From positions 1 to 64,000 of the forward strand of contig JAEKKX010000014.1 of NCBI GenBank assembly GCA_019510125.1: DNA of 64,000 nucleotides, in the 5' to 3' direction. This DNA comes from Lysobacterales bacterium (GTDB lineage: Bacteria > Pseudomonadota > Gammaproteobacteria > Xanthomonadales > Xanthomonadaceae). The number at the start of each line of letters is the position of its first letter. The first letter of the stretch is position 1. Shown here piece after piece: positions 1-64,000 of the stretch. A program made the position numbers and the translations under genes. Under the pieces are notes generated by a model. The model saw only the letters and a program-made list of their open reading frames with translations, ran no database searches and was not told the DNA's origin.

Positions 1-1653
1 AACCCGCTGGGGCAGGCGACCCAGGCGGGCAGCTACGCCACCGGGGCGCAGTACTACCCCAACGGCGCGCTCAAGCAGTTCACCTACGGCAACGGGGTCG
101 TCCACACGATGACCCAGAACGCGCGGCAGTTGCCGTCGCAGGTGGCGAGCAGCGGCACGACGAACTACACGTACAACTACGATGCCGACGGCAACATCAC
201 CAACATCTGGGACCTGGCGCGTGGCGACGACTACAGTCGCTGGATGACCTACGACGATCTTGATCGATTGACGTCGGCGGGCTCCGCGAGCTTCGGCGGC
301 GACGCCTGGCACCGCTTCACCTACGACGCGCTGGACAACCTCACGTCGTGGAAACTGGCAGGAGTGAAGGACTACGCCGAGTACGTGTACGACGCGCAGA
401 ACCGGCTGACGAACATCCGCAACACCGCGGGCGCATCGGTGGTGGGCCTGGGGTATGACCTGCAGGGCAACGTCGGCAACAGGAACGGCCAGACCTACGA
501 CTTCGACTACGGCAATCGCCTGCGGACGGTGACGGGGCAGGAATCGTACCGCTACGACGGCCTGGGCCGCCGGGTGCAGACGACGAAGACCGACGGCAGC
601 AAGACGACGCTCTGGCAGTACACGCAATCGGGCCAGATGGCGTTCTCCAGCGACTGGGAGGGCGCGACGTACGCGAACCAGAAGACCCACGAGAACGTCT
701 ATCTGGCGGGCAGCGTGGTGGCGATCATCGACCACGACTGGCCGAGCAACGCGGTGATCGCGACGAAGTACCAGCACACCGACGCGCTGGGCAGCCCGGT
801 GGCGGTGACGAACGCGTCCGGGACGGTGATCGAGCGCAACGACTACGAGCCGTACGGCGCGGTGATCGGCAAGCCTGCGTACAGCGGGATCGGCTACACC
901 GGGCACGTGATGGACGGCGGAACCGGAGTGACGTACATGCAGCAGCGGTATTACGATCAGTCGATCGGGAGGTTCTTGTCTGTTGATCCGGTGACGGCTG
1001 ATGGTGGCACTGGCGGGAACTTCAGTCGGTATTGGTATGCCAACAACAATCCCTATTGGTTTACCGATCCCGACGGGCGTGCTGCATGTCCTAATGGGTC
1101 CGGTGGAAGCTGCATTGATTCGCCGCGAACTGAATCAGGAGCGACGCCTCAAGTCGGGCCTTCTACTCAGCAACTTGCTGTAGACAGCCAGGTCAAAGCG
1201 GCATCCGACAGTGGTAGGCTTTCTGATGGGACGAGGCTCAATTATTCAGGCGAAAAAGAGCAGGGCTTCAGCGCTTCAGCGGATGGCACCAAGTCTGCAG
1301 AACTCAGTGGGCAGCGCTGCGTAAGATGTAGTGACGGATCGCAAAGAACATCCGCTACCTTCGATGCATCGAAACTCGGTCTCGGGGAAAGCGGCGGGCA
1401 CACACACAATGGATTAGTCAAGCCTTTGCCAGGCCCCGAAGATGGTAGGATGGCTCGCGCTACGGGTAAAACTGCTTACATGATCTCTCCGCGTGGTGCA
1501 TTCGGAATCGAGAGAACTGATGTTGGCTATAGAGTCCGTTTAATCGATGGAACAAGACTCGATGCTAAGGAGCGCCGCGCTCTTATGAAGATTATCGATG
1601 GTTGGAATCAGAATCAGGGGGGCTCGGGAATTTCATGTGCTCCCGGATGCTGA
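1..1653 (+). CDS. RHS repeat-associated core domain protein, C-terminal part (5' end outside window), variable tip domain
   Basis: Frame 1 open from base 1; YD repeats (YNYDADGNITNIWD, YRYDGLGRRVQ), RHS core end GYTGHVMDGGTGVTYMQQRYYDQSIGRFLSVDPVTADGG...YANNNPYWFTDPDGR, then a compositionally different tip with GGHTHNGLVKPLPGPEDG. Confidence 0.93.
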   Translation, partial: NPLGQATQAGSYATGAQYYPNGALKQFTYGNGVVHTMTQNARQLPSQVASSGTTNYTYNYDADGNITNIWDLARGDDYSRWMTYDDLDRLTSAGSASFGGDAWHRFTYDALDNLTSWKLAGVKDYAEYVYDAQNRLTNIRNTAGASVVGLGYDLQGNVGNRNGQTYDFDYGNRLRTVTGQESYRYDGLGRRVQTTKTDGSKTTLWQYTQSGQMAFSSDWEGATYANQKTHENVYLAGSVVAIIDHDWPSNAVIATKYQHTDALGSPVAVTNASGTVIERNDYEPYGAVIGKPAYSGIGYTGHVMDGGTGVTYMQQRYYDQSIGRFLSVDPVTADGGTGGNFSRYWYANNNPYWFTDPDGRAACPNGSGGSCIDSPRTESGATPQVGPSTQQLAVDSQVKAASDSGRLSDGTRLNYSGEKEQGFSASADGTKSAELSGQRCVRCSDGSQRTSATFDASKLGLGESGGHTHNGLVKPLPGPEDGRMARATGKTAYMISPRGAFGIERTDVGYRVRLIDGTRLDAKERRALMKIIDGWNQNQGGSGISCAPGC

Positions 1654-2060
1654 TTTTTGGCTTTCTCATTTGCGGGTTGTCCGCTTGCGTCTCCTTTCCA
1701 TCTCGTAGTGACGGCTTCGACGTTTGTACCGCAGGCCAAGAATGCACGGCAGAAGGAGTGCTTAGCTTGCACGCGGGACAGCCGCCAGCATGGGTCGCCC
1801 TGCTAGAAGTAGATGATAAGTGCGCAAAACTCGCGTTGCCGGATGAATTTTACAGAGATAGACAGCAATGGGATGGCAAAAAAGTCACTGTGACGGGACG
1901 TGCTTTTGTGCAACCCAGCTTTGATGAAAGTAACGGCATGGTCACGCTTTGGTACACGGAGCGAGATCGAAAGCTAGCACTTGGGATGTGCGATCACGGC
2001 ATCGGTATCTACGTCGAATCAATGCGTTCGAGCTCTGGTACGGAGTGGCCGGTTCCATAA
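1647..2060 (+). CDS. small putative lipoprotein, candidate immunity/accessory protein of the RHS tip
   Basis: MLIFGFLICGLSAC signal with lipobox; start codon overlaps the RHS stop codon (ATGCTGA); shares low GC with the RHS tip. Confidence 0.65.
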   Translation: MLIFGFLICGLSACVSFPSRSDGFDVCTAGQECTAEGVLSLHAGQPPAWVALLEVDDKCAKLALPDEFYRDRQQWDGKKVTVTGRAFVQPSFDESNGMVTLWYTERDRKLALGMCDHGIGIYVESMRSSSGTEWPVP

Positions 2061-2119
2061 GGGCCGTGAGCGTGTAGGGCGCAAAGGGGGCGTAGAAAGT
2101 CAGCCCGCGCCCATGAAGC

Positions 2120-2147
2120 ACAAGGCCCGCATCGCTGCAGGCCTTGT
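2120..2147. terminator. hairpin/terminator-like inverted repeat after the RHS module
   Basis: ACAAGGCC-c-GCA-tcgc-TGC-a-GGCCTTGT. Confidence 0.5.
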
Positions 2148-2251
2148 CGCTCTGCATGATTAATGGTTTTGGTTGGCGGCTGGCGCGCTTTGCTATGCGT
2201 CGCGGACTGCGCGATGCGGCCGACGAGGTCGGGGTCGTTGTCGGTGCCGCT

Positions 2252-2375
2252 GTGAACAGGCGCTTGGCCTGGTGTTTGACGATGAGCGAGTCGACACGCG
2301 TTCGGCGATGACACGCTCGCGCGGATCGAATTGGCGCAGGGCCTCGAGCTTGAGCTTGAGCGTCTCGTTGGCCAT
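2252..2375 (-). pseudogene. frameshifted remnant resembling the C-terminal tail of an XRE-type regulator
   Basis: MANETLKLKLEALRQFDPRERVIAERV in one frame, continuing as VDSLIVKHQAKRLF in another frame across GTGTCGAC. Confidence 0.4.
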
Positions 2376-2401
2376 GGCGCCCTGACGGCGCCGGTCCGGG
2401 T

Positions 2402-3034
2402 TCACCGCCGCGCTGCGGCCTCCGCGAGCGCGCCGATCGCGGCCCAATCCCTCGCCTTCAGCGCCTCCCCCGGCGCCATCCACGACCCGCCGACCGTGAT
2501 CACGTTCGGCAGCGCGAGATAGCCCGGCGCCTTCGCGGCGTCGATGCCGCCGGTGGGGCAGAACTTCACCTGGGCGAAGGGGCCGGCGAAGGCCTTGAGG
2601 GCGGCGACGCCGCCGCTGGCTTCGGCGGGGAAGAACTTGAAGCGGGTCCAGCCGTGTTCGAGGCCGCGCATGAGTTCGCTGGCGGTGGCGATGCCGGGCA
2701 GCAGCGGGATGGCGGCGGTCTTCGCGGCGGCGTAGAGCGCGTCGCTGCCGCCGGGCGAGATCGCGAAGGCGGCGCCGGCGTCCTGCACCGCGGCGAGGTC
2801 GGCGGGGGTGAGCACGGTGCCGGCGCCGACGATCGCGCCGGGCACGGTGCGCATGCGGCGGATGACCTCCAGCGCCGCCGGCGTGCGCAGGGTGATTTCC
2901 AGCACCGGCAAACCCGCGGCGACCAGGGTCTCGGCCAGCGGGATGGCGTCGTCGGCGTCGGCGACGGCCAGCACCGGCACGACCGGGGCCTGGTGCAGGA
3001 TGGCGTCGATGCGGTCCATGGTTTCGGAATTCAT
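2402..3034 (-). CDS. eda: 2-dehydro-3-deoxy-phosphogluconate (KDPG) aldolase
   Basis: PVLAVADADDAIPLAETLVAAGLPVLEITLRT, FKFFPAEASGG, FCPTGGI; in Entner-Doudoroff operon. Confidence 0.96.
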   Translation of the reverse strand: MNSETMDRIDAILHQAPVVPVLAVADADDAIPLAETLVAAGLPVLEITLRTPAALEVIRRMRTVPGAIVGAGTVLTPADLAAVQDAGAAFAISPGGSDALYAAAKTAAIPLLPGIATASELMRGLEHGWTRFKFFPAEASGGVAALKAFAGPFAQVKFCPTGGIDAAKAPGYLALPNVITVGGSWMAPGEALKARDWAAIGALAEAAARR

Positions 3035-4035
3035 CGGGCGGCCTCGTGTCGGGCGTCGGCGCGCAGCGCCATGGCGGCGCCGAGCAGGCCCGGGCCGGTG
3101 TGGGTGATGACGCGGATGTGGACGGATTCGAGGTACGCGGCGAAGCGCCCCTTGGCGAGGAAGCGTTCGCGGAAGGCGCTGCTGCGCAGGAACGGCACGA
3201 AGCGCGGGACGATGCCGCCGGCCAGCATCACCGTGCGCGCGCCGTGGATCAGCGCGGCGTCGCCGGCGACGCTGCCGAGCACCGCGCAGAAGCGCGCCAG
3301 CGTGCGACGTGCGGCGAGGTCGTGGCCTTCGAGCGCGGCGGCGACGATGTCCGCCGGTTCGCGCAGCGCCTGGTGCTGGCCGGTGCCGTGGTCGACCGCG
3401 CCGCGCAGCACGGCGTCGATGTGCGACAGGCCGCTGCCGCAGAGCAGGCGTTCGTTGGAGACGCGGCCGAAGCGCGCGGTGAACCAGCGCGCGATGGTCA
3501 GCTCCTCCTCGCCCAGCGGCGCGAAGCTGACATGGCCGCCTTCGGTCTCGACCACCTGCCAGTGGCCGGCGCCGCCGACCAGCAGGGCCACGCCGAGGCC
3601 CGTACCGGGGCCGATCACCGTGACCGGCCCCTGCAGCGGCGCATCGGCATCGCCGTGCAACGCGAGGCGTTCGCTCGGATGCAGCGCCGGCACCGACCAG
3701 GCGACCGCGCCGAAATCGTTGAGCACGTGCAGCCGTTCCAGCCCCAGCGCGTGCTGCAGCTCGCCGCGGGTGAACGACCAGGCGCGGTTGGTGAGCCGGA
3801 TCTCCTCGCCGTTGACCGGGCTGGCGACGGCGATGGCGGCCCGGCGCGGGCGCGCGCCGATGCCGTCGAGGTAGTGCTCGGCCGCATGCTGCAGGCTGGC
3901 GAAGCGCGCGGCTTCGAGGCTGCGCGGCTCCAGCACCTCGGCGACCGGCGCGGAGAGGTCGGTGAGGGCGAAACGTGCGTTGGTGCCGCCGATGTCGGCG
4001 ATCAGGGCGAGCGTGGAGGCGGCGGCGAGGGTCAT
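3031..4035 (-). CDS. glk: glucokinase
   Basis: LIADIGGTNARFAL, LNDFGAVAWSVPAL, IGPGTGLGVALL, ETEGGHVSFAP. Confidence 0.95.
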   Translation of the reverse strand: MTLAAASTLALIADIGGTNARFALTDLSAPVAEVLEPRSLEAARFASLQHAAEHYLDGIGARPRRAAIAVASPVNGEEIRLTNRAWSFTRGELQHALGLERLHVLNDFGAVAWSVPALHPSERLALHGDADAPLQGPVTVIGPGTGLGVALLVGGAGHWQVVETEGGHVSFAPLGEEELTIARWFTARFGRVSNERLLCGSGLSHIDAVLRGAVDHGTGQHQALREPADIVAAALEGHDLAARRTLARFCAVLGSVAGDAALIHGARTVMLAGGIVPRFVPFLRSSAFRERFLAKGRFAAYLESVHIRVITHTGPGLLGAAMALRADARHEAAR

Positions 4036-4054
4036 GCGCTGGATTCTCCGCGGC

Positions 4055-5875
4055 TCAGTCTTGCGTGAACAGACTGCAGGCGCCTTCCTCGGCGGAACCG
4101 ACGTTCGCGCGCATCAGGCCGAACAGTTCGCGGCCGGTGCCGTGATGGTTGCCGGCGAGGTCGGGCCGCGTCGCATCGCGCATCGTCCACTCGGCCTCGG
4201 GCACGTCGGCGTGCAGCACGCCGGCCTCAGCGTCGATCCGGATCGGATCGCCGTCGCGCAGTCTGGCGATGGCGCCGGCGCAGGCGGCTTCGGGGGTGAC
4301 GTGGATCGCCGCCAGCACCTTGCCCGAGGCGCCGGACATGCGGCCGTCGGTCAGCAGCGCGACGCGCTGTCCGCGATCCTGCAGCACCGACAGCGTCGGC
4401 GTCAGCTTGTGCAGCTCGGGCATGCCGTTGGCGCGCGGGCCCTGGCCGCGGATGACGGCGATGAAATCCCCCGTGAGGTCGCCGGCCTTGAACGCCGCCA
4501 GCAGCGCGTCCTGCGAATCGAACACCTTCGCCGGCGCGGCGATGGCGCGATGTTCGGGCGCGACCGCGGAGATCTTCACCACCGCGCGGCCGAGGTTGCC
4601 CTGCAGCCGGCGCAGGCCGCCTTCGCGGTCGAACGGGTCGGCCGCGCCGCGCACGATCGCGGTGTCGCCCGACTGCGCCGGCGCGTCGCGCCAGACCAGC
4701 GTCGTGCCTTCGAGCGCGGGCGCCCGCGCCTGCGCGCGCAGGTCGCCGCCGTGGACGCAGCGGATGTCGGCGTGCATCAGGCCGGCGTCGAGCAGTTCGC
4801 GGATCACGAACGCGAGACCGCCGGCGGCGTGGAACTGGTTCACGTCGGCGCTGCCGTTGGGATAGACGCGGGCCAGCAGCGGGGTGGCCTGCGACAGCTC
4901 GTCGAGGTCGTCCCAGTCGATCACCAGGCCCGCCGCACGGGCGATCGCGACCAGGTGCAGCGCGTGGTTGGTCGAACCGCCGGTGGCGGCGAGACCGACC
5001 ATCGCGTTGACGATCGCCTTCTCGTCGACGGTGCGGCCGATCGGCCGGTAGTCCTCGCCCAGCGCGGTGATCCGCAGCGCCTGCTCGGCGGCGGCCACGG
5101 TCAGCGCGTCGCGCAGCGGGGTGTGCGGGTTGACGAAGGCGCTGCCCGGCATGTGCAGGCCCATGACCTCCATCAGCATCTGGTTGGAGTTGGCGGTGCC
5201 GTAGAACGTGCAGGTGCCGGCGGCGTGGTACGACGCGGATTCGGCGTCGAGCAGCTCCTCGCGCGTGGCCTTGCCTTCGGCGTAGCGCTGGCGGACGGCG
5301 GCCTTTTCCTTGTTGGGGATGCCCGAGGGCATCGGCCCGGCGGGCACGAAGATCGCCGGCAGGTGGCCGAAGGTCAGCGCGCCGATCAGCAGGCCCGGCA
5401 CGATCTTGTCGCACACGCCGAGCAGCAGCGCGGCGTCGAACATCTCGTGCGACAGCGCGACCGCGGTGGACATCGCGACCACGTCGCGCGAGAACAGCGA
5501 CAGCTCCATGCCGCTGCGGCCCTGGGTCACGCCGTCGCACATCGCCGGCACGCCGCCGGCGACCTGCGCGCTGCCGCCGGCGTTGCGCGCGGCCATCCGG
5601 ATCAGCGCCGGGTACTGCTCCATCGGCTGGTGCGCCGAGAGCATGTCGTTGTAGGCGGTGACGATGCCGAGGTTGCCGCCCGCGCCGGCCTTGAGCATGG
5701 GCTTGTCGGGACCCGAGGCCGCGAAGCCGTGGGCGAGGTTGCCGCAGCCCAGGTCGCGGCGCACCGGCCCGCGCGGACGCGCGGCGTCGATCCGGGCGAG
5801 ATAGGCCGTGCGCGTCGGCAGGCTCTTCTCGGCGATGCGTGCGGTCACGCGTTCGACGACGGGATGCAGGCTCAT
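4055..5875 (-). CDS. edd: phosphogluconate dehydratase
   Basis: IlvD/Edd family: [70 protein letters not shown]. Confidence 0.97.
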
Positions 5876-5888
5876 GGCGTCGGGCTCA

Positions 5889-6629
5889 TCAGGGACTCCA
5901 GTGGATGTGCACCGTGACCTCCGGCGCGTGCAGCACGGCGGAAACGGGCATGTGCAGCGGGTCGTGCGTCGCCTGCGCGGCGCGCAGCACCTCGCGCTTG
6001 CGCGCGCCGGTGACCAGCAGGTGCAGGTGGCGCGCGCGCAGCAGGCGCGCGAGGCCGAGGGTGATGCGCGGGAACGGCGCTTCCGGCGGCAGCGGGTCGG
6101 GCACCAGCGCGAACGCGTCCTCGCCGGCGTCGGGCGCCATCGCCGCGGGCAGCGCCGGGTTGCCAGGGAACAGCGACGCGGTGTGCGCGTCCTCGCCCAT
6201 GCCCAGCACCACCGCGTCGAAGGCGGTCGCGTGCAGCGGCGCGAGCGCGCGGCGCGCGTGCGCGAGCGACGCGTCGGGATCGCCGTCGGCGACGGTCAGC
6301 GATTCGACGACGAGGCCGTCGGCCATCGCGAACGCGGCGCGCAGCGCGGACACGTTGCTGGCCGGGTGGTCGTGCGTCACGCAGCGGTCGTCGCCGGGGA
6401 GTGCGACGACCTGCGGCCAGTGCAGCGTGGTCGCCGCCAGCGCCCGGTAGATCGGCAGCGGCGTGCGTCCGCCGGCCAGCGCCAGCGTCGCGCGCCCGTG
6501 GGCCTGCAGCGCCTCCGCGCAGGCGGCGTGCAGCCGCGCGGCGACCGCGGCGGTCAGCGCTTCGGCGTCGGGGTAGGCGTGTTCGACCCAGGCCATCGCG
6601 TCGCGCTCACTCCCGCCAACTGTGGCCAT
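5889..6629 (-). CDS. pgl: 6-phosphogluconolactonase (start may be the internal MAWVEHAY)
   Basis: [48 protein letters not shown]. Confidence 0.94.
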
Positions 6630-8076
6630 GCCGCTCGGTCATCGCGAGCGCGGCGTTCGGGCCCCAGGTGCCGGCGGCGTAGGGCCTGGGCGGCGTGCCG
6701 GCGCAGGCCCAGCCGTCGAGGATGGCGTCGACCCACTTCCACGCGGCCTCGGTCTCGTCGCGGCGCACGAACAGCGTGCCGTTGCCTTCGATCGCGTCGA
6801 GGTACAGGCGCTCGTAGGCCAGGCGCCGCCGCACGTTGCCGAATTCCTCGTCGAGGTCGAGGTCCAGCGACACCTGCGACAGCCGCAGGCCGTTGCGATC
6901 CAGGCCCGGCGTCTTGTGCATCAACTGCAGCTCGATGCGCTCGTCCGGCTGCAGTTTGATCAGCAGTGCGTTGGGCTGCGTCGACGCGCCGGCGCGGGCG
7001 AAGATCGAGTGCGGCACCGCGCGGAACTGCAGGTAGATCTCCGAGCAGCGGCGCGCCATGCGCTTGCCGGTGCGCAGGTAGAACGGCACCCCCGACCAGC
7101 GCCAGTTGTCGATGTGCGCGCGCAGGGCGACGAAGGTCTCGGTGCGGCTGGGGCGGCCGAGCTCCTCGACGTAGCCGGGCACCGCCTTGCCGGCGATCGC
7201 GCCGGCGACGTACTGCCCGGCCACGGTCTCGGCGCCGACTTCGTTGCGGCCGATCGGCCGCAGCGCGTGCAGCACCTTGATCTTCTCGTTGCGCACCGCG
7301 GTCGGCTCGAACTGCGACGGCGGCTCCATCGCCACCAGGCACAGCAGTTGCAGCATGTGGTTCTGGAGCATGTCGCGGATCGCGCCGGAACCGTCGTAGT
7401 AGTCGCCGCGGCCTTCGACGCCGACGGTCTCGGCCACGGTGATCTGCACGTGCTCGATGTGGCGCGCGTTCCACAGCGGCTCGAACAGCGCGTTGCCGAA
7501 GCGCAGCGCCAGCAGGTTCTGTACGCCTTCCTTGCCGAGGTAGTGGTCGACCCGGTAGACCTGCGACTCGTCGAACGTGCGGGTGACGCCGTCGTTGATC
7601 GCGATCGCCTCGGCCAGATCGTGGCCGATCGGCTTCTCCAGCATCACCCGCGTGCCGGGGCCGTTGAGGCCATGCCGGCCCAGCGCGTCGCAGGCCTGCA
7701 CGTAGAAGCTCGGCGAGGTGCTGAGGTGGTAGAGCACGTCGCCGTCGCGCAGCGCATGCACCCGCGCGGCGAGCGCGGCCATCGAGGCGTCGTCGTCCAG
7801 CGAGGCCGGCTGGTAGTGGGCGCGCGCCAGCAGCCGTTCGAGCACCGCCGCGTCGCGCTGCGCCTCGGGCACGAAGGTGCGGATCGAGGTCGCGATCGCG
7901 TCGCGGAACCCGGCCTCGTCGAGCGTGCTGCGCGCGGTGCCGAGCAGGTTCATGCCGGCCGGCAGCAGGCGGTCGGCTTCCAGCCCGTACAGCGAGGGCA
8001 GCAGCATGCGCTGGGCGAGATCGCCGGTGGCGCCGAAGATGGTCAGCAGCGAGGCGGAGGACGTGGTCACGGGCAT
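6607..8076 (-). CDS. zwf: glucose-6-phosphate dehydrogenase
   Basis: IFGATGDLAQRMLLPSLY, RVDHYLGKEGVQNLLALRFGNALFEPLWN. Confidence 0.97.
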   Translation of the reverse strand: MPVTTSSASLLTIFGATGDLAQRMLLPSLYGLEADRLLPAGMNLLGTARSTLDEAGFRDAIATSIRTFVPEAQRDAAVLERLLARAHYQPASLDDDASMAALAARVHALRDGDVLYHLSTSPSFYVQACDALGRHGLNGPGTRVMLEKPIGHDLAEAIAINDGVTRTFDESQVYRVDHYLGKEGVQNLLALRFGNALFEPLWNARHIEHVQITVAETVGVEGRGDYYDGSGAIRDMLQNHMLQLLCLVAMEPPSQFEPTAVRNEKIKVLHALRPIGRNEVGAETVAGQYVAGAIAGKAVPGYVEELGRPSRTETFVALRAHIDNWRWSGVPFYLRTGKRMARRCSEIYLQFRAVPHSIFARAGASTQPNALLIKLQPDERIELQLMHKTPGLDRNGLRLSQVSLDLDLDEEFGNVRRRLAYERLYLDAIEGNGTLFVRRDETEAAWKWVDAILDGWACAGTPPRPYAAGTWGPNAALAMTERHGHSWRE

Positions 8077-8126
8077 GGTCGTCGGGAAACGTCAAAGCGT
8101 AAGCGCAGCCGCTCGAACGGCTGGAG

Positions 8127-8140
8127 TGTAATCGTTTTCA
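8127..8140 (-). promoter_or_regulatory. candidate LacI-family operator upstream of zwf operon
   Basis: TGAAAACGATTACA on the minus strand; partial palindrome around central CG, 51-64 bp upstream of zwf start. Confidence 0.4.
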
Positions 8141-8268
8141 GGCGATGCGCCGCGCAAAGGCGCGCCGGTGCGGGCGGAACGCATCGTCGCGGGCGGGCGC
8201 GGTCGTGCGGACGCCCGGGTGTGCGCCGAGGATCGCCGGGTCCGGGCGCTGCGCCGCATCGGCCGCGC

Positions 8269-9831
8269 TCACCAGAACGTGGCGTACAGTGCGATCAGGA
8301 TCGCGATCACGCCCACCGCGCCGGCGTTGAATGCGCCGGTGGTGCGGTAGTCCACGTCGTCGGTGCGGATGCGGTTGGCGTCGCCGCGGGCGTGGGTCAT
8401 CAGCGACACCGCCACCGCCAGCGCCAGCGCGAGCAGGAACACCAGGCCCACGCGGTCCATGAACGGCAGCGACGGCCATGCCAGCTTCAGCGCGATCGAC
8501 AGCGCGAACGAACCCACCGCCGCGGCGATCGCGCCGGCTTCGTTGGCGCGCTTCCAGAACAGGCCGAGCACGAAGATCACGACGATGCCCGGGGTGAAGA
8601 AGCCGGTGTATTCCTGGATATACTGGAAGCCCTGGTCGAAGCCGCCGAGCAGCGGTTTCGCGGCGAGCACCGCGAGCACGATCGCGACGGTCGCGGCGAT
8701 GCGGCCGACCTTCACCAGGTGCGGCTGGTCGGCGCCCGGCCGGCGCCTGGCGTAGAAGTCGAGGGTGAAGATGGTCGAGATCGAATTGATCTTCGACGCC
8801 AGCGACGCCACGATCGCCGCGACCAGCGCCGCGAACACCAGCCCCAGCACGCCGCTCGGCAGCAGCGCCATCATGCTCGGATAGGCCTGGTCGGGTTTCT
8901 CCAGGCCCGGCGCCAGTTCCAGCGCGGCGACGCCCGGCAGCACCACGATCACCGGCATCAGCAGCTTGAGGAACGCGGCGAACACCACGCCCTTCTGCGC
9001 CTCGCCGATGTCCTTCGCCGCCAGCGCGCGCTGGATGATGTACTGGTTGAAGCCCCAGTAGCTGACATTCATGATCCACATGCCGCCGATCAGCACGCTC
9101 AGCCCCGGCAGGTCCTTGTAGAACGGATCGTCGGGCTTGAGGATCATGTGGAAGTGCTCCGGGTGCGCGGCCACCAGCGTCTGGAAGCCGGCCACGATGC
9201 CGCCGTCGCCGCCGATCTTCGCCAGCGAGAGGCCGACGATGAGCAGGCCGCCCAGCACCAGCAGCGCCACCTGCACGATGTCGGTCAGCGCCACCGCCTT
9301 GAGGCCGCCATAGAGCTGGTAGACCAGCGCGAAACCGCCGAGCAGCGCCAGCGCGGTGAACTGGTCGATGCCGGCGATGCGGGTCACCGCGATCGAGCCC
9401 AGCCACAGGATCGAGGTCAGGTTCACGAACACGTACAGGCCCAGCCAGAACACCGCCATGATCGTGCGGATGCCGGGGCCGTAGCGTTCTTCGAGGAACT
9501 GCGGCATCGTCGTGATGCCGTTGCGCAGGAACACCGGCAGGAAGCACTTGCCGACGATCAGCAGGGTCAGCGCCGCCATCCATTCGTAGGACGCGATCGC
9601 CAGGCCCAGCGCGTAGCCGGAGCCGGACATGCCGATGATCTGCTCGGCGGAAATGTTCGCGGCGATCAGCGAGGCGCCGATCGCCCACCACGGCAGCGTG
9701 CGCCCGGCGAGGAAGTAGTCCTGCGCGTCCTTGCGGCGCCCGCCCTGCTCGCGCGACACCCATTGCGCCAGCGCGAAGATGCCGGCGAGGTAGGCCAGCA
9801 CGATGACGAGATCGAGGATCGGCAGTGTCAT
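8269..9831 (-). CDS. sodium:solute symporter (SSS family, SGLT-like sugar transporter)
   Basis: MTLPILDLVIVLAYLAGIFALAQW, DYFLAGRTLPWWAIGASLIAANISAEQIIGMSGSGYA, ~13 hydrophobic segments; next to glucose catabolism genes. Confidence 0.92.
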   Translation of the reverse strand: MTLPILDLVIVLAYLAGIFALAQWVSREQGGRRKDAQDYFLAGRTLPWWAIGASLIAANISAEQIIGMSGSGYALGLAIASYEWMAALTLLIVGKCFLPVFLRNGITTMPQFLEERYGPGIRTIMAVFWLGLYVFVNLTSILWLGSIAVTRIAGIDQFTALALLGGFALVYQLYGGLKAVALTDIVQVALLVLGGLLIVGLSLAKIGGDGGIVAGFQTLVAAHPEHFHMILKPDDPFYKDLPGLSVLIGGMWIMNVSYWGFNQYIIQRALAAKDIGEAQKGVVFAAFLKLLMPVIVVLPGVAALELAPGLEKPDQAYPSMMALLPSGVLGLVFAALVAAIVASLASKINSISTIFTLDFYARRRPGADQPHLVKVGRIAATVAIVLAVLAAKPLLGGFDQGFQYIQEYTGFFTPGIVVIFVLGLFWKRANEAGAIAAAVGSFALSIALKLAWPSLPFMDRVGLVFLLALALAVAVSLMTHARGDANRIRTDDVDYRTTGAFNAGAVGVIAILIALYATFW

Positions 9832-9982
9832 GGCCCCTCCGGTCTGCGAGGAAAAAGCGGTCGCCGCGCCCGCCGGCGCGCTGCCGGGTCGATCGGGCGG
9901 AAGCGGACGGCGATCGGGGTGGGGGCCTGAACGCGACGCAGGAATAGCACGACCTGGCGGGGCCGAGGCCGCCGGCGGGCGC

Positions 9983-9996
9983 TGCAAACGAATTCA
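9983..9996 (-). promoter_or_regulatory. second candidate LacI-family operator, upstream of the SSS transporter
   Basis: TGCAAACGAATTCA (plus strand) resembles TGnAAnCGnTTnCA. Confidence 0.3.
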
Positions 9997-10719
9997 GCGC
10001 GCGGCGTCCGCCGCAGGGTCCAGCGTCGCCCGCGGCGGCAGCGACCAGTCGATCGGCGCCTGGCCGTGGCGCGAGAGGTAGTCGTTCGTCGCCGAGAAGT
10101 GCCCGCAGCCGAGGAAGCCGCGGTGCGCCGACAGCGGCGAGGGATGCGGCGCCTTCAGCACGCGATGACGCCGCGGGTCGATGACCTTGCCCTTGGCCTG
10201 CGCGTAGCTGCCCCAGAGCAGGAAGACGAGTCCTTCGCGCTCGCGGTTGAGGGTGTCGACGACGTGGTCGGTGAAGCCTTCCCAGCCCTTGCCCTGGTGC
10301 GCGCCGGCGCGGCCTTCCTCCACGGTCAGCACCGCGTTGAGCAGCAGCACGCCGCGCTGCGCCCACGGCGTGAGGCAGCCGTGGTCGGGCCGGGCGATGC
10401 CGAGGTCGCGCTGGATCTCCTTGAAGATGTTGTCCAGCGACGGCGGCACCGGCACCCCCGGGCGCACCGAGAAGCACAGGCCGTGCGCCTGGCCCGGGCC
10501 GTGGTACGGGTCCTGGCCGAGGATCACCACCTTCACCGCGTCGAACGGGGTCGCGTCGAACGCCGCGAAGATCTGCGACGCCGGCGGATAAATCCGCGCG
10601 CCCTTCGCACGACGCTCGCGCAGGAACGCCGACAGCCCCTGCATCGGCTCGCTGCGCAGGTAGTCGCCGACCCGCGCCTTCCAGGACGGTTCGAGCTTGA
10701 TGCGGTCGTCGTCGGTCAT
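9994..10719 (-). CDS. ung: uracil-DNA glycosylase
   Basis: [72 protein letters not shown]. Confidence 0.97.
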
Positions 10720-10739
10720 GATCGGCCCGGCATGCGCGT

Positions 10740-11156
10740 TCAGTAGAGCGCGGGAAAGAAGAAACGGAACAACGACGCTTCGAACAGCGTCCCCAGTGAG
10801 CATACGATCCCGGCGAGCGCGATACACAGGAAGCACGCGGGCCAAGTGTAAACATGGATGTCGGGGAGCGGCTCGTCCTGGGATGGATCTCCCGGGACGT
10901 ACACGACGGGCACGATGGCGCCGACGGGGTGCGCGCGCATGCCGCCGGTTTCGATGGTGCGGTGTTCGCCATCGGCCTCGAAGTCGATGAGCGCATGCAT
11001 GACCTTGTCGCCGTCGGAATCCCGGGTCTCGACGAACGCACGGATGCGACCCGTGGTCCGCACCGCGCTGCGCAGCATGCGATGGGTCGCGAACAGAGCG
11101 CGCAGGGCGCCGCCGAACAGGGCGAGCGAGACCAGCAGGAACAGGAAGGCGATCAT
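10740..11156 (-). CDS. DUF3592-like membrane protein
   Basis: N-terminal [19 protein letters not shown]...[39 protein letters not shown], second TM. Confidence 0.75.
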
Positions 11157-11758
11157 GCCGGCGCGTCCGGATAAAGGTGCGGATGGCGTTTCCGCAACAG
11201 CCATCCGCCAAAGAGCCCGCCGAGGGCGAAGAGCGCTCCGCACAGCCCGGGCAGGATGGCGAAGAGGATCTTCCTGGTGTGCGTCTCGAAGAATGCAAGC
11301 CGCACGTAGGTGTCCGGCGCTTCGGGAACATAGGCGATCTCCACCGGTTCGCCGATCCGGCAGGCGGACGGATTCGATCCCCAGCCGTTGCGGAAGGTGC
11401 GGGTCGTCCCGTCGACTTCAAACGCGAAGACGCAGACGTTGGTCTCGCCGTCCGAAGAGGGTTCGATCGCGACGACCCGGCCGACCGTGCGTACCGAGCG
11501 GGCGAGTTGCGCGTGGACGTGCAGCACAGTCGCGATGCCGTAGATGAACAGGGTGGTGGAGAGCAACAGCAGCGCGATCCACAGGCCGGTCCGCAGCCAG
11601 CGAACATCCCCGTTCGGCACTGGCGCCGACTGCTGGCGCGCGCGGGTCGCTTCGATCATCCGCCGCCAGCCTTCCCTGCGTTCCGCCGAGGAGGCGCGCC
11701 GCGATGGCGGTTCCCGCGCGTCGTCCGGGTGAGGCGGGTTCGGACGCGCGGGCGTCAA
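11153..11758 (-). CDS. DUF3592-like membrane protein
   Basis: [70 protein letters not shown]; 4-bp overlaps with both neighbours. Confidence 0.72.
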
Positions 11759-12591
11759 CTCGGCGTCCGCTCCCGCAGTTGCGACAGGCGCAACTGGAAC
11801 AGGGTCTTGGTGATCAGCATGCGCTCTTCGATCGGCTTGAGCACCAGGTCGTTGGCGCCTTCGCGCAGCAGGTTGGACTGCTTCTCGCGGTTGCCGTCGC
11901 CGGTCATCACCAGCACCGGCAGGCGGCGCTTGCCGTAGGCGAAATCATTGCGGATCGCGCGCAGCAGGTCGAGCCCGCTGACCGCGCCGTCGAGGGTCAC
12001 GTCGGTCAGCACCAGGTCGGCGCCGACGTCGTCGTGGCCGAGGTGTTCGCGCAGGTAGGCCAGGGCGTCGTCGCCGCGGCTCATGTGCAGCACGGTGATG
12101 TCGTGCGCCTGCAGCATGCGCCGGGTGGCCACGGCCACGGTGATGCTGTCCTCGACGTACAGCACCCGCGCGTCGGGCATGGGCTCGGGATGGACGTAGC
12201 CGCGGATGAAGGTCGCGAGTGCGGCGTAGCCCTCGGCCTTGTCGAAGTAGTCGGTGACGTCCTCGGTGAAGCGGCGGGCCTCGAGGTGGGCCTGGGCGTC
12301 GCCCGAGACCACGATCACCGGCACGTAGCGCTGGCCGGCGGCGGCGCGCACGGCGCGCGCGACCTGCAGGCCGTCGCCGTCCATCAGCACCAGCGAGGTC
12401 GTGACCAGGTCCATCGCGCCCTCGGCGAGGGCGGCCTGGGCCTCGGCGACGCCGCCGCAGCCGATCACCTCGACCCCGGGCAGGTCGCGCTGGAGCATGT
12501 CGCCGATCAGCCTGCGGACCATCTTCGAACCATCGACCACCATCACCCGCGGGTGGTCGGTGGTCAGGTGGCGGACATCATGGGCAGGCAT
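11755..12591 (-). CDS. response regulator with two receiver domains, first one degenerate
   Basis: REC1 VMVVDGSKMVRRLIGDML / DLVTTSLVLMDGDGLQ; REC2 VLYVEDSITVAVATRRML / ADLVLTDVTLDGAVSGLDLL, LVMTGDG, LKP. Confidence 0.88.
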   Translation of the reverse strand: MPAHDVRHLTTDHPRVMVVDGSKMVRRLIGDMLQRDLPGVEVIGCGGVAEAQAALAEGAMDLVTTSLVLMDGDGLQVARAVRAAAGQRYVPVIVVSGDAQAHLEARRFTEDVTDYFDKAEGYAALATFIRGYVHPEPMPDARVLYVEDSITVAVATRRMLQAHDITVLHMSRGDDALAYLREHLGHDDVGADLVLTDVTLDGAVSGLDLLRAIRNDFAYGKRRLPVLVMTGDGNREKQSNLLREGANDLVLKPIEERMLITKTLFQLRLSQLRERTPS

Positions 12592-12708
12592 GCGCGGCGT
12601 TCACTCGACGTCTGTGCGGAGGGCGGTGCTGGCGCGACCCTGCGCCGGAACGGTCCGGCGGCACGCATCGGCGCCTCGCGGCGACCGACGCACCCCCCGG
12701 CGATCGCG

Positions 12709-13653
12709 TCAGACCCTAGTTTGACGCAGAAAATGCCCGGTGACCACGCCGGCGCCGAGCCAACCGAGCGCGGATGCGACGGCGAGCACGATCAGACCGC
12801 GCACCGGATCGACGCCCGACAGCGCGAACCGGCTGCCGTAGCTTTCGGCCAGCGCGCGCAGCGGCGCGTCCAGGGCGAAGGCGGCGGCGGTGAGCAGGCC
12901 CAGCGCCAGCGCGCCGGCGGCCAGGCCGTAGCAGGCGCCGAGATAGAGGAACGGCCGGCGGATGAAGCCGTCGGTGGCGCCGAGGGACTGCAGGATCGCG
13001 ATCTCCTCGCGCCGCGACTGGATGTCCAGACGCACTGTGTTGCCCACGACCAGCAGTGCTCCGAGACCCAGCAGCGCCGACAGCACCCACACCGCGCGTC
13101 CGCCGAAGGCCAGCCAGCGGTCGAGGCGGTCGCGCCAGACCGCGTCGTGCTGGACGAAGTCGGTCTCCGGCAGCGCCTCCAGCAGCGTCGCCAGCGCGCG
13201 TTCGTCGCCGCGCGGACGGACGATCAGCACGCTCGGCAGCGGGTTCTCGCCGACGGTCGCGATCGCCTCGGCATAGAGGTCGGCGCCGGCGCCGGCGCGC
13301 AGGCTGGCCAGCCCCTCGTCGGGCGTGCGCAGGGTCGCGGACTCGACCTGCGGCCGCGACTTCAGTTCGCCGGCGAGCGCGCGGGCGCGCTCGATGGTCA
13401 CGTCCTGCTTCAGGAACACGGTCACTTCGCGGGCGCGCTCGATCTGCCCGCCCAGCCGGGCCACGTTGTCCAGCACCAGGCCCAGCCCCAGCGGCAGCGA
13501 CAATGCGACCGCCATCACACCGACGGTCAGCAGGGTCGCCCACGGCCGGCGCAGCATGCGCCCGAGGCTCGCGCCGAGGCTGTGCAGATGATGGTCGACC
13601 CACGCCCCGAGGCGCGAGCGCGACCGGGCCGGGCGGGCGGCGGGCTCAGCCAT
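12709..13653 (-). CDS. ftsX: cell division permease-like protein FtsX
   Basis: [49 protein letters not shown]; 4 TMs; partner FtsE upstream. Confidence 0.94.
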
Positions 13654-14335
13654 CGGCCAGTTCCTCCGGCGAGATGTCGTCGGCGAGGCGACCGTGGTCC
13701 AGCACCAGCACGCGCTTGCGCATGCGCTTGACCAGCGCCAGGTCGTGGCTGGCGACCAGCACGCTGGTGCCGCGCTCGGGCAGGCCGGCGAACAGGGCCA
13801 TGATCTCGGCCGACAGGGTCGGGTCGAGGTTGCCGGTGGGTTCGTCCGCGACCAGCAGCGACGGCTCGCCGACCAGCGCCCGGGCGATGCCGACGCGCTG
13901 CTGCTCGCCGGCGGACAACTGGGTCGGCAGCGCCTCGCTGCGCCCGCCCAGGCTGACCCGGTCGAGCACGCTGCGCACCCGCTTGCGGATCTCGTCGCGG
14001 CGCAGCCCGCGCAACTGCAGCGGCAGGGCCACGTTCTCGGCAACGCTGCGGTCGGTCAGCAGCCGGTGGTCCTGGTAGACCACGCCGACCTCGCGCCGGT
14101 GCATCGCCACCCCGCGGCCGGAGACGTTGCGCAGGTTGCGCTCGCCGAACAGCACCGCGCCGCGGGTCGGACGCTCGGACAGGTGGATCAGCCTGAGCAG
14201 CGTGCTCTTGCCGGCGCCGGAGTGCCCGGTGACGAACAGCATCTCGCCCGGCTCGACCGCGAAGCTCAGTTCGCTCAGCGCGACGTGTCCGCCGGGGTAC
14301 TGCTTGCTGACGTTGTCGAAGCGGAGGAGGGGCAT
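13646..14335 (-). CDS. ftsE: cell division ATP-binding protein FtsE
   Basis: [78 protein letters not shown]. Confidence 0.96.
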
Positions 14336-14519
14336 GGGGGCGTCGGTTCGGGGCTCGGTCCGCGAAGAGGCATTGTAGGTCGGACCCTGGCCCGACATCG
14401 CGACCTGTCCGATTGCACCGCTGGATGATCGGAGTCGCAGGGTCATTGTGCGGTATCCGGAAGCCGAGGCGAAGCGGGCGGGCGGACCTGTTTCGGGTCG
14501 GGAGACGCCGACGACCAAA

Positions 14520-14700
14520 GCGGAGCTTCCGCGCTGCGCGCGCGCGACTTTCTTGTGGCGCACCGAGCCGCTGCCGGCGCGAACGGCGAAGCCGGCCCGA
14601 AGGGCGAGCGCGAGTCAAGAAAACACTCAGGCCCAAGGCACATCCGCCGCCGGGGCCGTGGCGGGATTTTTCCGGGAGGCGTCCTGTCTCGTGGAAAAAC
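14520..14700. repeat. non-coding intergenic element, possibly a dispersed lineage repeat
   Basis: ~470 bp gap between ftsE and the next gene; block ctttcttgtggcgcaccgagccgctgccggcgcgaacggcgaagccggcccgaagggcgagcgcgagtcaagaaaacactcaggccc contains several short inverted repeats. Confidence 0.4.
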
Positions 14701-14804
14701 GACGGGCTTCCTGTCGGCCGCCCTCCGGGTCTACAGGTGCAGCTTCAAACCGTTGCGCCGGATGGCCGCGCTGTCGCGGTCGTCGGCGACATGCACGAAC
14801 AGGG

Positions 14805-15077
14805 TCATGGCCGGAGCGCGAACCAGGCGATCGCGCCGGCGGCGATCCAGCACGACAGGCCGATGAAGATGCCGGTCTCGCCCCGCAGCGTGCGCGGCTG
14901 CGAGGGGCGGGTACGGGACCGGCGCGACTTCTCGTTGACGTCGAAGGGCTCGACGCGGAACTGCCCGAACGTCACCACCGGAACGACGATGCGCCCGGTC
15001 CAGTACATGAGCAGTTCCAGGGCCGTGCGCAGCACGCCCTCGAACAGCAGCTCAGCGATATCCGAGCCGCTGATCAC
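14805..15077 (-). CDS. hypothetical small membrane protein
   Basis: 90 aa with C-terminal hydrophobic segment (TGIFIGLSCWIAAGAIAWFALRP). Confidence 0.5.
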   Translation of the reverse strand: MISGSDIAELLFEGVLRTALELLMYWTGRIVVPVVTFGQFRVEPFDVNEKSRRSRTRPSQPRTLRGETGIFIGLSCWIAAGAIAWFALRP

Positions 15078-15083
15078 CGGGCC

Positions 15084-16883
15084 TCAATGCCGCGAACTCG
15101 GCGCCCGCGTCACCAGCGACTTGAGCTTGTTGCCGATCCGCGACAGCAGCGACGGGGCTTCGCCCGGCGCCGGGGCGGCCGCGGGTTTGGCGGCGACGGC
15201 GACCGCGGCCGGCGTCTCCATCGCGCGGACGGCCTGGCCGACGGCCTGGGCGCCTTCGCCGCCGTCGATGCGCTTGCCGCCGCGGCGGCGCCGGCGCTTG
15301 CGCGCGGAACGCTCGCCTTCGGCCTGCGCCGGGGCGGGCGCGGTGTCGGGGGCGCTCGCGGCCGCGGGGGCCTGTGCGGCCGGATCGCGCGGCGGGCGCG
15401 GGGCGCGGGGCGGACGATCGCCGCGGGCTTCGCCCGAGCCGCCGCCCTCGCCGCGACTGCCCTCGGCACGACTGCCTTCATTACGGCCGCCTTCGCGGCG
15501 CGGGCCGCCAGAGCGTTCGCCGCGGCCGCCGCTGCGGCCACCCGGGCCGCTGCGACCGCCGCCGTCGCGACGGCCGCCGCGCTTGGCCTCGTCGGCGGCA
15601 CGGGCCTCGCGGGCCTCGCGGAAGATCGTGCTGATGCTGTCGTCCTCGTCGCCGCCGGCCTCGCCCTCGGCCGGCGCGGCCGGCTTCGGCCGCTCGGGCC
15701 GCGGCAGCGCGGTCAGCAGTTCGCGGGTCACCGGCTCGGACGGGATCTTCTGGTCGATGTAGCGCTCGATGTCCGGCAGGCTCATCGCGTAGCGCTCGCA
15801 GGCGAAGCTGATCGCGTCGCCTTCCGCGCCCAGGCGGGCGGTGCGACCGATGCGGTGGACGTAGTCCTCGGCGTCGAACGGCAGGTCGTAGTTGTAGACG
15901 TGGCTGACGCCGTCGATGTGCAGGCCGCGCGCGGCCACGTCGGTGGCGACCAGCAGTTCGAGCTGGCCGGCCTGGAACTTCTTCAGCAGCGATTCGCGCT
16001 TCTTCTGCGGCACGTCGCCGCTGAGCACGCCGACCCGGTAGCCGGCGCGCTCCAGCGCCCGCGCCACGCGCTCGACGAACGCCTTGGTGTTGACGAATAC
16101 CATCGTCCGCGCGCCCTCGCTGCGCGAGAGCAGGCCCAGCAGCAGCGGGATCTTCTCGTCGTCGGCGGGGTAGTAGATCTTCTGCCGGACCTTCGCGGCG
16201 GTGATGAACTCCGCCTCGACGACGAGCTTCTCGGGCTCGTTCATGTGCTCGTAGGCCAGCTCCAGCACGCGATGGCTGAGGGTGGCGCTGAACAGCAGGG
16301 TCTGGCGGGTGGTGCGCTCGGGCATGCGCCGCAGCAGGAAGCGGATGTCCTTGATGAAGCCGAGGTCGAACATGCGGTCGGCCTCGTCCAGCACGCACAC
16401 CTCGCAGGCGTGCAGGCTGACCACCTTGTGCTGCTTGACGTAGTCGATCAGCCGGCCGGGGGTGGCGATGATCACGTCGGCGCCGGCCTGCAGCAGGGCG
16501 CGCTGCTTGTCGTAGTCGACGCCGCCGTAGACCAGGGCGAACTTCAGGCCCAGGTCGGCGCCGAACTTCATCGCGTCCTTGTGGATCTGGATCGCCAGCT
16601 CGCGGGTCGGGGCCAGGATCAGCGCCCGGGGGTCTTCGGGCTTGCGCTCGGCCAGCGCCGGGCGGGTCAGCAGGCGGTTGATGACCGCGACCAGGAAGGC
16701 CAGGGTCTTGCCGGTGCCGGTCTGGGCCTGGCCGGCCACGTCGCGGCCCGGCAGGGCCACCGGCAGGGTCAGGGCCTGGATGGGGGTGCAGCGGGTGAAC
16801 CCGGCGGCTTCGAGCCCGGCCAACAGGGCCGGATGCAGGTCGAAGGAGGAAAACACGATGTCGGTTAAGGGCTTTTCGCTCAT
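15084..16883 (-). CDS. rhlB: ATP-dependent RNA helicase RhlB (DEAD-box) with long low-complexity C-terminus
   Basis: [75 protein letters not shown]; adjacent to trxA and rho. Confidence 0.95.
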
Positions 16884-17114
16884 GTCCTGGCGTCTTGGGC
16901 GGGTCGGCACGGCCGTGCAAGGCGGGATTCGCGCTTGCGCGGGTGGGCAGGGGACCGCAGACTGGTCCTCTCCGCGCACGACCGGGATGTGGCGTTCGGC
17001 CCCCGGGATGCGACCCTTGAAGCCGGCGATGCAAACCCGCAGTGTAGCAGCCTGCCCCCCGACCACCCCCTCCGACGCGCCCAGGCGCGCCGCAAGCCTT
17101 TCCGGAGACCCGAA

Positions 17115-17441
17115 GTGAGCGACAAGATTGCCCATGCCACCGAAGCCGATTTCGACCAGCTCGTCCTGCAGTCCGACGTGCCGGTCCTGGTCGATTTCTG
17201 GGCGCCCTGGTGCGGCCCCTGCAAGATGATCGCGCCGTTCCTCGACCAGTTGGCCGACGAATACGCCGGCAAGGCGAAGATCGTGAAGGTGAACGTCGAC
17301 AACGAGCAGCGCCTGGGCATGCGCTACAACGCCCGCAGCATCCCGATGCTGCTGGTCTTCAAGGGCGGCCAGGTCCACGGCACCCAGATCGGCGCCGTCG
17401 GCAAGCCGCACCTGGCCAAGCTGATCGACAGCGCCCTCTGA
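17115..17441 (+). CDS. trxA: thioredoxin (GTG start)
   Basis: [51 protein letters not shown]. Confidence 0.97.
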
Positions 17442-17678
17442 GCCCGCCCCCCGCCGCGCCTCCCGGGGCGCGGCGAGTCGCGGGTTCGCCCGATTTCCGT
17501 GTCGCCGGTCGCGACAGATGAATCCCGGCCATCCGGCGCGCTTGCCGGCGCGCCGCGCCGGTGCTAGCTTCTCGCAAGACGACGCGCCCCCGGCGCCGCA
17601 CTTCTTCCGTCTCACAGACCACCCCTTCCCCGTCCCGTCCGCGCACTGCGGACGCTCGCACCCGCGAGGAATCCCCGC

Positions 17679-19415
17679 TTGTCCGACAAGACTCCCGAGT
17701 CCGGCGACACCGCCGGGAAGCGCGTGCGCAAGCCGCGCGCCACCAAGGCGGCCGTCCAGGCCGACATCCCGCTCCCCGAAGCCCCGCAGCCGGTGGCCCC
17801 GCCGCCGCCCGCCCCCGCACCGCCCCCGGTGATCGAAGCCCAGGCGCCCGCCCCCGCACCGGCCGCGCCACCCGTGCCGCAGGCCGGCGCCGGCGACGCC
17901 CCGCCTTCCGCCAACCACGGCGACGCCGGCGGTGAAGCGTCCGGCCAGGGCCAGCAGGGCCAGGGCGGCGACTTCCAGCGTTACAACAACAACAACAACA
18001 ACCGCCGCGATCGCTTCCGCAACCGCCGCGACCGCTTCCGCAACCGCGACCAGCAGGGCGGCGAGGGCGAAGGCGGCGAGCGCGGCGAAGGCGGCGGCAA
18101 CCAGCAGCAGTTCCAGCCGCGGCCGATGCCGCAGGTGCCCGAGGGCTTCCCGCAGTATTCGCTGAGCGACCTCAAGCGCATGCCGACGCCCAAGCTGCTG
18201 GACGTCGCCGAGCAGTTGAACATCCAGGAAGGCGTGGCCCGCGCCCGCAAGCAGGACGTGATCTTCGCGGTCCTCAAGGTGCTGACCCGCCACGGCGACG
18301 GCGTCGCCGCCGACGGCGTGCTGGAGATCCTGCCCGACGGCTACGGCTTCCTGCGCGCGGCCGAGGCCAGCTACCTCGCCGGCCCCGACGACGTCTACAT
18401 CTCGCCCAGCCAGATCCGCCGCTTCAACCTGCGCACCGGCGACTACATCGCCGGCAAGATCCGCTGGCCCAAGGACGGCGAACGCTACTTCGCGCTGGCC
18501 GTGGTCGACACCATCAACGCCGAGCCGCCGGAGGCGTCGAAGAACAAGATCCTGTTCGAGAACCTCACCCCGCTGTTCCCGCGCAAGCGCTTCAAGCTCG
18601 AGCGCGGCGACGGTTCGACCGAGGACATCACCGGCCGCATCCTCGACCTGATGGCGCCGCAGGGCAAGGGCCAGCGCGCGCTGATCGTCTCGCCGCCCAA
18701 GGCGGGCAAGACGATGATGATGCAGCAGATCGCCAGCGCCATCACCTACAACCATCCCGACGTGCACATGATCGTGCTGCTCGTGGACGAGCGTCCGGAA
18801 GAAGTCACCGAAATGCAGCGCACCGTGCGCGGCGAAGTGGTGTCCTCGACCTTCGACGAACCCGCCGCGCGCCACGTGCAGGTCGCGGAAATGGTGATCG
18901 AGCGCGCCAAGCGCCTGGTCGAGCACAAGAAGGACGTGGTCATCCTGCTCGACTCGATCACCCGCCTCGCCCGCGCCTACAACAACGTCGTGCCCAGCTC
19001 CGGCAAGGTGCTGACCGGCGGCGTCGACGCCAACGCGCTGCATCGCCCGAAGCGCTTCTTCGGCGCCGCGCGCAACGTCGAGGAAGGCGGTTCGCTCACC
19101 ATCATCGCCACCGCGCTGGTCGACACCGGCAGCGCGATGGACAAGGTGATCTACGAAGAGTTCAAGGGCACCGGCAACAGCGAAATCCATCTCGATCGCC
19201 GGATCACCGAGAAGCGCGTCTACCCGGCGATCGCGGTCAACCTCAGCGGCACCCGCCGCGAGGACCTGCTGATCGAACCGGACCTGCTGCAGAAGATCTG
19301 GATCCTGCGCAAGCTGCTGCACGGCATGGACGAGATCGCGGCGATGGAATTCCTGCTCGACAAGATGAAGACCACCAAGTCGAACGACGAGTTCTTCGCC
19401 TCGATGCGGCGCTGA
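17679..19415 (+). CDS. rho: transcription termination factor Rho (TTG start) with N-terminal low-complexity insertion
   Basis: [91 protein letters not shown]-term [33 protein letters not shown]. Confidence 0.97.
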
Positions 19416-19437
19416 TCCTGCCCGCATCCGCTTCCGG

Positions 19438-19460
19438 ACGCCCCGCCCCGCGCGGGGCGT
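19438..19460 (+). terminator. hairpin downstream of rho
   Basis: ACGCCCCG-ccccg-CGGGGCGT; weak T tract. Confidence 0.45.
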
Positions 19461-19480
19461 TCGCGTTTCCGGCGAAGCGG

Positions 19481-19508
19481 TGGACCCTCCGGGTCGCGCG
19501 CGTATACT
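19481..19508 (+). promoter_or_regulatory. candidate sigma70-like promoter for the ferritin-like/MNIO operon
   Basis: TGGACC - 16 nt - TATACT, ~350 nt upstream of the ATG at 19859. Confidence 0.4.
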
Positions 19509-19858
19509 CGGGCCGGAAGCGCGACGCTCCGGAATCGTCCGGGACGGGGGGAGCGTCTTCCGGGAACGGGCGCAAGCCGAAAGGAGGCGGCCATCCACGA
19601 CACGGGACCCATTGTCGTGACCGCACGTGCGAACCGGCCGCGCATCGCCTCCGGATCGCGTCGTCGTCGCCGGTCGCCGGTGTCCTCCGTCGCGTTCCCG
19701 CCGTTCGATCGCGCGCCGCGCGCCCTTCGACCGCACCCCGGTCGTCGCCACGTCCTTTCGACGCCGTCCGGCTTTCGCGCCGGAGCGCACCGCTGCGCGC
19801 GCATTGCCGGATTCCGCGCCACGGACGTCCTTCCAACGCTGTTTCAGGAGCACCCGCC

Positions 19859-21943
19859 ATGACCGAGTCCAAGGAACGCCGCAAGTCATCCCGTCGCGCC
19901 GAGCCCGATCCCGTGCGTCCGCCGACGCCCGCGGAAAAGAAGCTGATCGACCACATCGACCGCACCTGGACCCGGGAGCGCGCGCTGTCCGAGCTGAAGG
20001 CCGGGCTGCAGACCGCGATCGAAGTCGAACTGGCGACCATCCCGATCTACCTCTACACCTACTACTCGATCGACCGCACGCCGCAGGGCTTCCCGCAGAC
20101 GCCGGTCTCGCGCTTCGCCGACAGGGCCGGCGCGATCATCATGAGCGTCGCGGTCGAGGAAATGCTGCACATGTCGCTGTCGTCGAACGTGCTGTTCTCG
20201 CTCGGGCAGATGCCGCAGTTGTACCTGCGTTCGCCGTCGCCGTATCCGACCGACCTGCCCGGCCATGCGCGGCTCGGCCCGGACCGCAAGCCGCTGGCGC
20301 TGCCGTTGTCGCGGCTGTCGCTGGCGCAGATGTGGCATTTCCTCGAGATCGAATATCCGGCCGAAGCGGACGCGCCGCCCGAAGGGAGCAACTGGAAGAC
20401 CATCGGCCAGATCTACTCGTTCGCGCGCTGCATCATCCTGTCCAAACACCTCCGCGACGAGGATTTCCGCGCGGGCGATCGCCTGCGCCAGATCCAGCCG
20501 ACCAACTATTCGCCCAACAGCATCGACACCGTCTTCCCGCACAAGAGCTTCGACAACACCTGTCCGGTCGCCGCGCCCGTGCCCGGCTCGGCCGCGCACG
20601 TCGCCGGCTTCATGAGCCGCGAGGACAGCCATGCCGGCCGCAACCAGTTGCTGGTCGTCAATTCCAGGCAAACCGCGCTGGAGGCGATCCAGACCATCGA
20701 CGCGCAGGGCGAGGGCTACGGGCCCAGCAAGTTCGACGATCAGTCCGATCGCGAGCTGTCGCACTACGAGAAGTTCCTGGAACTGCAGTCGCAGCTCGTT
20801 GGCTACGATCCCAAGGACGAGCGGCTGCCGCGGCGGCCGAAGCCGCCGGCGCCGGCGAAGGAGCAGTTCGGCCCCGAGGCGCTGGCGGGCGTCGTGTTCG
20901 ACGTGCCCGACAACCCGACGGCGGCCGACTATCCCGCGGGACGCCGTGAAGTCGCCAACCTGGTCAGCGCGCTGTACCAGTACATGCTGATCATGACCGA
21001 GAGCATCTTCCTGCAGCCGCCGGAGCACCAGAAGCTGTACTTCAACCAGGCGCTGCACCGTTCGATGATCTGGATCCTCGACAAGCTCCTGCAGCAGATG
21101 CGCCAGGTCTCGCTGCAGCCGACCAACGCTTCGCCGGTGAGCGCACGCCTCGCGCCCACGTTCGAGAACGTCGACATCGGCCCGCGCAACAAGGCCTTCG
21201 CCACGCTCGTCTCGATGTGCAGGAACCTCGATGCACGCTACGGCAACGCGCCGTGGTACACCACCGGCCTGCAGTCCTACGTGCAGATGATCCCGAGCCT
21301 GCCCGACGTCAGCGCGCTGTGGGCGACGCCGGGCACGGCCGGCGCGCCCGGCTGCGACGTGTCGAAGTATCAGGGGGTTCCGAAGTTCCCGCAGTATCCG
21401 CCAGCCTCGGTCGGGGAAGGCGAAGTACGGCATGCGTGCATGGGCCTGAACCACTGCAAGGGCGAAGGCCGCACCCGCGACAACGCCTGCGCCGGGCAGG
21501 GCTATTGCTCGACCGCGCTGGAATACAACTATGCCGACCCCGCCACGCCGAGCGTGTTCGACCACACCTGCCACGTGAAGAACGCCTGCGCCGGACAGGG
21601 CGGCTGCGGCCTGTACGGCACCGCCGAGGAACAGAACCACCCCGGCCACAACGCCTGCGCGACGCTGGGCTCCTGCGCGACGCCGATCAACGCCGAGCGC
21701 TTCAGCACCGACGGCCCCAACCGCGGCAAGAGCGTGTGGGTGCGGGCCCGCGAAGTGTTCGAGGAGAAGACCTGGCCGGAACTGCGCAAGCAGAATCCGA
21801 AGCTGCCGAAGACGCCGTCGCCGGTGCCGCATCCCGAGCTGTTCCGCTACGGACCGACGATCCAGTGGATCGAGGACTACAGCGGCCAGGGCATGACCGC
21901 CTGCGGCGCCAGCGGCATGAGCGGCGCGCACTCCTGCGCCTGA
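19859..21943 (+). CDS. ferritin-like (VioB-type) domain protein with C-terminal Cys-motif tail; candidate substrate of the downstream MNIO
   Basis: N-term [26 protein letters not shown]...[16 protein letters not shown]-term [26 protein letters not shown]...[15 protein letters not shown]...[14 protein letters not shown]...[16 protein letters not shown]. Confidence 0.88.
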
Positions 21944-21954
21944 GGCCTGCCGGC

Positions 21955-22938
21955 ATGGATCCTGGCGCCCTGTCCGCTGCATCGCCGGGGGCCGTCGTGG
22001 CCCCCGGCGACTGCGCCGATCACCGGCTCGGCCTCGGTGTCGGCCTGCGCAACGTGCATTTCGACCACATCCTGCGCACCCGGCCCGCGGTCGACTGGTT
22101 CGAGGCGATCTCCGAGAACTTCATGGACTCCGGCGGGCGGCCGCGCACGGTGCTGCGGCGCATCGCCGAGCAGTACCCGGTGGTGCTGCACGGGGTCTCG
22201 CTGTCGATCGGCAGCACCGATCCGCTGGACATGGCCTATCTGCGGCGGCTCAAGCGGCTGGCCGACGAGATCGGCGCGCGCTGGGTCAGCGACCACCTGT
22301 GCTGGACCGGCGTGCTCGGCCGCAACAGCCACGACCTGTTGCCGCTGCCGCTGAACGAGGCGGTGCTCGCGCACGTGGCCGCGCGCGTGCGCCGCGTGCA
22401 GGAGGCGCTCGAACGGCCGCTGGTGCTGGAGAACCCGAGCACCTACCTGCGCTTCCGCGATTCGACGCTCGACGAACCGGATTTCCTGCGCGCGCTGTGC
22501 GAGGCCACCGGCTGCCGCCTGCTGCTCGACGTGAACAACGTCTACGTCAGTTGCTTCAACGCCGGCATCGACCCGCAGGAGCATCTCGAGCGGTATCCGT
22601 TCGATCGCGTGGTCCAGTTGCATCTAGCCGGGCACCAGCACTGCGGCACCCACATCGTCGACACCCACGACCAGCCGGTCTGCGATGCGGTGTGGTCGCT
22701 GTTCCGCACCGCGTGGCGGCGCACCGGCGGCGTCGCCACGCTGCTGGAGTGGGACGGCGACGTGCCGGAATTCGAGCGCGTGCATGCCGAAGTGCTGCGC
22801 GCGCGGCGCTGGATCGCGGACGAAGCGCCGTCGTCCGACGCGGCCCCGCCGGAAACGCCCGGACGCACCGGCGTGTCCACGCCGCTGGACTTCATGGTGC
22901 CCGCGGTGATGCACGACACCCGGCTGTGCGACGCATGA
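21955..22938 (+). CDS. DUF692 family multinuclear non-heme iron oxidative enzyme (MNIO; MbnB/BufB-like)
   Basis: LGLGVGLRNVHFDHIL, DWFEAISENFMDSGGRP, VLHGVSLSIGSTDPLDMAYLRRLKRLADEIGARWVSDHLCWTG, LLLDVNNVYVSCFN, HLAGHQHCGTHIVDTHDQPV. Confidence 0.94.
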   Translation: MDPGALSAASPGAVVAPGDCADHRLGLGVGLRNVHFDHILRTRPAVDWFEAISENFMDSGGRPRTVLRRIAEQYPVVLHGVSLSIGSTDPLDMAYLRRLKRLADEIGARWVSDHLCWTGVLGRNSHDLLPLPLNEAVLAHVAARVRRVQEALERPLVLENPSTYLRFRDSTLDEPDFLRALCEATGCRLLLDVNNVYVSCFNAGIDPQEHLERYPFDRVVQLHLAGHQHCGTHIVDTHDQPVCDAVWSLFRTAWRRTGGVATLLEWDGDVPEFERVHAEVLRARRWIADEAPSSDAAPPETPGRTGVSTPLDFMVPAVMHDTRLCDA

Positions 22939-23798
22939 ACGACGACGCCGACCTCGTCGCAACGGCCGTGCCGCCGGCGCTCGATGCGCTGCAGCGCTGG
23001 ATGCTGGACGCGCTGATCGCGCCGGAGCGCACCGCGCGCGGCAGCATCGACGCGGCGGTGCTGCCCGGTGCGCGCATCGACGCCGCCGCCTGCCTCGCGA
23101 TCTACCAGCGCAGCTACCTGCAGCGCCTGCGGCTGTGCCTGGGCGAGCAGTTCCCGGCGACCCGCCATGCGCTGGGCCGGCCGCTGTTCGACGACTTCGC
23201 CGACGAGTACCTGCGCGCCTGTCCCTCGGACAGCTACACGCTGTACGCGCTCGGCCGCCGGTTCTCCGACTGGATCGAGCAATCGCGTCCCGATCGCGAC
23301 CTCGCGGAAGCGGATCGCGAGGCGTGGATCGACTTCATGGTCGATCTCGCGCACTACGAGCATGCGCTGTTCCGCCTGTTCGACGCGCCGGGCCACGAGG
23401 GCCGGCCGTGGCCGGCGGACGACATCGACGATGCGGCGCTGGTGCTGCAGCCCTGCCTGGCGCTGGCGGCGTACCGTTATCCCGTCGCCTGGTACTACCA
23501 CGAGGTCCGCGCCGGACGCAGCCCCGCATTCCCGTCGGAGGCCGCCTCGCAGGTGGTCGTCCTGCGCCGCGACCACCGCACCACGACCTACCCGGTCACG
23601 CCGCTGCATTTCCGGTTCCTGCAGGCGGTGCTGCGGCATCGCGACATCGCACGCGCGCTCGCCGAGATCGCCGCCTTCACCGGCCGCCCGCCGGCGGAGG
23701 TCGCCCGTTCCTGGGCCGAGGACGTGCGCGGACCGTGGATCGAAGCGGGATTCTTCGTTGCGCGAAACGACATGAATCCCGCGGCCGACGCCGGTTGA
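22935..23798 (+). CDS. DUF2063 family MNIO partner protein (BufC/HvfC-like)
   Basis: LDALQRWMLDALIAPE, LAIYQRSYLQRLRLCLGEQFPATRHALG..FDDFADEYLRACPSDSYTLYALGRRFSDWI; ATGA overlap with the MNIO gene. Confidence 0.9.
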   Translation: MNDDADLVATAVPPALDALQRWMLDALIAPERTARGSIDAAVLPGARIDAAACLAIYQRSYLQRLRLCLGEQFPATRHALGRPLFDDFADEYLRACPSDSYTLYALGRRFSDWIEQSRPDRDLAEADREAWIDFMVDLAHYEHALFRLFDAPGHEGRPWPADDIDDAALVLQPCLALAAYRYPVAWYYHEVRAGRSPAFPSEAASQVVVLRRDHRTTTYPVTPLHFRFLQAVLRHRDIARALAEIAAFTGRPPAEVARSWAEDVRGPWIEAGFFVARNDMNPAADAG

Positions 23799-23823
23799 CG
23801 CGTCCACGGGCCGCGCGCAGAAT
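23795..23823 (+). promoter_or_regulatory. candidate sigma70 promoter for the EF-G paralog leader
   Basis: TTGACG - 17 nt - CAGAAT, overlapping the end of the upstream CDS. Confidence 0.5.
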
Positions 23824-23855
23824 GCGCGCCTTCTTCCACCCGACCGGCCACGATC

Positions 23856-23966
23856 ATGACGCGGAATCCGCTCCTGATTGTTCAGCACGTCCTGCTGAAC
23901 CGCCAGCGCGAAAGCGCGGGACGGGTGCGCCTGCCTTCCGAGATCGACGGCTCCGGATCACGCTGA
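23856..23966 (+). CDS. putative 36-aa leader peptide MTRNPLLIVQHVLLNRQRESAGRVRLPSEIDGSGSR
   Basis: ATG...TGA ending 27 nt before an intrinsic terminator; no strong SD. Confidence 0.35.
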   Translation: MTRNPLLIVQHVLLNRQRESAGRVRLPSEIDGSGSR

Positions 23967-23992
23967 TCCCCGCCGTCGGTCGCAACGCAGAC

Positions 23993-24016
23993 AAGCACCC
24001 GCAAGGGTGCTTTTTT
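23993..24016 (+). terminator. Rho-independent terminator/attenuator
   Basis: AAGCACCC-gcaa-GGGTGCTT followed by TTTT. Confidence 0.85.
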
Positions 24017-24058
24017 GTTGCCCGCCGTTTCGCCGGCCGCTGCGAAAACCGCCTTTCC

Positions 24059-24114
24059 GATCCGCCGCTTCCGATCAGCCACGATCGATCCGCCGCTTCC
24101 GATCCGCCGCTTCC
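24059..24114. repeat. 14-bp tandem repeat, four units
   Basis: gatccgccgcttcc at 24059-24072, 24087-24100 and 24101-24114; degenerate unit gatcagccacgatc at 24073-24086. Confidence 0.8.
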
Positions 24115-24149
24115 GATCCCCCACACCGAACACGCAAGGAGAACGTGCC

Positions 24150-24179
24150 ATGCACCAGACCGCCGAAACCGAACCCTAG
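24150..24179 (+). CDS. putative 9-aa upstream ORF (MHQTAETEP) with strong SD
   Basis: AAGGAGAACGTGCC-ATG CACCAGACCGCCGAAACCGAACCC TAG, 63 nt before the EF-G start. Confidence 0.4.
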   Translation: MHQTAETEP

Positions 24180-24192
24180 CCGCCCGTCCCGT

Positions 24193-24226
24193 CGCCAACC
24201 GGGGCGTGCGGCCCCGCAAGTTGGCG
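24193..24226 (+). promoter_or_regulatory. stable hairpin upstream of the EF-G paralog start codon
   Basis: CGCCAAC+CGGGGC-gtgcg-GCCCCG-caa-GTTGGCG; 13 bp total, ends 16 nt before the ATG. Confidence 0.6.
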
Positions 24227-24242
24227 ATCCGGAACACTTTCC

Positions 24243-26282
24243 ATGAACACCCGCACACCGCTTTCCCGCTGGCGCAACCTCGGCATCATCGCCCACATCG
24301 ACGCCGGCAAGACCACCCTCACCGAACGCCTGCTGTACGCGTCCGGCGCGATCCATCGCATCGGCGAAGTCCACGACGGCGCCGCGACCACCGACTTTTC
24401 CGAGATCGAACGCCGCCGCGGCATCACCGTCGGCGCCGCCGCCGTGCGCCTGGACTGGGCGCCCGCAGGCGAGGCCGCGCATCGGCTCACGCTCATCGAC
24501 ACGCCGGGCCACATCGACTTCGCGATCGAGGTCGAGCGCTCGCTGCGCGTGCTCGACGGCGCGGTCGCCGTGTTCTCCGCGGTCGACGGCGTGCAGCCGC
24601 AGTCCGAGACCGTGTGGCGGCAGGCCGATCGGCACGGCGTGCCGCGCATCGCCTTCGTCAACAAGATGGACCGGCCCGGCGCCGACTTCGATCGCGTGCT
24701 GGCGCAACTGCGCGACCGGCTCGGCGTCGAACCCTGGGCGCTGGGCGTTCCGCTCGGCGAATCCGGCACGTTCGACGGCTGGGTCGATCTGGTCGAACGC
24801 AGCGTCGTGACGTGGACCGACGACGGCGAGACCGTGCGCCGCCCGTGGACCGACGACGAGGCGTTGCGGCAGCGTGATGCGAGACAACGGCTGATCGAAG
24901 CCGTCGCCGGTCACGACGACGCACTCGCCGAGGCCTGGCTGCACGAACGTCCGATCGACGACGCGCTGCTGCGCGACGCGCTGCGCCGGGCCACGCTCGC
25001 CGGCACCGGGGTGCCGGTGCTCGCCGGTTCGGCGATCCGCAACCGCGGCATCGAGGCGCTGCTCGACGCGATCGTGCGCTACCTGCCGTCGCCGCTGGAT
25101 CGTCCGGCGGTGCGCGCGGAGCGCGACGGCGTCGAGACGCCCCTCGAAGCCGACCCCGCGGGTCCGCTCGCGGCGCTGGTCTTCAAGATCGCGCACCAGG
25201 CGCACGGGCCGGTCGCGTACGTGCGCGTCTACGCGGGCACGCTGCGCGTCGGCGATGCGGTGTGGTGTTCGCACCAGGCGCGCACGCGCCGCATCGGCCG
25301 CCTCGCGGTGGTGCAGGCGGCGCGCACCCACGACGTGCGCGAAGCGCAGGCCGGCGAGATCGTCGCGATCCTCGGCTGGAAGGACGCGGTCGGCGGCGAA
25401 ACGCTGTCCGGCGCGGACGATCGGCTGCTGCTGGAGGCGATCCGCACCCAGCCGCCGGTGCTGTCGCTGCGCCTGTCAGCGGCGGACGGCGACGACCTGA
25501 TCCGGCTCGGCCAGGGACTGGCCGCGCTGGCGCAGGAAGACCCGTCGTTCCGCGTCGGCGCCGATCCCGACACCGGCGAGACGCTGGTGTGGGGCATGGG
25601 CGAGCTGCACCTCGAGACCAAGGTCGAGCGCCTGCGCGACGACTGGCGCGTCGAGGTGCGCACCGGCACGCCGCGCGTGGCCTACCAGGAAACGCCGCGC
25701 GCCGCGGTCCGCGGCGTCGAGGGCAAGGTGGTCAAGCGCAACGGCGGCGTCGGACAGTTCGCGCGCGTGGTCATCGACGTCGCCCCGCGCGACGACGGCG
25801 AGGTCACGTTCGAGGACCGCACCGTCGGCGGCGTGGTGCCCCGGGCGTTCGTGGCGGCGACCGAGCACGGCGTGCGCGCGGCGCTGGCGGAAGGCCCGCG
25901 CGGCCATCCCGTCGTCGGCATCGCGGTGACCCTGGTCGACGGCGAAACGCATGCCGTCGATTCGTCCGACCTCGCGTTCCGGCGCGCGGCGGGCGAGGCG
26001 GTGCGCGCCGCGCTGGCGCAGGTCGGCACCGCGCTGCTGGAGCCGGTGATGGACGTCGCCATCGACACGCCGTCCGCGCACCTGGGCGACGTGATCGGCG
26101 ATCTCCAGCGTCGCCACGGCCGCGTGGCGACGATCGAGGACAAGGGCGCGCGCGCCGATGTTCTCGCGCTGGCGCCGCTGGCGGCGCTCGCCGGCTACGC
26201 GACCGCGCTGCGGTCGCTCACGCAGGGCCGCGCCGAGGCCCGGCTGGCCTTCCACGGCTACGAGGAAGCCCGGCTGCAATGA
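24243..26282 (+). CDS. elongation factor G paralog / EF-G-like translational GTPase
   Basis: [109 protein letters not shown]; no str-operon neighbours. Confidence 0.94.
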
Positions 26283-26294
26283 CACCGTGGCAGG

Positions 26295-26318
26295 AAGGCG
26301 CCGGGCGACCGGCGCCTT
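26295..26318. terminator. bidirectional terminator between convergent genes
   Basis: AAGGCGCCGG-gcga-CCGGCGCCTT perfect 10-bp stem. Confidence 0.75.
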
Positions 26319-26329
26319 TCCTTTGCGGA

Positions 26330-27955
26330 TCACGCATCCTCGATGCTTCCGCCGCCCAGCAGCCGCAGGTTGAGGCCTTCGCGTTCGGACAGCATTTCGT
26401 CCAGCACCGCGTCGAGGTCGGCGGCATCCACTCGGCCCGGGTGGCCCGAGCGGATGGATTGCTGGGCGAGGCGCCGCGCGATTTCCTTGATGAAGGCCGC
26501 GCTCACGCCGTCGGTGCGTGCGACGAGATCGGCGGCCGCCTCCGGGTCGATGTCGAGGCCCCTGCCGTAGAGCCGTAGCAGGCGCTCCCGGCAGTCGCTG
26601 TCGGGCACCGGCACTTCGATGGCGTGGTCGATCCGGCCCGGGCGCTGGATCAGCGCGGTTTCCAGCGCCTGCGGACGGTTGGTGGTCATGATCACGAACA
26701 GATCGACGTCGGATTTCAGGCCGTCCATCTCGTTGAGCAGGCGGTTGAGCATGACTTCGTCGCAGGCCGACGACATCTGGTCGCGCTGTCGCGCGATGAG
26801 GTCGGCGTCCTCGATCACGAGGATCGACGGCGCGAACAGCCGCGCCAGCCGGAAATAGGTGCCGATCATGCCGACCTGCTCCGCCGTGACCAGGAACGTG
26901 GTGTGGTCGCGCAGGCGTTCGGCGAGGTAACGGATCGTATGGGTCTTGCCGGTGCCGGGCGGGCCGTACAGCAGGATGCCCTTGCGCCCGGACTGTCCGA
27001 ACGCCTTCAGCGCCTCGCGCTCCGCGGCGAAACCGATGACGTGCCGTTCCAGCGCCCGCTTCACGGCGTCGGGCAGCACCAGTTCTTCCTCGCCGACCGG
27101 CGTGCGGAAATGCACGGTGAGCGCGTTCGCCGCCATGCCGCGATAACTCTCGCTGGCCTCCAGCGACAGCACCTTGCCGCGATAGCTGCGTCCTTCCGCG
27201 ATGGCGGCTTCGATCGCGTCGAGCATGGCCATCGTGCGCGCGCCCGCGGCTTCGCCCGGCGGCGACAGGATCTCCACGTTCAACTGCGGCGTCTGGGTGA
27301 AGTCGGAACCCGCGTTCACCCACACGGCGAGCGGCACGTCGCCGTCCTCGACCAGCGAGAGCGCATTCGTCGCCAATCGCACGGGGCGGCCTTCGCCGAT
27401 GTCGATGTCCTCGTACTGGATCGCGCCGACCAGCTTGGCGTGATCGCGCTCGGACACCAGCGTCGCCATGTCCGAGGCGTCGTAGCGGTTGCGCCCGTGG
27501 ATGCCCACGCGGCGCGCGCCGGCCGTGAGCGCATCCAGCGCGAGCTGCACCTCGACGCGGAGGTACGCCGGGAACTCGCGCCGGACGATCACCAGGCTGT
27601 CCGGGGACCAGCCACGGAAGGCTTCGTCGATCACCTGGTGGGCCTTGCGCGCGGGGCGCGCCGCGTCCGGCGCTTTGTCCTCGGCGTGGTCCTCGAGCGA
27701 CACCCGCAGGGTCGCGCAGCCGTACTCGGGCGCCAGGCGCATCATCTCGCCATGGATGGTCTCGGCGATGGTCCGCGTCCATGGCCCGATCTTCGTCGCG
27801 CCGTTGCGGTCGATGTGTCGCGCCCACTGTTCGGCGTTGTCCTTCCCGAATCCGATGCAGCGCCGCAGCAGCGCGGCCAGCCCCGCGAACGGCGTGTCCT
27901 CGTCGTCGTGGACGACGAGGAAGACATCCTTCACCCAGCCCGGCGTTTCCTTCAT
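26330..27955 (-). CDS. AAA+ ATPase with ClpS-like N-terminal region
   Basis: GILLYGPPGTGKTHTIRYLAERL, ILVIEDADLIARQRD, FVIMTTNRPQALETALIQRPGRIDHAIEVPVPD; N-term VFLVVHDDEDTPFAGLAALLRRCIGF..AEQWARHIDRNGATKIGPWTRTIAETI..TLRVSLE. Confidence 0.9.
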   Translation of the reverse strand: MKETPGWVKDVFLVVHDDEDTPFAGLAALLRRCIGFGKDNAEQWARHIDRNGATKIGPWTRTIAETIHGEMMRLAPEYGCATLRVSLEDHAEDKAPDAARPARKAHQVIDEAFRGWSPDSLVIVRREFPAYLRVEVQLALDALTAGARRVGIHGRNRYDASDMATLVSERDHAKLVGAIQYEDIDIGEGRPVRLATNALSLVEDGDVPLAVWVNAGSDFTQTPQLNVEILSPPGEAAGARTMAMLDAIEAAIAEGRSYRGKVLSLEASESYRGMAANALTVHFRTPVGEEELVLPDAVKRALERHVIGFAAEREALKAFGQSGRKGILLYGPPGTGKTHTIRYLAERLRDHTTFLVTAEQVGMIGTYFRLARLFAPSILVIEDADLIARQRDQMSSACDEVMLNRLLNEMDGLKSDVDLFVIMTTNRPQALETALIQRPGRIDHAIEVPVPDSDCRERLLRLYGRGLDIDPEAAADLVARTDGVSAAFIKEIARRLAQQSIRSGHPGRVDAADLDAVLDEMLSEREGLNLRLLGGGSIEDA

Positions 27956-28323
27956 GTCTGATGGCCCATTCGACGCGTGGTCCCGGATTATAGGCGTGGC
28001 GGCCGCATGGCCCGTTGCCGGTCGCCGGCCGCGACCGACGCGATGCCGATCCGCGCCGGGACGAGCGCCGCTGCCGCGGGCCCGTGACCGCGCGCGGCCG
28101 GAAATCACGTCCATGTGCGCGAGGCGCCTGCATGCACGGCGCGCCGACAGGGGAACAGGCGATCGCGTCGGGGAAGGCCGCAGGTCCGCGCCTCCCGCCT
28201 TCGATCCGATCGCCGCGTCCGCCGCACGCGCTGCGGCCGTCCCGCGTCCGCGCATCCGCCCCGTCGCGGGGTTCCGCGGCCCGGCGCCGCTTCCCTTCCG
28301 CAGCACAGACGCAGGAGCAGCGC

Positions 28324-29727
28324 ATGACGAAGTACCGGATGGCCGCGAACGGCAACGACGGCAGTCTCTGGGCGGTGAACACGACGCAGCAGTCGCTGCG
28401 CTTCCTCGGCAACGGCGCGATCCAGCCGGAGACCTCGCAGGCGATCACCTGCGTCGCCGTGGCGAACGTCGACACGATCTACGGCCTCGGGCCGGCGGGC
28501 GATCTCTACCGCCTCGTCGACACGCCGCTGCGGCCGGTGCCGTGGGACCCGATCTGGCACGCCGCGGTCGCGCCCGACGGCGGCGTCTGGGGCGTGGACG
28601 ACCACGGCAACATCTTCCAGTGGGCGAACAGCGACGGTTGGCAGCCGCGCCCGAACGGCGGCGCGAACGCGCTGTTCATCGCGGTCGGCAACGGCGGCGA
28701 CGCGTGGACCATCGACAACACCAGCGGCTGGTGGGGCGGCCCCGGCGCGCCGTACCGCTGGAACGGCACCACGTTCGCGCGCGTCGAGGGCGCGCCGGAC
28801 GCGCAGTGGATCTCGATCGCGCCCGACGGCACCGTCTGGCTGCAGTCCAGCGACCAGCGCACGCTGCGGCTCGACGGCAACACGTGGCGCGTGGTCGCGA
28901 CCGACACGCCGCGGCTGTACGGCATCACCGCGGGCAACGACGGCCTGGTCTACGGCTGGGACGTCGGCCTGCTCTACGTGCTCGGCGGCGGCGTGTGGCA
29001 GATGCTCGACACGCCCGGCATCGTCAATTGCGTCGGCGTCGCCGCGGACGGCACGCTGCTGGTCGACGGCCAGCCGCCGGTGCGCCTCGCCGGCTTCTCG
29101 GTGTACGAGCGCCTCGCGAACTTCCCGCAGGTGCTCGACGTGTTCGCCATCGACGCGCACAGGATGTACGTGCTCGACGTTCAGGCGAACCGCTACCTCG
29201 AATGGGGCGGCAGCACGTGGCAGCGCATCGCCGGCGGCAACCTCGCTTCGATTTCCGTCGGCATCGACGGCACGCTGTGGGGCGTGGACGCGAACCACGC
29301 GGTCTTCAGCTTCAACGGCAGCGACTGGCAGCCGGTCCCCGGCGCGATGCAGAAGGTGTCGGTCGGCTCGGCGCAGTACATCGTCGGCCTCGACCCCGCC
29401 GGCAAACTGTTCTTCTTCGACGGCGCCTGGCAGCCCATTGCCTCGCCCACCGCCGGTCCGATGCTCGACGTCGCCATCGGCAGCGACGCGTCGCTGTTCG
29501 CCCTCGACGGCGGGCACCGGCTCTGGACCCGCATCGCCCCGGGCGACTGGGCCCAGATCGGCGCCGTCCCGCTGCAGCAGATCGACGCCGCCGACCGCTA
29601 CCACGTCTGCGGCGTCACCCTCGGCAACGGCGGCGACAACAGCGTCTGGACCGGCGCCGGCGTCGCCGTCGGCGCGGACCCGCGCCTGCACCGGTATTTC
29701 AGGTCGGCGAAGCTGCGCGCGGGCTGA
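28324..29727 (+). CDS. tectonin-like beta-propeller repeat protein
   Basis: Repeats such as PDGGVWGVDDHGNIFQW, GNGGDAWTIDNTSGWW, PDGTVWLQSSDQRTLRLDGNTW, IDGTLWGVDANHAVFSFNGSDWQPVPG. Confidence 0.8.
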   Translation: MTKYRMAANGNDGSLWAVNTTQQSLRFLGNGAIQPETSQAITCVAVANVDTIYGLGPAGDLYRLVDTPLRPVPWDPIWHAAVAPDGGVWGVDDHGNIFQWANSDGWQPRPNGGANALFIAVGNGGDAWTIDNTSGWWGGPGAPYRWNGTTFARVEGAPDAQWISIAPDGTVWLQSSDQRTLRLDGNTWRVVATDTPRLYGITAGNDGLVYGWDVGLLYVLGGGVWQMLDTPGIVNCVGVAADGTLLVDGQPPVRLAGFSVYERLANFPQVLDVFAIDAHRMYVLDVQANRYLEWGGSTWQRIAGGNLASISVGIDGTLWGVDANHAVFSFNGSDWQPVPGAMQKVSVGSAQYIVGLDPAGKLFFFDGAWQPIASPTAGPMLDVAIGSDASLFALDGGHRLWTRIAPGDWAQIGAVPLQQIDAADRYHVCGVTLGNGGDNSVWTGAGVAVGADPRLHRYFRSAKLRAG

Positions 29728-29840
29728 CCGCTGCCGGGCCGGCGTGCGCGGACGACCGGGGGTCTTCCGCAGTCGCTGCCCGGCGAGGGCCGGGGTCCGT
29801 CCGCAGGCGTCGGCCGGCAGGCGGCGCCGGCCGCCATCGC

Positions 29841-30113
29841 CTACTTCGCGTAGCCCTTGAGCAGCGCCAGCAGGGCGTCGGCCTCTTGCGCACGTTTCGT
29901 GGCAGAGGTTTCCGCCACCACGTGTTCGAGCAGGTGGCCCGACAGGACCTCCATCATCAGGCCGTGGATCGCCCCCTTCGCGGCGGCGATCTGGACCAGC
30001 ACGTCCACGCATTCGGCGTCGGATTCCAGCGCCGTCTCCAGCGCGGCGACCTGGCCCGCAACGCGGCGGACGCGGGCCAGCAGCTTCTTCTTGTCGCGAT
30101 TCACGTGCGCCAT
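29841..30113 (-). CDS. metal-sensing transcriptional repressor, CsoR/RcnR family
   Basis: RDKKKLLARVRRVAGQVAALETALESDAECVDVLVQIAAAKGAIHGLMMEVLSGHLLEHVV; divergent from DmeF. Confidence 0.93.
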   Translation of the reverse strand: MAHVNRDKKKLLARVRRVAGQVAALETALESDAECVDVLVQIAAAKGAIHGLMMEVLSGHLLEHVVAETSATKRAQEADALLALLKGYAK

Positions 30114-30125
30114 GGCGTCCAAGCG

Positions 30126-30143
30126 TATACCCTGTAGGGGTAT
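30126..30143. promoter_or_regulatory. candidate CsoR/RcnR-type operator
   Basis: ATACCCTGTAGGGGTAT-type inverted repeat between divergent regulator and transporter. Confidence 0.65.
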
Positions 30144-30163
30144 ATTGCCAGCAGGACTTCCCC

Positions 30164-31150
30164 TTGGATCTCGACTTGGATCTCGACGCCATCGCCGACG
30201 CCCGGCGTCACGACCATGCCTTCGACGCAGGCAACCCCATGGCCGAACGCAATGTCCGCCGCGCCATGTGGCTCACGCTGGCGATGATGGTGGTCGAGAT
30301 CGCCGGCGGCTGGTGGGTCAACTCGATGGCCGTGCTGGCCGACGGCTGGCACATGAGCTCGCACGCGCTCGCCCTCGGGCTGGCCGCGTTCGCCTATGCC
30401 TGCGCCCGCCGCTTCGCAGGCGATCGACGCTTCGCCTTCGGCACCTGGAAGATCGAAATTCTCGGCGGCTACACCAGCGCGATCCTGCTCATGGGCGTGG
30501 CGCTGCTGATGGTGTTCCAGTCGGTCGAGCGCCTGTTCCGGCCCAGCCAGATCCACTACGCGCAGGCGATCGCGATCGCGATCGTCGGCCTCGCGGTGAA
30601 CCTGCTCTGCGCATGGTGGCTGCGCGACCATCACGCGCACGATCATCCGCACGGCCACGGCCACGGCCACGCTCATGCCCACGATCACGATCACGATCAC
30701 GATCACCGCGATCACCATGGCCACCATCACGATCTCAACCAGCGCTCGGCCTACCTGCATGTCATCGCCGATGCCGCGACCTCGGTGCTGGCGATCGTGG
30801 CCCTGTTCGGAGGCCTGGTCTTCGGCGCGGCCTGGCTGGATCCGGTGATGGGACTGGTGGGGGCGGGGCTGGTGGCCGTCTGGGCCCGGGGCCTGCTCCG
30901 GGATTCGGTGCGCATCCTGCTGGATGCCCAGATGGACGCGCCCGTGGTCGCCGAAATCCGCGAAGCCATCGAAGGCGGCGCGATCCCGGCGCGCATCAGC
31001 GACCTCCATGTGTGGCAAGTCGGCCGCGGCAAGTTCGCCTGCATGGCCGAAGTCGTCACGTCGTCGCCGGTGGACGCCGAAGCCTTCCATCGCGCGCTCT
31101 CCGTCCACGAAGAGATCGTGCACGTGACGATCGAGGTGCGCTCCGGCTGA
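30164..31150 (+). CDS. dmeF: cation diffusion facilitator (Co/Ni efflux, DmeF-like)
   Basis: WWVNSMAVLADGWHMSSHALALGLAAFAYACARR, FGTWKIEILGGYTSA, His-rich loop HDHPHGHGHGHAHAHDHDHDHDHRDHHGHHH. Confidence 0.92.
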   Translation: MDLDLDLDAIADARRHDHAFDAGNPMAERNVRRAMWLTLAMMVVEIAGGWWVNSMAVLADGWHMSSHALALGLAAFAYACARRFAGDRRFAFGTWKIEILGGYTSAILLMGVALLMVFQSVERLFRPSQIHYAQAIAIAIVGLAVNLLCAWWLRDHHAHDHPHGHGHGHAHAHDHDHDHDHRDHHGHHHDLNQRSAYLHVIADAATSVLAIVALFGGLVFGAAWLDPVMGLVGAGLVAVWARGLLRDSVRILLDAQMDAPVVAEIREAIEGGAIPARISDLHVWQVGRGKFACMAEVVTSSPVDAEAFHRALSVHEEIVHVTIEVRSG

Positions 31151-31187
31151 AGCGGTCGTCGCGATGTGCGCGCCCGACCCGGGCGCT

Positions 31188-31553
31188 TCATGGCGATCGC
31201 GGAGACAATTCCACGCGCCACGATCTGCAATACCCCGCCTGGTCGGAGCAGGCGTCCTGGAGGCACAGGATGAATATCGCCGCAAGCGTTGCCGTGGCGA
31301 GCAGGGAGACCCAGGGGACGCCGTGCTTGCGATCCCTGTTTTTCAGGGTGCTGCGCGCGCTGACGAGCACGCAGATGAAGGCGGCCAGTGAGATCTGCGC
31401 CAGCATGCCCTTGACGAGGACTTCGCCGAATCCGCCTGGACCATCGCCGTGCACGATCGTGCATTGACGGAGGATGGTCGCGACGAACATCGCATTGATC
31501 GCCACGGTCGATGCGACAACGGCTGTTCGCATGGAGGGGAAAAGGCTTCGCAT
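31188..31553 (-). CDS. hypothetical membrane protein
   Basis: MRSLFPSMRTAVVASTVAINAMFVATIL... three hydrophobic segments. Confidence 0.5.
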   Translation of the reverse strand: MRSLFPSMRTAVVASTVAINAMFVATILRQCTIVHGDGPGGFGEVLVKGMLAQISLAAFICVLVSARSTLKNRDRKHGVPWVSLLATATLAAIFILCLQDACSDQAGYCRSWRVELSPRSP

Positions 31554-31707
31554 GGAGAAAGGCTTCGCACGACGCGGCGCAATGCGCCTTCGGGACATCG
31601 CGGAGGATTCTCGTCGCTGCAGGTGGGCGCGGAGTGAGGTGCGCGTGTCGTCCGGATGAAGCGCAGCGCCTGGGAAGGGCGAACGTCTGCTCTTTGCCGG
31701 GTCCGAT

Positions 31708-31755
31708 CCTTGCGGGGGCCCATCCTGGCGGGGGCCCGTCCTCGCCGGGCTCTGT
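31708..31755. repeat. degenerate 16-bp tandem repeat, three units
   Basis: CCTTGCGGGGGCCCAT / CCTGGCGGGGGCCCGT / CCTCGCCGGGCTCTGT. Confidence 0.6.
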
Positions 31756-31843
31756 CCCGCGCCGTCCGCTTCATCCGAGGCACAATCCCCCATCGACACC
31801 GTCGGCGTCGGGCCGTGCGGGTCGTTTCCGGGAGAGTGCGGAC

Positions 31844-32293
31844 ATGACGTCATGGCGGGTGTGGCTTGGGGCAGGGCTGGTGCTGGCGTGCGGGGCCTGT
31901 GGTGCAGGGCAGCCGACCCGGCCGGAGGCGGCCGCGGTCGCGGATGTCGCGCGGGCGTGCGCGCCGTGGGACGGTGCGGCGTTCAGCGTGTCGGTGCCGT
32001 TGCGCGAGGGGGCCGATCCGGTCGCGCTGCCGGCGCTGCGGGTGATGGTGTGGTCGCCGCCGCAGTTCGAGCATGAGCGGACGGTGGTCTTCGCCGACGG
32101 CGACGACCGCACAGGCGTGGCCCAGTACATGGAGGCCGAGGATCGGGCGACGCCGCTGACCGGCGAGGCGACGTTCCGGCAGGCCGCCGACGGCGGCCTC
32201 GAGGGCACGTTGCGGTTGAAGGCCGCCGACGGCCGGCGCTTCGAACGTCGCTTCCGCGGCCGCCTCGACGACCGCATGGTGATGTGCGGCTGA
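31844..32293 (+). CDS. hypothetical lipoprotein
   Basis: MTSWRVWLGAGLVLACGACGAGQ lipobox, 149 aa. Confidence 0.65.
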   Translation: MTSWRVWLGAGLVLACGACGAGQPTRPEAAAVADVARACAPWDGAAFSVSVPLREGADPVALPALRVMVWSPPQFEHERTVVFADGDDRTGVAQYMEAEDRATPLTGEATFRQAADGGLEGTLRLKAADGRRFERRFRGRLDDRMVMCG

Positions 32294-32311
32294 AGGCGCG
32301 CCGCGCCGGCC

Positions 32312-32911
32312 TCAGCCGATGCGATACACCTGTCCGGTCTGCGCGCCTTCCACGCTGCGGCTGTAGCCCAGCGCGGCGCGGGCCGCGGGCACCGGCTCGA
32401 AGCCGCGGAAATACGGCGCGTAGCCGGGCATCGATTCGGCCAGGACGCCGGGGCTGACGGCGTTGATGCGCAGGCCGCGCGGCAGTTCCAGCGCCGCCGA
32501 GCGGACGAAGCCCTCGATCGCGCCGTTGACCAGCGACGCCGACGCGCCGTAGCGGATCGGGTCCTGCGCCAGCACGCCGGTGGTGAGGGTGATCGAACCG
32601 CCGTCGTTGAGGCGGGTCGCGGCCAGCAGCGCGAGCCGGACCTGGCCCATCAGCTTGTCCTGCAGGCCCAGCGCCCACTGTTCCGGGGTGAGCTCCAGCA
32701 GCGGGCCGAAGGCGACGTTGCCGGCGGCGGCGATCACGCCGTCCAGCGGGCCGACCCGGTCGAGCGCGGCGGCGATGCCGTCGGGGTCGGTAAGGTCGAG
32801 GCGGACGTCGCCGGCGGAGCGGCCGGCGGCGACCAGTTCATGGCGCGCGCCCAGTTCGGCGGCGACGGCGCGGCCCAGGGTGCCGTGGGCACCGACGAGG
32901 AGCAGTTTCAT
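32312..32911 (-). CDS. short-chain dehydrogenase
   Basis: MKLLLVGAHGTLGRAVAAEL, GVIAAAGNVAFG, RINAVSPGVLAES. Confidence 0.9.
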   Translation of the reverse strand: MKLLLVGAHGTLGRAVAAELGARHELVAAGRSAGDVRLDLTDPDGIAAALDRVGPLDGVIAAAGNVAFGPLLELTPEQWALGLQDKLMGQVRLALLAATRLNDGGSITLTTGVLAQDPIRYGASASLVNGAIEGFVRSAALELPRGLRINAVSPGVLAESMPGYAPYFRGFEPVPAARAALGYSRSVEGAQTGQVYRIG

Positions 32912-32998
32912 GGCGATTCCTTTGTTGCGATGCGCCGACAATCGGCGAGGTGGCGGCAGTCTGCGCCGGCGGATTCGCCTTGATTAGCCGGCCGGGCG

Positions 32999-33015
32999 CG
33001 GAAATACTGTTTCCG
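32999..33015. promoter_or_regulatory. perfect inverted repeat in the SDR/LysR divergent promoter
   Basis: CGGAAA-TACTG-TTTCCG adjacent to the LysR ATG (33017). Confidence 0.5.
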
Positions 33016-33016
33016 T

Positions 33017-33937
33017 ATGAAAACAATGTCCGCCGACATCGACCGGATGCTCTGCTTCGCCGCGGTCGCCGAGCACGGCAGCTTCACCGCCGCGGCGGCC
33101 GCGCTGGGCTGCTCCAAGGCGCACGTCAGCCGGCAGGTGGCCGAGCTGGAGCAGGCGCTGGGCGCGCAGTTGCTGTTGCGCACGACGCGGCGGCTGTCGC
33201 TCACCGCGCTGGGCCACCGCCATGCCGAGGACGTGGGCCGCCTGCGTGCGGCCTACGACGAGGCCCGGCAGCGCGTCGCCGCCGAGCGCGACGAGGTGCG
33301 CGGGGTGCTGCGGATCACCACCGCGACCACGTTCGGCGAAGTGTTCCTGGTCGATCTCGTCCGCGATTTCATGGCGCGGCATCCGCAGGTGGACGTGGAG
33401 ATCGACACCAGCATCGTGGTCCGCGACCTGTTCGACGGCCGCTGGGACTTCGCGTTCCGCATCACCCGGGTGATCGACGAGCGCCTGGTCGCGCGCGCGG
33501 TGGGCGTGGTGCGCGAGATCGCGGTGGCGGCGCCGGCGCTGCTGGCCGGGCGCGAGCCGCCGCGACGCCCCGCCGATCTCGGCCCGCTGCCGGCGCTGCG
33601 CAACAGCCATTTCAGCGACGACGCGGAGTGGGTGTTCGTGCGCGGCGGCGACAGCGGCACGGTGCGTCCGCACGCGCGTCTGGCGATCAACAATTTCGCG
33701 GCGCTGCAGCGCGCGGCCGAGCGCGGCGTGGGCATGGCCCGGCTGCCGTACTACCTGGTGCGGGATGCGCTCGCCGAGGGCCGGCTGGTGCGGCTGCTGC
33801 CGGACTGGGAGATCGCGCAACTGCCGATGGCGCTGGTGCATCCGCAGCGTCGCCATCCCACGCGCCTGCAGCAGGCGTTCCGCAGCTTCGCGCTGGCGTG
33901 GTTCGAGGCGCCGGAACGCCAGGCGCTGCTGCGCTGA
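33017..33937 (+). CDS. LysR family transcriptional regulator
   Basis: DRMLCFAAVAEHGSFTAAAAALGCSKAHVSRQVAELEQALGAQLLLRTTRRLSLT. Confidence 0.95.
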   Translation: MKTMSADIDRMLCFAAVAEHGSFTAAAAALGCSKAHVSRQVAELEQALGAQLLLRTTRRLSLTALGHRHAEDVGRLRAAYDEARQRVAAERDEVRGVLRITTATTFGEVFLVDLVRDFMARHPQVDVEIDTSIVVRDLFDGRWDFAFRITRVIDERLVARAVGVVREIAVAAPALLAGREPPRRPADLGPLPALRNSHFSDDAEWVFVRGGDSGTVRPHARLAINNFAALQRAAERGVGMARLPYYLVRDALAEGRLVRLLPDWEIAQLPMALVHPQRRHPTRLQQAFRSFALAWFEAPERQALLR

Positions 33938-34031
33938 CGCCGCCGCGTCGCCTCGTCATCGCATCGACGGAACGCGGCGATCGGCGCGTGTCCATTGCCG
34001 CGGCCGGCGACGGTCGGTAACGTGCGCGGTC

Positions 34032-35837
34032 ATGCACGGCAACGGCCTCCAGCTCGCTCTCGTCTTCCTGCTCGCCGCGGTGGTGGCGGTGCCGCTGTTC
34101 AAGCGGTTCGGCCTCGGCGCGGTGCTGGGCTACCTCGCCGCGGGCGTGGTCCTCGGCCCGTTCGGGCTGAAGGTGATCCGCGACGCCGAGCCGGTGATGG
34201 GCGCCAGCGAGATCGGCGTGGTGATGATGCTGTTCGTGATCGGGCTGGAACTGTCGCCGTCGCGGCTGTGGGTGATGCGCCGGCCGGTGTTCGGCCTGGG
34301 CAGCCTGCAGGTGGGGCTGTCGGGCGCGGTGCTGGGCGGGATCGCGTTCGCCCTGGGCATGGGCTGGAAGACGGCGCTGATCGTCGGTCTCGCGCTCGCC
34401 CTGTCCTCCACTGCGGTCAGCCTGCAACTGCTGGCCGAGCGCAAGGCGCTGAACACGCCGCACGGCCGCAACGCCTTCGCGGTGCTGCTGTTCCAGGACC
34501 TGGCCGCGATTCCGCTGCTGGCGGCGATCCCGCTGCTCGGCGCGGGCGCCGCCCATCAGGGGGCGCCCGGCGCGGGCGTGCTGAAGGCGGTGGCGGCGAT
34601 CGTCGCGGTGGTCGTCGGCGGGCGGGTGCTGCTGCGCCAGTTGTTCCGCACCGCCGCGCGCATCGGCGTGCCGGAGATGCTGACCGCCAGCGCCCTGTTC
34701 GCGGTGCTCGGTGCGGCCTGGCTGGTCTCGCTCGCGGGGCTGAGCATGGGCCTGGGCGCGTTCCTCGCCGGGGTGCTGCTCGCGGATTCGGAATTCCGCC
34801 ACGAGATCGAATCGCAGATCGAGCCGTTCAAGGGCCTGCTGCTCGGCCTGTTCTTCATGGCCGTGGGCATGAGCATCGACCTGCAGCGGATCGCCGCCGA
34901 ACCGGCGGTCATCGTCGCCGGCGCGCTGGCGCTGCTGGCCCTCAAGGGCGCGGTGCTGTTCGCCATCGGCCTGCGCCCGGCGCGGATGCCGTGGCGCGAG
35001 GCGCTGCAGTTCGGCGCGGTGATGGCGCTGGGCGGCGAATTCGCGTTCGTGGTGCTGTCCGAAGCGATGAAGGCGCACCTGGTCGACGCCGCGACCCAGA
35101 GCCGGCTGGTGGCGATGGTCGGTCTGTCGATGGCGCTGACCCCGCTGGCGACGATCGCGGTGGCGCGCTGGCTCGGCGCGCACCCGGAGCGTGCGCCGCA
35201 GCGCGACTTCGACGCCATCCCCGACGACCATCCGCAGGTGATCCTCGTCGGCTTCGGGCGCTTCGGCCAGATCGTCGCGCGCATGCTGGTCGCGCAGAAG
35301 ATCCCGTTCATTGCGCTGGAGACCGACAGCGAACAGCTCGAGGTGATGCGCCGCTTCGGCAACCGCGTCTACTACGGCGACCCGGCGCGGCCGGATCTGC
35401 TGCGCGCGGCCGGCGCGGCCAACGCGGCGGTGTTCGTCAACGCGCTGGAGGACCCGGCCGCCAGCCTGCGCACCACCCGCGTCGTGCGCAGGCTCTACCC
35501 GCACCTGCGGGTGTTCGCGCGCGCGCACGACCGCCGCCATGCCTGGCAACTGATGGACCTGGGCGCCGACGTGACCCGCGAGACCTTCGCCTCGGGTCTG
35601 GAGATGGGGCGCGACGTGCTGGTGGCGCTGGGGGTGGCGCGCGACCAGGCCGAGGACCGCATGCAGCGCTTCCGCCAGCACGACGAAAGCCTGCTCGCCA
35701 CCCAGCACCTGATCTACGACGACGAATCGGCCCTGCTGGAGAGCGCGAAGCGCGCCCGCAGCGAGCTGGAACAGTTGTTCGAGGCCGACGCCGACCGCGG
35801 CGACACCGCGGACGGCCGCCGCGCCGCCGCGGACTGA
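34032..35837 (+). CDS. kefC: monovalent cation:proton antiporter-2 / glutathione-regulated K+ efflux protein
   Basis: VPLFKRFGLGAVLGYLAAGVVLGPFGL, LSSTAVSLQLLAER, RCK domain VILVGFGRFGQIVARMLVA, VYYGDPARPDLLRAAGA. Confidence 0.93.
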   Translation: MHGNGLQLALVFLLAAVVAVPLFKRFGLGAVLGYLAAGVVLGPFGLKVIRDAEPVMGASEIGVVMMLFVIGLELSPSRLWVMRRPVFGLGSLQVGLSGAVLGGIAFALGMGWKTALIVGLALALSSTAVSLQLLAERKALNTPHGRNAFAVLLFQDLAAIPLLAAIPLLGAGAAHQGAPGAGVLKAVAAIVAVVVGGRVLLRQLFRTAARIGVPEMLTASALFAVLGAAWLVSLAGLSMGLGAFLAGVLLADSEFRHEIESQIEPFKGLLLGLFFMAVGMSIDLQRIAAEPAVIVAGALALLALKGAVLFAIGLRPARMPWREALQFGAVMALGGEFAFVVLSEAMKAHLVDAATQSRLVAMVGLSMALTPLATIAVARWLGAHPERAPQRDFDAIPDDHPQVILVGFGRFGQIVARMLVAQKIPFIALETDSEQLEVMRRFGNRVYYGDPARPDLLRAAGAANAAVFVNALEDPAASLRTTRVVRRLYPHLRVFARAHDRRHAWQLMDLGADVTRETFASGLEMGRDVLVALGVARDQAEDRMQRFRQHDESLLATQHLIYDDESALLESAKRARSELEQLFEADADRGDTADGRRAAAD

Positions 35838-35855
35838 CCCGCCGCCGCGCCCGCG

Positions 35856-37616
35856 CTATTTGCCGCGGCCGAACTTGCCGCCGAAGAAATCGCCGTCGTT
35901 CCAGCGCGGCCGTTCCGCGGCGTCGCCGACCCGCCGCCCGATGCGCGCGTTGAGCTTCGCCAGACGCACCGCGTCCGGCCAGTAGATCGGCAGCGTCGCC
36001 TCGTCGCTGGGGCGGTGATAGTGATCGCGCAGGAACTTGCGCAGCGCGAGTTTCGGGTCGCGCACGCCGTCGGCCGACGCGGTGCCGCCGTCGAGGTAGA
36101 GCGCCGGGATGCCGGCGCGGATGAACGCGTACTGGTCGCTGCGCACGAACACCACCTCCTCGGGGAACGGATCCGGCGACAGCGCGACGCCGACGTCCTT
36201 CGCCGCGGCCTCGAGCGTGGCCTTGAGGCTGGAATGCTCGACCCCGATCGGCACCACGTCCTTGCTCGGCGCCAGCAGCACCGGCATGTCGATGTTGAGG
36301 TTCGCCACGAGCGCGTCGGCCGGCACCGGCGGATGGGTCGCGAACCACTCCGCGCCGAGCAGGCCCTTTTCCTCCGCGGTCAGCGCGACGAACAGCATCG
36401 AGCGCTTCGGCGCCGGCGACTCGGCCTTCAGCATGCGCGCGGTTTCCAGCAGGATCGCCACGCCCAGCGCGTTGTCGATCGCGCCGTTGTAGATGCGGTC
36501 CTCGCGGCCGTCCTCGCCCTTCACCGGCGCGCCGATGCCGATGTGGTCGAGGTGCGCGGTGTAGACGACGTGCTGCGCGGCGAGCGTCGCGTCGCCGCCG
36601 GCTAGTCGGGCGACCACGTTGCGCGAGGCCACCGGCTCGACCTTCGTGCGCGCGGCCAGGCGCAGCGTGCCCGGCAGCGCGAAGCCCTGCAGCGTGCCCG
36701 CCTGCGCGGCGTCGAACAACTGCGCGGCGGTGCGCGGGCCGTCGGCGAAGACCAGGTCCGCGGCGGCGGCGCTGACGGTGGCCATGCCGCGGATCGACGG
36801 GAAGCTGTCCACGGCCATGCCGTCCGCGCCGCGCAGGCGCATCTCCGGGCGCCGCCAGTTGTCCGCGGTCTGCGTCCACGGGCGCTCGGCCTCGTCCTGC
36901 GGCGTGTTGACCATCACCACACCGATCGCCCCGCGCTCGGCCAGCGCGCGCAGCTTTTCGCGCTTCGCGCTGTAGAACGCGCGGCGGTCGTTGTCGAACC
37001 GCGCCGGCGCGCCACCGAAGACCACCGCGATCTTGCCGTGGAGGTCGAGCCCGGCGAAGTCGTCGTGGCCCAGTTCCGGCGCGTGCACGCCCTGGCCGAC
37101 GAACACCGCCGGCGCTTCGAGGTCGTGTTCGGTGGCGTTGAAGTCCGGCGCCGGCAGGAACTGTTCGCCGAAGCGCAGCGCGATCTCGCGGCCGTTGCGC
37201 TTGACCGCCAGCGCGGCGCCGTCGGCCTCGCGCGTCGCCTTCAGCAGCGGCACCGCCTGGAAGAACGTGCCGTCGTCGCCGGCCGGCGCCAGGCCGATCG
37301 CGGCGAAGCGCTTGGCGACGTAATCCGCCGCGAGGTCGTAGCCTGGGGTGCCGGCCTCGCGGCCCTCGAAACGGTCGTCGGCCAGCGTGCGCACGTCGTC
37401 GGCGATGCGCTGCTCGGCGTCGTTCGCCGGGATCGGCGCGGCGGTGTCGATCGCCGGCGCGGACACGCTGGGCGCGGACGGCGCCGGCGCCTCGCGGTGG
37501 CAGGCGGCGAGCGCGGCGACGAGCACGGCCGTCGGCAGGAGGATCGTCAGTGGGATCGTCGGGGGGATCTTCAGGGGCTCGGGCAGACGTGCCGGCAGGG
37601 ACATCGGGAACGCCAT
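35856..37616 (-). CDS. M28 family metallopeptidase, lipoprotein
   Basis: LLPTAVLVAALAAC lipobox; VVYTAHLDHIGIG, YNGAIDNALGVAILLETARML, VALTAEEKGLLGAEWFATHP. Confidence 0.92.
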   Translation of the reverse strand: MAFPMSLPARLPEPLKIPPTIPLTILLPTAVLVAALAACHREAPAPSAPSVSAPAIDTAAPIPANDAEQRIADDVRTLADDRFEGREAGTPGYDLAADYVAKRFAAIGLAPAGDDGTFFQAVPLLKATREADGAALAVKRNGREIALRFGEQFLPAPDFNATEHDLEAPAVFVGQGVHAPELGHDDFAGLDLHGKIAVVFGGAPARFDNDRRAFYSAKREKLRALAERGAIGVVMVNTPQDEAERPWTQTADNWRRPEMRLRGADGMAVDSFPSIRGMATVSAAAADLVFADGPRTAAQLFDAAQAGTLQGFALPGTLRLAARTKVEPVASRNVVARLAGGDATLAAQHVVYTAHLDHIGIGAPVKGEDGREDRIYNGAIDNALGVAILLETARMLKAESPAPKRSMLFVALTAEEKGLLGAEWFATHPPVPADALVANLNIDMPVLLAPSKDVVPIGVEHSSLKATLEAAAKDVGVALSPDPFPEEVVFVRSDQYAFIRAGIPALYLDGGTASADGVRDPKLALRKFLRDHYHRPSDEATLPIYWPDAVRLAKLNARIGRRVGDAAERPRWNDGDFFGGKFGRGK

Positions 37617-37736
37617 CGCGGGCTCCGGTCGGGGGATGGCGGACGCTAGCATCGGACCTGCCCCGCGACAACGCCGGGCGACGGCGACGTACCATGCGTC
37701 GACGCCCCGGGCGCCGACGACAGAGGGAGCCGCCGC

Positions 37737-38387
37737 ATGTCCACCGCCATCGCCACCCCGCCGGGACGCCTCGAACGCCGGCTGCAGATCGCGATCGTCG
37801 TCGTCGCGCTCGTGGCGTCCGGGATCGCGCCCGCGGACCGGCTCACCTGGCTGCTCGAGACCATCTGGGTGATGGTCGCGCTGCCGGCCGTCGCGCTGAA
37901 CTGGCGGCGGTTCCCGTTGACCCGGCTGCTGTGCTGGCTGCTGGTCGCGCACGCGCTGGTGCTGATCCACGGCGGCGCCTACACCTACGCGCAGACGCCG
38001 CTGGGCTTCCGGCTGCGCGATGCGTTCACCGCGTTGGGGCTGGAGGTCACGCGCAACCCGTGGGACCGGCTCGGCCACCTGATGCAGGGCTTCGTGCCGG
38101 CGATCCTCGCCCGCGAACTGCTGCTTCGGCTCACCCCGCTGCGCCGGGGCGGGTGGCTGGTGTACCTGGTGCTCGCCGCGTGCCTGAGCTTCAGCGCGTT
38201 CTTCGAGCTGATCGAATGGTGGTCGGCGCTGATCTACGGCGCCGACGCCGACGCCTTCCTCGCCACCCAGGGCGACCAGTGGGACACCCAGTGGGACATG
38301 TTCCTGTGCCTGTGCGGCGCGGCGCTGTCGCTGCTGCTGTGGTCGCGCCTGCACGACCACGAACTGGGCCGCGCGGTGGTCGGCTGA
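37737..38387 (+). CDS. DUF2238 (YjdF-like) membrane protein
   Basis: HALVLIHGGAYTYAQTPLGF, NPWDRLGHLMQGFVPAILARELLLR, GDQWDTQWDMFLCLCGAALSLL. Confidence 0.88.
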   Translation: MSTAIATPPGRLERRLQIAIVVVALVASGIAPADRLTWLLETIWVMVALPAVALNWRRFPLTRLLCWLLVAHALVLIHGGAYTYAQTPLGFRLRDAFTALGLEVTRNPWDRLGHLMQGFVPAILARELLLRLTPLRRGGWLVYLVLAACLSFSAFFELIEWWSALIYGADADAFLATQGDQWDTQWDMFLCLCGAALSLLLWSRLHDHELGRAVVG

Positions 38388-38405
38388 AGCGTCGGTCGGA
38401 AACGA

Positions 38406-38431
38406 CGCAGGCCGCCCGGAGGCGGCCTGCG
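38406..38431. terminator. terminator hairpin between convergent genes
   Basis: CGCAGGCCGCC-cgga-GGCGGCCTGCG. Confidence 0.7.
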
Positions 38432-38466
38432 TGCGGATCGACGGCGCGGCGCTGGCCGCGTCGGGA

Positions 38467-39003
38467 TCAGAAGCGGTATTCGAAGCCCAGCGTCGCGGTG
38501 GTGACGCGGATGGTGTCGCCGAACACCTGCGGACGGACGTGGTTGACGTCCAGGCTCAGGCCGATGTTCTCGTTGAAGTCGTAGCCGATCTCGCCGCCGA
38601 GGTAGACGCGGTTGCTGCTGTCGCTGACCGAGCCGAAGCCGGCGAGCGAGGCGTCGAGGTTGACGTGGGCGACGCCGACGCGGCCGCCGACGAAGAAGCC
38701 CTGGTGCGCGGCGGTCATGTTCTTCTTGCCGACGATGCCGACGCCGTAGCCGTCGAGCTCGGCGGTCAGGCCGGAGTCGGAGTCCTTGCCGAAGTTGGTG
38801 TAGAAGGCTTCGACGCCGACGTTGCCGTTGAAGAAGTAGCCGCCGCGGACGCCGTAGGCGGTGTCGTTGCCGTCGTAGCCGTCGATCGACAGATTGCTGT
38901 TGCCGGCTTCGGCGCGGATGAAGCCGCCCGAGCCCTCGGCCGCGAAGGCGGGAGCGACCATGAAGGCGGCGGCGAGGCCGGCCAGAAGAACGTGATGCTT
39001 CAT
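38467..39003 (-). CDS. outer membrane beta-barrel protein
   Basis: MKHHVLLAGLAAAFMVAPAFAAEG signal; alternating strands; C-terminal ...ATLGFEYRF. Confidence 0.85.
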   Translation of the reverse strand: MKHHVLLAGLAAAFMVAPAFAAEGSGGFIRAEAGNSNLSIDGYDGNDTAYGVRGGYFFNGNVGVEAFYTNFGKDSDSGLTAELDGYGVGIVGKKNMTAAHQGFFVGGRVGVAHVNLDASLAGFGSVSDSSNRVYLGGEIGYDFNENIGLSLDVNHVRPQVFGDTIRVTTATLGFEYRF

Positions 39004-39034
39004 CGAAAAACCCCTGTGATGTGTCTTGGATTAA

Positions 39035-39054
39035 GGCCCCCGGTCCCGGGGGCC
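39035..39054. other. perfect GC hairpin upstream of the outer membrane protein gene
   Basis: GGCCCCCGG-tc-CCGGGGGCC, 32-51 bp upstream of the start codon. Confidence 0.6.
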
Positions 39055-39144
39055 GCACATGCTAGGGGCCTCGTCCGCTTTCGTCCACCTGTCGGAACAG
39101 ACAGGATGCGCGCGGCGTCCGGGTGCGGATCGCCGCGCACGAAA

Positions 39145-39167
39145 AAGGCGGGGTCGCCCCCGCCTTC
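39145..39167 (-). terminator. Rho-independent terminator of the TrbM-like gene
   Basis: Minus strand AAGGCGGGG-gcga-CCCCGCCTTTTT. Confidence 0.8.
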
Positions 39168-39203
39168 TTCATGTCCGCGTCGGCCGAAGCCGTGGCGCGT
39201 CGA

Positions 39204-39971
39204 TCAGAAGCCGACGCCGGCCGAGTCCTTCGCCGCCGGGATCGCGCCGCTGGTGGCCGCGACCGACGAGGGGAGCTGGGTGGTGCCGTCGACCCAGTAA
39301 CCGCCGTCGTACTCGGTGATCGTGTTGCCTTCCCAGTCGGTGTACGTGCGGACCACGTAGCGGTCGACGTAGCGCGGCTTGAGGCCGTCGATGTCGGTGT
39401 ACTCGTGGTTGAAGTACGCGTCGCAGTACGACGGCATCACGTTGCTGATCTCGTACTCGTTCTCGCCGACCCAGGTGCGGTTGACCTGGTTGAGGGTGGC
39501 GGCGTCGCAGCGGCCGGCGCCGTTGCCGATCGCTTCGACCAGGCTGCCCATCTGCGGCGTCTCGGACGAGGTCGGGCACATCTTGAGGAAGTTGATGCGC
39601 GCCTGGATCGTCTTCCAGGGCTTGCTCAGGTTGATGCTGAAGTAGCGGGCCAGCGACTTGGCGCACTCGCCCGGGCGGGTGGCGCTGGACAGGCACAGGA
39701 TGGCCTGGCAGGCCAGACCTTCGTCGCCGCCCAACTCCTGCGGCTTCTCCTGGCTGTTGGCCTGGTCGAGCGCTGCCTGCAGTTCAGGGGACAGGCCGCC
39801 GTTGTTGCTGCCGGTGTTCGGGGCCTGGGTATCGGGGGCCTGCACGCTCGGGCCCTGGGTGTCCGGCGTCGTGCTGGTGTCCATGGTGTCGGGCAGGACG
39901 TCCTGCGCGAGGACGGCGCCGCTCGACAGCAGCAGCACGGCCAGGGCCATCGAGATCGCGTTCTTCTTCAT
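39204..39971 (-). CDS. TrbM/KikA/MpfK family secreted protein
   Basis: MKKNAISMALAVLLLSSGAVLAQ signal; ACQAILCLSSATRPGECAKSLARYFSINLSKPWKTIQARINFLKMCP. Confidence 0.85.
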   Translation of the reverse strand: MKKNAISMALAVLLLSSGAVLAQDVLPDTMDTSTTPDTQGPSVQAPDTQAPNTGSNNGGLSPELQAALDQANSQEKPQELGGDEGLACQAILCLSSATRPGECAKSLARYFSINLSKPWKTIQARINFLKMCPTSSETPQMGSLVEAIGNGAGRCDAATLNQVNRTWVGENEYEISNVMPSYCDAYFNHEYTDIDGLKPRYVDRYVVRTYTDWEGNTITEYDGGYWVDGTTQLPSSVAATSGAIPAAKDSAGVGF

Positions 39972-40359
39972 CTGACTTCGCTCCGTGGTCAATTTGGCAA
40001 AGGCGAGAACCGTCGCCATCGACGATTCCGTATTTCGTCTGCCGGAATCCGGCCCAGCCGGATCCCCTGAAGTTCCAGTGCCCCCACAGTCGATGTCGCG
40101 CCGCCACCCGGACCGGGTTCTGAGCGGCGGCAGGAGCCCCAGTTCAGGTTAGCGAAGTTCCGCGACACTTTGCAAAGCGTGCCGCACCCCCCGCGTCCGT
40201 CCGCGGGACGCGCCTGCGGACCGGGGACGAGCGTTCAAGCCGCTGATTATGAACGGCAATTGCGGTCTGGCAGGGCCGTCCACGCGCTGTTTCGACCGGC
40301 GCGAGGCCACAACCGCTCGTCGGAATCCCGTGCGGACGGGCGGTCCGGGCCCGCCGGCG

Positions 40360-41136
40360 TCACCCGGCGGTCTCGTCCTCGGGCCGTCGCCGGAAGGGGA
40401 GGACCGTGCCGCGCTGCGGCTCCGGCCGGTGCCACAGCACCGGCACGTCCTCGGGCCGGGCCGGCTCCAGCGGGTCGGCATCGGCGGCGATCTGTTCTTC
40501 GTCCTCTTCCCAGCTATAGCGCTTGCGCGGCGGCAGCGGGTCGGCGTGCCGGAACAGGAACGCCGACAGCACCCCGGCGATCGCGCCGCCGAGGTGCGAC
40601 TGCCAGGACACGCCCGGTTCGTGCGGCAGGACCGTGATCAGCATGCCGCCGTAGAGGAAGAAGGCGATCATCGCCGCGGCGATCGACGGCCGGTCGCGCC
40701 GCAGCAGGCCCAGCACGAACACCAGGAACATCAGACCGTGGGTGAGGCCGCTGGCGCCGAGGTGGTGGGTGCCGGGCTCGCCCAGCAGCCAGGCGCCGAG
40801 CCCGGACCCCAGCCACAGCAGCGGCAGCGCGCGCACGGTCGCCTTCGGATACACCGCCAGCGCGAGGGTGCCCAGCAGCAGCAGCGAGGCGGCGTTGGCG
40901 GCGATGTGCCCCAGCGAGCCGTGCAGCAGGGGCGCGGTGAGGATGCCGAGCAGCCCGGCGGGGCTGCGCGGAGTCACCGTGAACGCCTCGAAATCGGCGT
41001 CGTGCTGCCACCAGAACACCACCGCCAGCAGCAGCACGAAGGCCAGGCTGGCGTTGAGCGCGCGGAGCAGGCGGCCGCGGTCGGCGGCGCGCTGGGCGGG
41101 GGTGTCGGGGACGTCGTCGGGAGTGGTCAGGCGCAT
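40360..41136 (-). CDS. rhomboid family intramembrane serine protease
   Basis: LLHGSLGHIAANAASLLLLG, HHLGASGLTHGLMFL (GxSG), SWQSHLGGAIAG (catalytic His). Confidence 0.9.
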   Translation of the reverse strand: MRLTTPDDVPDTPAQRAADRGRLLRALNASLAFVLLLAVVFWWQHDADFEAFTVTPRSPAGLLGILTAPLLHGSLGHIAANAASLLLLGTLALAVYPKATVRALPLLWLGSGLGAWLLGEPGTHHLGASGLTHGLMFLVFVLGLLRRDRPSIAAAMIAFFLYGGMLITVLPHEPGVSWQSHLGGAIAGVLSAFLFRHADPLPPRKRYSWEEDEEQIAADADPLEPARPEDVPVLWHRPEPQRGTVLPFRRRPEDETAG

Positions 41137-41304
41137 CGGAAGGTTCTGGAGCCGGTCCGGGCCGCGATCAAGGTCGCGACGCGGTCGCGGCCCGGCCAGC
41201 GGCGGAACGCTGCGGACCGCAACCCTCGGGAATCCGGCCCGCGAGGGCCGCGGCCGGCGCGCCGCCGCCGACGCACGGCGGGCGGGGCGGCGGCCGGCGC
41301 CGGG

Positions 41305-42270
41305 TCATGCCGAGGGCGTTCCGGCCGGGGGCGCCGGCCGCAGCAGGCTCAGCGCCACCGTCGCGCCGATCACCAGCGCCACCACGCCCAGCGACCAGCC
41401 GATCGGGATCTTGACCACGTCGATCAGCAGCATCTTCGCGCCGATGAACAGCAGCACCGTGGCCAGGCCGTACGGCAGCAGGTGGAAGCGGTCGGCCATA
41501 CCCGCCAGCAGGAAGAACATCGCGCGCAGACCCAGCACCGCGAACACGTTGGAGGTCAGCACGATGAACGGGTCGGAGGTGATCGCGAAGATCGCCGGGA
41601 TCGAGTCCACCGCGAAGATCAGGTCGGTCACGCCGATCAGCGCGGTCACCACGAACAGCGGCGTGTACCACGCCTTGCCGTCGCGCATCACCCGGAAGGC
41701 GTTGCCGACGTAGTCGGTGGTCAGCCGCAGGTGCCCGCGCATCCAGCGCAGCAGCGGGTTCTTCTCGAGGTCCGGCGCCTTGCCCGCGGCCAGCAGCATC
41801 TTGATGCCGGTGAGCACCAGGAACGCGCCGAACACGTAGAGGATCCAGTGGAACTTCGCGAGCAGGAACGCGCCGGCGAAGATCATGATCGCGCGCAGCA
41901 CGATCGCGCCCAGCACGCCGATCACCAGCACCTTCTGGCGCTGTTCCTCGGGCACCGCGAAGTAGGTGAACAGCATCAGGAACACGAAGATGTTGTCCAC
42001 CGCCAGCGATTTCTCGACCAGGTAGCCGGTGAGGAATTCCAGCGCGATGCGGTCGCCGGCGACGCGGCCGAAGGCGTCGCTGGCGTACCACCACAGGCCG
42101 GCGTTGAACGCCAGCGCCAGGCCGATCCAGCCCAGGCTCCAGAACAGCGCTTCCTTGAACGTCACCCGGTGCGGCCCGCCGTGGCGCATCAGCACCAGGT
42201 CGACGAGCAGGGCGACGACGACGAGCGCGGCGAACGCGCTCCACAGCAGGGGATTGCCGATGGTCTCCAC
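41305..42270 (-). CDS. TerC/Alx family membrane protein (GTG start)
   Basis: FLTGYLVEKSLAVDNIFVFLMLFTYFAVP, LTSNVFAVLGLRAMFFLLAGM, DLIFAVDSIPAIFAIT. Confidence 0.94.
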   Translation of the reverse strand: METIGNPLLWSAFAALVVVALLVDLVLMRHGGPHRVTFKEALFWSLGWIGLALAFNAGLWWYASDAFGRVAGDRIALEFLTGYLVEKSLAVDNIFVFLMLFTYFAVPEEQRQKVLVIGVLGAIVLRAIMIFAGAFLLAKFHWILYVFGAFLVLTGIKMLLAAGKAPDLEKNPLLRWMRGHLRLTTDYVGNAFRVMRDGKAWYTPLFVVTALIGVTDLIFAVDSIPAIFAITSDPFIVLTSNVFAVLGLRAMFFLLAGMADRFHLLPYGLATVLLFIGAKMLLIDVVKIPIGWSLGVVALVIGATVALSLLRPAPPAGTPSA

Positions 42271-42292
42271 TTTTTTTCTCCCGAAACGAAAA

Positions 42293-42314
42293 CGCCCAAC
42301 CGCTGGGCTGGGCG
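42293..42314 (-). terminator. intrinsic terminator within the terC leader
   Basis: Minus strand CGCCCAGCC-cagc-GGTTGGGCG-TTTTCGTTT. Confidence 0.7.
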
Positions 42315-42339
42315 TCGTGTCTGGCCGGGGCACCGTGGA

Positions 42340-42485
42340 GCGACCGGAAGGAAACGAGGCTTCGCCGTGGCGGCGAAGGTCTCGCTCGCAGCCGCGGCAT
42401 CGGTCGATGACCTCGCGACTGCCGTCCGGCCGGGGCATGGGGCCCGTATTGACGACCGGAACGTTCGGGAGCTACTCCCCTTCTG
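42340..42485 (-). ncRNA. yybP-ykoY-like (Mn2+) riboswitch upstream of terC
   Basis: Minus strand AAGGGGAGTAGCTCCCGAACGTTCCGGTCGTCAATACGGG ... GAGACCTTCGCCGCCACGGCGAAG; precedes a terC/alx gene and a terminator. Confidence 0.8.
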
Positions 42486-42541
42486 GAGCGGGGAGTCTCC
42501 GCGAGCCGGGCGGGGCCGTCAAGCCGCTTACAATACGGCCG

Positions 42542-43738
42542 ATGAACAGACCGTCGAACGCGCCGTCGAGCGCCGCCCCGCTGCCCGAGATCCGCCTCCG
42601 CAACGCCTGGACGTCCCGCCACCCGTGGATCTTCCAGAAGCTGGTCGAGAAGCCGGCCCAGCGGCCCAAGCCGGGCAGCCTGGTCGAGGTGGTGGGCCCG
42701 GACGGAGTGTGGCTCGGCCGCGGCTTCTACAACGGCCACTCGCGGATCGCGATCCGCCTGCTCGAGCGCGACCCCGACGTGGCGGTCGACGCCGACTGGT
42801 TCGCGGCGAAGATCACCGAGGCCGTGCGCCTGCGCCGCGAGGTGCTGAAGCTGGACGCGGTCTCCGACGCCTGGCGCGTGGTCCACAGCGAGGGCGACGG
42901 CCTCAGCGGCCTGGTCGTGGACCGCTACGGCGACCTGCTGGTGGTCGAGTACTTCAGCGCCGGCATGTTCCGTTACCGCGAGTGGATCTACGACGCCCTG
43001 CGCGCGCAGTTCCCCGGCTGCCGCTTCCACGCGTTCGCCGACGAGCACGTGCAGAAGCAGGAAAGCTTCGACTTCCGCGGCAGCGAGCCCGCCGCGCCGG
43101 CGATCATCACCGAGTACGGCGTGAAGTTCCGCGCCGATCCCGCCGGCGCGCACAAGACCGGCTTCTTCGCCGACCAGCGCGAGAACCGCGAATGGCTGTC
43201 GCACCAGTGCGCGGGCAAGCGCGTGCTCGACCTGTGCTGCAACACCGGCGGCTTCGGCGTGTACGCCGCCGCGCGCGGCGCGACCGAAGTGGTCGGGATC
43301 GACATCGACGAGGCGGTGATCGAGATCGCCAAGGGCAACGCCAAGCTCAACGGCGTGCGCCCGCGCTTCGTCCAGGCCGACCTTTTCCCGTGGCTGCGCG
43401 ACGCCGCGGCCAACGGCGAACGCTTCGACGTCGTGATCCTCGACCCGGCGAAGATGACCCGCGACCGCGAGCAGGTGATCCCGGCGCTGAAGAAGTACCT
43501 CGACATGAACAAGCTGGCGATGGGCGTGGTGAAGCCCGGCGGCCTGCTGGCGACGTTCTCGTGCACCGGCCTGGTGAGCGAGGAGCAGTTCCTCGACATG
43601 CTGCGCCGCGCCGCGTTCTACGCCGGCCGCACCGTGCAGGTGCTGAAGGTCGCCGGCGCCGGCGCCGACCACCCGTGGCTGACCGACGTGCAGGAAAGCC
43701 GCTACCTGAAGGCGGTGTTCTGCCGCGTGGTGGACTGA
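42542..43738 (+). CDS. rlmI: class I SAM-dependent rRNA methyltransferase (RlmI-like)
   Basis: PUA-like N-term LRNAWTSRHPWIFQK; VLDLCCNTGGFGVYAAARGA, VILDPAKMTRD, LLATFSCTGLVSEEQF. Confidence 0.93.
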   Translation: MNRPSNAPSSAAPLPEIRLRNAWTSRHPWIFQKLVEKPAQRPKPGSLVEVVGPDGVWLGRGFYNGHSRIAIRLLERDPDVAVDADWFAAKITEAVRLRREVLKLDAVSDAWRVVHSEGDGLSGLVVDRYGDLLVVEYFSAGMFRYREWIYDALRAQFPGCRFHAFADEHVQKQESFDFRGSEPAAPAIITEYGVKFRADPAGAHKTGFFADQRENREWLSHQCAGKRVLDLCCNTGGFGVYAAARGATEVVGIDIDEAVIEIAKGNAKLNGVRPRFVQADLFPWLRDAAANGERFDVVILDPAKMTRDREQVIPALKKYLDMNKLAMGVVKPGGLLATFSCTGLVSEEQFLDMLRRAAFYAGRTVQVLKVAGAGADHPWLTDVQESRYLKAVFCRVVD

Positions 43739-43793
43739 GGCCGTCCCGCGCCGCCGGCGTCGCACCGCGGGCGGCACCGGTACACTGCCGCCC

Positions 43794-45176
43794 ATGTCTC
43801 CGACCCTGCTGCTCGTCCTGATCCTGGTCGCCGTCGCGATCGGCCTCGTCCTGCTCGTCCTGCTGCTGCTGCGCCGTCCCGAAGCCGGGCTGGAGCGCCT
43901 GCGCGCGCAGGTCGAGGACGCGCTGCGCGAGGAGCAGCGCAGCGGTCGCAGCGAACTGCGCGAACAGCTCGACAGCCTGTCGCTGGCGCAGGGGCAGCGG
44001 ATCGAGAGCTTCGGGCGCAGCCTCGGCGACCTGACCCAGCGCACCGACGCGCGCCTGGACGAACTGCGGGTCGCGCTGGGCGACGATGCGCACAAGGCGC
44101 GGCTGGAACTGGCGACCCGCCAGCAGCAGTTCGCCGATGCGCTGGGCGCGCAGTTGCGCGACCTGACCGATCGCAACGAACAGCGCCTGGGCGAACTGCG
44201 CGGCACCCTGGAACAGAAGCTGCGCGAACTGCAGGCCGGCAACGAGGCCAAGCTCGAACAGATGCGCGCCACCGTCGACGAGAAGCTGCAGTCGACGCTG
44301 GAGACGCGGCTGGGCGAATCGTTCCGGCTGGTGTCCGAGCGCCTGGAGCAGGTGCAGCGCGGCCTCGGCGAGATGCAGCAGCTCGCCACCGGCGTCGGCG
44401 ACCTCAAGCGCGTGCTCACCAACGTCAAGACCCGCGGCATCTACGGCGAGGTGCAGCTCGCGGCGCTGCTGGAACAGGCGCTCACCATCGAGCAGTACGA
44501 ACAGAACGTCGCGACCGTGCCCGGTGCGAGCGAGCGCGTGGAGTTCGCGGTGCGGCTGCCGGGGACCGAGGGCGGCGGCCCGGTGCGGCTGCCGATCGAC
44601 GCCAAGTTCCCGCGCGAGGACTACGAGCGCCTGATCGACGCGCAGGAGCGCGCCGACGTCGCGGCGGTGGCCGAAGCCGCGGCCGCGCTGGAACGCCAGA
44701 TCCGGGTCGAGGCCAGGCGCATCCGCGACAAGTACGTCGCCCCGCCGCACACCACCGACTTCGCGCTGCTGTTCCTGCCCACCGAGGGCCTGTACGCCGA
44801 GGTGCTGCGGCGCCCGGGCCTGTTCGAGGCGCTGCAGCGCGAGTTCCGGGTGACGGTGGCCGGACCGACCACGCTGCTGGCGCTGCTCAACAGCCTGCAG
44901 ATGGGCTTCCGCACGCTGGCGATCGAGCAGCGCTCCGGCGAAGTGCGCCAGTTGCTCGGCGCGGTGAAGACCGAGTTCGGCAAGTTCGCGACCGTGCTCG
45001 AACGCGCCAACAGCCAGCTCGGCACGGTGCAGAAGAGCATCGAGGCCGCCGGCGTGCGCACCCGCGCCATCGAGCGGCAACTGCGCAAGGTCGAGGAACT
45101 GCCCGCGGACGATGCGCGGCGACTGCTCGGAGAGGATGCGGTCGATGCCGGGAAGGACCCGGCCGACGAGGACTGA
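43794..45176 (+). CDS. rmuC: DNA recombination protein RmuC
   Basis: N-terminal TM, coiled coil, NVKTRGIYGEVQLAALLEQAL, LPIDAKFPREDYERLIDA, FLPTEGLYAEVLRRPGL. Confidence 0.95.
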   Translation: MSPTLLLVLILVAVAIGLVLLVLLLLRRPEAGLERLRAQVEDALREEQRSGRSELREQLDSLSLAQGQRIESFGRSLGDLTQRTDARLDELRVALGDDAHKARLELATRQQQFADALGAQLRDLTDRNEQRLGELRGTLEQKLRELQAGNEAKLEQMRATVDEKLQSTLETRLGESFRLVSERLEQVQRGLGEMQQLATGVGDLKRVLTNVKTRGIYGEVQLAALLEQALTIEQYEQNVATVPGASERVEFAVRLPGTEGGGPVRLPIDAKFPREDYERLIDAQERADVAAVAEAAAALERQIRVEARRIRDKYVAPPHTTDFALLFLPTEGLYAEVLRRPGLFEALQREFRVTVAGPTTLLALLNSLQMGFRTLAIEQRSGEVRQLLGAVKTEFGKFATVLERANSQLGTVQKSIEAAGVRTRAIERQLRKVEELPADDARRLLGEDAVDAGKDPADED

Positions 45177-45219
45177 GCGTCGTCGTGGCGTGCGGCCGCC
45201 GACGGTAGACGCATGCCAA

Positions 45220-45355
45220 CGGTAGAGCGGCCTTCAGGCCGCTGCTAAACGGATGCAGACGGTAGGGCGGCCCGACCAGCCATGCGGCTGTTGGAAACCG
45301 GGCCGCTTGGTCGCTTTCTTGCACGGCGCAGCGGGCTGAAGCCCGCTCTACCGAA
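45220..45355. repeat. REP/GTAG-type palindromic repeat cluster
   Basis: cGGTAGagcggccttcaggccgctgc (45220-45245), GGTAGggcggcccg...cgggccgct, inverted gcagcgggctgaagcccgctCTACC (45329-45353). Confidence 0.75.
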
Positions 45356-45372
45356 ACGGGGCTTGCGATCGG

Positions 45373-46467
45373 TTACGGCGGGCTCGGCAGCGGCATCGCG
45401 CTGGCCGGCACCGTCGGCGCATCGTCGCCTTCGCGGAGGTAGTCCGGCAGCGAGTCGTCCTCGTCCGAGGCCTCGTCGCCGCGGATCTGGTAGTTGCGGC
45501 GCTGCAGCCAGGCGTCGCGGACCAGCGCGTAGTCGTCGGCCGCGCCTTCGCGCAGGCTGTCGGTCGACAGCAACTGCGCGCGCACGTCGACCAGTTGCAG
45601 GCCCTGCAGGAAGATGCGGATCTTGTCCTCCTCGATCTGCCGGGTCGGCGACAGCGGCGCGTCGCCGGCCATGCCGAACACGTCGCGCACGGTGCGCGGA
45701 CCGAACAGCGGCAGTTCGACGTAGCGCGACTTCTTCCAGCCCCACACGCCGAGGGTCTGGCCGAAGTCCTCGCCGCGGTTGGGCAGGTTGGCGGAGGTCG
45801 CCGGATCGAACAGCCCGCCGATGCCCAGCGTGCTGTTGAGCAGGAACCGGCCGACGCTCTGCCCGGCCTGCTTGGGCTTGCCCTGCAGCAGCGCGTTGAG
45901 CGCGCTGACCGGCTGGCCGAGGTTGTTGAAGAAGTTGCTCACGCCCAGGCGCACCGGGCGCGGCACCACGCGGACGTAGGCGTGCGCGAGCGGCTTGGCG
46001 ATCCGGCGGTCCACGACCATGTTGAAACGGTGCACGCGGCGGTTGTAGCGCTCCCACGGGTCGAAGCTCTTGGGCATCTCGGCCGGCGGCGGCAGCGTGG
46101 GGTCGGCGATCGGGTTGTAGGCGTCGGGATCGGTCGTGCCGTAGATCGCCGCGTAGTCGCGCTCGGCGTCGGTCGGCTGATCGACGGAGTCGCCGGTCGC
46201 GGTCGCCGCCGTGGCGTCCGGCGGCGGCGCTTCGGTGGTGGCGGTCGTCGCGGCATCGCCTTCGACGGCGACGGCCGGCATGGCGTCGGCATCGGTGACC
46301 GCGCCGGCGTCCGCGGGGACGGGCGTCGCCGGGGCTTCGGTCGCGGGGGCGGCGATCACCGTCGCCTGCGGCGGCGCATCGGGGCGGGGCGATTGCGCGG
46401 TGCAGCCGACGGTCAGCAGCGCCAGCGCCAGCAGCGCGGCGCGGGAGAGGGGGGAGAGGCACGTCAT
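45373..46467 (-). CDS. mlaA: phospholipid-binding lipoprotein MlaA (VacJ)
   Basis: LLALALLTVGC lipobox; DPWERYNRRVHRFNMVVDR, RFLLNSTLGIGGLFDPA, GEDFGQTLGVWGW. Confidence 0.95.
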   Translation of the reverse strand: MTCLSPLSRAALLALALLTVGCTAQSPRPDAPPQATVIAAPATEAPATPVPADAGAVTDADAMPAVAVEGDAATTATTEAPPPDATAATATGDSVDQPTDAERDYAAIYGTTDPDAYNPIADPTLPPPAEMPKSFDPWERYNRRVHRFNMVVDRRIAKPLAHAYVRVVPRPVRLGVSNFFNNLGQPVSALNALLQGKPKQAGQSVGRFLLNSTLGIGGLFDPATSANLPNRGEDFGQTLGVWGWKKSRYVELPLFGPRTVRDVFGMAGDAPLSPTRQIEEDKIRIFLQGLQLVDVRAQLLSTDSLREGAADDYALVRDAWLQRRNYQIRGDEASDEDDSLPDYLREGDDAPTVPASAMPLPSPP

Positions 46468-46525
46468 GGCGCGAGTGTAGTCCGTTGTCGCGTGGCGTTG
46501 CGCGGGCCGGTCGTCGCGACCGGGC

Positions 46526-46822
46526 TCAGTCGCGGACGAAGCCGAGGTCGGCGCCCAGCCGGTAGGCGGTGCGCAGGTCGTCGAAGCCCGGCGGCCGGCC
46601 GTCGATCGCCACGTCTGCGGCGCAGCGCTCCGCCACCCGCGAAACCAGCGCCAGGCCGGCGCTGTCGATGCCGTCGACGGCGGTCAGGTCGATGCGGTGG
46701 ACGCCGTCCAGCGCGGCCGGCAGCCGCGCCCACAGCGCGGCGACCGCGTCGCGGCGCAGCGCGCCGGTGAAACGCAGGGTTCCACCGGCGAGCGCGACCG
46801 AGGCGGCGTCCGCGGCGGTCAC
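46526..46822 (-). CDS. mlaB: STAS domain protein MlaB (GTG start)
   Basis: VTAADAASVALAGGTLRFTGALRRDAVAALW..RIDLTAVDGIDSAGLALVSRV; 4-bp overlap with mlaC. Confidence 0.88.
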   Translation of the reverse strand: MTAADAASVALAGGTLRFTGALRRDAVAALWARLPAALDGVHRIDLTAVDGIDSAGLALVSRVAERCAADVAIDGRPPGFDDLRTAYRLGADLGFVRD

Positions 46823-47511
46823 TTCTGGTCCGCGCTCGCGCGCAACTGGCCGCTGCGCAGTTCGCCGGCGACCTCGCGGATCGACTTGCGCTGCAGTTCC
46901 GCGTCGAACTGGTTGCGGAAGGTCTGCACGTAGGACACGCCCTCGACCATCACGTCGAAGACCTTCCACTGGCTGCCGTTGCGGCGCATGAAGTAGTCGA
47001 CCGGGATCGGCTCGCCGCCCTGACGCAGGAATTCGCTGGAGACCTTCACGCCCTGGCCCTGGGCCAGCGGGCGCTCGGACTTCACCCGCACCCGCAACTG
47101 CGTGTTGAAGTCCAGCAGCGACGAACCGTAGCGCTGCATCAGGTTGTCGGCGAGCGCGTCGGCGAACAGCTTGATGTCCTCGTCGGAGGCGCCGCGGCCG
47201 TGGCGCCCCAGCACCAGGCGGGCGGCGTAGTCGCGGTCGAACATTGCGTTGAACTCGGTGCTGACGAAATCGCGCAGCGCGACCCGATTCCTGGTGAACT
47301 CGGCGCGGCGCTTCTCCAGCGTGCTGAGCACGCGCTGGCTGTTGTTGAGCACGAGCTGGCTGGGCGTGCCCTGCATCATCGCCGAGGCGGGGGCCGCCGC
47401 GCGGGCCGGGGCGGCGGCCTGCTGGGCGAATACCGGCGGCGCGGCGAGGAGTGCGGCGCCGACCAGGACGGACAGGAGACGGGTCTGGGGGATCCGGGTC
47501 TGGAGCATCAT
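46819..47511 (-). CDS. mlaC: phospholipid transport periplasmic protein MlaC
   Basis: Signal peptide; VLGRHGRGASDEDIKLFADALADNLMQRYGSSLLDF, WKVFDVMVEGVSYVQTFRNQFDAEL. Confidence 0.94.
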   Translation of the reverse strand: MMLQTRIPQTRLLSVLVGAALLAAPPVFAQQAAAPARAAAPASAMMQGTPSQLVLNNSQRVLSTLEKRRAEFTRNRVALRDFVSTEFNAMFDRDYAARLVLGRHGRGASDEDIKLFADALADNLMQRYGSSLLDFNTQLRVRVKSERPLAQGQGVKVSSEFLRQGGEPIPVDYFMRRNGSQWKVFDVMVEGVSYVQTFRNQFDAELQRKSIREVAGELRSGQLRASADQK

Positions 47512-48059
47512 GGCGTCGTGGTCTTGTCGTTGGGGGAGGAATCGGAGGCAGGATCGGCGGCCGAACCTGAATTGGAGGTGTCGTCGGCGGGCTTGGTTCC
47601 GCCGCCGCCGCCGAAGATGTACTTGCCGGCCATCTGGATCAGGTCGACCGCCGGCGTGGTGTAGGCGATCTCGTCGCCGGGCTTGAGGATCTCCGGCGCG
47701 CCGCCGGGCGATAGCCCGACGTAGCTCTCGCCGAGCAGGCCGCCGGTGAGGATGCCGGCCGAGGTGTCGATCGGCAGGTCCTTGTAGCGGCTGTCGACGT
47801 CGAGCACGACCACCGCGTCGAGGCGCTTGGGATCGAGCTCGATCGAGGCGACCTTGCCGATCGCGACGCCGCCGATCTTCACCGGCGCCATCGGTCGCAA
47901 CTGGCCGAGGTTGGTGAAGCGGGCCTTGAGCGGATAGGTGTCGGCGCCGAAGCCGAACTTGCCGTTGGTGGAGGCGATCGCCAGCACCAGCAGCGAGCCC
48001 AGGGCGAGCAGCAGGAAGGCGCCGACGGCGAATTCGAGGCGGGGACCGCGTGCACTCAT
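47508..48059 (-). CDS. mlaD: phospholipid ABC transporter MCE protein MlaD
   Basis: LEFAVGAFLLLALGSLLVLAIA, YPLKARFTNLGQLRPMAPVKIGGVAIGKV, SAGILTGGLLGESYVGLSPGG. Confidence 0.95.
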   Translation of the reverse strand: MSARGPRLEFAVGAFLLLALGSLLVLAIASTNGKFGFGADTYPLKARFTNLGQLRPMAPVKIGGVAIGKVASIELDPKRLDAVVVLDVDSRYKDLPIDTSAGILTGGLLGESYVGLSPGGAPEILKPGDEIAYTTPAVDLIQMAGKYIFGGGGGTKPADDTSNSGSAADPASDSSPNDKTTTP

Positions 48060-48096
48060 GGGGACGGACTCGTGGAAGCGTGGTCGGGCGTTCCGC

Positions 48097-48846
48097 TCAG
48101 CGGAACAGGAAGGCGGACAGGACGAAGTTGAACATCAGCACCAGCAGCGAGGCGTTGACCACGGCGCGGGTGGTGGCGACCGAGGTGCCCTCGATGGTCG
48201 GCTCCGCGTGGAAACCGACGTAGGAGGCGACCAGCGCCGCGGTGCCGCCGAACACGGCGGACTTGAGGAACGCCGGCAGGAAATCCTCGTGGAAATCCAC
48301 CGCGTCCTTCATCACCTGCCAGAACGCGCCGTTGTCGATGCCCAGCACCTGCACGCCCTGGAACCAGCTCGCGGTGATCGCCAGGCTGCAGAAGATCGCG
48401 GTCAGCAGCGGCACCGTGATCACCGCGGCCCAGAACCGCGGCGCCACCGCCTTGCCGACCGGGTCGATACCCATCAGGCCGAGCGCGGTGATCTGGTCGG
48501 TGGCGCGCATCAGCCCGAGTTCGGCGGCGATCGAGCTGCCGGCGCGGCCGACGAACAGCAGCGCGGTCAGCACCGGCGCCAGTTCGCGGTACATGCCCAG
48601 GCCGATCAGCGCGCTGATCTGGTTGGCGGCGCCGTAGGTCTGCAGCGCGCGGTAGCCGAGCAGGGTGATCGACAGGCCGACGAAGGCGCCGCCGACGGCG
48701 ATGATCGGCAGGCTGCGCGCGCCGATCTTGTAGATCTCGCGGGTCAGTTCCTGCCAGAAGTCGCGGGTCGGGCGGCTGGCGCGGAACACCGCCAGCGAGA
48801 ACAGGCCGGCGCGACCGACGCTGCGGGTGGTCTCGGCCAGGGCCAT
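48097..48846 (-). CDS. mlaE: phospholipid ABC transporter permease MlaE
   Basis: ELAPVLTALLFVGRAGSSIAAELGLMRATDQITALGLMGIDPV. Confidence 0.96.
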   Translation of the reverse strand: MALAETTRSVGRAGLFSLAVFRASRPTRDFWQELTREIYKIGARSLPIIAVGGAFVGLSITLLGYRALQTYGAANQISALIGLGMYRELAPVLTALLFVGRAGSSIAAELGLMRATDQITALGLMGIDPVGKAVAPRFWAAVITVPLLTAIFCSLAITASWFQGVQVLGIDNGAFWQVMKDAVDFHEDFLPAFLKSAVFGGTAALVASYVGFHAEPTIEGTSVATTRAVVNASLLVLMFNFVLSAFLFR

Positions 48847-49631
48847 CACGCGGCCTCCGGGCGGGCGACCGCGTCGAAGGGAATCGGCCCGTCCGGTTCG
48901 CCGCGCAGGAACTGGCGGACCAGCGGGTCGGCGCTGCCTTCCAGTTCGGCCGGGGTGCCGTCGAAGACGATGCCGCCGTTGGCGATGACCACCGCGCGAT
49001 CGGCGATCGGCAGGGTCTCGTGGACGTGGTGGGTGACGATCAGGCTGGTCAGGCCGAGGCTGGCGTTGAGCCGGGCGATCAGGCTCATGATCACGCCGCT
49101 GGCGATCGGGTCCAGCCCGGTCAGCGGCTCGTCGTACAGCATCACCGGCGGGTCCAGCGCCAGCGCGCGGGCCAGCGCGACCCGGCGCGCCATGCCGCCG
49201 GAGAGTTCGCGCGGATAGAGGTCGGCGGCGGCGCGCAGGCCGACCGCGTGCAGCTTCATCTCGACCAGGCGGCGGACGACCTCGGCCGGCAGGTCGGTGT
49301 GGGTGCGCAGCGGCAGGGCGACGTTCTCGGCGGCGGTGAGGTCGGTCAGCAGGCCGTTGCCCTGCAGCAGCACGCCGATGCCCTTGCGCAGTTCCAGCAG
49401 CTCGCGCTTGCGCTCGGGCACTGGGCGACCGAGCACCTCGACCGTGCCGGCCGCCGGGGCCAGCTCGCCGGTCAGCGCCGACAGCAGGGTCGACTTGCCG
49501 CAGCCGGAGGGGCCGAGGATCGCGGTGATGCTGCCGCGCGGCACGGTCAGGTCGATGTCGCGCAGGATCGTGCGCGTCCCGCGATCGAGGCGGAGACCGG
49601 TGACCTTGACGATGGCGGGCGCGGCGGACAT
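48846..49631 (-). CDS. mlaF: phospholipid ABC transporter ATPase MlaF
   Basis: AILGPSGCGKSTLLSALTG, LSGGMARRVALARALALDPPVMLYDEPLTGLDPI. Confidence 0.95.
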   Translation of the reverse strand: MSAAPAIVKVTGLRLDRGTRTILRDIDLTVPRGSITAILGPSGCGKSTLLSALTGELAPAAGTVEVLGRPVPERKRELLELRKGIGVLLQGNGLLTDLTAAENVALPLRTHTDLPAEVVRRLVEMKLHAVGLRAAADLYPRELSGGMARRVALARALALDPPVMLYDEPLTGLDPIASGVIMSLIARLNASLGLTSLIVTHHVHETLPIADRAVVIANGGIVFDGTPAELEGSADPLVRQFLRGEPDGPIPFDAVARPEAA

Positions 49632-49897
49632 GGGGGCTGGACGGGCAGGGTCGAAGGGTGGGCGGGCGAGCGGGCAGGCGCAAAAACCCGTTCAGGATGG
49701 CGGCACGAGGCTGAATCGCGCGGGAGCCGGCGGGCCGCCTGGCGGGGGCGTCATTGTCCACGCCCGGGCCCGCCCGTGTCTCGCCGGGGCGGCAACGGCG
49801 TGTTCCGCGGCTTGTGCCGGGCGGCCGCAGCGGCGAGGATGGCCGCGCTGCGAACCGCGCAGCGCGGGCCGCAGGGGGCCGGGAGCATGGAATCGCC

Positions 49898-50188
49898 ATG
49901 GAGTTGCTGACGCTGGAACATTTCGCCGGCTGCGTGAACGAGACGTTCGCCGCCGATCTCAACGACATGTCGGTGGAGTTCGTGCTGGTCGAAGCCCGGC
50001 CGCTGCCCGCGCAGCGCCAGGACGCGGCCCGCGCCCCGTTCTCTCTGCTGTTCCGCAACACCGCCCCGATCCTGTTCCCGCAGCAGATCTACGCCATGCG
50101 CCACCCGCGGGTGGGCGAGGTCGGCATCTTCCTGGTGCCGGTGGCGCAGGAGCGCGCCGGCTTCCTCTACCAGGCCGTCTTCAACTGA
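49898..50188 (+). CDS. DUF6916-like small protein
   Basis: MELLTLEHFAGCVNETFAADLNDMSVEFVLVEARPL...FSLLFRNTAPILFPQQIYAMRHPRVGEVGIFLVPV. Confidence 0.8.
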   Translation: MELLTLEHFAGCVNETFAADLNDMSVEFVLVEARPLPAQRQDAARAPFSLLFRNTAPILFPQQIYAMRHPRVGEVGIFLVPVAQERAGFLYQAVFN

Positions 50189-50234
50189 GGACGCCCGCGC
50201 GTCGGCGCCGCGACGGCGCGCTGCGACCCCGCGC

Positions 50235-51047
50235 TCAGTCCGCGTCGCGGACGAAGTAGTAGCCGCTGTAGGCCTCGACGTCGCGGCCGCGGGTCTGCGG
50301 GATGCGGCAGGAGACCTCGTGGTTGACCCAGTCGTCGACCACCCGGTAGCCGAGCGCGGTCACGCCGGCGACGAACGCCTCGCGGTTCTCGATCCGGTAC
50401 GGGTGGAAGGCGCGCCCGGTGGACTGCACGGTCACGAAGGGCTCGCCGTCGTAGAGCGGCAGCTTGTTGACGAACAGGTGCCGCGGGGCGCTGCCCATCC
50501 GCGCCAGCAGGCCGGCGATCGACAGGTCCACGTACTGCAGCGAACCGGCGACCAGCAGGATGTCGGCGCCGTGGCCGTCGGCCGGATCGCTGGTGAACGA
50601 CAGTCCCTCGGCGCCGCGTTCGCGGGCCATCGCCTCGCCCTCGCGCACGATCGCCGGGGTGTCGCAGACCGTCCAGCGCAGTCCCGTCGGCAGCCGCAGG
50701 TGCTCGCGCCAGCCGTAGTAGCTCACCCCGACGTGGCCGCCGAAATCGAAAACGCGCGTTGTCCGCTGCACGAGGTCGCGCATCCAGAACAGCACGGCGT
50801 AGTCGCTCTCGCAGGGCTTGCGCATGCGGTCGCGGTACATCCCGGCCATGGCGTCGTTGTCGTAGCCGACCGGCCTGCCGCGCGGGATCGCGGCCTCGGC
50901 TTCGGCGAAATCGCGGTAGACGCCGCGGAAGCGGCCGCGCGGCATCTTCGCGAAGCTGCGGGCGTCGTCCGCCGCGAGCACCCGGCCCAGGAGGGGCAGG
51001 CGCCAGGCGTTGCGGCCGGCGCGTTCGGCGAAATCGATCAGTCCCAT
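50235..51047 (-). CDS. TIGR04325-like methyltransferase
   Basis: RFRGVYRDFAEAEAAIP, VFDFGGHVGVSYYGWR, LLVAGSLQYVD, LFVNKLPLYDGEPFVTVQ. Confidence 0.8.
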   Translation of the reverse strand: MGLIDFAERAGRNAWRLPLLGRVLAADDARSFAKMPRGRFRGVYRDFAEAEAAIPRGRPVGYDNDAMAGMYRDRMRKPCESDYAVLFWMRDLVQRTTRVFDFGGHVGVSYYGWREHLRLPTGLRWTVCDTPAIVREGEAMARERGAEGLSFTSDPADGHGADILLVAGSLQYVDLSIAGLLARMGSAPRHLFVNKLPLYDGEPFVTVQSTGRAFHPYRIENREAFVAGVTALGYRVVDDWVNHEVSCRIPQTRGRDVEAYSGYYFVRDAD

Positions 51048-51077
51048 CCGAAAAGCCTACCAGAACGATTTTCCGCC

Positions 51078-51989
51078 ATGCGCGACGCCACGCCCCTCGT
51101 CACCCTCGATGCCGACGCGTTCGACCCCTGGCGGATCGGCGAGGTCCGTCACCGGCTGTGCGACCACCCGCTGCTGCGGATCGACGCGCTGATCGCCCTC
51201 GCGCAGCGGCTGGAGGCGCGCCGGCTGGTGCGTTCGCACAGCGACGCCGCCACCGCCGGCAGCAGCTTCGCCGATGCGCCGAACCTGCATCCCAACCGCC
51301 GCGACGCTGCGACGACCCTGTCCGACCTGGCGCACGCGCACGCCTGGACCTCGCTGCTCAACGTGCAGGCCGATCCGGTCTATCGCGAACTCGTCGACGC
51401 GGTGCTGGACGCGCTGCGGCCGGCGATCGAGCGCCGCGACCCGGGCCTGTGCTACCGCGCCGGCTGGATCTTCCTCAGCTCGCCCGGCGCGGTGACGCCG
51501 TTCCACATCGACCACGAGCACAACGTGATCCTGCAGATCGCCGGGCGCAAGCGGCTGTACGTGTGGGACCCGTTCGATCGCGAGGTGGTGTCCGAGCGCG
51601 CGCAGGAAGCGTTCCACGATCGCCATTCGCGCGAGGGCGTGGTCTGGGACGAGGCCTTCCGCGGCCGCGCGCGGGTGTTCGAGCTCGAACCGGGGATGGG
51701 CGGCTACATGCCCTCGACCGCGCCGCACATGGTCGAGAACGGCGATGCGCCGTCGATCACCGTCAGCTTCACCTACTACACCGATTCGACCCGGCGCCGC
51801 GAACTGCTCTATCGCGGCAACGCGCAGCTCCGGCGCATGGGGCTGTCGCCGCGGCCGGTGGGCGCATCGGCCGCGGGCGACGCGATCAAGGCCGCGCTGC
51901 TGACGACCTTCACCGGCGCACAGCGCGGGCTGCGGCGCGCGCTGGGGCGCGGGGTCCGCGACAACGGCCTGGCCTACGCGCCGGCCTGA
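51078..51989 (+). CDS. cupin/JmjC-like oxygenase family protein
   Basis: GAVTPFHIDHEHNVILQIAGRKRLYVWDP; MGGYMPSTAPHMVENGDAPSITVSFTYYT. Confidence 0.82.
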   Translation: MRDATPLVTLDADAFDPWRIGEVRHRLCDHPLLRIDALIALAQRLEARRLVRSHSDAATAGSSFADAPNLHPNRRDAATTLSDLAHAHAWTSLLNVQADPVYRELVDAVLDALRPAIERRDPGLCYRAGWIFLSSPGAVTPFHIDHEHNVILQIAGRKRLYVWDPFDREVVSERAQEAFHDRHSREGVVWDEAFRGRARVFELEPGMGGYMPSTAPHMVENGDAPSITVSFTYYTDSTRRRELLYRGNAQLRRMGLSPRPVGASAAGDAIKAALLTTFTGAQRGLRRALGRGVRDNGLAYAPA

Positions 51990-52050
51990 GCGCCGGTCCG
52001 ACGCCATCGGCCCGTTGCGCCCGCGCGAGCGGGCATGCGCGTGGCTGCGC

Positions 52051-53553
52051 TCAGGCCGCGCCGCGGCGGGCGCGCCAGCGCGCGGCCAGCGCGCGCAGGT
52101 AGCCGGCGTCCTCGTCGCTGAGGCAGCGGAACCACCAGGCGCAGATCGGGTACAGCAGCGCGAACACCGCGGTGCCGGCCAGCAGGCCGGTCAGCGGGCC
52201 GAGCCGCTGCGCCAGCGGGATGCACACCGCCGCCGGCACCGCGGCGGCCGCGGCGATCCGCAGCAGCCGCGCCCACGGCAGCGACGTCGCCGCGTCGCGC
52301 ATCGCCAGTCGGCCGGTGGCGAGGGTGGCGAGCAGCGACAGCACCACCGTCGCCGACACCGCGCCGGGCAGGCCCCAGGCCCAGGTCGCGCCGAACACGC
52401 CGACCACCCGCAGCACGGTGAAGACGAGGGTCAGCCGCATCAGCGCGGTCTGGCGGTCGGCGCTGAGCAGGTAGGCGGTGGCGCCCTGGCCCAGCACCAG
52501 CGCGGTGCGCGCGACCAGCAGCGCCACCAGCACCGGGGCCGCGTCGGCGTAGGCCGGTCCGTAGAGCAGGCCGACCGCGTGGTCGGCGAACACGCTGCCG
52601 GCGGCGATCAGCGGCGCGCCGAGGATCCACAGCCACACCGTCATCGCCACGAACCGGCGCGCGGCCTCGCCGCCGCCGCTGCCGTGGGCGCGCGCCATCA
52701 TCGGCAGCAACTGCGCGCTGAGCACGCCGGGCACCAGCAGCGCGACGCCGCCGGCCAGCGCGTTGGCGACCTTGAACAGGCCGGCGTGCGCCGAGTCGCT
52801 GAGCACGTTGAGCGCGAGCAGTTCGATCTCGCTGGTGCCGAGCGCGCCGAGCACGGTGGTGAGGCCGGCCACGCGCAGGTGGTGGCGGATGCGCGCCTCC
52901 AGTTCCGGCGGCAGCGCGCCGTCGCCGTGCGCGCCTTCCGGGAAGCGCATCGCGCGCCGGTGCGAGACGATGAAGAACACCAAACTCGACAGCGCGTAGA
53001 CGACCACGAACGCCGGCAGCGTCGCCGGCACGACCTTGCCCGACCACAGCAGCGCGATCATCGCCAGGTTGGTGCCGGCGCCGAGCCCGGCGACCACCGC
53101 CGTCGACTTGAAATCCTGGCGGCCCTTGAGCACCGCGATGTTGAACATGTACGGCGCGCGCAGCGCCACCGAGCCCAGCAGCAGCGCGAACGTCCACGGC
53201 GGCACGCCGGGCGCGAGGTGGCCGTGGAAGCACAGGAACACCAGCGCCAGCGCGACGACCACGATCGCGAGCATCGTCCGCTGCATGCCGCGCAGGCGCC
53301 GGACCAGGCGCGCGGTGTCGTCCTCGTGCCCGGCGCCGCGCAGTTCGGCGATGAACTTGATCGCGCCGAGCGTGATCCCGGCGTTGGCGACGATCACGCC
53401 GTTGGCGACCAGCCAGATCAGCAGGCTGTACACGCCCATGTCGTTGGGCAGCAGCGCGCGCGCGGTCAGGATCGACGCGATCAGGCCGAACAGGTATTCG
53501 ATGTAGACCGCGAACGAGGAGTAGGCGGTATCCGAGAGCGCGCGACGGCTCAC
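52051..53553 (-). CDS. polysaccharide/O-antigen flippase (MOP superfamily)
   Basis: ~14 TMs; YFGLIASILTARALLPNDMGVYSLLIWLVANGVIVANAGITLGAIKFIAE. Confidence 0.88.
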   Translation of the reverse strand: MSRRALSDTAYSSFAVYIEYLFGLIASILTARALLPNDMGVYSLLIWLVANGVIVANAGITLGAIKFIAELRGAGHEDDTARLVRRLRGMQRTMLAIVVVALALVFLCFHGHLAPGVPPWTFALLLGSVALRAPYMFNIAVLKGRQDFKSTAVVAGLGAGTNLAMIALLWSGKVVPATLPAFVVVYALSSLVFFIVSHRRAMRFPEGAHGDGALPPELEARIRHHLRVAGLTTVLGALGTSEIELLALNVLSDSAHAGLFKVANALAGGVALLVPGVLSAQLLPMMARAHGSGGGEAARRFVAMTVWLWILGAPLIAAGSVFADHAVGLLYGPAYADAAPVLVALLVARTALVLGQGATAYLLSADRQTALMRLTLVFTVLRVVGVFGATWAWGLPGAVSATVVLSLLATLATGRLAMRDAATSLPWARLLRIAAAAAVPAAVCIPLAQRLGPLTGLLAGTAVFALLYPICAWWFRCLSDEDAGYLRALAARWRARRGAA

Positions 53554-53693
53554 GAGACGGTCGCCCGCCGCGTGGCGCGCCCGTCCGCCGAAGTCCGAGG
53601 GACCCCCGTCGCCTTCATCGTCCTGTCCGCCCCCGTCCCGTTGCCCGCGGCATCATAACGGAGCGATAGACCGGAACGATTAAGCCGGTGCGG

Positions 53694-54932
53694 TCAGGGC
53701 GGAGCGGTCGCCGCGCGGCGCAGCGGCAGCGCGCGGCCGGCGGCCAGCGAACGCCACAGCCATTCGGCCGGCCCCAGCCGGAACCGGGCCAGCCACCAGT
53801 GGCTGAAGCCGACCTGCGCCGCGAAGATCCCCGCCCAGGCCGCGAACCGCCCCGGCAACCCCCCGCCGGGGCCCAGCCCCAGGCCGACGCCGTAGAACAG
53901 CGCCACGCCGAGCACGCTCTGCGCGAGGTAGTGGGTCAGCGCCATCCGCCCGACCGGCGCCAGCCAGGCCAGCCGCCGATTCCAGCCGGGCCGCAGGAAC
54001 AGCAGCGCGAAGCCGGCGGCGTAGCCCAGCCCCTGCGCCAGCGGCACCAGCCGGCGCAGCGTGCGCAGGCCGAACTCGGCCGCGCGCCCGGCCTCGAGCA
54101 CGGCCGCGGTGCGCCCGGCGGCCTCGATCGTTTCCAGCGCGATGCCGCCGGCCAGTCCCAGCGGCACCCCGACGAGGCACACCCACCGCAGCAACCGGCG
54201 ATGCGCCGCCGGGTCCTGCAGCAGGCCGCGCCGGCCGGCCCAGTCGCCGATCATCAACCGCGCGAGCACGAACGGGAACACGCTCCACAGCGCCATCCAG
54301 TTCCAGTAGGTATAGGCGAGATTGCCGCGCAGGGCGACGCCCGGATCGGACGAGGAGAACGCGGCGACGGCCAGCGCGTGCATGGTCGCCTCGTCGGCCA
54401 GGTCCGCCGGCAGCAGCCGGTACGCGATCGGCGCCAGCAGCGGCGTGAACAGCGCCAGCGCCAGCCCCGCCGCCAGCAGCGCGCGGTCCGGCAGCCGCCG
54501 CAGCGCGAGCAGCAGCAGTCCGGCGACCGCGTAGAAGGTCAGGATGTCGCCCCACCACAGCAGGTGCGCGTGGAGCAGGCCGATCGCCAGCAGCACCAGC
54601 AGCCGGCGCACCAGCGGCCCGTCGCCGAGGCCCTGCGCCCGCGCGCGCCCGGCCTGCAGCGCGATGCCGACGCCGAACAGCAGCGAGAACAGGGTGATCG
54701 CCTTGTCCTGCACCAGCAGTTGCACCGCCATCGCCAGCCACGCGTCGACCCGCGCCGTCGGCAGCGCCGCCCGCTGCGCCGGATCGAGGAAGTAGTACAG
54801 CGAGAACCCGCCGAGGTTGACCAGCAGCACCCCGGCCAGCGCCGCGCCGCGGAGCGCGTCGATCAGGGCGAGGCGCTGGCTGGCGGCGGGCGGATCGCCG
54901 CGCAAATCGAGTGGAGGCGACGGAGCTCGCAC
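53694..54932 (-). CDS. DUF418 family membrane protein
   Basis: RLALIDALRGAALAGVLLVNLGGF, ALTHYLAQSVLGVALFYGVGLGL. Confidence 0.9.
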   Translation of the reverse strand: MRAPSPPLDLRGDPPAASQRLALIDALRGAALAGVLLVNLGGFSLYYFLDPAQRAALPTARVDAWLAMAVQLLVQDKAITLFSLLFGVGIALQAGRARAQGLGDGPLVRRLLVLLAIGLLHAHLLWWGDILTFYAVAGLLLLALRRLPDRALLAAGLALALFTPLLAPIAYRLLPADLADEATMHALAVAAFSSSDPGVALRGNLAYTYWNWMALWSVFPFVLARLMIGDWAGRRGLLQDPAAHRRLLRWVCLVGVPLGLAGGIALETIEAAGRTAAVLEAGRAAEFGLRTLRRLVPLAQGLGYAAGFALLFLRPGWNRRLAWLAPVGRMALTHYLAQSVLGVALFYGVGLGLGPGGGLPGRFAAWAGIFAAQVGFSHWWLARFRLGPAEWLWRSLAAGRALPLRRAATAPP

Positions 54933-55038
54933 CGGGGAGGCGCCCTGCGGGTCGATGTTCGGTGGCCGAGCATGCGAAAAATCGACCGGCCGGACAAGCC
55001 GACGCCGTCCGGGCCGGCTTCGGCGTGGAGGTGCAGGC

Positions 55039-55326
55039 TCAGCGCGAGAGGTAGGCGCCCTTGAGCTTGCCTTCCACGAACAGCGTGCCCTGCCACTGGA
55101 TGCTGCCGATGTCGGCCGGCGGCTTGGCGGTCAGGCGGGCCTCGGCGGGCTGTTGCCCGGGAGGCAGTTCCTGGAACTTGAGGACGTTCCTGCGGACCTT
55201 CTTGCCCTGCTCCAACACCGAGGCGGCCTTGCACTCGACGAACAGGCTGGCTCCGGATTCTTCGTCGCGGATGATCTGCTGGAGCTGTTCCAGCGTGTGG
55301 TCGTCGCTCGTATGCGCGTAGTACAT
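55039..55326 (-). CDS. hypothetical protein
   Basis: 95 aa; 3-bp gap to the upstream lipoprotein gene. Confidence 0.55.
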   Translation of the reverse strand: MYYAHTSDDHTLEQLQQIIRDEESGASLFVECKAASVLEQGKKVRRNVLKFQELPPGQQPAEARLTAKPPADIGSIQWQGTLFVEGKLKGAYLSR

Positions 55327-55329
55327 GGC

Positions 55330-56355
55330 TCAATCTCCGATCTTGCATTCGTCGCCCGCGGGATACAGCCCGGCATCGACGAACGCGCTGTGGATCCTCA
55401 TGTAGCGATCGTCCTCGCCGCTGCCGGTCATGCGGATGTAGGCCTGGATCTCGGTCGCGATCGCGTCGTCCCGCTGCTTCGATCGATCGCCTTCCGGAAG
55501 CAGCGACGCCGCGATCCGCAGCAGCCGGTCGTGGCGAAGCGCGGCGTCCTTGTCCTTCAGGGCTTCGCCCAGCGCGCGCGTGCTGCAGGCGCGGACGACC
55601 CGTGACGCTTCCGGGAGCACTTCCAGTTGCCGGACCGCCTTGTCGACGGCCGCCTGCTGCTTGTTCTTGTCGGACTCGGCGAGGTCCAGGATATGCATCA
55701 GCCCGCCGGGCAGTGTGCTCGCGCGCAGGTAGTCCTGCAGGTCGAGGTTCGCGGCCGAGGCCGGATAACGCTCCAGGTCGAGGCGCATCGAGGCATAGAG
55801 CCGAAGCCTGATCTCGGCGCGCTTGGCGTCCATCGCGGACACCAGTGCGGTCAACGACTGCTGGTACAGCGCGGCATTGTCGATCGAGGCGTCCCATCCC
55901 TCGGCCAGGCCCGCCGCCGCCGCCAGGTTCTTGCGCGCGGTTTCCGACCCGGTGAGCACGCCTGCGGCGCTCAGCAGCAGCTTCCCGAACTGGGTTCCGA
56001 GCTTTCCGCCGGTCCGCTCCTGGTTCAGCGCGACGACGAATCGCGTGTAGGCGTTGTCGATGTCGATCATCCGGGTGTTGATGATCGTGTCGCGCGTCGC
56101 CTTGTCGGGGTGGCAGTAGAGGGCGTCCGAGATCATCCACGACCCCGCAGGCACCTTCTGCGCGCGTGGTGCCCGGTGCTCCGTCGCGTCTCGCGCCGGC
56201 GCGATCTGCTGGTCGCCGCCGCACTGCGGATAGAGCCGCTTCGGTTCGAGGACGTCGGCGGGCACGCCGCTCAGCGTCGCGCAGCCGGAGACGAACAGGA
56301 AGGATGCCGACAGGGCCGCGTGCACCGCGTACCGGAAGGCGAACGCATTTTCCAT
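55330..56355 (-). CDS. hypothetical lipoprotein
   Basis: ALSASFLFVSGCATL lipobox; Ala-rich helical 341 aa. Confidence 0.7.
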   Translation of the reverse strand: MENAFAFRYAVHAALSASFLFVSGCATLSGVPADVLEPKRLYPQCGGDQQIAPARDATEHRAPRAQKVPAGSWMISDALYCHPDKATRDTIINTRMIDIDNAYTRFVVALNQERTGGKLGTQFGKLLLSAAGVLTGSETARKNLAAAAGLAEGWDASIDNAALYQQSLTALVSAMDAKRAEIRLRLYASMRLDLERYPASAANLDLQDYLRASTLPGGLMHILDLAESDKNKQQAAVDKAVRQLEVLPEASRVVRACSTRALGEALKDKDAALRHDRLLRIAASLLPEGDRSKQRDDAIATEIQAYIRMTGSGEDDRYMRIHSAFVDAGLYPAGDECKIGD

Positions 56356-56436
56356 GGTGCTTCTCCTTGGCCGCGAGCGACGCTCGCGGGAGAAACACTG
56401 CCGGTTCGGCGCGCGCCCGTGGGGCGCTTTTCGGAA

Positions 56437-57213
56437 TCAGAACCCGTAGCGCAGGAACCCGCCGTCGACCGCGATGCATTCGCCGGTGACGTAGCTGGCC
56501 GCGGGCAGGCACAGGAAGGCGACGGCGGCGGCGACTTCCTCCGGTTCGCCGATGCGGCCCAGCGGCGTGCGCAGCAGCACTTCGTCGAGGTAGTCGGGGT
56601 CGGCGAGCTTGCCCGAAGTGCGGCGGGTGCGGATGTACCACGGCGCGACCGAGTTCACGCGCACGCCATCCTCGGCCCATTCGACCGCGAGGTTGCGGGT
56701 CATCTGGTGCAGCGCGGCCTTGCTCATGCCGTAGGGCGCGCCGCTGCGCACGTGGGTGACGCCGGACACGCTGCCGACGTTGACGATGCACGACGAAGGA
56801 TGCTTCGTGAGCAGCGGGAATGCGCAGCGCGACAGCTCGAAGGCGCTGAACAGGTTGACCTCGAAGATCCCGCGCCACTCGTCCTCGTCGTAGTCGTTGG
56901 CGGGCTTGGTGAGGTTGCCGCCGGCGTTGTTGACGAGGATGTGGAGGCCGTCGCCGAGATCCTCCACCCAGTCCAGCAGCTCGCGACGCTGTTCCCCGTC
57001 GGCGACGTCGGCGGGGAAAGTGCGGACCTCGCCTTCCGGGAAGGCTTCCTCCAGCTCCAGGCGCACCGCATCGAGGCCGTTGCCGTCGCGCGCGGCGATC
57101 AGCACGCGCGCGCCGAAGCCCAGCAGTTCGCGCGCGACGGCGCGGCCGATGCCGGCGCTGCCGCCGGTGACCAGGGCGAGTTGACCGTCGAGACGCCAGC
57201 GATCGGAGGACAT
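56437..57213 (-). CDS. SDR family oxidoreductase (tropinone reductase-like)
   Basis: [61 protein letters not shown]. Confidence 0.94.
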
Positions 57214-57276
57214 GGAGCGAACGTGCGCAGCCGGGGGATGCGGGTAGGATAAGCCGCAACCACCGGGAGCACGATC

Positions 57277-57516
57277 ATGCGCCGCCTGTCGACCCTCGCC
57301 CTGCTGTCGTTCGCCTGCCTCGCCGCGGGCTGTTCCGCGCCGGAAGCGCCGCCGCACGATGTCCAGCCCGATCCCCAGGCGGCGGCGCCCGCGCAGCCCG
57401 GGGCGCTGCGCCAGGCGATCCAGCAGCCGATCGACCAGGCCAAGGACATCCGCGCGCAGACCGAACAGTCCGGCACCGACCAGCGCAAGGCGATCGACGA
57501 CGCCACCGGCGGCTGA
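57277..57516 (+). CDS. small putative lipoprotein
   Basis: [19 protein letters not shown] lipobox, 79 aa. Confidence 0.7.
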
Positions 57517-57654
57517 GCCGTCGCCCCCGCAGGGGCTGGGCACACCCGCACGGCCCGCAAACGACGACGCCTGGCCGGAGCCGGGCGTTGCGTGTCGTCT
57601 TCTCTCGCCTCCTCCCGTCGCGGCGCGAGGCCGTGACGGGAGGGGACGGTCCGG

Positions 57655-59559
57655 TCAGAACCGGCAGAAGCAGTAGGCGAAGATCCGGCCCTGCGGGCCC
57701 TTGCCGTTGTCCTCCACCGCGCGCTGGAACATCGCCAGGTCGCGTTCGGCCTGCGGCGCGGCCTTCGCCAGCAGGCCGCGGGCGAGGTCGGAGTGGCCGA
57801 CCATGGCGCGACCGGCGGCGGTGCCGACGAAGCCGCCGAACCAGCGCTCCAGCGGGGTCAGTTCGCGTTCGATGTAGCGCACGTGGTAGGTGCCGGGCTT
57901 GTCGCCGAGCTTGGCGCGCTTGGCGGCGTCGTTGAGCGCGGTCTGCAGGCCGCCGAAGGCGTCGACCAGGCCGCGCTCCTTCGCCTGCGCGCCGGTCCAC
58001 ACGCGGCCGCGGGCGACCGCGTCCACGTCCGCGACCGGCTTCTTGCGCGCTTCCGAGACGCGCCCGGTGAAGTCGCGGTAGCCCTTCTCGATCACCGTCT
58101 GCATGACCTGCGCGACCTGCGGCGGCATCGGCCGGGTGATGTCGAACGCGCCGGCGATCGACGTGGTGGCGACGCCGTCGGTGTGCACGCCGACCTTCTC
58201 CAGCGTGTGGGTGATGTTCGGCACGAGGCCGAAGATGCCGATCGAACCGGTGATCGTCGACGGGTCGGCGTAGATGCGGTCGGCGTTCATGCTGATCCAG
58301 TAGCCGCCGGACGCGGCGAGGTCGCCCATCGACACGATCACCGGCTTGCCGGCCTTCTTCAGCGCGACCACCTCGCGGCGGATCTGCTCGGAGGCGTAGA
58401 CCTCGCCGCCGGGCGAGTTCACCCGCAGCACGACGGCCTTGACGCTGTCGTCGTCGCGCGCGTCGCGCAGCAGCGCCGCGGTCGATTCGCCGCCGACGGT
58501 GCCCGGCGGCTGTTCGCCGCCTTGGATCTCGCCCTCGGCCACCACCACCGCGACGTGGCCCTGGTCGCCGAAGTCGGGCAGCGCGCCGTTGAGGCTGGCG
58601 ACGTAGCGGTCCAGCGACACCTGGCGGAAACCGCCGTCGGCGCTGTCGTCGGCGACGCCGCGCTCGGTCATCAGGTCCTCGACTTCCTCCTGGGTCTTCA
58701 GTCCGTCCACCCACTTCTGGTTCAGCGCGTACTTGGCCAGGTCGCCCTGGGCGGCCTCGATGTCGGCCGGCAGTTGCTCGATGCTGGCGCCGAGCGCGGC
58801 GGCGTCGAGCTTGCGCGGCCTGGCGATGTCGGCGAGGTAGCGCTGCCACACGTCGTTCATCCAGAACAGGTCGGCTTCCTTCGCCGCCGGCGAGGCCGCG
58901 TCGAGCACGTAGGGCTCGGCCGCCGACTTGTACTCGCCGACCTTGAACAGGTGCACGTCGACGCCGAGCTTGTCCTGCAGGCCTTCGCGGTAGTACTGGC
59001 GATAGCGGCTGAGGCCTTCGAGCAGGATTCCGCCCATCGGGTCGAGGTAGACCTCGTTGGCCTGCGCCGCGAGCAGGTACTGGGCCTGGTCGAAGCTTTC
59101 GCCGAAGGCGACGATCTGCTTGCCGGAGGCGCGCAGGTCGGCCAGCGCCTGGGCGACCTCGCGGATCGAGGCGTAGCCGCTGAACCGCATGCGGTCCACG
59201 CGCAGCAGCACGCGCTCGATGCGCTTGTCGTCCTTCGCGGCGTTGATCGCGGTCAGCAGGTCGCGCAACTGCACTTCCTCGCCGCGCTTGTCGCCGAGCG
59301 CCTGCGCGAGCGCGCGGCTGGTCGGGTCGACGGTGTACTGCTCGACCAGCGCGCCTTCGGGCGCGATGACCAGGGTGCTGCGGCTCTCGACCGGCATCAC
59401 CTGCGGCTTGCTGGTGCCCAGCGCGGCCAGGACCAGCAGCACCAGGCCGAAGAAGATCACGTTGAGGATCAGCCGGCGGGTGAAGTTCATCGCGTCCCAC
59501 AGGCCCTTGAGCAGGCTGAGGATCGGGCCGCGGGACGGCGTGGCATTCATCGGGGACAT
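57655..59559 (-). CDS. sppA: signal peptide peptidase SppA, 67K type
   Basis: VVLRVNSPGGEVYASEQIRREV, SMGDLAASGGYWISMNADRIYADPSTITGSIGIFG. Confidence 0.96.
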   Translation of the reverse strand: MSPMNATPSRGPILSLLKGLWDAMNFTRRLILNVIFFGLVLLVLAALGTSKPQVMPVESRSTLVIAPEGALVEQYTVDPTSRALAQALGDKRGEEVQLRDLLTAINAAKDDKRIERVLLRVDRMRFSGYASIREVAQALADLRASGKQIVAFGESFDQAQYLLAAQANEVYLDPMGGILLEGLSRYRQYYREGLQDKLGVDVHLFKVGEYKSAAEPYVLDAASPAAKEADLFWMNDVWQRYLADIARPRKLDAAALGASIEQLPADIEAAQGDLAKYALNQKWVDGLKTQEEVEDLMTERGVADDSADGGFRQVSLDRYVASLNGALPDFGDQGHVAVVVAEGEIQGGEQPPGTVGGESTAALLRDARDDDSVKAVVLRVNSPGGEVYASEQIRREVVALKKAGKPVIVSMGDLAASGGYWISMNADRIYADPSTITGSIGIFGLVPNITHTLEKVGVHTDGVATTSIAGAFDITRPMPPQVAQVMQTVIEKGYRDFTGRVSEARKKPVADVDAVARGRVWTGAQAKERGLVDAFGGLQTALNDAAKRAKLGDKPGTYHVRYIERELTPLERWFGGFVGTAAGRAMVGHSDLARGLLAKAAPQAERDLAMFQRAVEDNGKGPQGRIFAYCFCRF

Positions 59560-59680
59560 CTCCTGGGAACGTGGTCGCTGCGGTCAGTGTGCCCGCGGCG
59601 GGCGCGGCGGTCATCCGCCATCCGTCACACGGCCGTCCGGGCGGGCCGGGAGCGCGGCCCGGACCGCGCCGCGGCGGGGC

Positions 59681-61093
59681 TCAGGCGGCTTCGCCGGCGG
59701 CCAGGCGGCGGTCGTCCGGGTGCGGCAGCGGCAGCCGCCGGAGCTGGCGGTGCAGGCGCAGGCCCAGCAGGGTCGCGGCCACGGTCAGGCCGGCGATCAG
59801 GCCCATCCACATCCCCCGTGGCCCCAGCGCCGGGACCAGCCCGCCCAGGCCGAGGCCGAGGACCGCCCCCAGCGGCATGCCGATGCCCCAGTAGGCGACC
59901 GCGGCCAGCAGCATCGGCACCCGGGTGTCCTTCAGCCCGCGCAGGGCGCCGACCGACAGCACCTGCACGCCGTCGGGGAACTGGAACGCCGCGGCCAGCA
60001 GCAGCAGCGAGGCGGCCAGCGCGATCACCGCCGGATCGTGGGTGTAGAGCCCGGCGATGGCGTGGTTGCCGGCCAGCAGCATCCCGGCGCTGAGCAACTG
60101 GGTGCCCAGCACCAGCGCGTAGCCGGCGAGCGCGGCGCGGCGCAGGGCGGCGCGGTCGCCGCGGCCCACCGCGTGGCCCACGCGCACCGTGGTCGCCTCG
60201 GCCAGCGCCATCGGCAGCATGAAGCACAGGCTGGCGACGTTGATCGCGATCTGGTGCGCCGCCGCCGGCACCGTGCCGAGCCGGCCGATCACCAGCGCGG
60301 TGGCGATGAACAGCCCGCCCTCCATCAGCCAGGTGATGCCGATCGGCAGCCCCAGCGCGAGCAGGCCGCGGATCGGCGGCCACCGCGGCGGGTCGCGCCA
60401 CCGGAACAGGTGCAGCGACCGGAACCGGCGGGCGCGCAGCAGGTACAGCCCGAGGCCCAGCGCCTGCGTCCACAGCATCAGCGCCGAGGCCCAGCCCAGC
60501 CCGCCCGCGCCGAGCGCCGGCAGCCCGCCGACGCCGAAGGTCAGCGCCCAGCCCAGCGGCGCCAGCACCAGCAGCCCGCCCAGGCCGAAGACCATCGTCG
60601 GCACCGTGTGGTGGAGGCCGTCGCACAGATAGCGCATGCACAGGTACAGCGCCAGCGCCGGCGCGCCCCAGCGGATGCCGGAGACGAAGGCCGCGGCGCC
60701 CGGCCGGATCTCCGGCGCGATGCCCAGCCACGGCAGCGTCGACGGCAGCAGGCTGAGGAACACGAACATCCCCAGGCCCAGCGCCAGCGCCAGCCACAGC
60801 GCCTGGCGGAACAGCGGGCCGATCTCCTCGCGGCGGCCGCCGCCGTCGAGCTGCGACACCGACGCAGGCACCGCGATCAGCGTGCCCATCGGCACCAGCA
60901 GCGGCAGCCAGAACAGCGCGGTGCCCACCGACACCGCGGCCAGCGTCGCGGTGCCGTGGCGGCCGGCGATCACCGCGTCGATCAGGCCGATCAGGCCGGT
61001 CGAGAGGTGTCCGGCGATCAACGGCGCGGCCAGCCGCGCGCTGGCGCGCAGCTCGTCGCGGAAACGGGTCCGGTGGTCGGGCGAGGGAGACAT
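59681..61093 (-). CDS. MATE family multidrug efflux transporter (NorM-like)
   Basis: LAAPLIAGHLSTGLIGLIDAVIAGRHGTATLAAVSVGTALFW, PDGVQVLSVGALRGLKDTRVPM. Confidence 0.94.
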   Translation of the reverse strand: MSPSPDHRTRFRDELRASARLAAPLIAGHLSTGLIGLIDAVIAGRHGTATLAAVSVGTALFWLPLLVPMGTLIAVPASVSQLDGGGRREEIGPLFRQALWLALALGLGMFVFLSLLPSTLPWLGIAPEIRPGAAAFVSGIRWGAPALALYLCMRYLCDGLHHTVPTMVFGLGGLLVLAPLGWALTFGVGGLPALGAGGLGWASALMLWTQALGLGLYLLRARRFRSLHLFRWRDPPRWPPIRGLLALGLPIGITWLMEGGLFIATALVIGRLGTVPAAAHQIAINVASLCFMLPMALAEATTVRVGHAVGRGDRAALRRAALAGYALVLGTQLLSAGMLLAGNHAIAGLYTHDPAVIALAASLLLLAAAFQFPDGVQVLSVGALRGLKDTRVPMLLAAVAYWGIGMPLGAVLGLGLGGLVPALGPRGMWMGLIAGLTVAATLLGLRLHRQLRRLPLPHPDDRRLAAGEAA

Positions 61094-61183
61094 GTGCGGG
61101 GACGACGGGCCGTGGGGGGGCAGGGCGCGGCGATCGCGCACGGGCTGGTATCTTAGCGCCCGACGTCCGCGCACCGGGGAACG

Positions 61184-62395
61184 ATGTCCGACCCACACGC
61201 CCACGCCGCGCCCGCGCGGTGCGAGAACTGCGCGACCGCGCTGCAGGGCCCCTGGTGCCACGTCTGCGGCCAGCACGGACACAACCCGCTGCGCAGCGTC
61301 GCGCATGCGCTGGAAGAGGTGTTCGAGTCGTTCTGGCACGTGGACGGTCGCATCGTCCGCACCCTGCGCGACCTGTGCGTGCCCGGCCGGCTGGCCGCGA
61401 ACTTCCTCGCCGGCCACCGCGTGCGCTACCTGCCGCCGCTGCGGCTGTTCCTGATCCTCACCGTGCTGACCTTCTTCGTCGGCAAGCTCGTGCTGCATTT
61501 CGATCCCGGCAACGCGATCCGGATCGACGCCGGCGATGCGGACGCGCGCAAGGGCGCCGTCGTCTCCGACGGCGGCGACGATGAGGCGGTCGATCCCGCG
61601 TTCGCCGCGGCGAAGACCGTCGACGAGGTGCTGCAGGCGCGCGTCCGCAAGCAGCGCGAACTCGCGCAGGCCCGCAACGATCCCGATGCCGGCTGGATGG
61701 TGAGCGCGATCGGCGACATCGCCCGCGAGCACATCGACGACCAGGCCCGCGACCGGATGCGCGCGCTCGGCGCCACGCCGGCGCAACTGCGCACGCTGGA
61801 CACCCCGGTGGAGACGCCCGCGGCGGCCGCGGAAGGGGCCGCCCCGACCGATGCCCGGGCGAACGGATCCCCTGCGTCCGGCGCGCATGCGGCCGGCGAG
61901 GGCGGCCTGCTGCAGCGCTGGCTCGCGCACCGCGCGGACCGGCTCAAGCAGAACGCCCTGCGGGTCAAGGACAGTCCCGACGAATTCTTCAGGCTGGTGC
62001 TGGGCGCGGTGCCGGGGGCGCTGTTCCTGCTGGTGCCGCTGTTCGCCCTGTGCCTGCGGCTGCTGTACCTGCGCTCGCCCTTCGGCTACCTGGAGCATCT
62101 GGTCGTCGCGTTCTACAGCCACGCCTTCATGCTGCTGATGCTGCTGGCCGATTTCGTGCTGATCGGGCTGGGCGGTCTGCCGGGCGTCCCGGTCCCGCTG
62201 GGCGGCGCGCTGGCGGCCCTGGGCTCGGTGCTGGTGTTCCTGGTCGCGCCGCTGTACCTGCTGTGGACCCAGAAGCGGGTCTACGCGCAGGGGTGGTTCA
62301 TCACGCTGGCGAAATACGCCATGCTGGGCACCGTCTACACCGTCCTGCTGAGCCTGGTGCTGGTCTACGCCGTGCTCGCGGGCATGAGCAGCTGA
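61184..62395 (+). CDS. DUF3667 family membrane protein with N-terminal zinc-ribbon-like motif
   Basis: CENCATALQGPWCHVCGQ, DGRIVRTLRDLCVPGRLAANFLAGHRVRYLPPLRLFLILTVLTFF. Confidence 0.88.
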   Translation: MSDPHAHAAPARCENCATALQGPWCHVCGQHGHNPLRSVAHALEEVFESFWHVDGRIVRTLRDLCVPGRLAANFLAGHRVRYLPPLRLFLILTVLTFFVGKLVLHFDPGNAIRIDAGDADARKGAVVSDGGDDEAVDPAFAAAKTVDEVLQARVRKQRELAQARNDPDAGWMVSAIGDIAREHIDDQARDRMRALGATPAQLRTLDTPVETPAAAAEGAAPTDARANGSPASGAHAAGEGGLLQRWLAHRADRLKQNALRVKDSPDEFFRLVLGAVPGALFLLVPLFALCLRLLYLRSPFGYLEHLVVAFYSHAFMLLMLLADFVLIGLGGLPGVPVPLGGALAALGSVLVFLVAPLYLLWTQKRVYAQGWFITLAKYAMLGTVYTVLLSLVLVYAVLAGMSS

Positions 62396-62406
62396 GGACG
62401 ACGCGC

Positions 62407-62739
62407 ATGGCCGCCAAGCGACGCGGATCGAAACAGGTGGTGTACGAGGTGAACGTGGAGGTCGACGCCGCCGTCCACGAGGCCTACCGCGCCTGGCTGC
62501 GCGACCACGTCGCGGAGATGCTCGCGCTGCCGGGCTTCAAGGGCGCGAAGACCTTCGACGTGCTCGAACCGCCGCCCAGCGCCGGACGCGTCGGCCTGTC
62601 CGTGCAGTACGTGCTGCAGGATCGGGAGGCGCTGGACGACTACCTGCGCGACCACGCGTCGCGGATGCGCGCCGAGGGCGTCGCCCGCTTCGGCGACCGC
62701 TTCGTGGCGACCCGGCGGGTGCTGCGCGGCGCGGGGTGA
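62407..62739 (+). CDS. DUF4286 family protein
   Basis: VVYEVNVEVDAAVHEAYRAWLRDHVAEMLALPGFKGAKTF. Confidence 0.85.
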   Translation: MAAKRRGSKQVVYEVNVEVDAAVHEAYRAWLRDHVAEMLALPGFKGAKTFDVLEPPPSAGRVGLSVQYVLQDREALDDYLRDHASRMRAEGVARFGDRFVATRRVLRGAG

Positions 62740-62818
62740 CGCGGCGCGTCTTCGACGATCTGCCCTCGAGGTCTCCCGAAGCCCGCCGCGCGGGCCGGCG
62801 GACACCCCGCCGACGCGC

Positions 62819-63391
62819 TTACGACGCGGCGCCGTCGGGCGTCCAGTGCATCGGCAGGTGGGTGCCGTGGAGCGCCGGACCGGTGACGACGAAGCCGAGC
62901 CGTTCGTACAGCCGGCGCGCGCCGGGATTGGCCTGCAGCACGTGCAGGTGCATGCCGCGGCCGAGCGCCGCGGCGTCGGCCTGGCTCTGCCGGATCAGCG
63001 CCTCGCCCGCGCCCTGCCCGCGCAGCGCCGGGAACAGGCAGATGTCGACGATCAGGTGGTCCGGCGCCGACCGCTGCAGGTAGTAGCGTCCGGCCGGGCG
63101 TCCCTTGCGTTCGATCGCCAGGAAGTCGGTGTCGCCGTAGTGGGCGAGATAGTGCCGGTGCTGCAGCGCGAACTGCTGGTCGAGGAACTGGCGCTTGGCG
63201 GGCGCCGGCCACGGCACCGTGGCCATTTCCTCCGCCCGGGTCGTGGCGTACAGGTCGCGCAGCCACGGCAGGTCGTCCGCACGCAGCCAGCGCAGCGAAA
63301 ACCCGCGCTCGGCGAGGCGCGCGGGCGCGGTCATGCGGTCGGGCCGTTCCGCGGGGAACGGCGCCAACCGGTCGGGAGCGGCCGCCGTCAC
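62819..63391 (-). CDS. GNAT family N-acetyltransferase
   Basis: PALRGQGAGEALIRQSQADAAALG, HVLQANPGARRLYERLGFVVTG. Confidence 0.9.
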   Translation of the reverse strand: MTAAAPDRLAPFPAERPDRMTAPARLAERGFSLRWLRADDLPWLRDLYATTRAEEMATVPWPAPAKRQFLDQQFALQHRHYLAHYGDTDFLAIERKGRPAGRYYLQRSAPDHLIVDICLFPALRGQGAGEALIRQSQADAAALGRGMHLHVLQANPGARRLYERLGFVVTGPALHGTHLPMHWTPDGAAS

Positions 63392-63392
63392 C

Positions 63393-63932
63393 TCAGGGGA
63401 AGGACGGGTAGATGCCCTGCAGCGCGATGCAGAAGTTCACCCCGAGGTAGGGCTGCTGGTTCTGGTGCGGCTGGCCGCCGCCGGCGCTGGGGCTGATCAT
63501 GTTCGGCGCGAACGTGGTGTTGGGCGTACCGGAAGCGAAAGGCTTGACCCCGGTCGAGCCGGGAATCGACAACCCCCCGTTCGAGGCAGGCGTCCCGACA
63601 CGCTTGGTCGTGTCGTTCTGCACGTATGCGTTGATGCCGTGGTTGTGCTGCGGGATCTCGTTGCTGCTGAGCGTGACCGTGTTGACGCCGAAGCTCTGGC
63701 CCAGCGTGCGCGGCGTCAGGCCCGGGCCGTTGCCCTGCTCGCAGCCGGCGCGGCCGGCGAAATTCGGCAACTGGAAGGTCGTCTGGCCGTTGCCGCCATA
63801 GGTGACGCCGAGCAGCGAGAACAGCGCGGTGTTCTGCGAGATCGGCAGGGTGGCGCCGTTGGCGAACGCCCAGCCGCGCGGATTGAAGTTGAAGCCGAAC
63901 AACTGGATTTCGCCGATGAAGGGCTGTGTCAT
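63393..63932 (-). CDS. phage tail collar domain protein (Mdp-like)
   Basis: MTQPFIGEIQLFGFNFNPRGWAFANGATLPISQNTALFSLLGVTYGGNGQTTFQLPNFAGR; QPHQNQQPYLGVNFCIALQGIYPSFP. Confidence 0.93.
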   Translation of the reverse strand: MTQPFIGEIQLFGFNFNPRGWAFANGATLPISQNTALFSLLGVTYGGNGQTTFQLPNFAGRAGCEQGNGPGLTPRTLGQSFGVNTVTLSSNEIPQHNHGINAYVQNDTTKRVGTPASNGGLSIPGSTGVKPFASGTPNTTFAPNMISPSAGGGQPHQNQQPYLGVNFCIALQGIYPSFP

Positions 63933-64000
63933 GGGTTGGTTCCTCCGATGAGGTGGCCGCGCCGGGTGGGCGGCGGCCGCGCCTGCGTGGCGCAGTGGAT

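What the first reader, a model, noticed from the sequence alone, without database searches (positions are those of the whole stretch)
26330..27955. AAA+ ATPase with a ClpS-like N-terminal region
Residues VFLVVHDDEDTPFAGLAALLRRCIGFGKDNAEQWARHIDRNGATKIGPWTRTIAETIHGEMM...GCATLRVSLE resemble ClpS ([42 protein letters not shown]...HPLLCTLE) and precede a full AAA+ module (Walker A GPPGTGKT, Walker B ILVIEDAD). ClpS is normally a separate N-degron adaptor for ClpA. A covalent adaptor-unfoldase fusion without a visible peptidase would be a novel architecture.
Basis: partly seen in the sequence, partly recalled or inferred. Interest (0 to 1): 0.66.

Follow-up and report, generated by a model that had tools for sequence, protein, structure and literature searches.

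The report
ClpS adaptor fused to AAA motor
A bacterial ATP-driven protein-remodelling motor carries, in the same protein, a real ClpS domain (normally a separate adaptor that picks substrates for a protease), and relatives in other bacteria carry ClpS plus a ClpX-type zinc finger, which suggests an undescribed family of motors with built-in substrate receptors and no visible protease.

Summary
The gene is on the minus strand (26330-27955, 541 aa). Residues 11-89 are a ClpS domain: above Pfam's cut-off, a family profile finds essentially only ClpS in the PDB (E 3e-17), and the AlphaFold2 model's best 30 PDB matches are all ClpS (TM up to 0.88). A middle domain and one intact AAA module follow.

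The fusion is conserved: three Xanthomonadaceae genomes share it, and 60 of 120 sampled genomes of a Bradyrhizobium-like genus carry this protein, in most copies read as ClpS + ClpX-type C4 zinc finger + middle domain + AAA. Massilia/Collimonas relatives keep only a clear ClpX zinc finger. No literature was found.

Two corrections. The motor is not ClpA-like: its AAA is Cdc48/PAN-type by sequence, and the model is closest to YjoB and Bcs1. The N-degron site is altered: E. coli His66 is replaced in all 34 fused domains (acidic in 30), and the ClpA-docking Lys84 is hydrophobic in all 34.

Best reading: a protease-independent remodelling ATPase with a covalent, re-tuned ClpS receptor. Architecture is shown; substrate recognition and remodelling are inferred.

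The parts
26330..27955 (-). Whole gene, 541 aa: ClpS domain - linker - middle domain - AAA module; ATG at 27955, stop at 26330-26332
   Evidence: start supported by conservation of MK(E/D)TPGW in L001 and L002
27689..27925 (-). [quoted passage not shown] positions equivalent to the E. coli N-degron site: D17 (N34), D18 (D35), E19 (D36), T21 (T38), F23 (M40), A45 (M62), I48 (V65), D49 (H66), L83 (L99)
   Evidence: Pfam PF02617, models, Foldseek top matches all ClpS, column counts, pocket residues from PMC12493166
27644..27688 (-). Low-confidence, poorly conserved linker (aa 90-104), in the place where Bradyrhizobium-like members carry a ClpX-type C4 zinc finger
   Evidence: pLDDT below 50 at 91-101; alignment; zinc fingers
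27086..27643 (-). Middle domain (aa 105-290), mixed alpha/beta, conserved across the family, no Pfam match; together with the AAA module it aligns to YjoB and Bcs1 in the fold search
26360..27070 (-). Single AAA module with lid (aa 296-532), sequence closest to Cdc48/p97; pore-loop-1 stretch shortened
26942..26965 (-). Walker A GPPGTGKT (aa 331-338)
   Evidence: invariant in the family except its second residue
26801..26824 (-). Walker B ILVIEDAD (aa 378-385); E382-D383 invariant (ED rather than DE)
26633..26644 (-). RPGR (aa 438-441) with two invariant arginines, the expected arginine fingers
   Evidence: alignment with Cdc48
26351..26374 (-). Conserved C-terminal LNxxLLGG motif (aa 528-535), role unknown

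Best explanation
The protein is a ring-forming AAA remodelling ATPase that has taken a Clp substrate adaptor into its own chain. Six or seven ClpS domains, one per subunit, would sit above the ring next to the middle-domain vestibule and capture clients by a terminus or a short motif, using a re-tuned version of the ClpS pocket. ATP cycling would then pull, remodel or release the client, without degradation by a dedicated peptidase. Shown here: the ClpS domain and fold, the intact ATPase motifs, the conserved fusion, the altered pocket, the loss of the ClpA-docking lysine and of the long N-terminal tail, and the exchange with or addition of a ClpX-type zinc finger in relatives. Inferred: ring formation, client binding through the ClpS pocket, remodelling without proteolysis.
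For: ClpS domain by Pfam, profile and fold. Complete Walker A, Walker B and arginine fingers, invariant in the family. Fusion conserved in three Xanthomonadaceae genomes and in most copies read from a Bradyrhizobium-like genus, where 60 of 120 genomes have the protein. The ClpS part is under purifying selection (dN/dS 0.16-0.26), so it is not debris. Relatives carry a different Clp recruiting module at the same end, the ClpX C4 zinc finger (30-47 bits), or both modules with four invariant cysteines, which points to a platform for substrate receptors. Asp35, Thr38 and Leu99 of the pocket are largely kept, and the alpha-amino-contacting positions stay polar or acidic (positions from PMC12493166). 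The core starts at residue 11, so the roughly 25-residue tail by which free ClpS engages ClpA (PMC9663308) is absent; Lys84 is hydrophobic in 34 of 34. No peptidase domain and no conserved neighbour gene in the Xanthomonadaceae loci. Fold closest to YjoB and Bcs1, neither of which has a peptidase (established knowledge).
Against: No biochemistry. His66, which contacts the alpha-amino group in canonical ClpS, is never kept, so the pocket may not bind N-termini at all. Some relatives have neither ClpS nor zinc finger, so the receptor is not essential to the core machine. The pore-loop-1 stretch is shorter than in Cdc48, which weakens simple peptide threading. The AF2 model is a monomer; the ring was not modelled.
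Confidence: 0.6

Rival explanations
1. The ClpS domain is no longer a peptide receptor. It serves as a structural lid, oligomerisation aid or autoinhibitory cap of the AAA ring.
For: His66 lost in all 34 fused domains, Met40 and Met62 replaced; the domain evolves faster than the motor (dN/dS 0.16-0.26 against 0.10-0.16); relatives without it exist.
Against: Asp35, Thr38, Pro39 and Leu99 of the pocket are largely kept. Exchange with the ClpX zinc finger, another recruiting module, fits a receptor better than a structural cap.
Confidence: 0.2
2. The fusion is an unfoldase that delivers clients to a peptidase encoded elsewhere, such as ClpP, making a non-Clp route for N-end-rule degradation.
For: The genome has ClpP. 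The attached domains come from Clp adaptors and unfoldases.
Against: The AAA is Cdc48/YjoB/Bcs1-like, not of the Hsp100 or ClpX type that docks ClpP. No neighbouring peptidase. Canonical ClpS and a ClpA-type protein are encoded together on another contig.
Confidence: 0.12
3. The protein works as a sequestering competitor or regulator of the canonical ClpS-ClpAP pathway, for instance by holding the same clients.
For: Every genome checked that has the fusion also has one or two stand-alone ClpS proteins.
Against: Pocket and docking face differ systematically from canonical ClpS, which argues for different clients and no ClpA contact.
Confidence: 0.08

Closest known systems
ClpS (E. coli 1mbu/2wa8, Caulobacter 3dnj), PF02617
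   Same: Fold, topology and Pfam membership of residues 11-89; Asp35, Thr38 and Leu99 equivalents
   Different: Fused to an ATPase; no long N-terminal tail; His66 to Asp, Asn34 to Asp, Met40 to Phe, Lys84 to Ile in the window protein
Leptospira ClpS1 (PMC12493166)
   Same: Natural His-to-Asp in the alpha-amino site and Lys84-to-aliphatic at the ClpA face, as here
   Different: Stand-alone protein of 106 residues
ClpX N-terminal C4 zinc finger, PF06689
   Same: Present in the Massilia/Collimonas relatives and, in degenerate form, in the Bradyrhizobium-like ones
   Different: Absent from the window protein; the attached motor is not ClpX
Bacillus subtilis YjoB (7w42) and mitochondrial Bcs1
   Same: Best PDB matches of the full model, over about 450 alignment columns spanning middle domain and AAA; no peptidase (established knowledge)
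   Different: 16-20% identity, TM about 0.5-0.6 by target length; neither carries ClpS or a zinc finger; Bcs1 is a membrane protein
Cdc48/p97 and PAN classical AAA ATPases
   Same: Closest AAA module by sequence (phmmer E 1e-49 to Cdc48; NCBIfam PAN 114 bits)
   Different: One AAA module only (Cdc48 has two); far below the NCBIfam cut-offs; pore-loop-1 stretch shortened
ClpA/ClpC (Hsp100)
   Same: Functional partner of canonical ClpS
   Different: Two AAA modules and a Clp N-domain, neither found here

Membership tests
ClpS (PF02617) | Sequence above Pfam gathering score | tested here: met
   26.7 and 31.4 bits against 23; relatives up to 57 bits
ClpS (PF02617) | ClpS core fold | tested here: met
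   AF2 model of aa 1-104; best 30 PDB matches ClpS, TM by target up to 0.88
ClpS (PF02617) | Alpha-amino-binding residues Asn34, Asp36, His66 (E. coli numbering) | tested here: not met
   D17, E19, D49 in the window protein; His66 kept in 0 of 34, acidic in 30 of 34 (residues from PMC12493166)
ClpS (PF02617) | Specificity pocket (Met40, Val43, Met62, Val65, Leu99) | tested here: inconclusive
   F23, L26, A45, I48, L83: still hydrophobic but changed
ClpS (PF02617) | ClpA-docking residues Glu79, Glu82, Lys84 | tested here: not met
   T62, E65, I67: Lys84 hydrophobic in 34 of 34, Glu79 rarely kept
ClpS (PF02617) | N-degron binding and delivery | not testable with these tools
   needs peptide binding and degradation assays
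Classical AAA ATPase (PF00004) | Walker A, Walker B, arginine fingers | tested here: met
   Pfam 80.9 bits; invariant motifs
ClpA/Hsp100 | Clp N-domain and two AAA modules | tested here: not met
   one AAA module, no Clp_N match
YjoB/Bcs1 group | Middle domain plus AAA with the YjoB/Bcs1 fold | tested here: inconclusive
   top PDB matches, but TM about 0.5-0.6 and large rmsd; no Bcs1_N Pfam match
ClpX | N-terminal C4 zinc finger | tested here: not met
   absent in the window protein; present in relatives
IetA anti-phage ATPase | NCBIfam cut-off and IetS protease partner | tested here: not met
   74.8 bits against 510; 78.8 bits in PADLOC, AAA region only; no protease noticed among the neighbouring ORFs

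The most novel reading that the evidence does not exclude
A family of YjoB/Bcs1-like AAA machines that reads N-terminal (or other) degron-like signals through built-in ClpS and ClpX-type receptors and remodels, rather than degrades, its clients: an N-end rule without proteolysis, with a pocket re-tuned by a His66-to-acid change that could favour different N-termini.
Probability: 0.3. Interest if true: 0.8.

Novelty: new variant of a known kind. Interest (0 to 1): 0.62.

Why it matters
ClpS is known as a free adaptor for ClpA/ClpC. A covalent ClpS-motor fusion, with relatives that add or swap a ClpX-type zinc finger, shows that Clp substrate receptors are portable between distantly related AAA motors. 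The fused form does away with adaptor docking and the N-terminal tail, so it can test directly which steps of adaptor action need the tail and which need only proximity. The family is common in a Bradyrhizobium-like genus (60 of 120 genomes), with some copies inside nif clusters, so knock-outs in culturable strains are feasible.

Tried and rejected
Literature searches for ClpS-AAA or ClpX-zinc-finger-AAA fusions, and for YjoB, gave nothing relevant; the library lacks most subscription papers, so absence is weak evidence. Anti-phage defence (IetA) was considered because of PADLOC and NCBIfam hits, and rejected: only the AAA region matches, far below cut-off. A conserved operon partner was sought and not found in the Xanthomonadaceae loci. 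NifA/sigma-54 upstream motifs were looked for and are not consistent. Phage origin: only distant AAA matches. Recent transfer is not supported by composition: gene GC 69% against window 71%.

Full report
WHAT IS THERE. The gene lies on the minus strand, ATG at 27955 and stop codon at 26330-26332, 541 residues. A longer reading frame from a GTG gives 658 residues, but conservation among the three closest relatives begins at MK(E/D)TPGW, so ATG 27955 is the better start. Pfam finds ClpS (PF02617) at residues 13-79 with 26.7 bits (31.4 for the N-terminus alone, cut-off 23) and AAA (PF00004) at 327-449 with 80.9 bits. The gene has the composition of its surroundings (GC 69%, third-position GC 90%).

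THE ClpS CALL. It rests on three kinds of test. Relatives from a Bradyrhizobium-like genus score up to 57 bits for ClpS. A profile built from 23 fused N-terminal domains and run against all PDB sequences finds ClpS proteins at E = 3e-17; the only non-ClpS names are three matches at 3e-4 or weaker. [quoted passage not shown] E. coli 1mbu TM 0.83). The full-length model shows the same fold.

THE FUSION IS REAL AND CONSERVED. A Lysobacter metagenome bin (81% identity) and Pseudoxanthomonas yeongjuensis (73%) have the same architecture. It is rare in its order: 2 of 300 sampled genomes, the window's own and the same Pseudoxanthomonas. In an alphaproteobacterial genus with 7-10 Mb genomes, 60 of 120 sampled genomes have the protein. 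Several of these are complete single-contig chromosomes, so assembly error is not the explanation.

RELATIVES CARRY MORE CLP PARTS. In these genomes the usual architecture among the copies read is ClpS, then a CxxC-x(15-18)-CxxC zinc finger, then the middle domain and AAA; all four cysteines are kept in every finger seen. The finger resembles that of ClpX but is degenerate: of eight tested alone, one passes Pfam's cut-off (27.8 bits), three score 15-21 bits and four do not match it. In Massilia, Collimonas and a further metagenome bin the ClpS domain is missing and the finger is a clear ClpX zinc finger (30-47 bits, cut-off 27). Rhizobiaceae plasmid members and one betaproteobacterial bin have neither. 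A maximum-likelihood tree of the middle domain plus AAA needs five changes of architecture; some branches are long, so the order of gains and losses is open. The fused ClpS domains of both lineages share the same unusual substitutions (below), which favours a single origin of the fusion.

THE POCKET. Positions were taken from PMC12493166, which lists the alpha-amino contacts of Caulobacter ClpS (Asn47, Asp49, His79; E. coli Asn34, Asp36, His66) and the specificity pocket. Over 34 fused domains: His66 is never kept and is Glu or Asp in 30; Val33 is His in 31; Asp35 is kept in 33; position 36 is acidic in 28; Asn34 is Asn in 21 and Asp in 9. In the window protein the three alpha-amino positions are D17, E19 and D49, and the gatekeeper Met40 is Phe. 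The rhizobial sequences are related, so these are not 34 independent events, but the three Xanthomonadaceae show a similar pattern from a distant branch. Leptospira ClpS1 has the same His-to-Asp and Lys84-to-aliphatic changes. The ClpA-docking Lys84 is hydrophobic in all 34, and the roughly 25-residue N-terminal tail that E. coli ClpS puts into the ClpA channel (PMC9663308) is missing, because the fold begins at residue 11. Both losses fit a domain that no longer docks on ClpA. In the Xanthomonadaceae the ClpS part has dN/dS 0.16-0.26 against 0.10-0.16 for middle domain and AAA where computable (synonymous sites near saturation), so it is constrained.

THE MOTOR. It is not a ClpA-like motor. 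There is one AAA module and no Clp N-domain. By sequence the nearest solved proteins are Cdc48/p97, and NCBIfam places it weakly near PAN (114 bits, cut-off 500). By fold, middle domain plus AAA match B. subtilis YjoB and mitochondrial Bcs1 best, with moderate TM-scores. The Walker B order is E-D, and the stretch holding pore loop 1 is about 7-10 residues shorter than in Cdc48. Walker A, Walker B and both arginine-finger candidates are invariant, so an active ATPase is expected.

CONTEXT. Only the AAA gene itself is shared among the Xanthomonadaceae loci. The genome separately has ClpP and a canonical ClpS (119 bits) about 1 kb from a two-module AAA protein of ClpA type on another contig. Six of seven Bradyrhizobium-like or related genomes checked have two stand-alone ClpS proteins besides the fused one; the seventh has the two stand-alone copies and a family member without the domain. 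Some rhizobial family members sit in or beside nif clusters, but the ClpS + finger copies checked do not, with the possible exception of L084, whose architecture was not read in detail.

MECHANISM. Shown: ClpS fold, fusion, intact ATPase motifs, altered pocket and docking face, zinc-finger relatives, no peptidase domain or conserved neighbour. Inferred from established knowledge of AAA proteins: ring assembly and ATP-driven remodelling. Inferred here: clients are captured by the built-in receptor and remodelled without a dedicated protease. I give this 0.6. The main alternative is that the domain has lost peptide binding (0.2).

NOVELTY. Each part is known; the combination is not described in any paper found, and the plasmid records annotate these genes only as ATP-binding protein or AAA family ATPase. 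The paper library is partial, so priority is not proven. I call it a new variant of a known kind.

Noticed in passing
L027 8001-9600; L028 5983-7359; L030 5983-7350; L037 4845-6518; L084 about 8550: Family members lie in or near nitrogen-fixation genes: between nifK and nifE in Paraburkholderia sprentiae, near nifA in Rhizobium bangladeshense, near nifE-nifN-nifX in two Bradyrhizobium-like genomes.
   Followed up: partly
L028, L029, L030, L039 C-termini: Members without ClpS or zinc finger, mostly on Rhizobiaceae plasmids, end in cysteine-rich tails such as DNDCCGC, SGCCG, SNCCD and DECC.
   Followed up: no
L035 near 10680 (G759): One copy has an in-frame TGA inside the ClpS domain; the rest of the protein is open.
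   Followed up: no
L027 8150-9600: The Paraburkholderia sprentiae copy is split between two reading frames, annotated as a hypothetical protein plus an ATP-binding protein.
   Followed up: no
all 34 fused ClpS domains, E. coli positions 33 and 66: Loss of His66 goes with a histidine at position 33 (31 of 34); whether the two sites touch was not examined.
   Followed up: no
window 24243-26282 (+): An elongation-factor-G-like GTPase reading frame (judged by eye from its N-terminus) runs convergent to the AAA gene.
   Followed up: no
window 29841-31150: A small repressor-like frame (minus) next to a His-rich cation-efflux-like transporter (plus), judged by eye only.
   Followed up: no
L030 822-3191: TIR-domain and caspase-family genes, annotated in the record, lie next to the family member in Rhizobium bangladeshense.
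   Followed up: no
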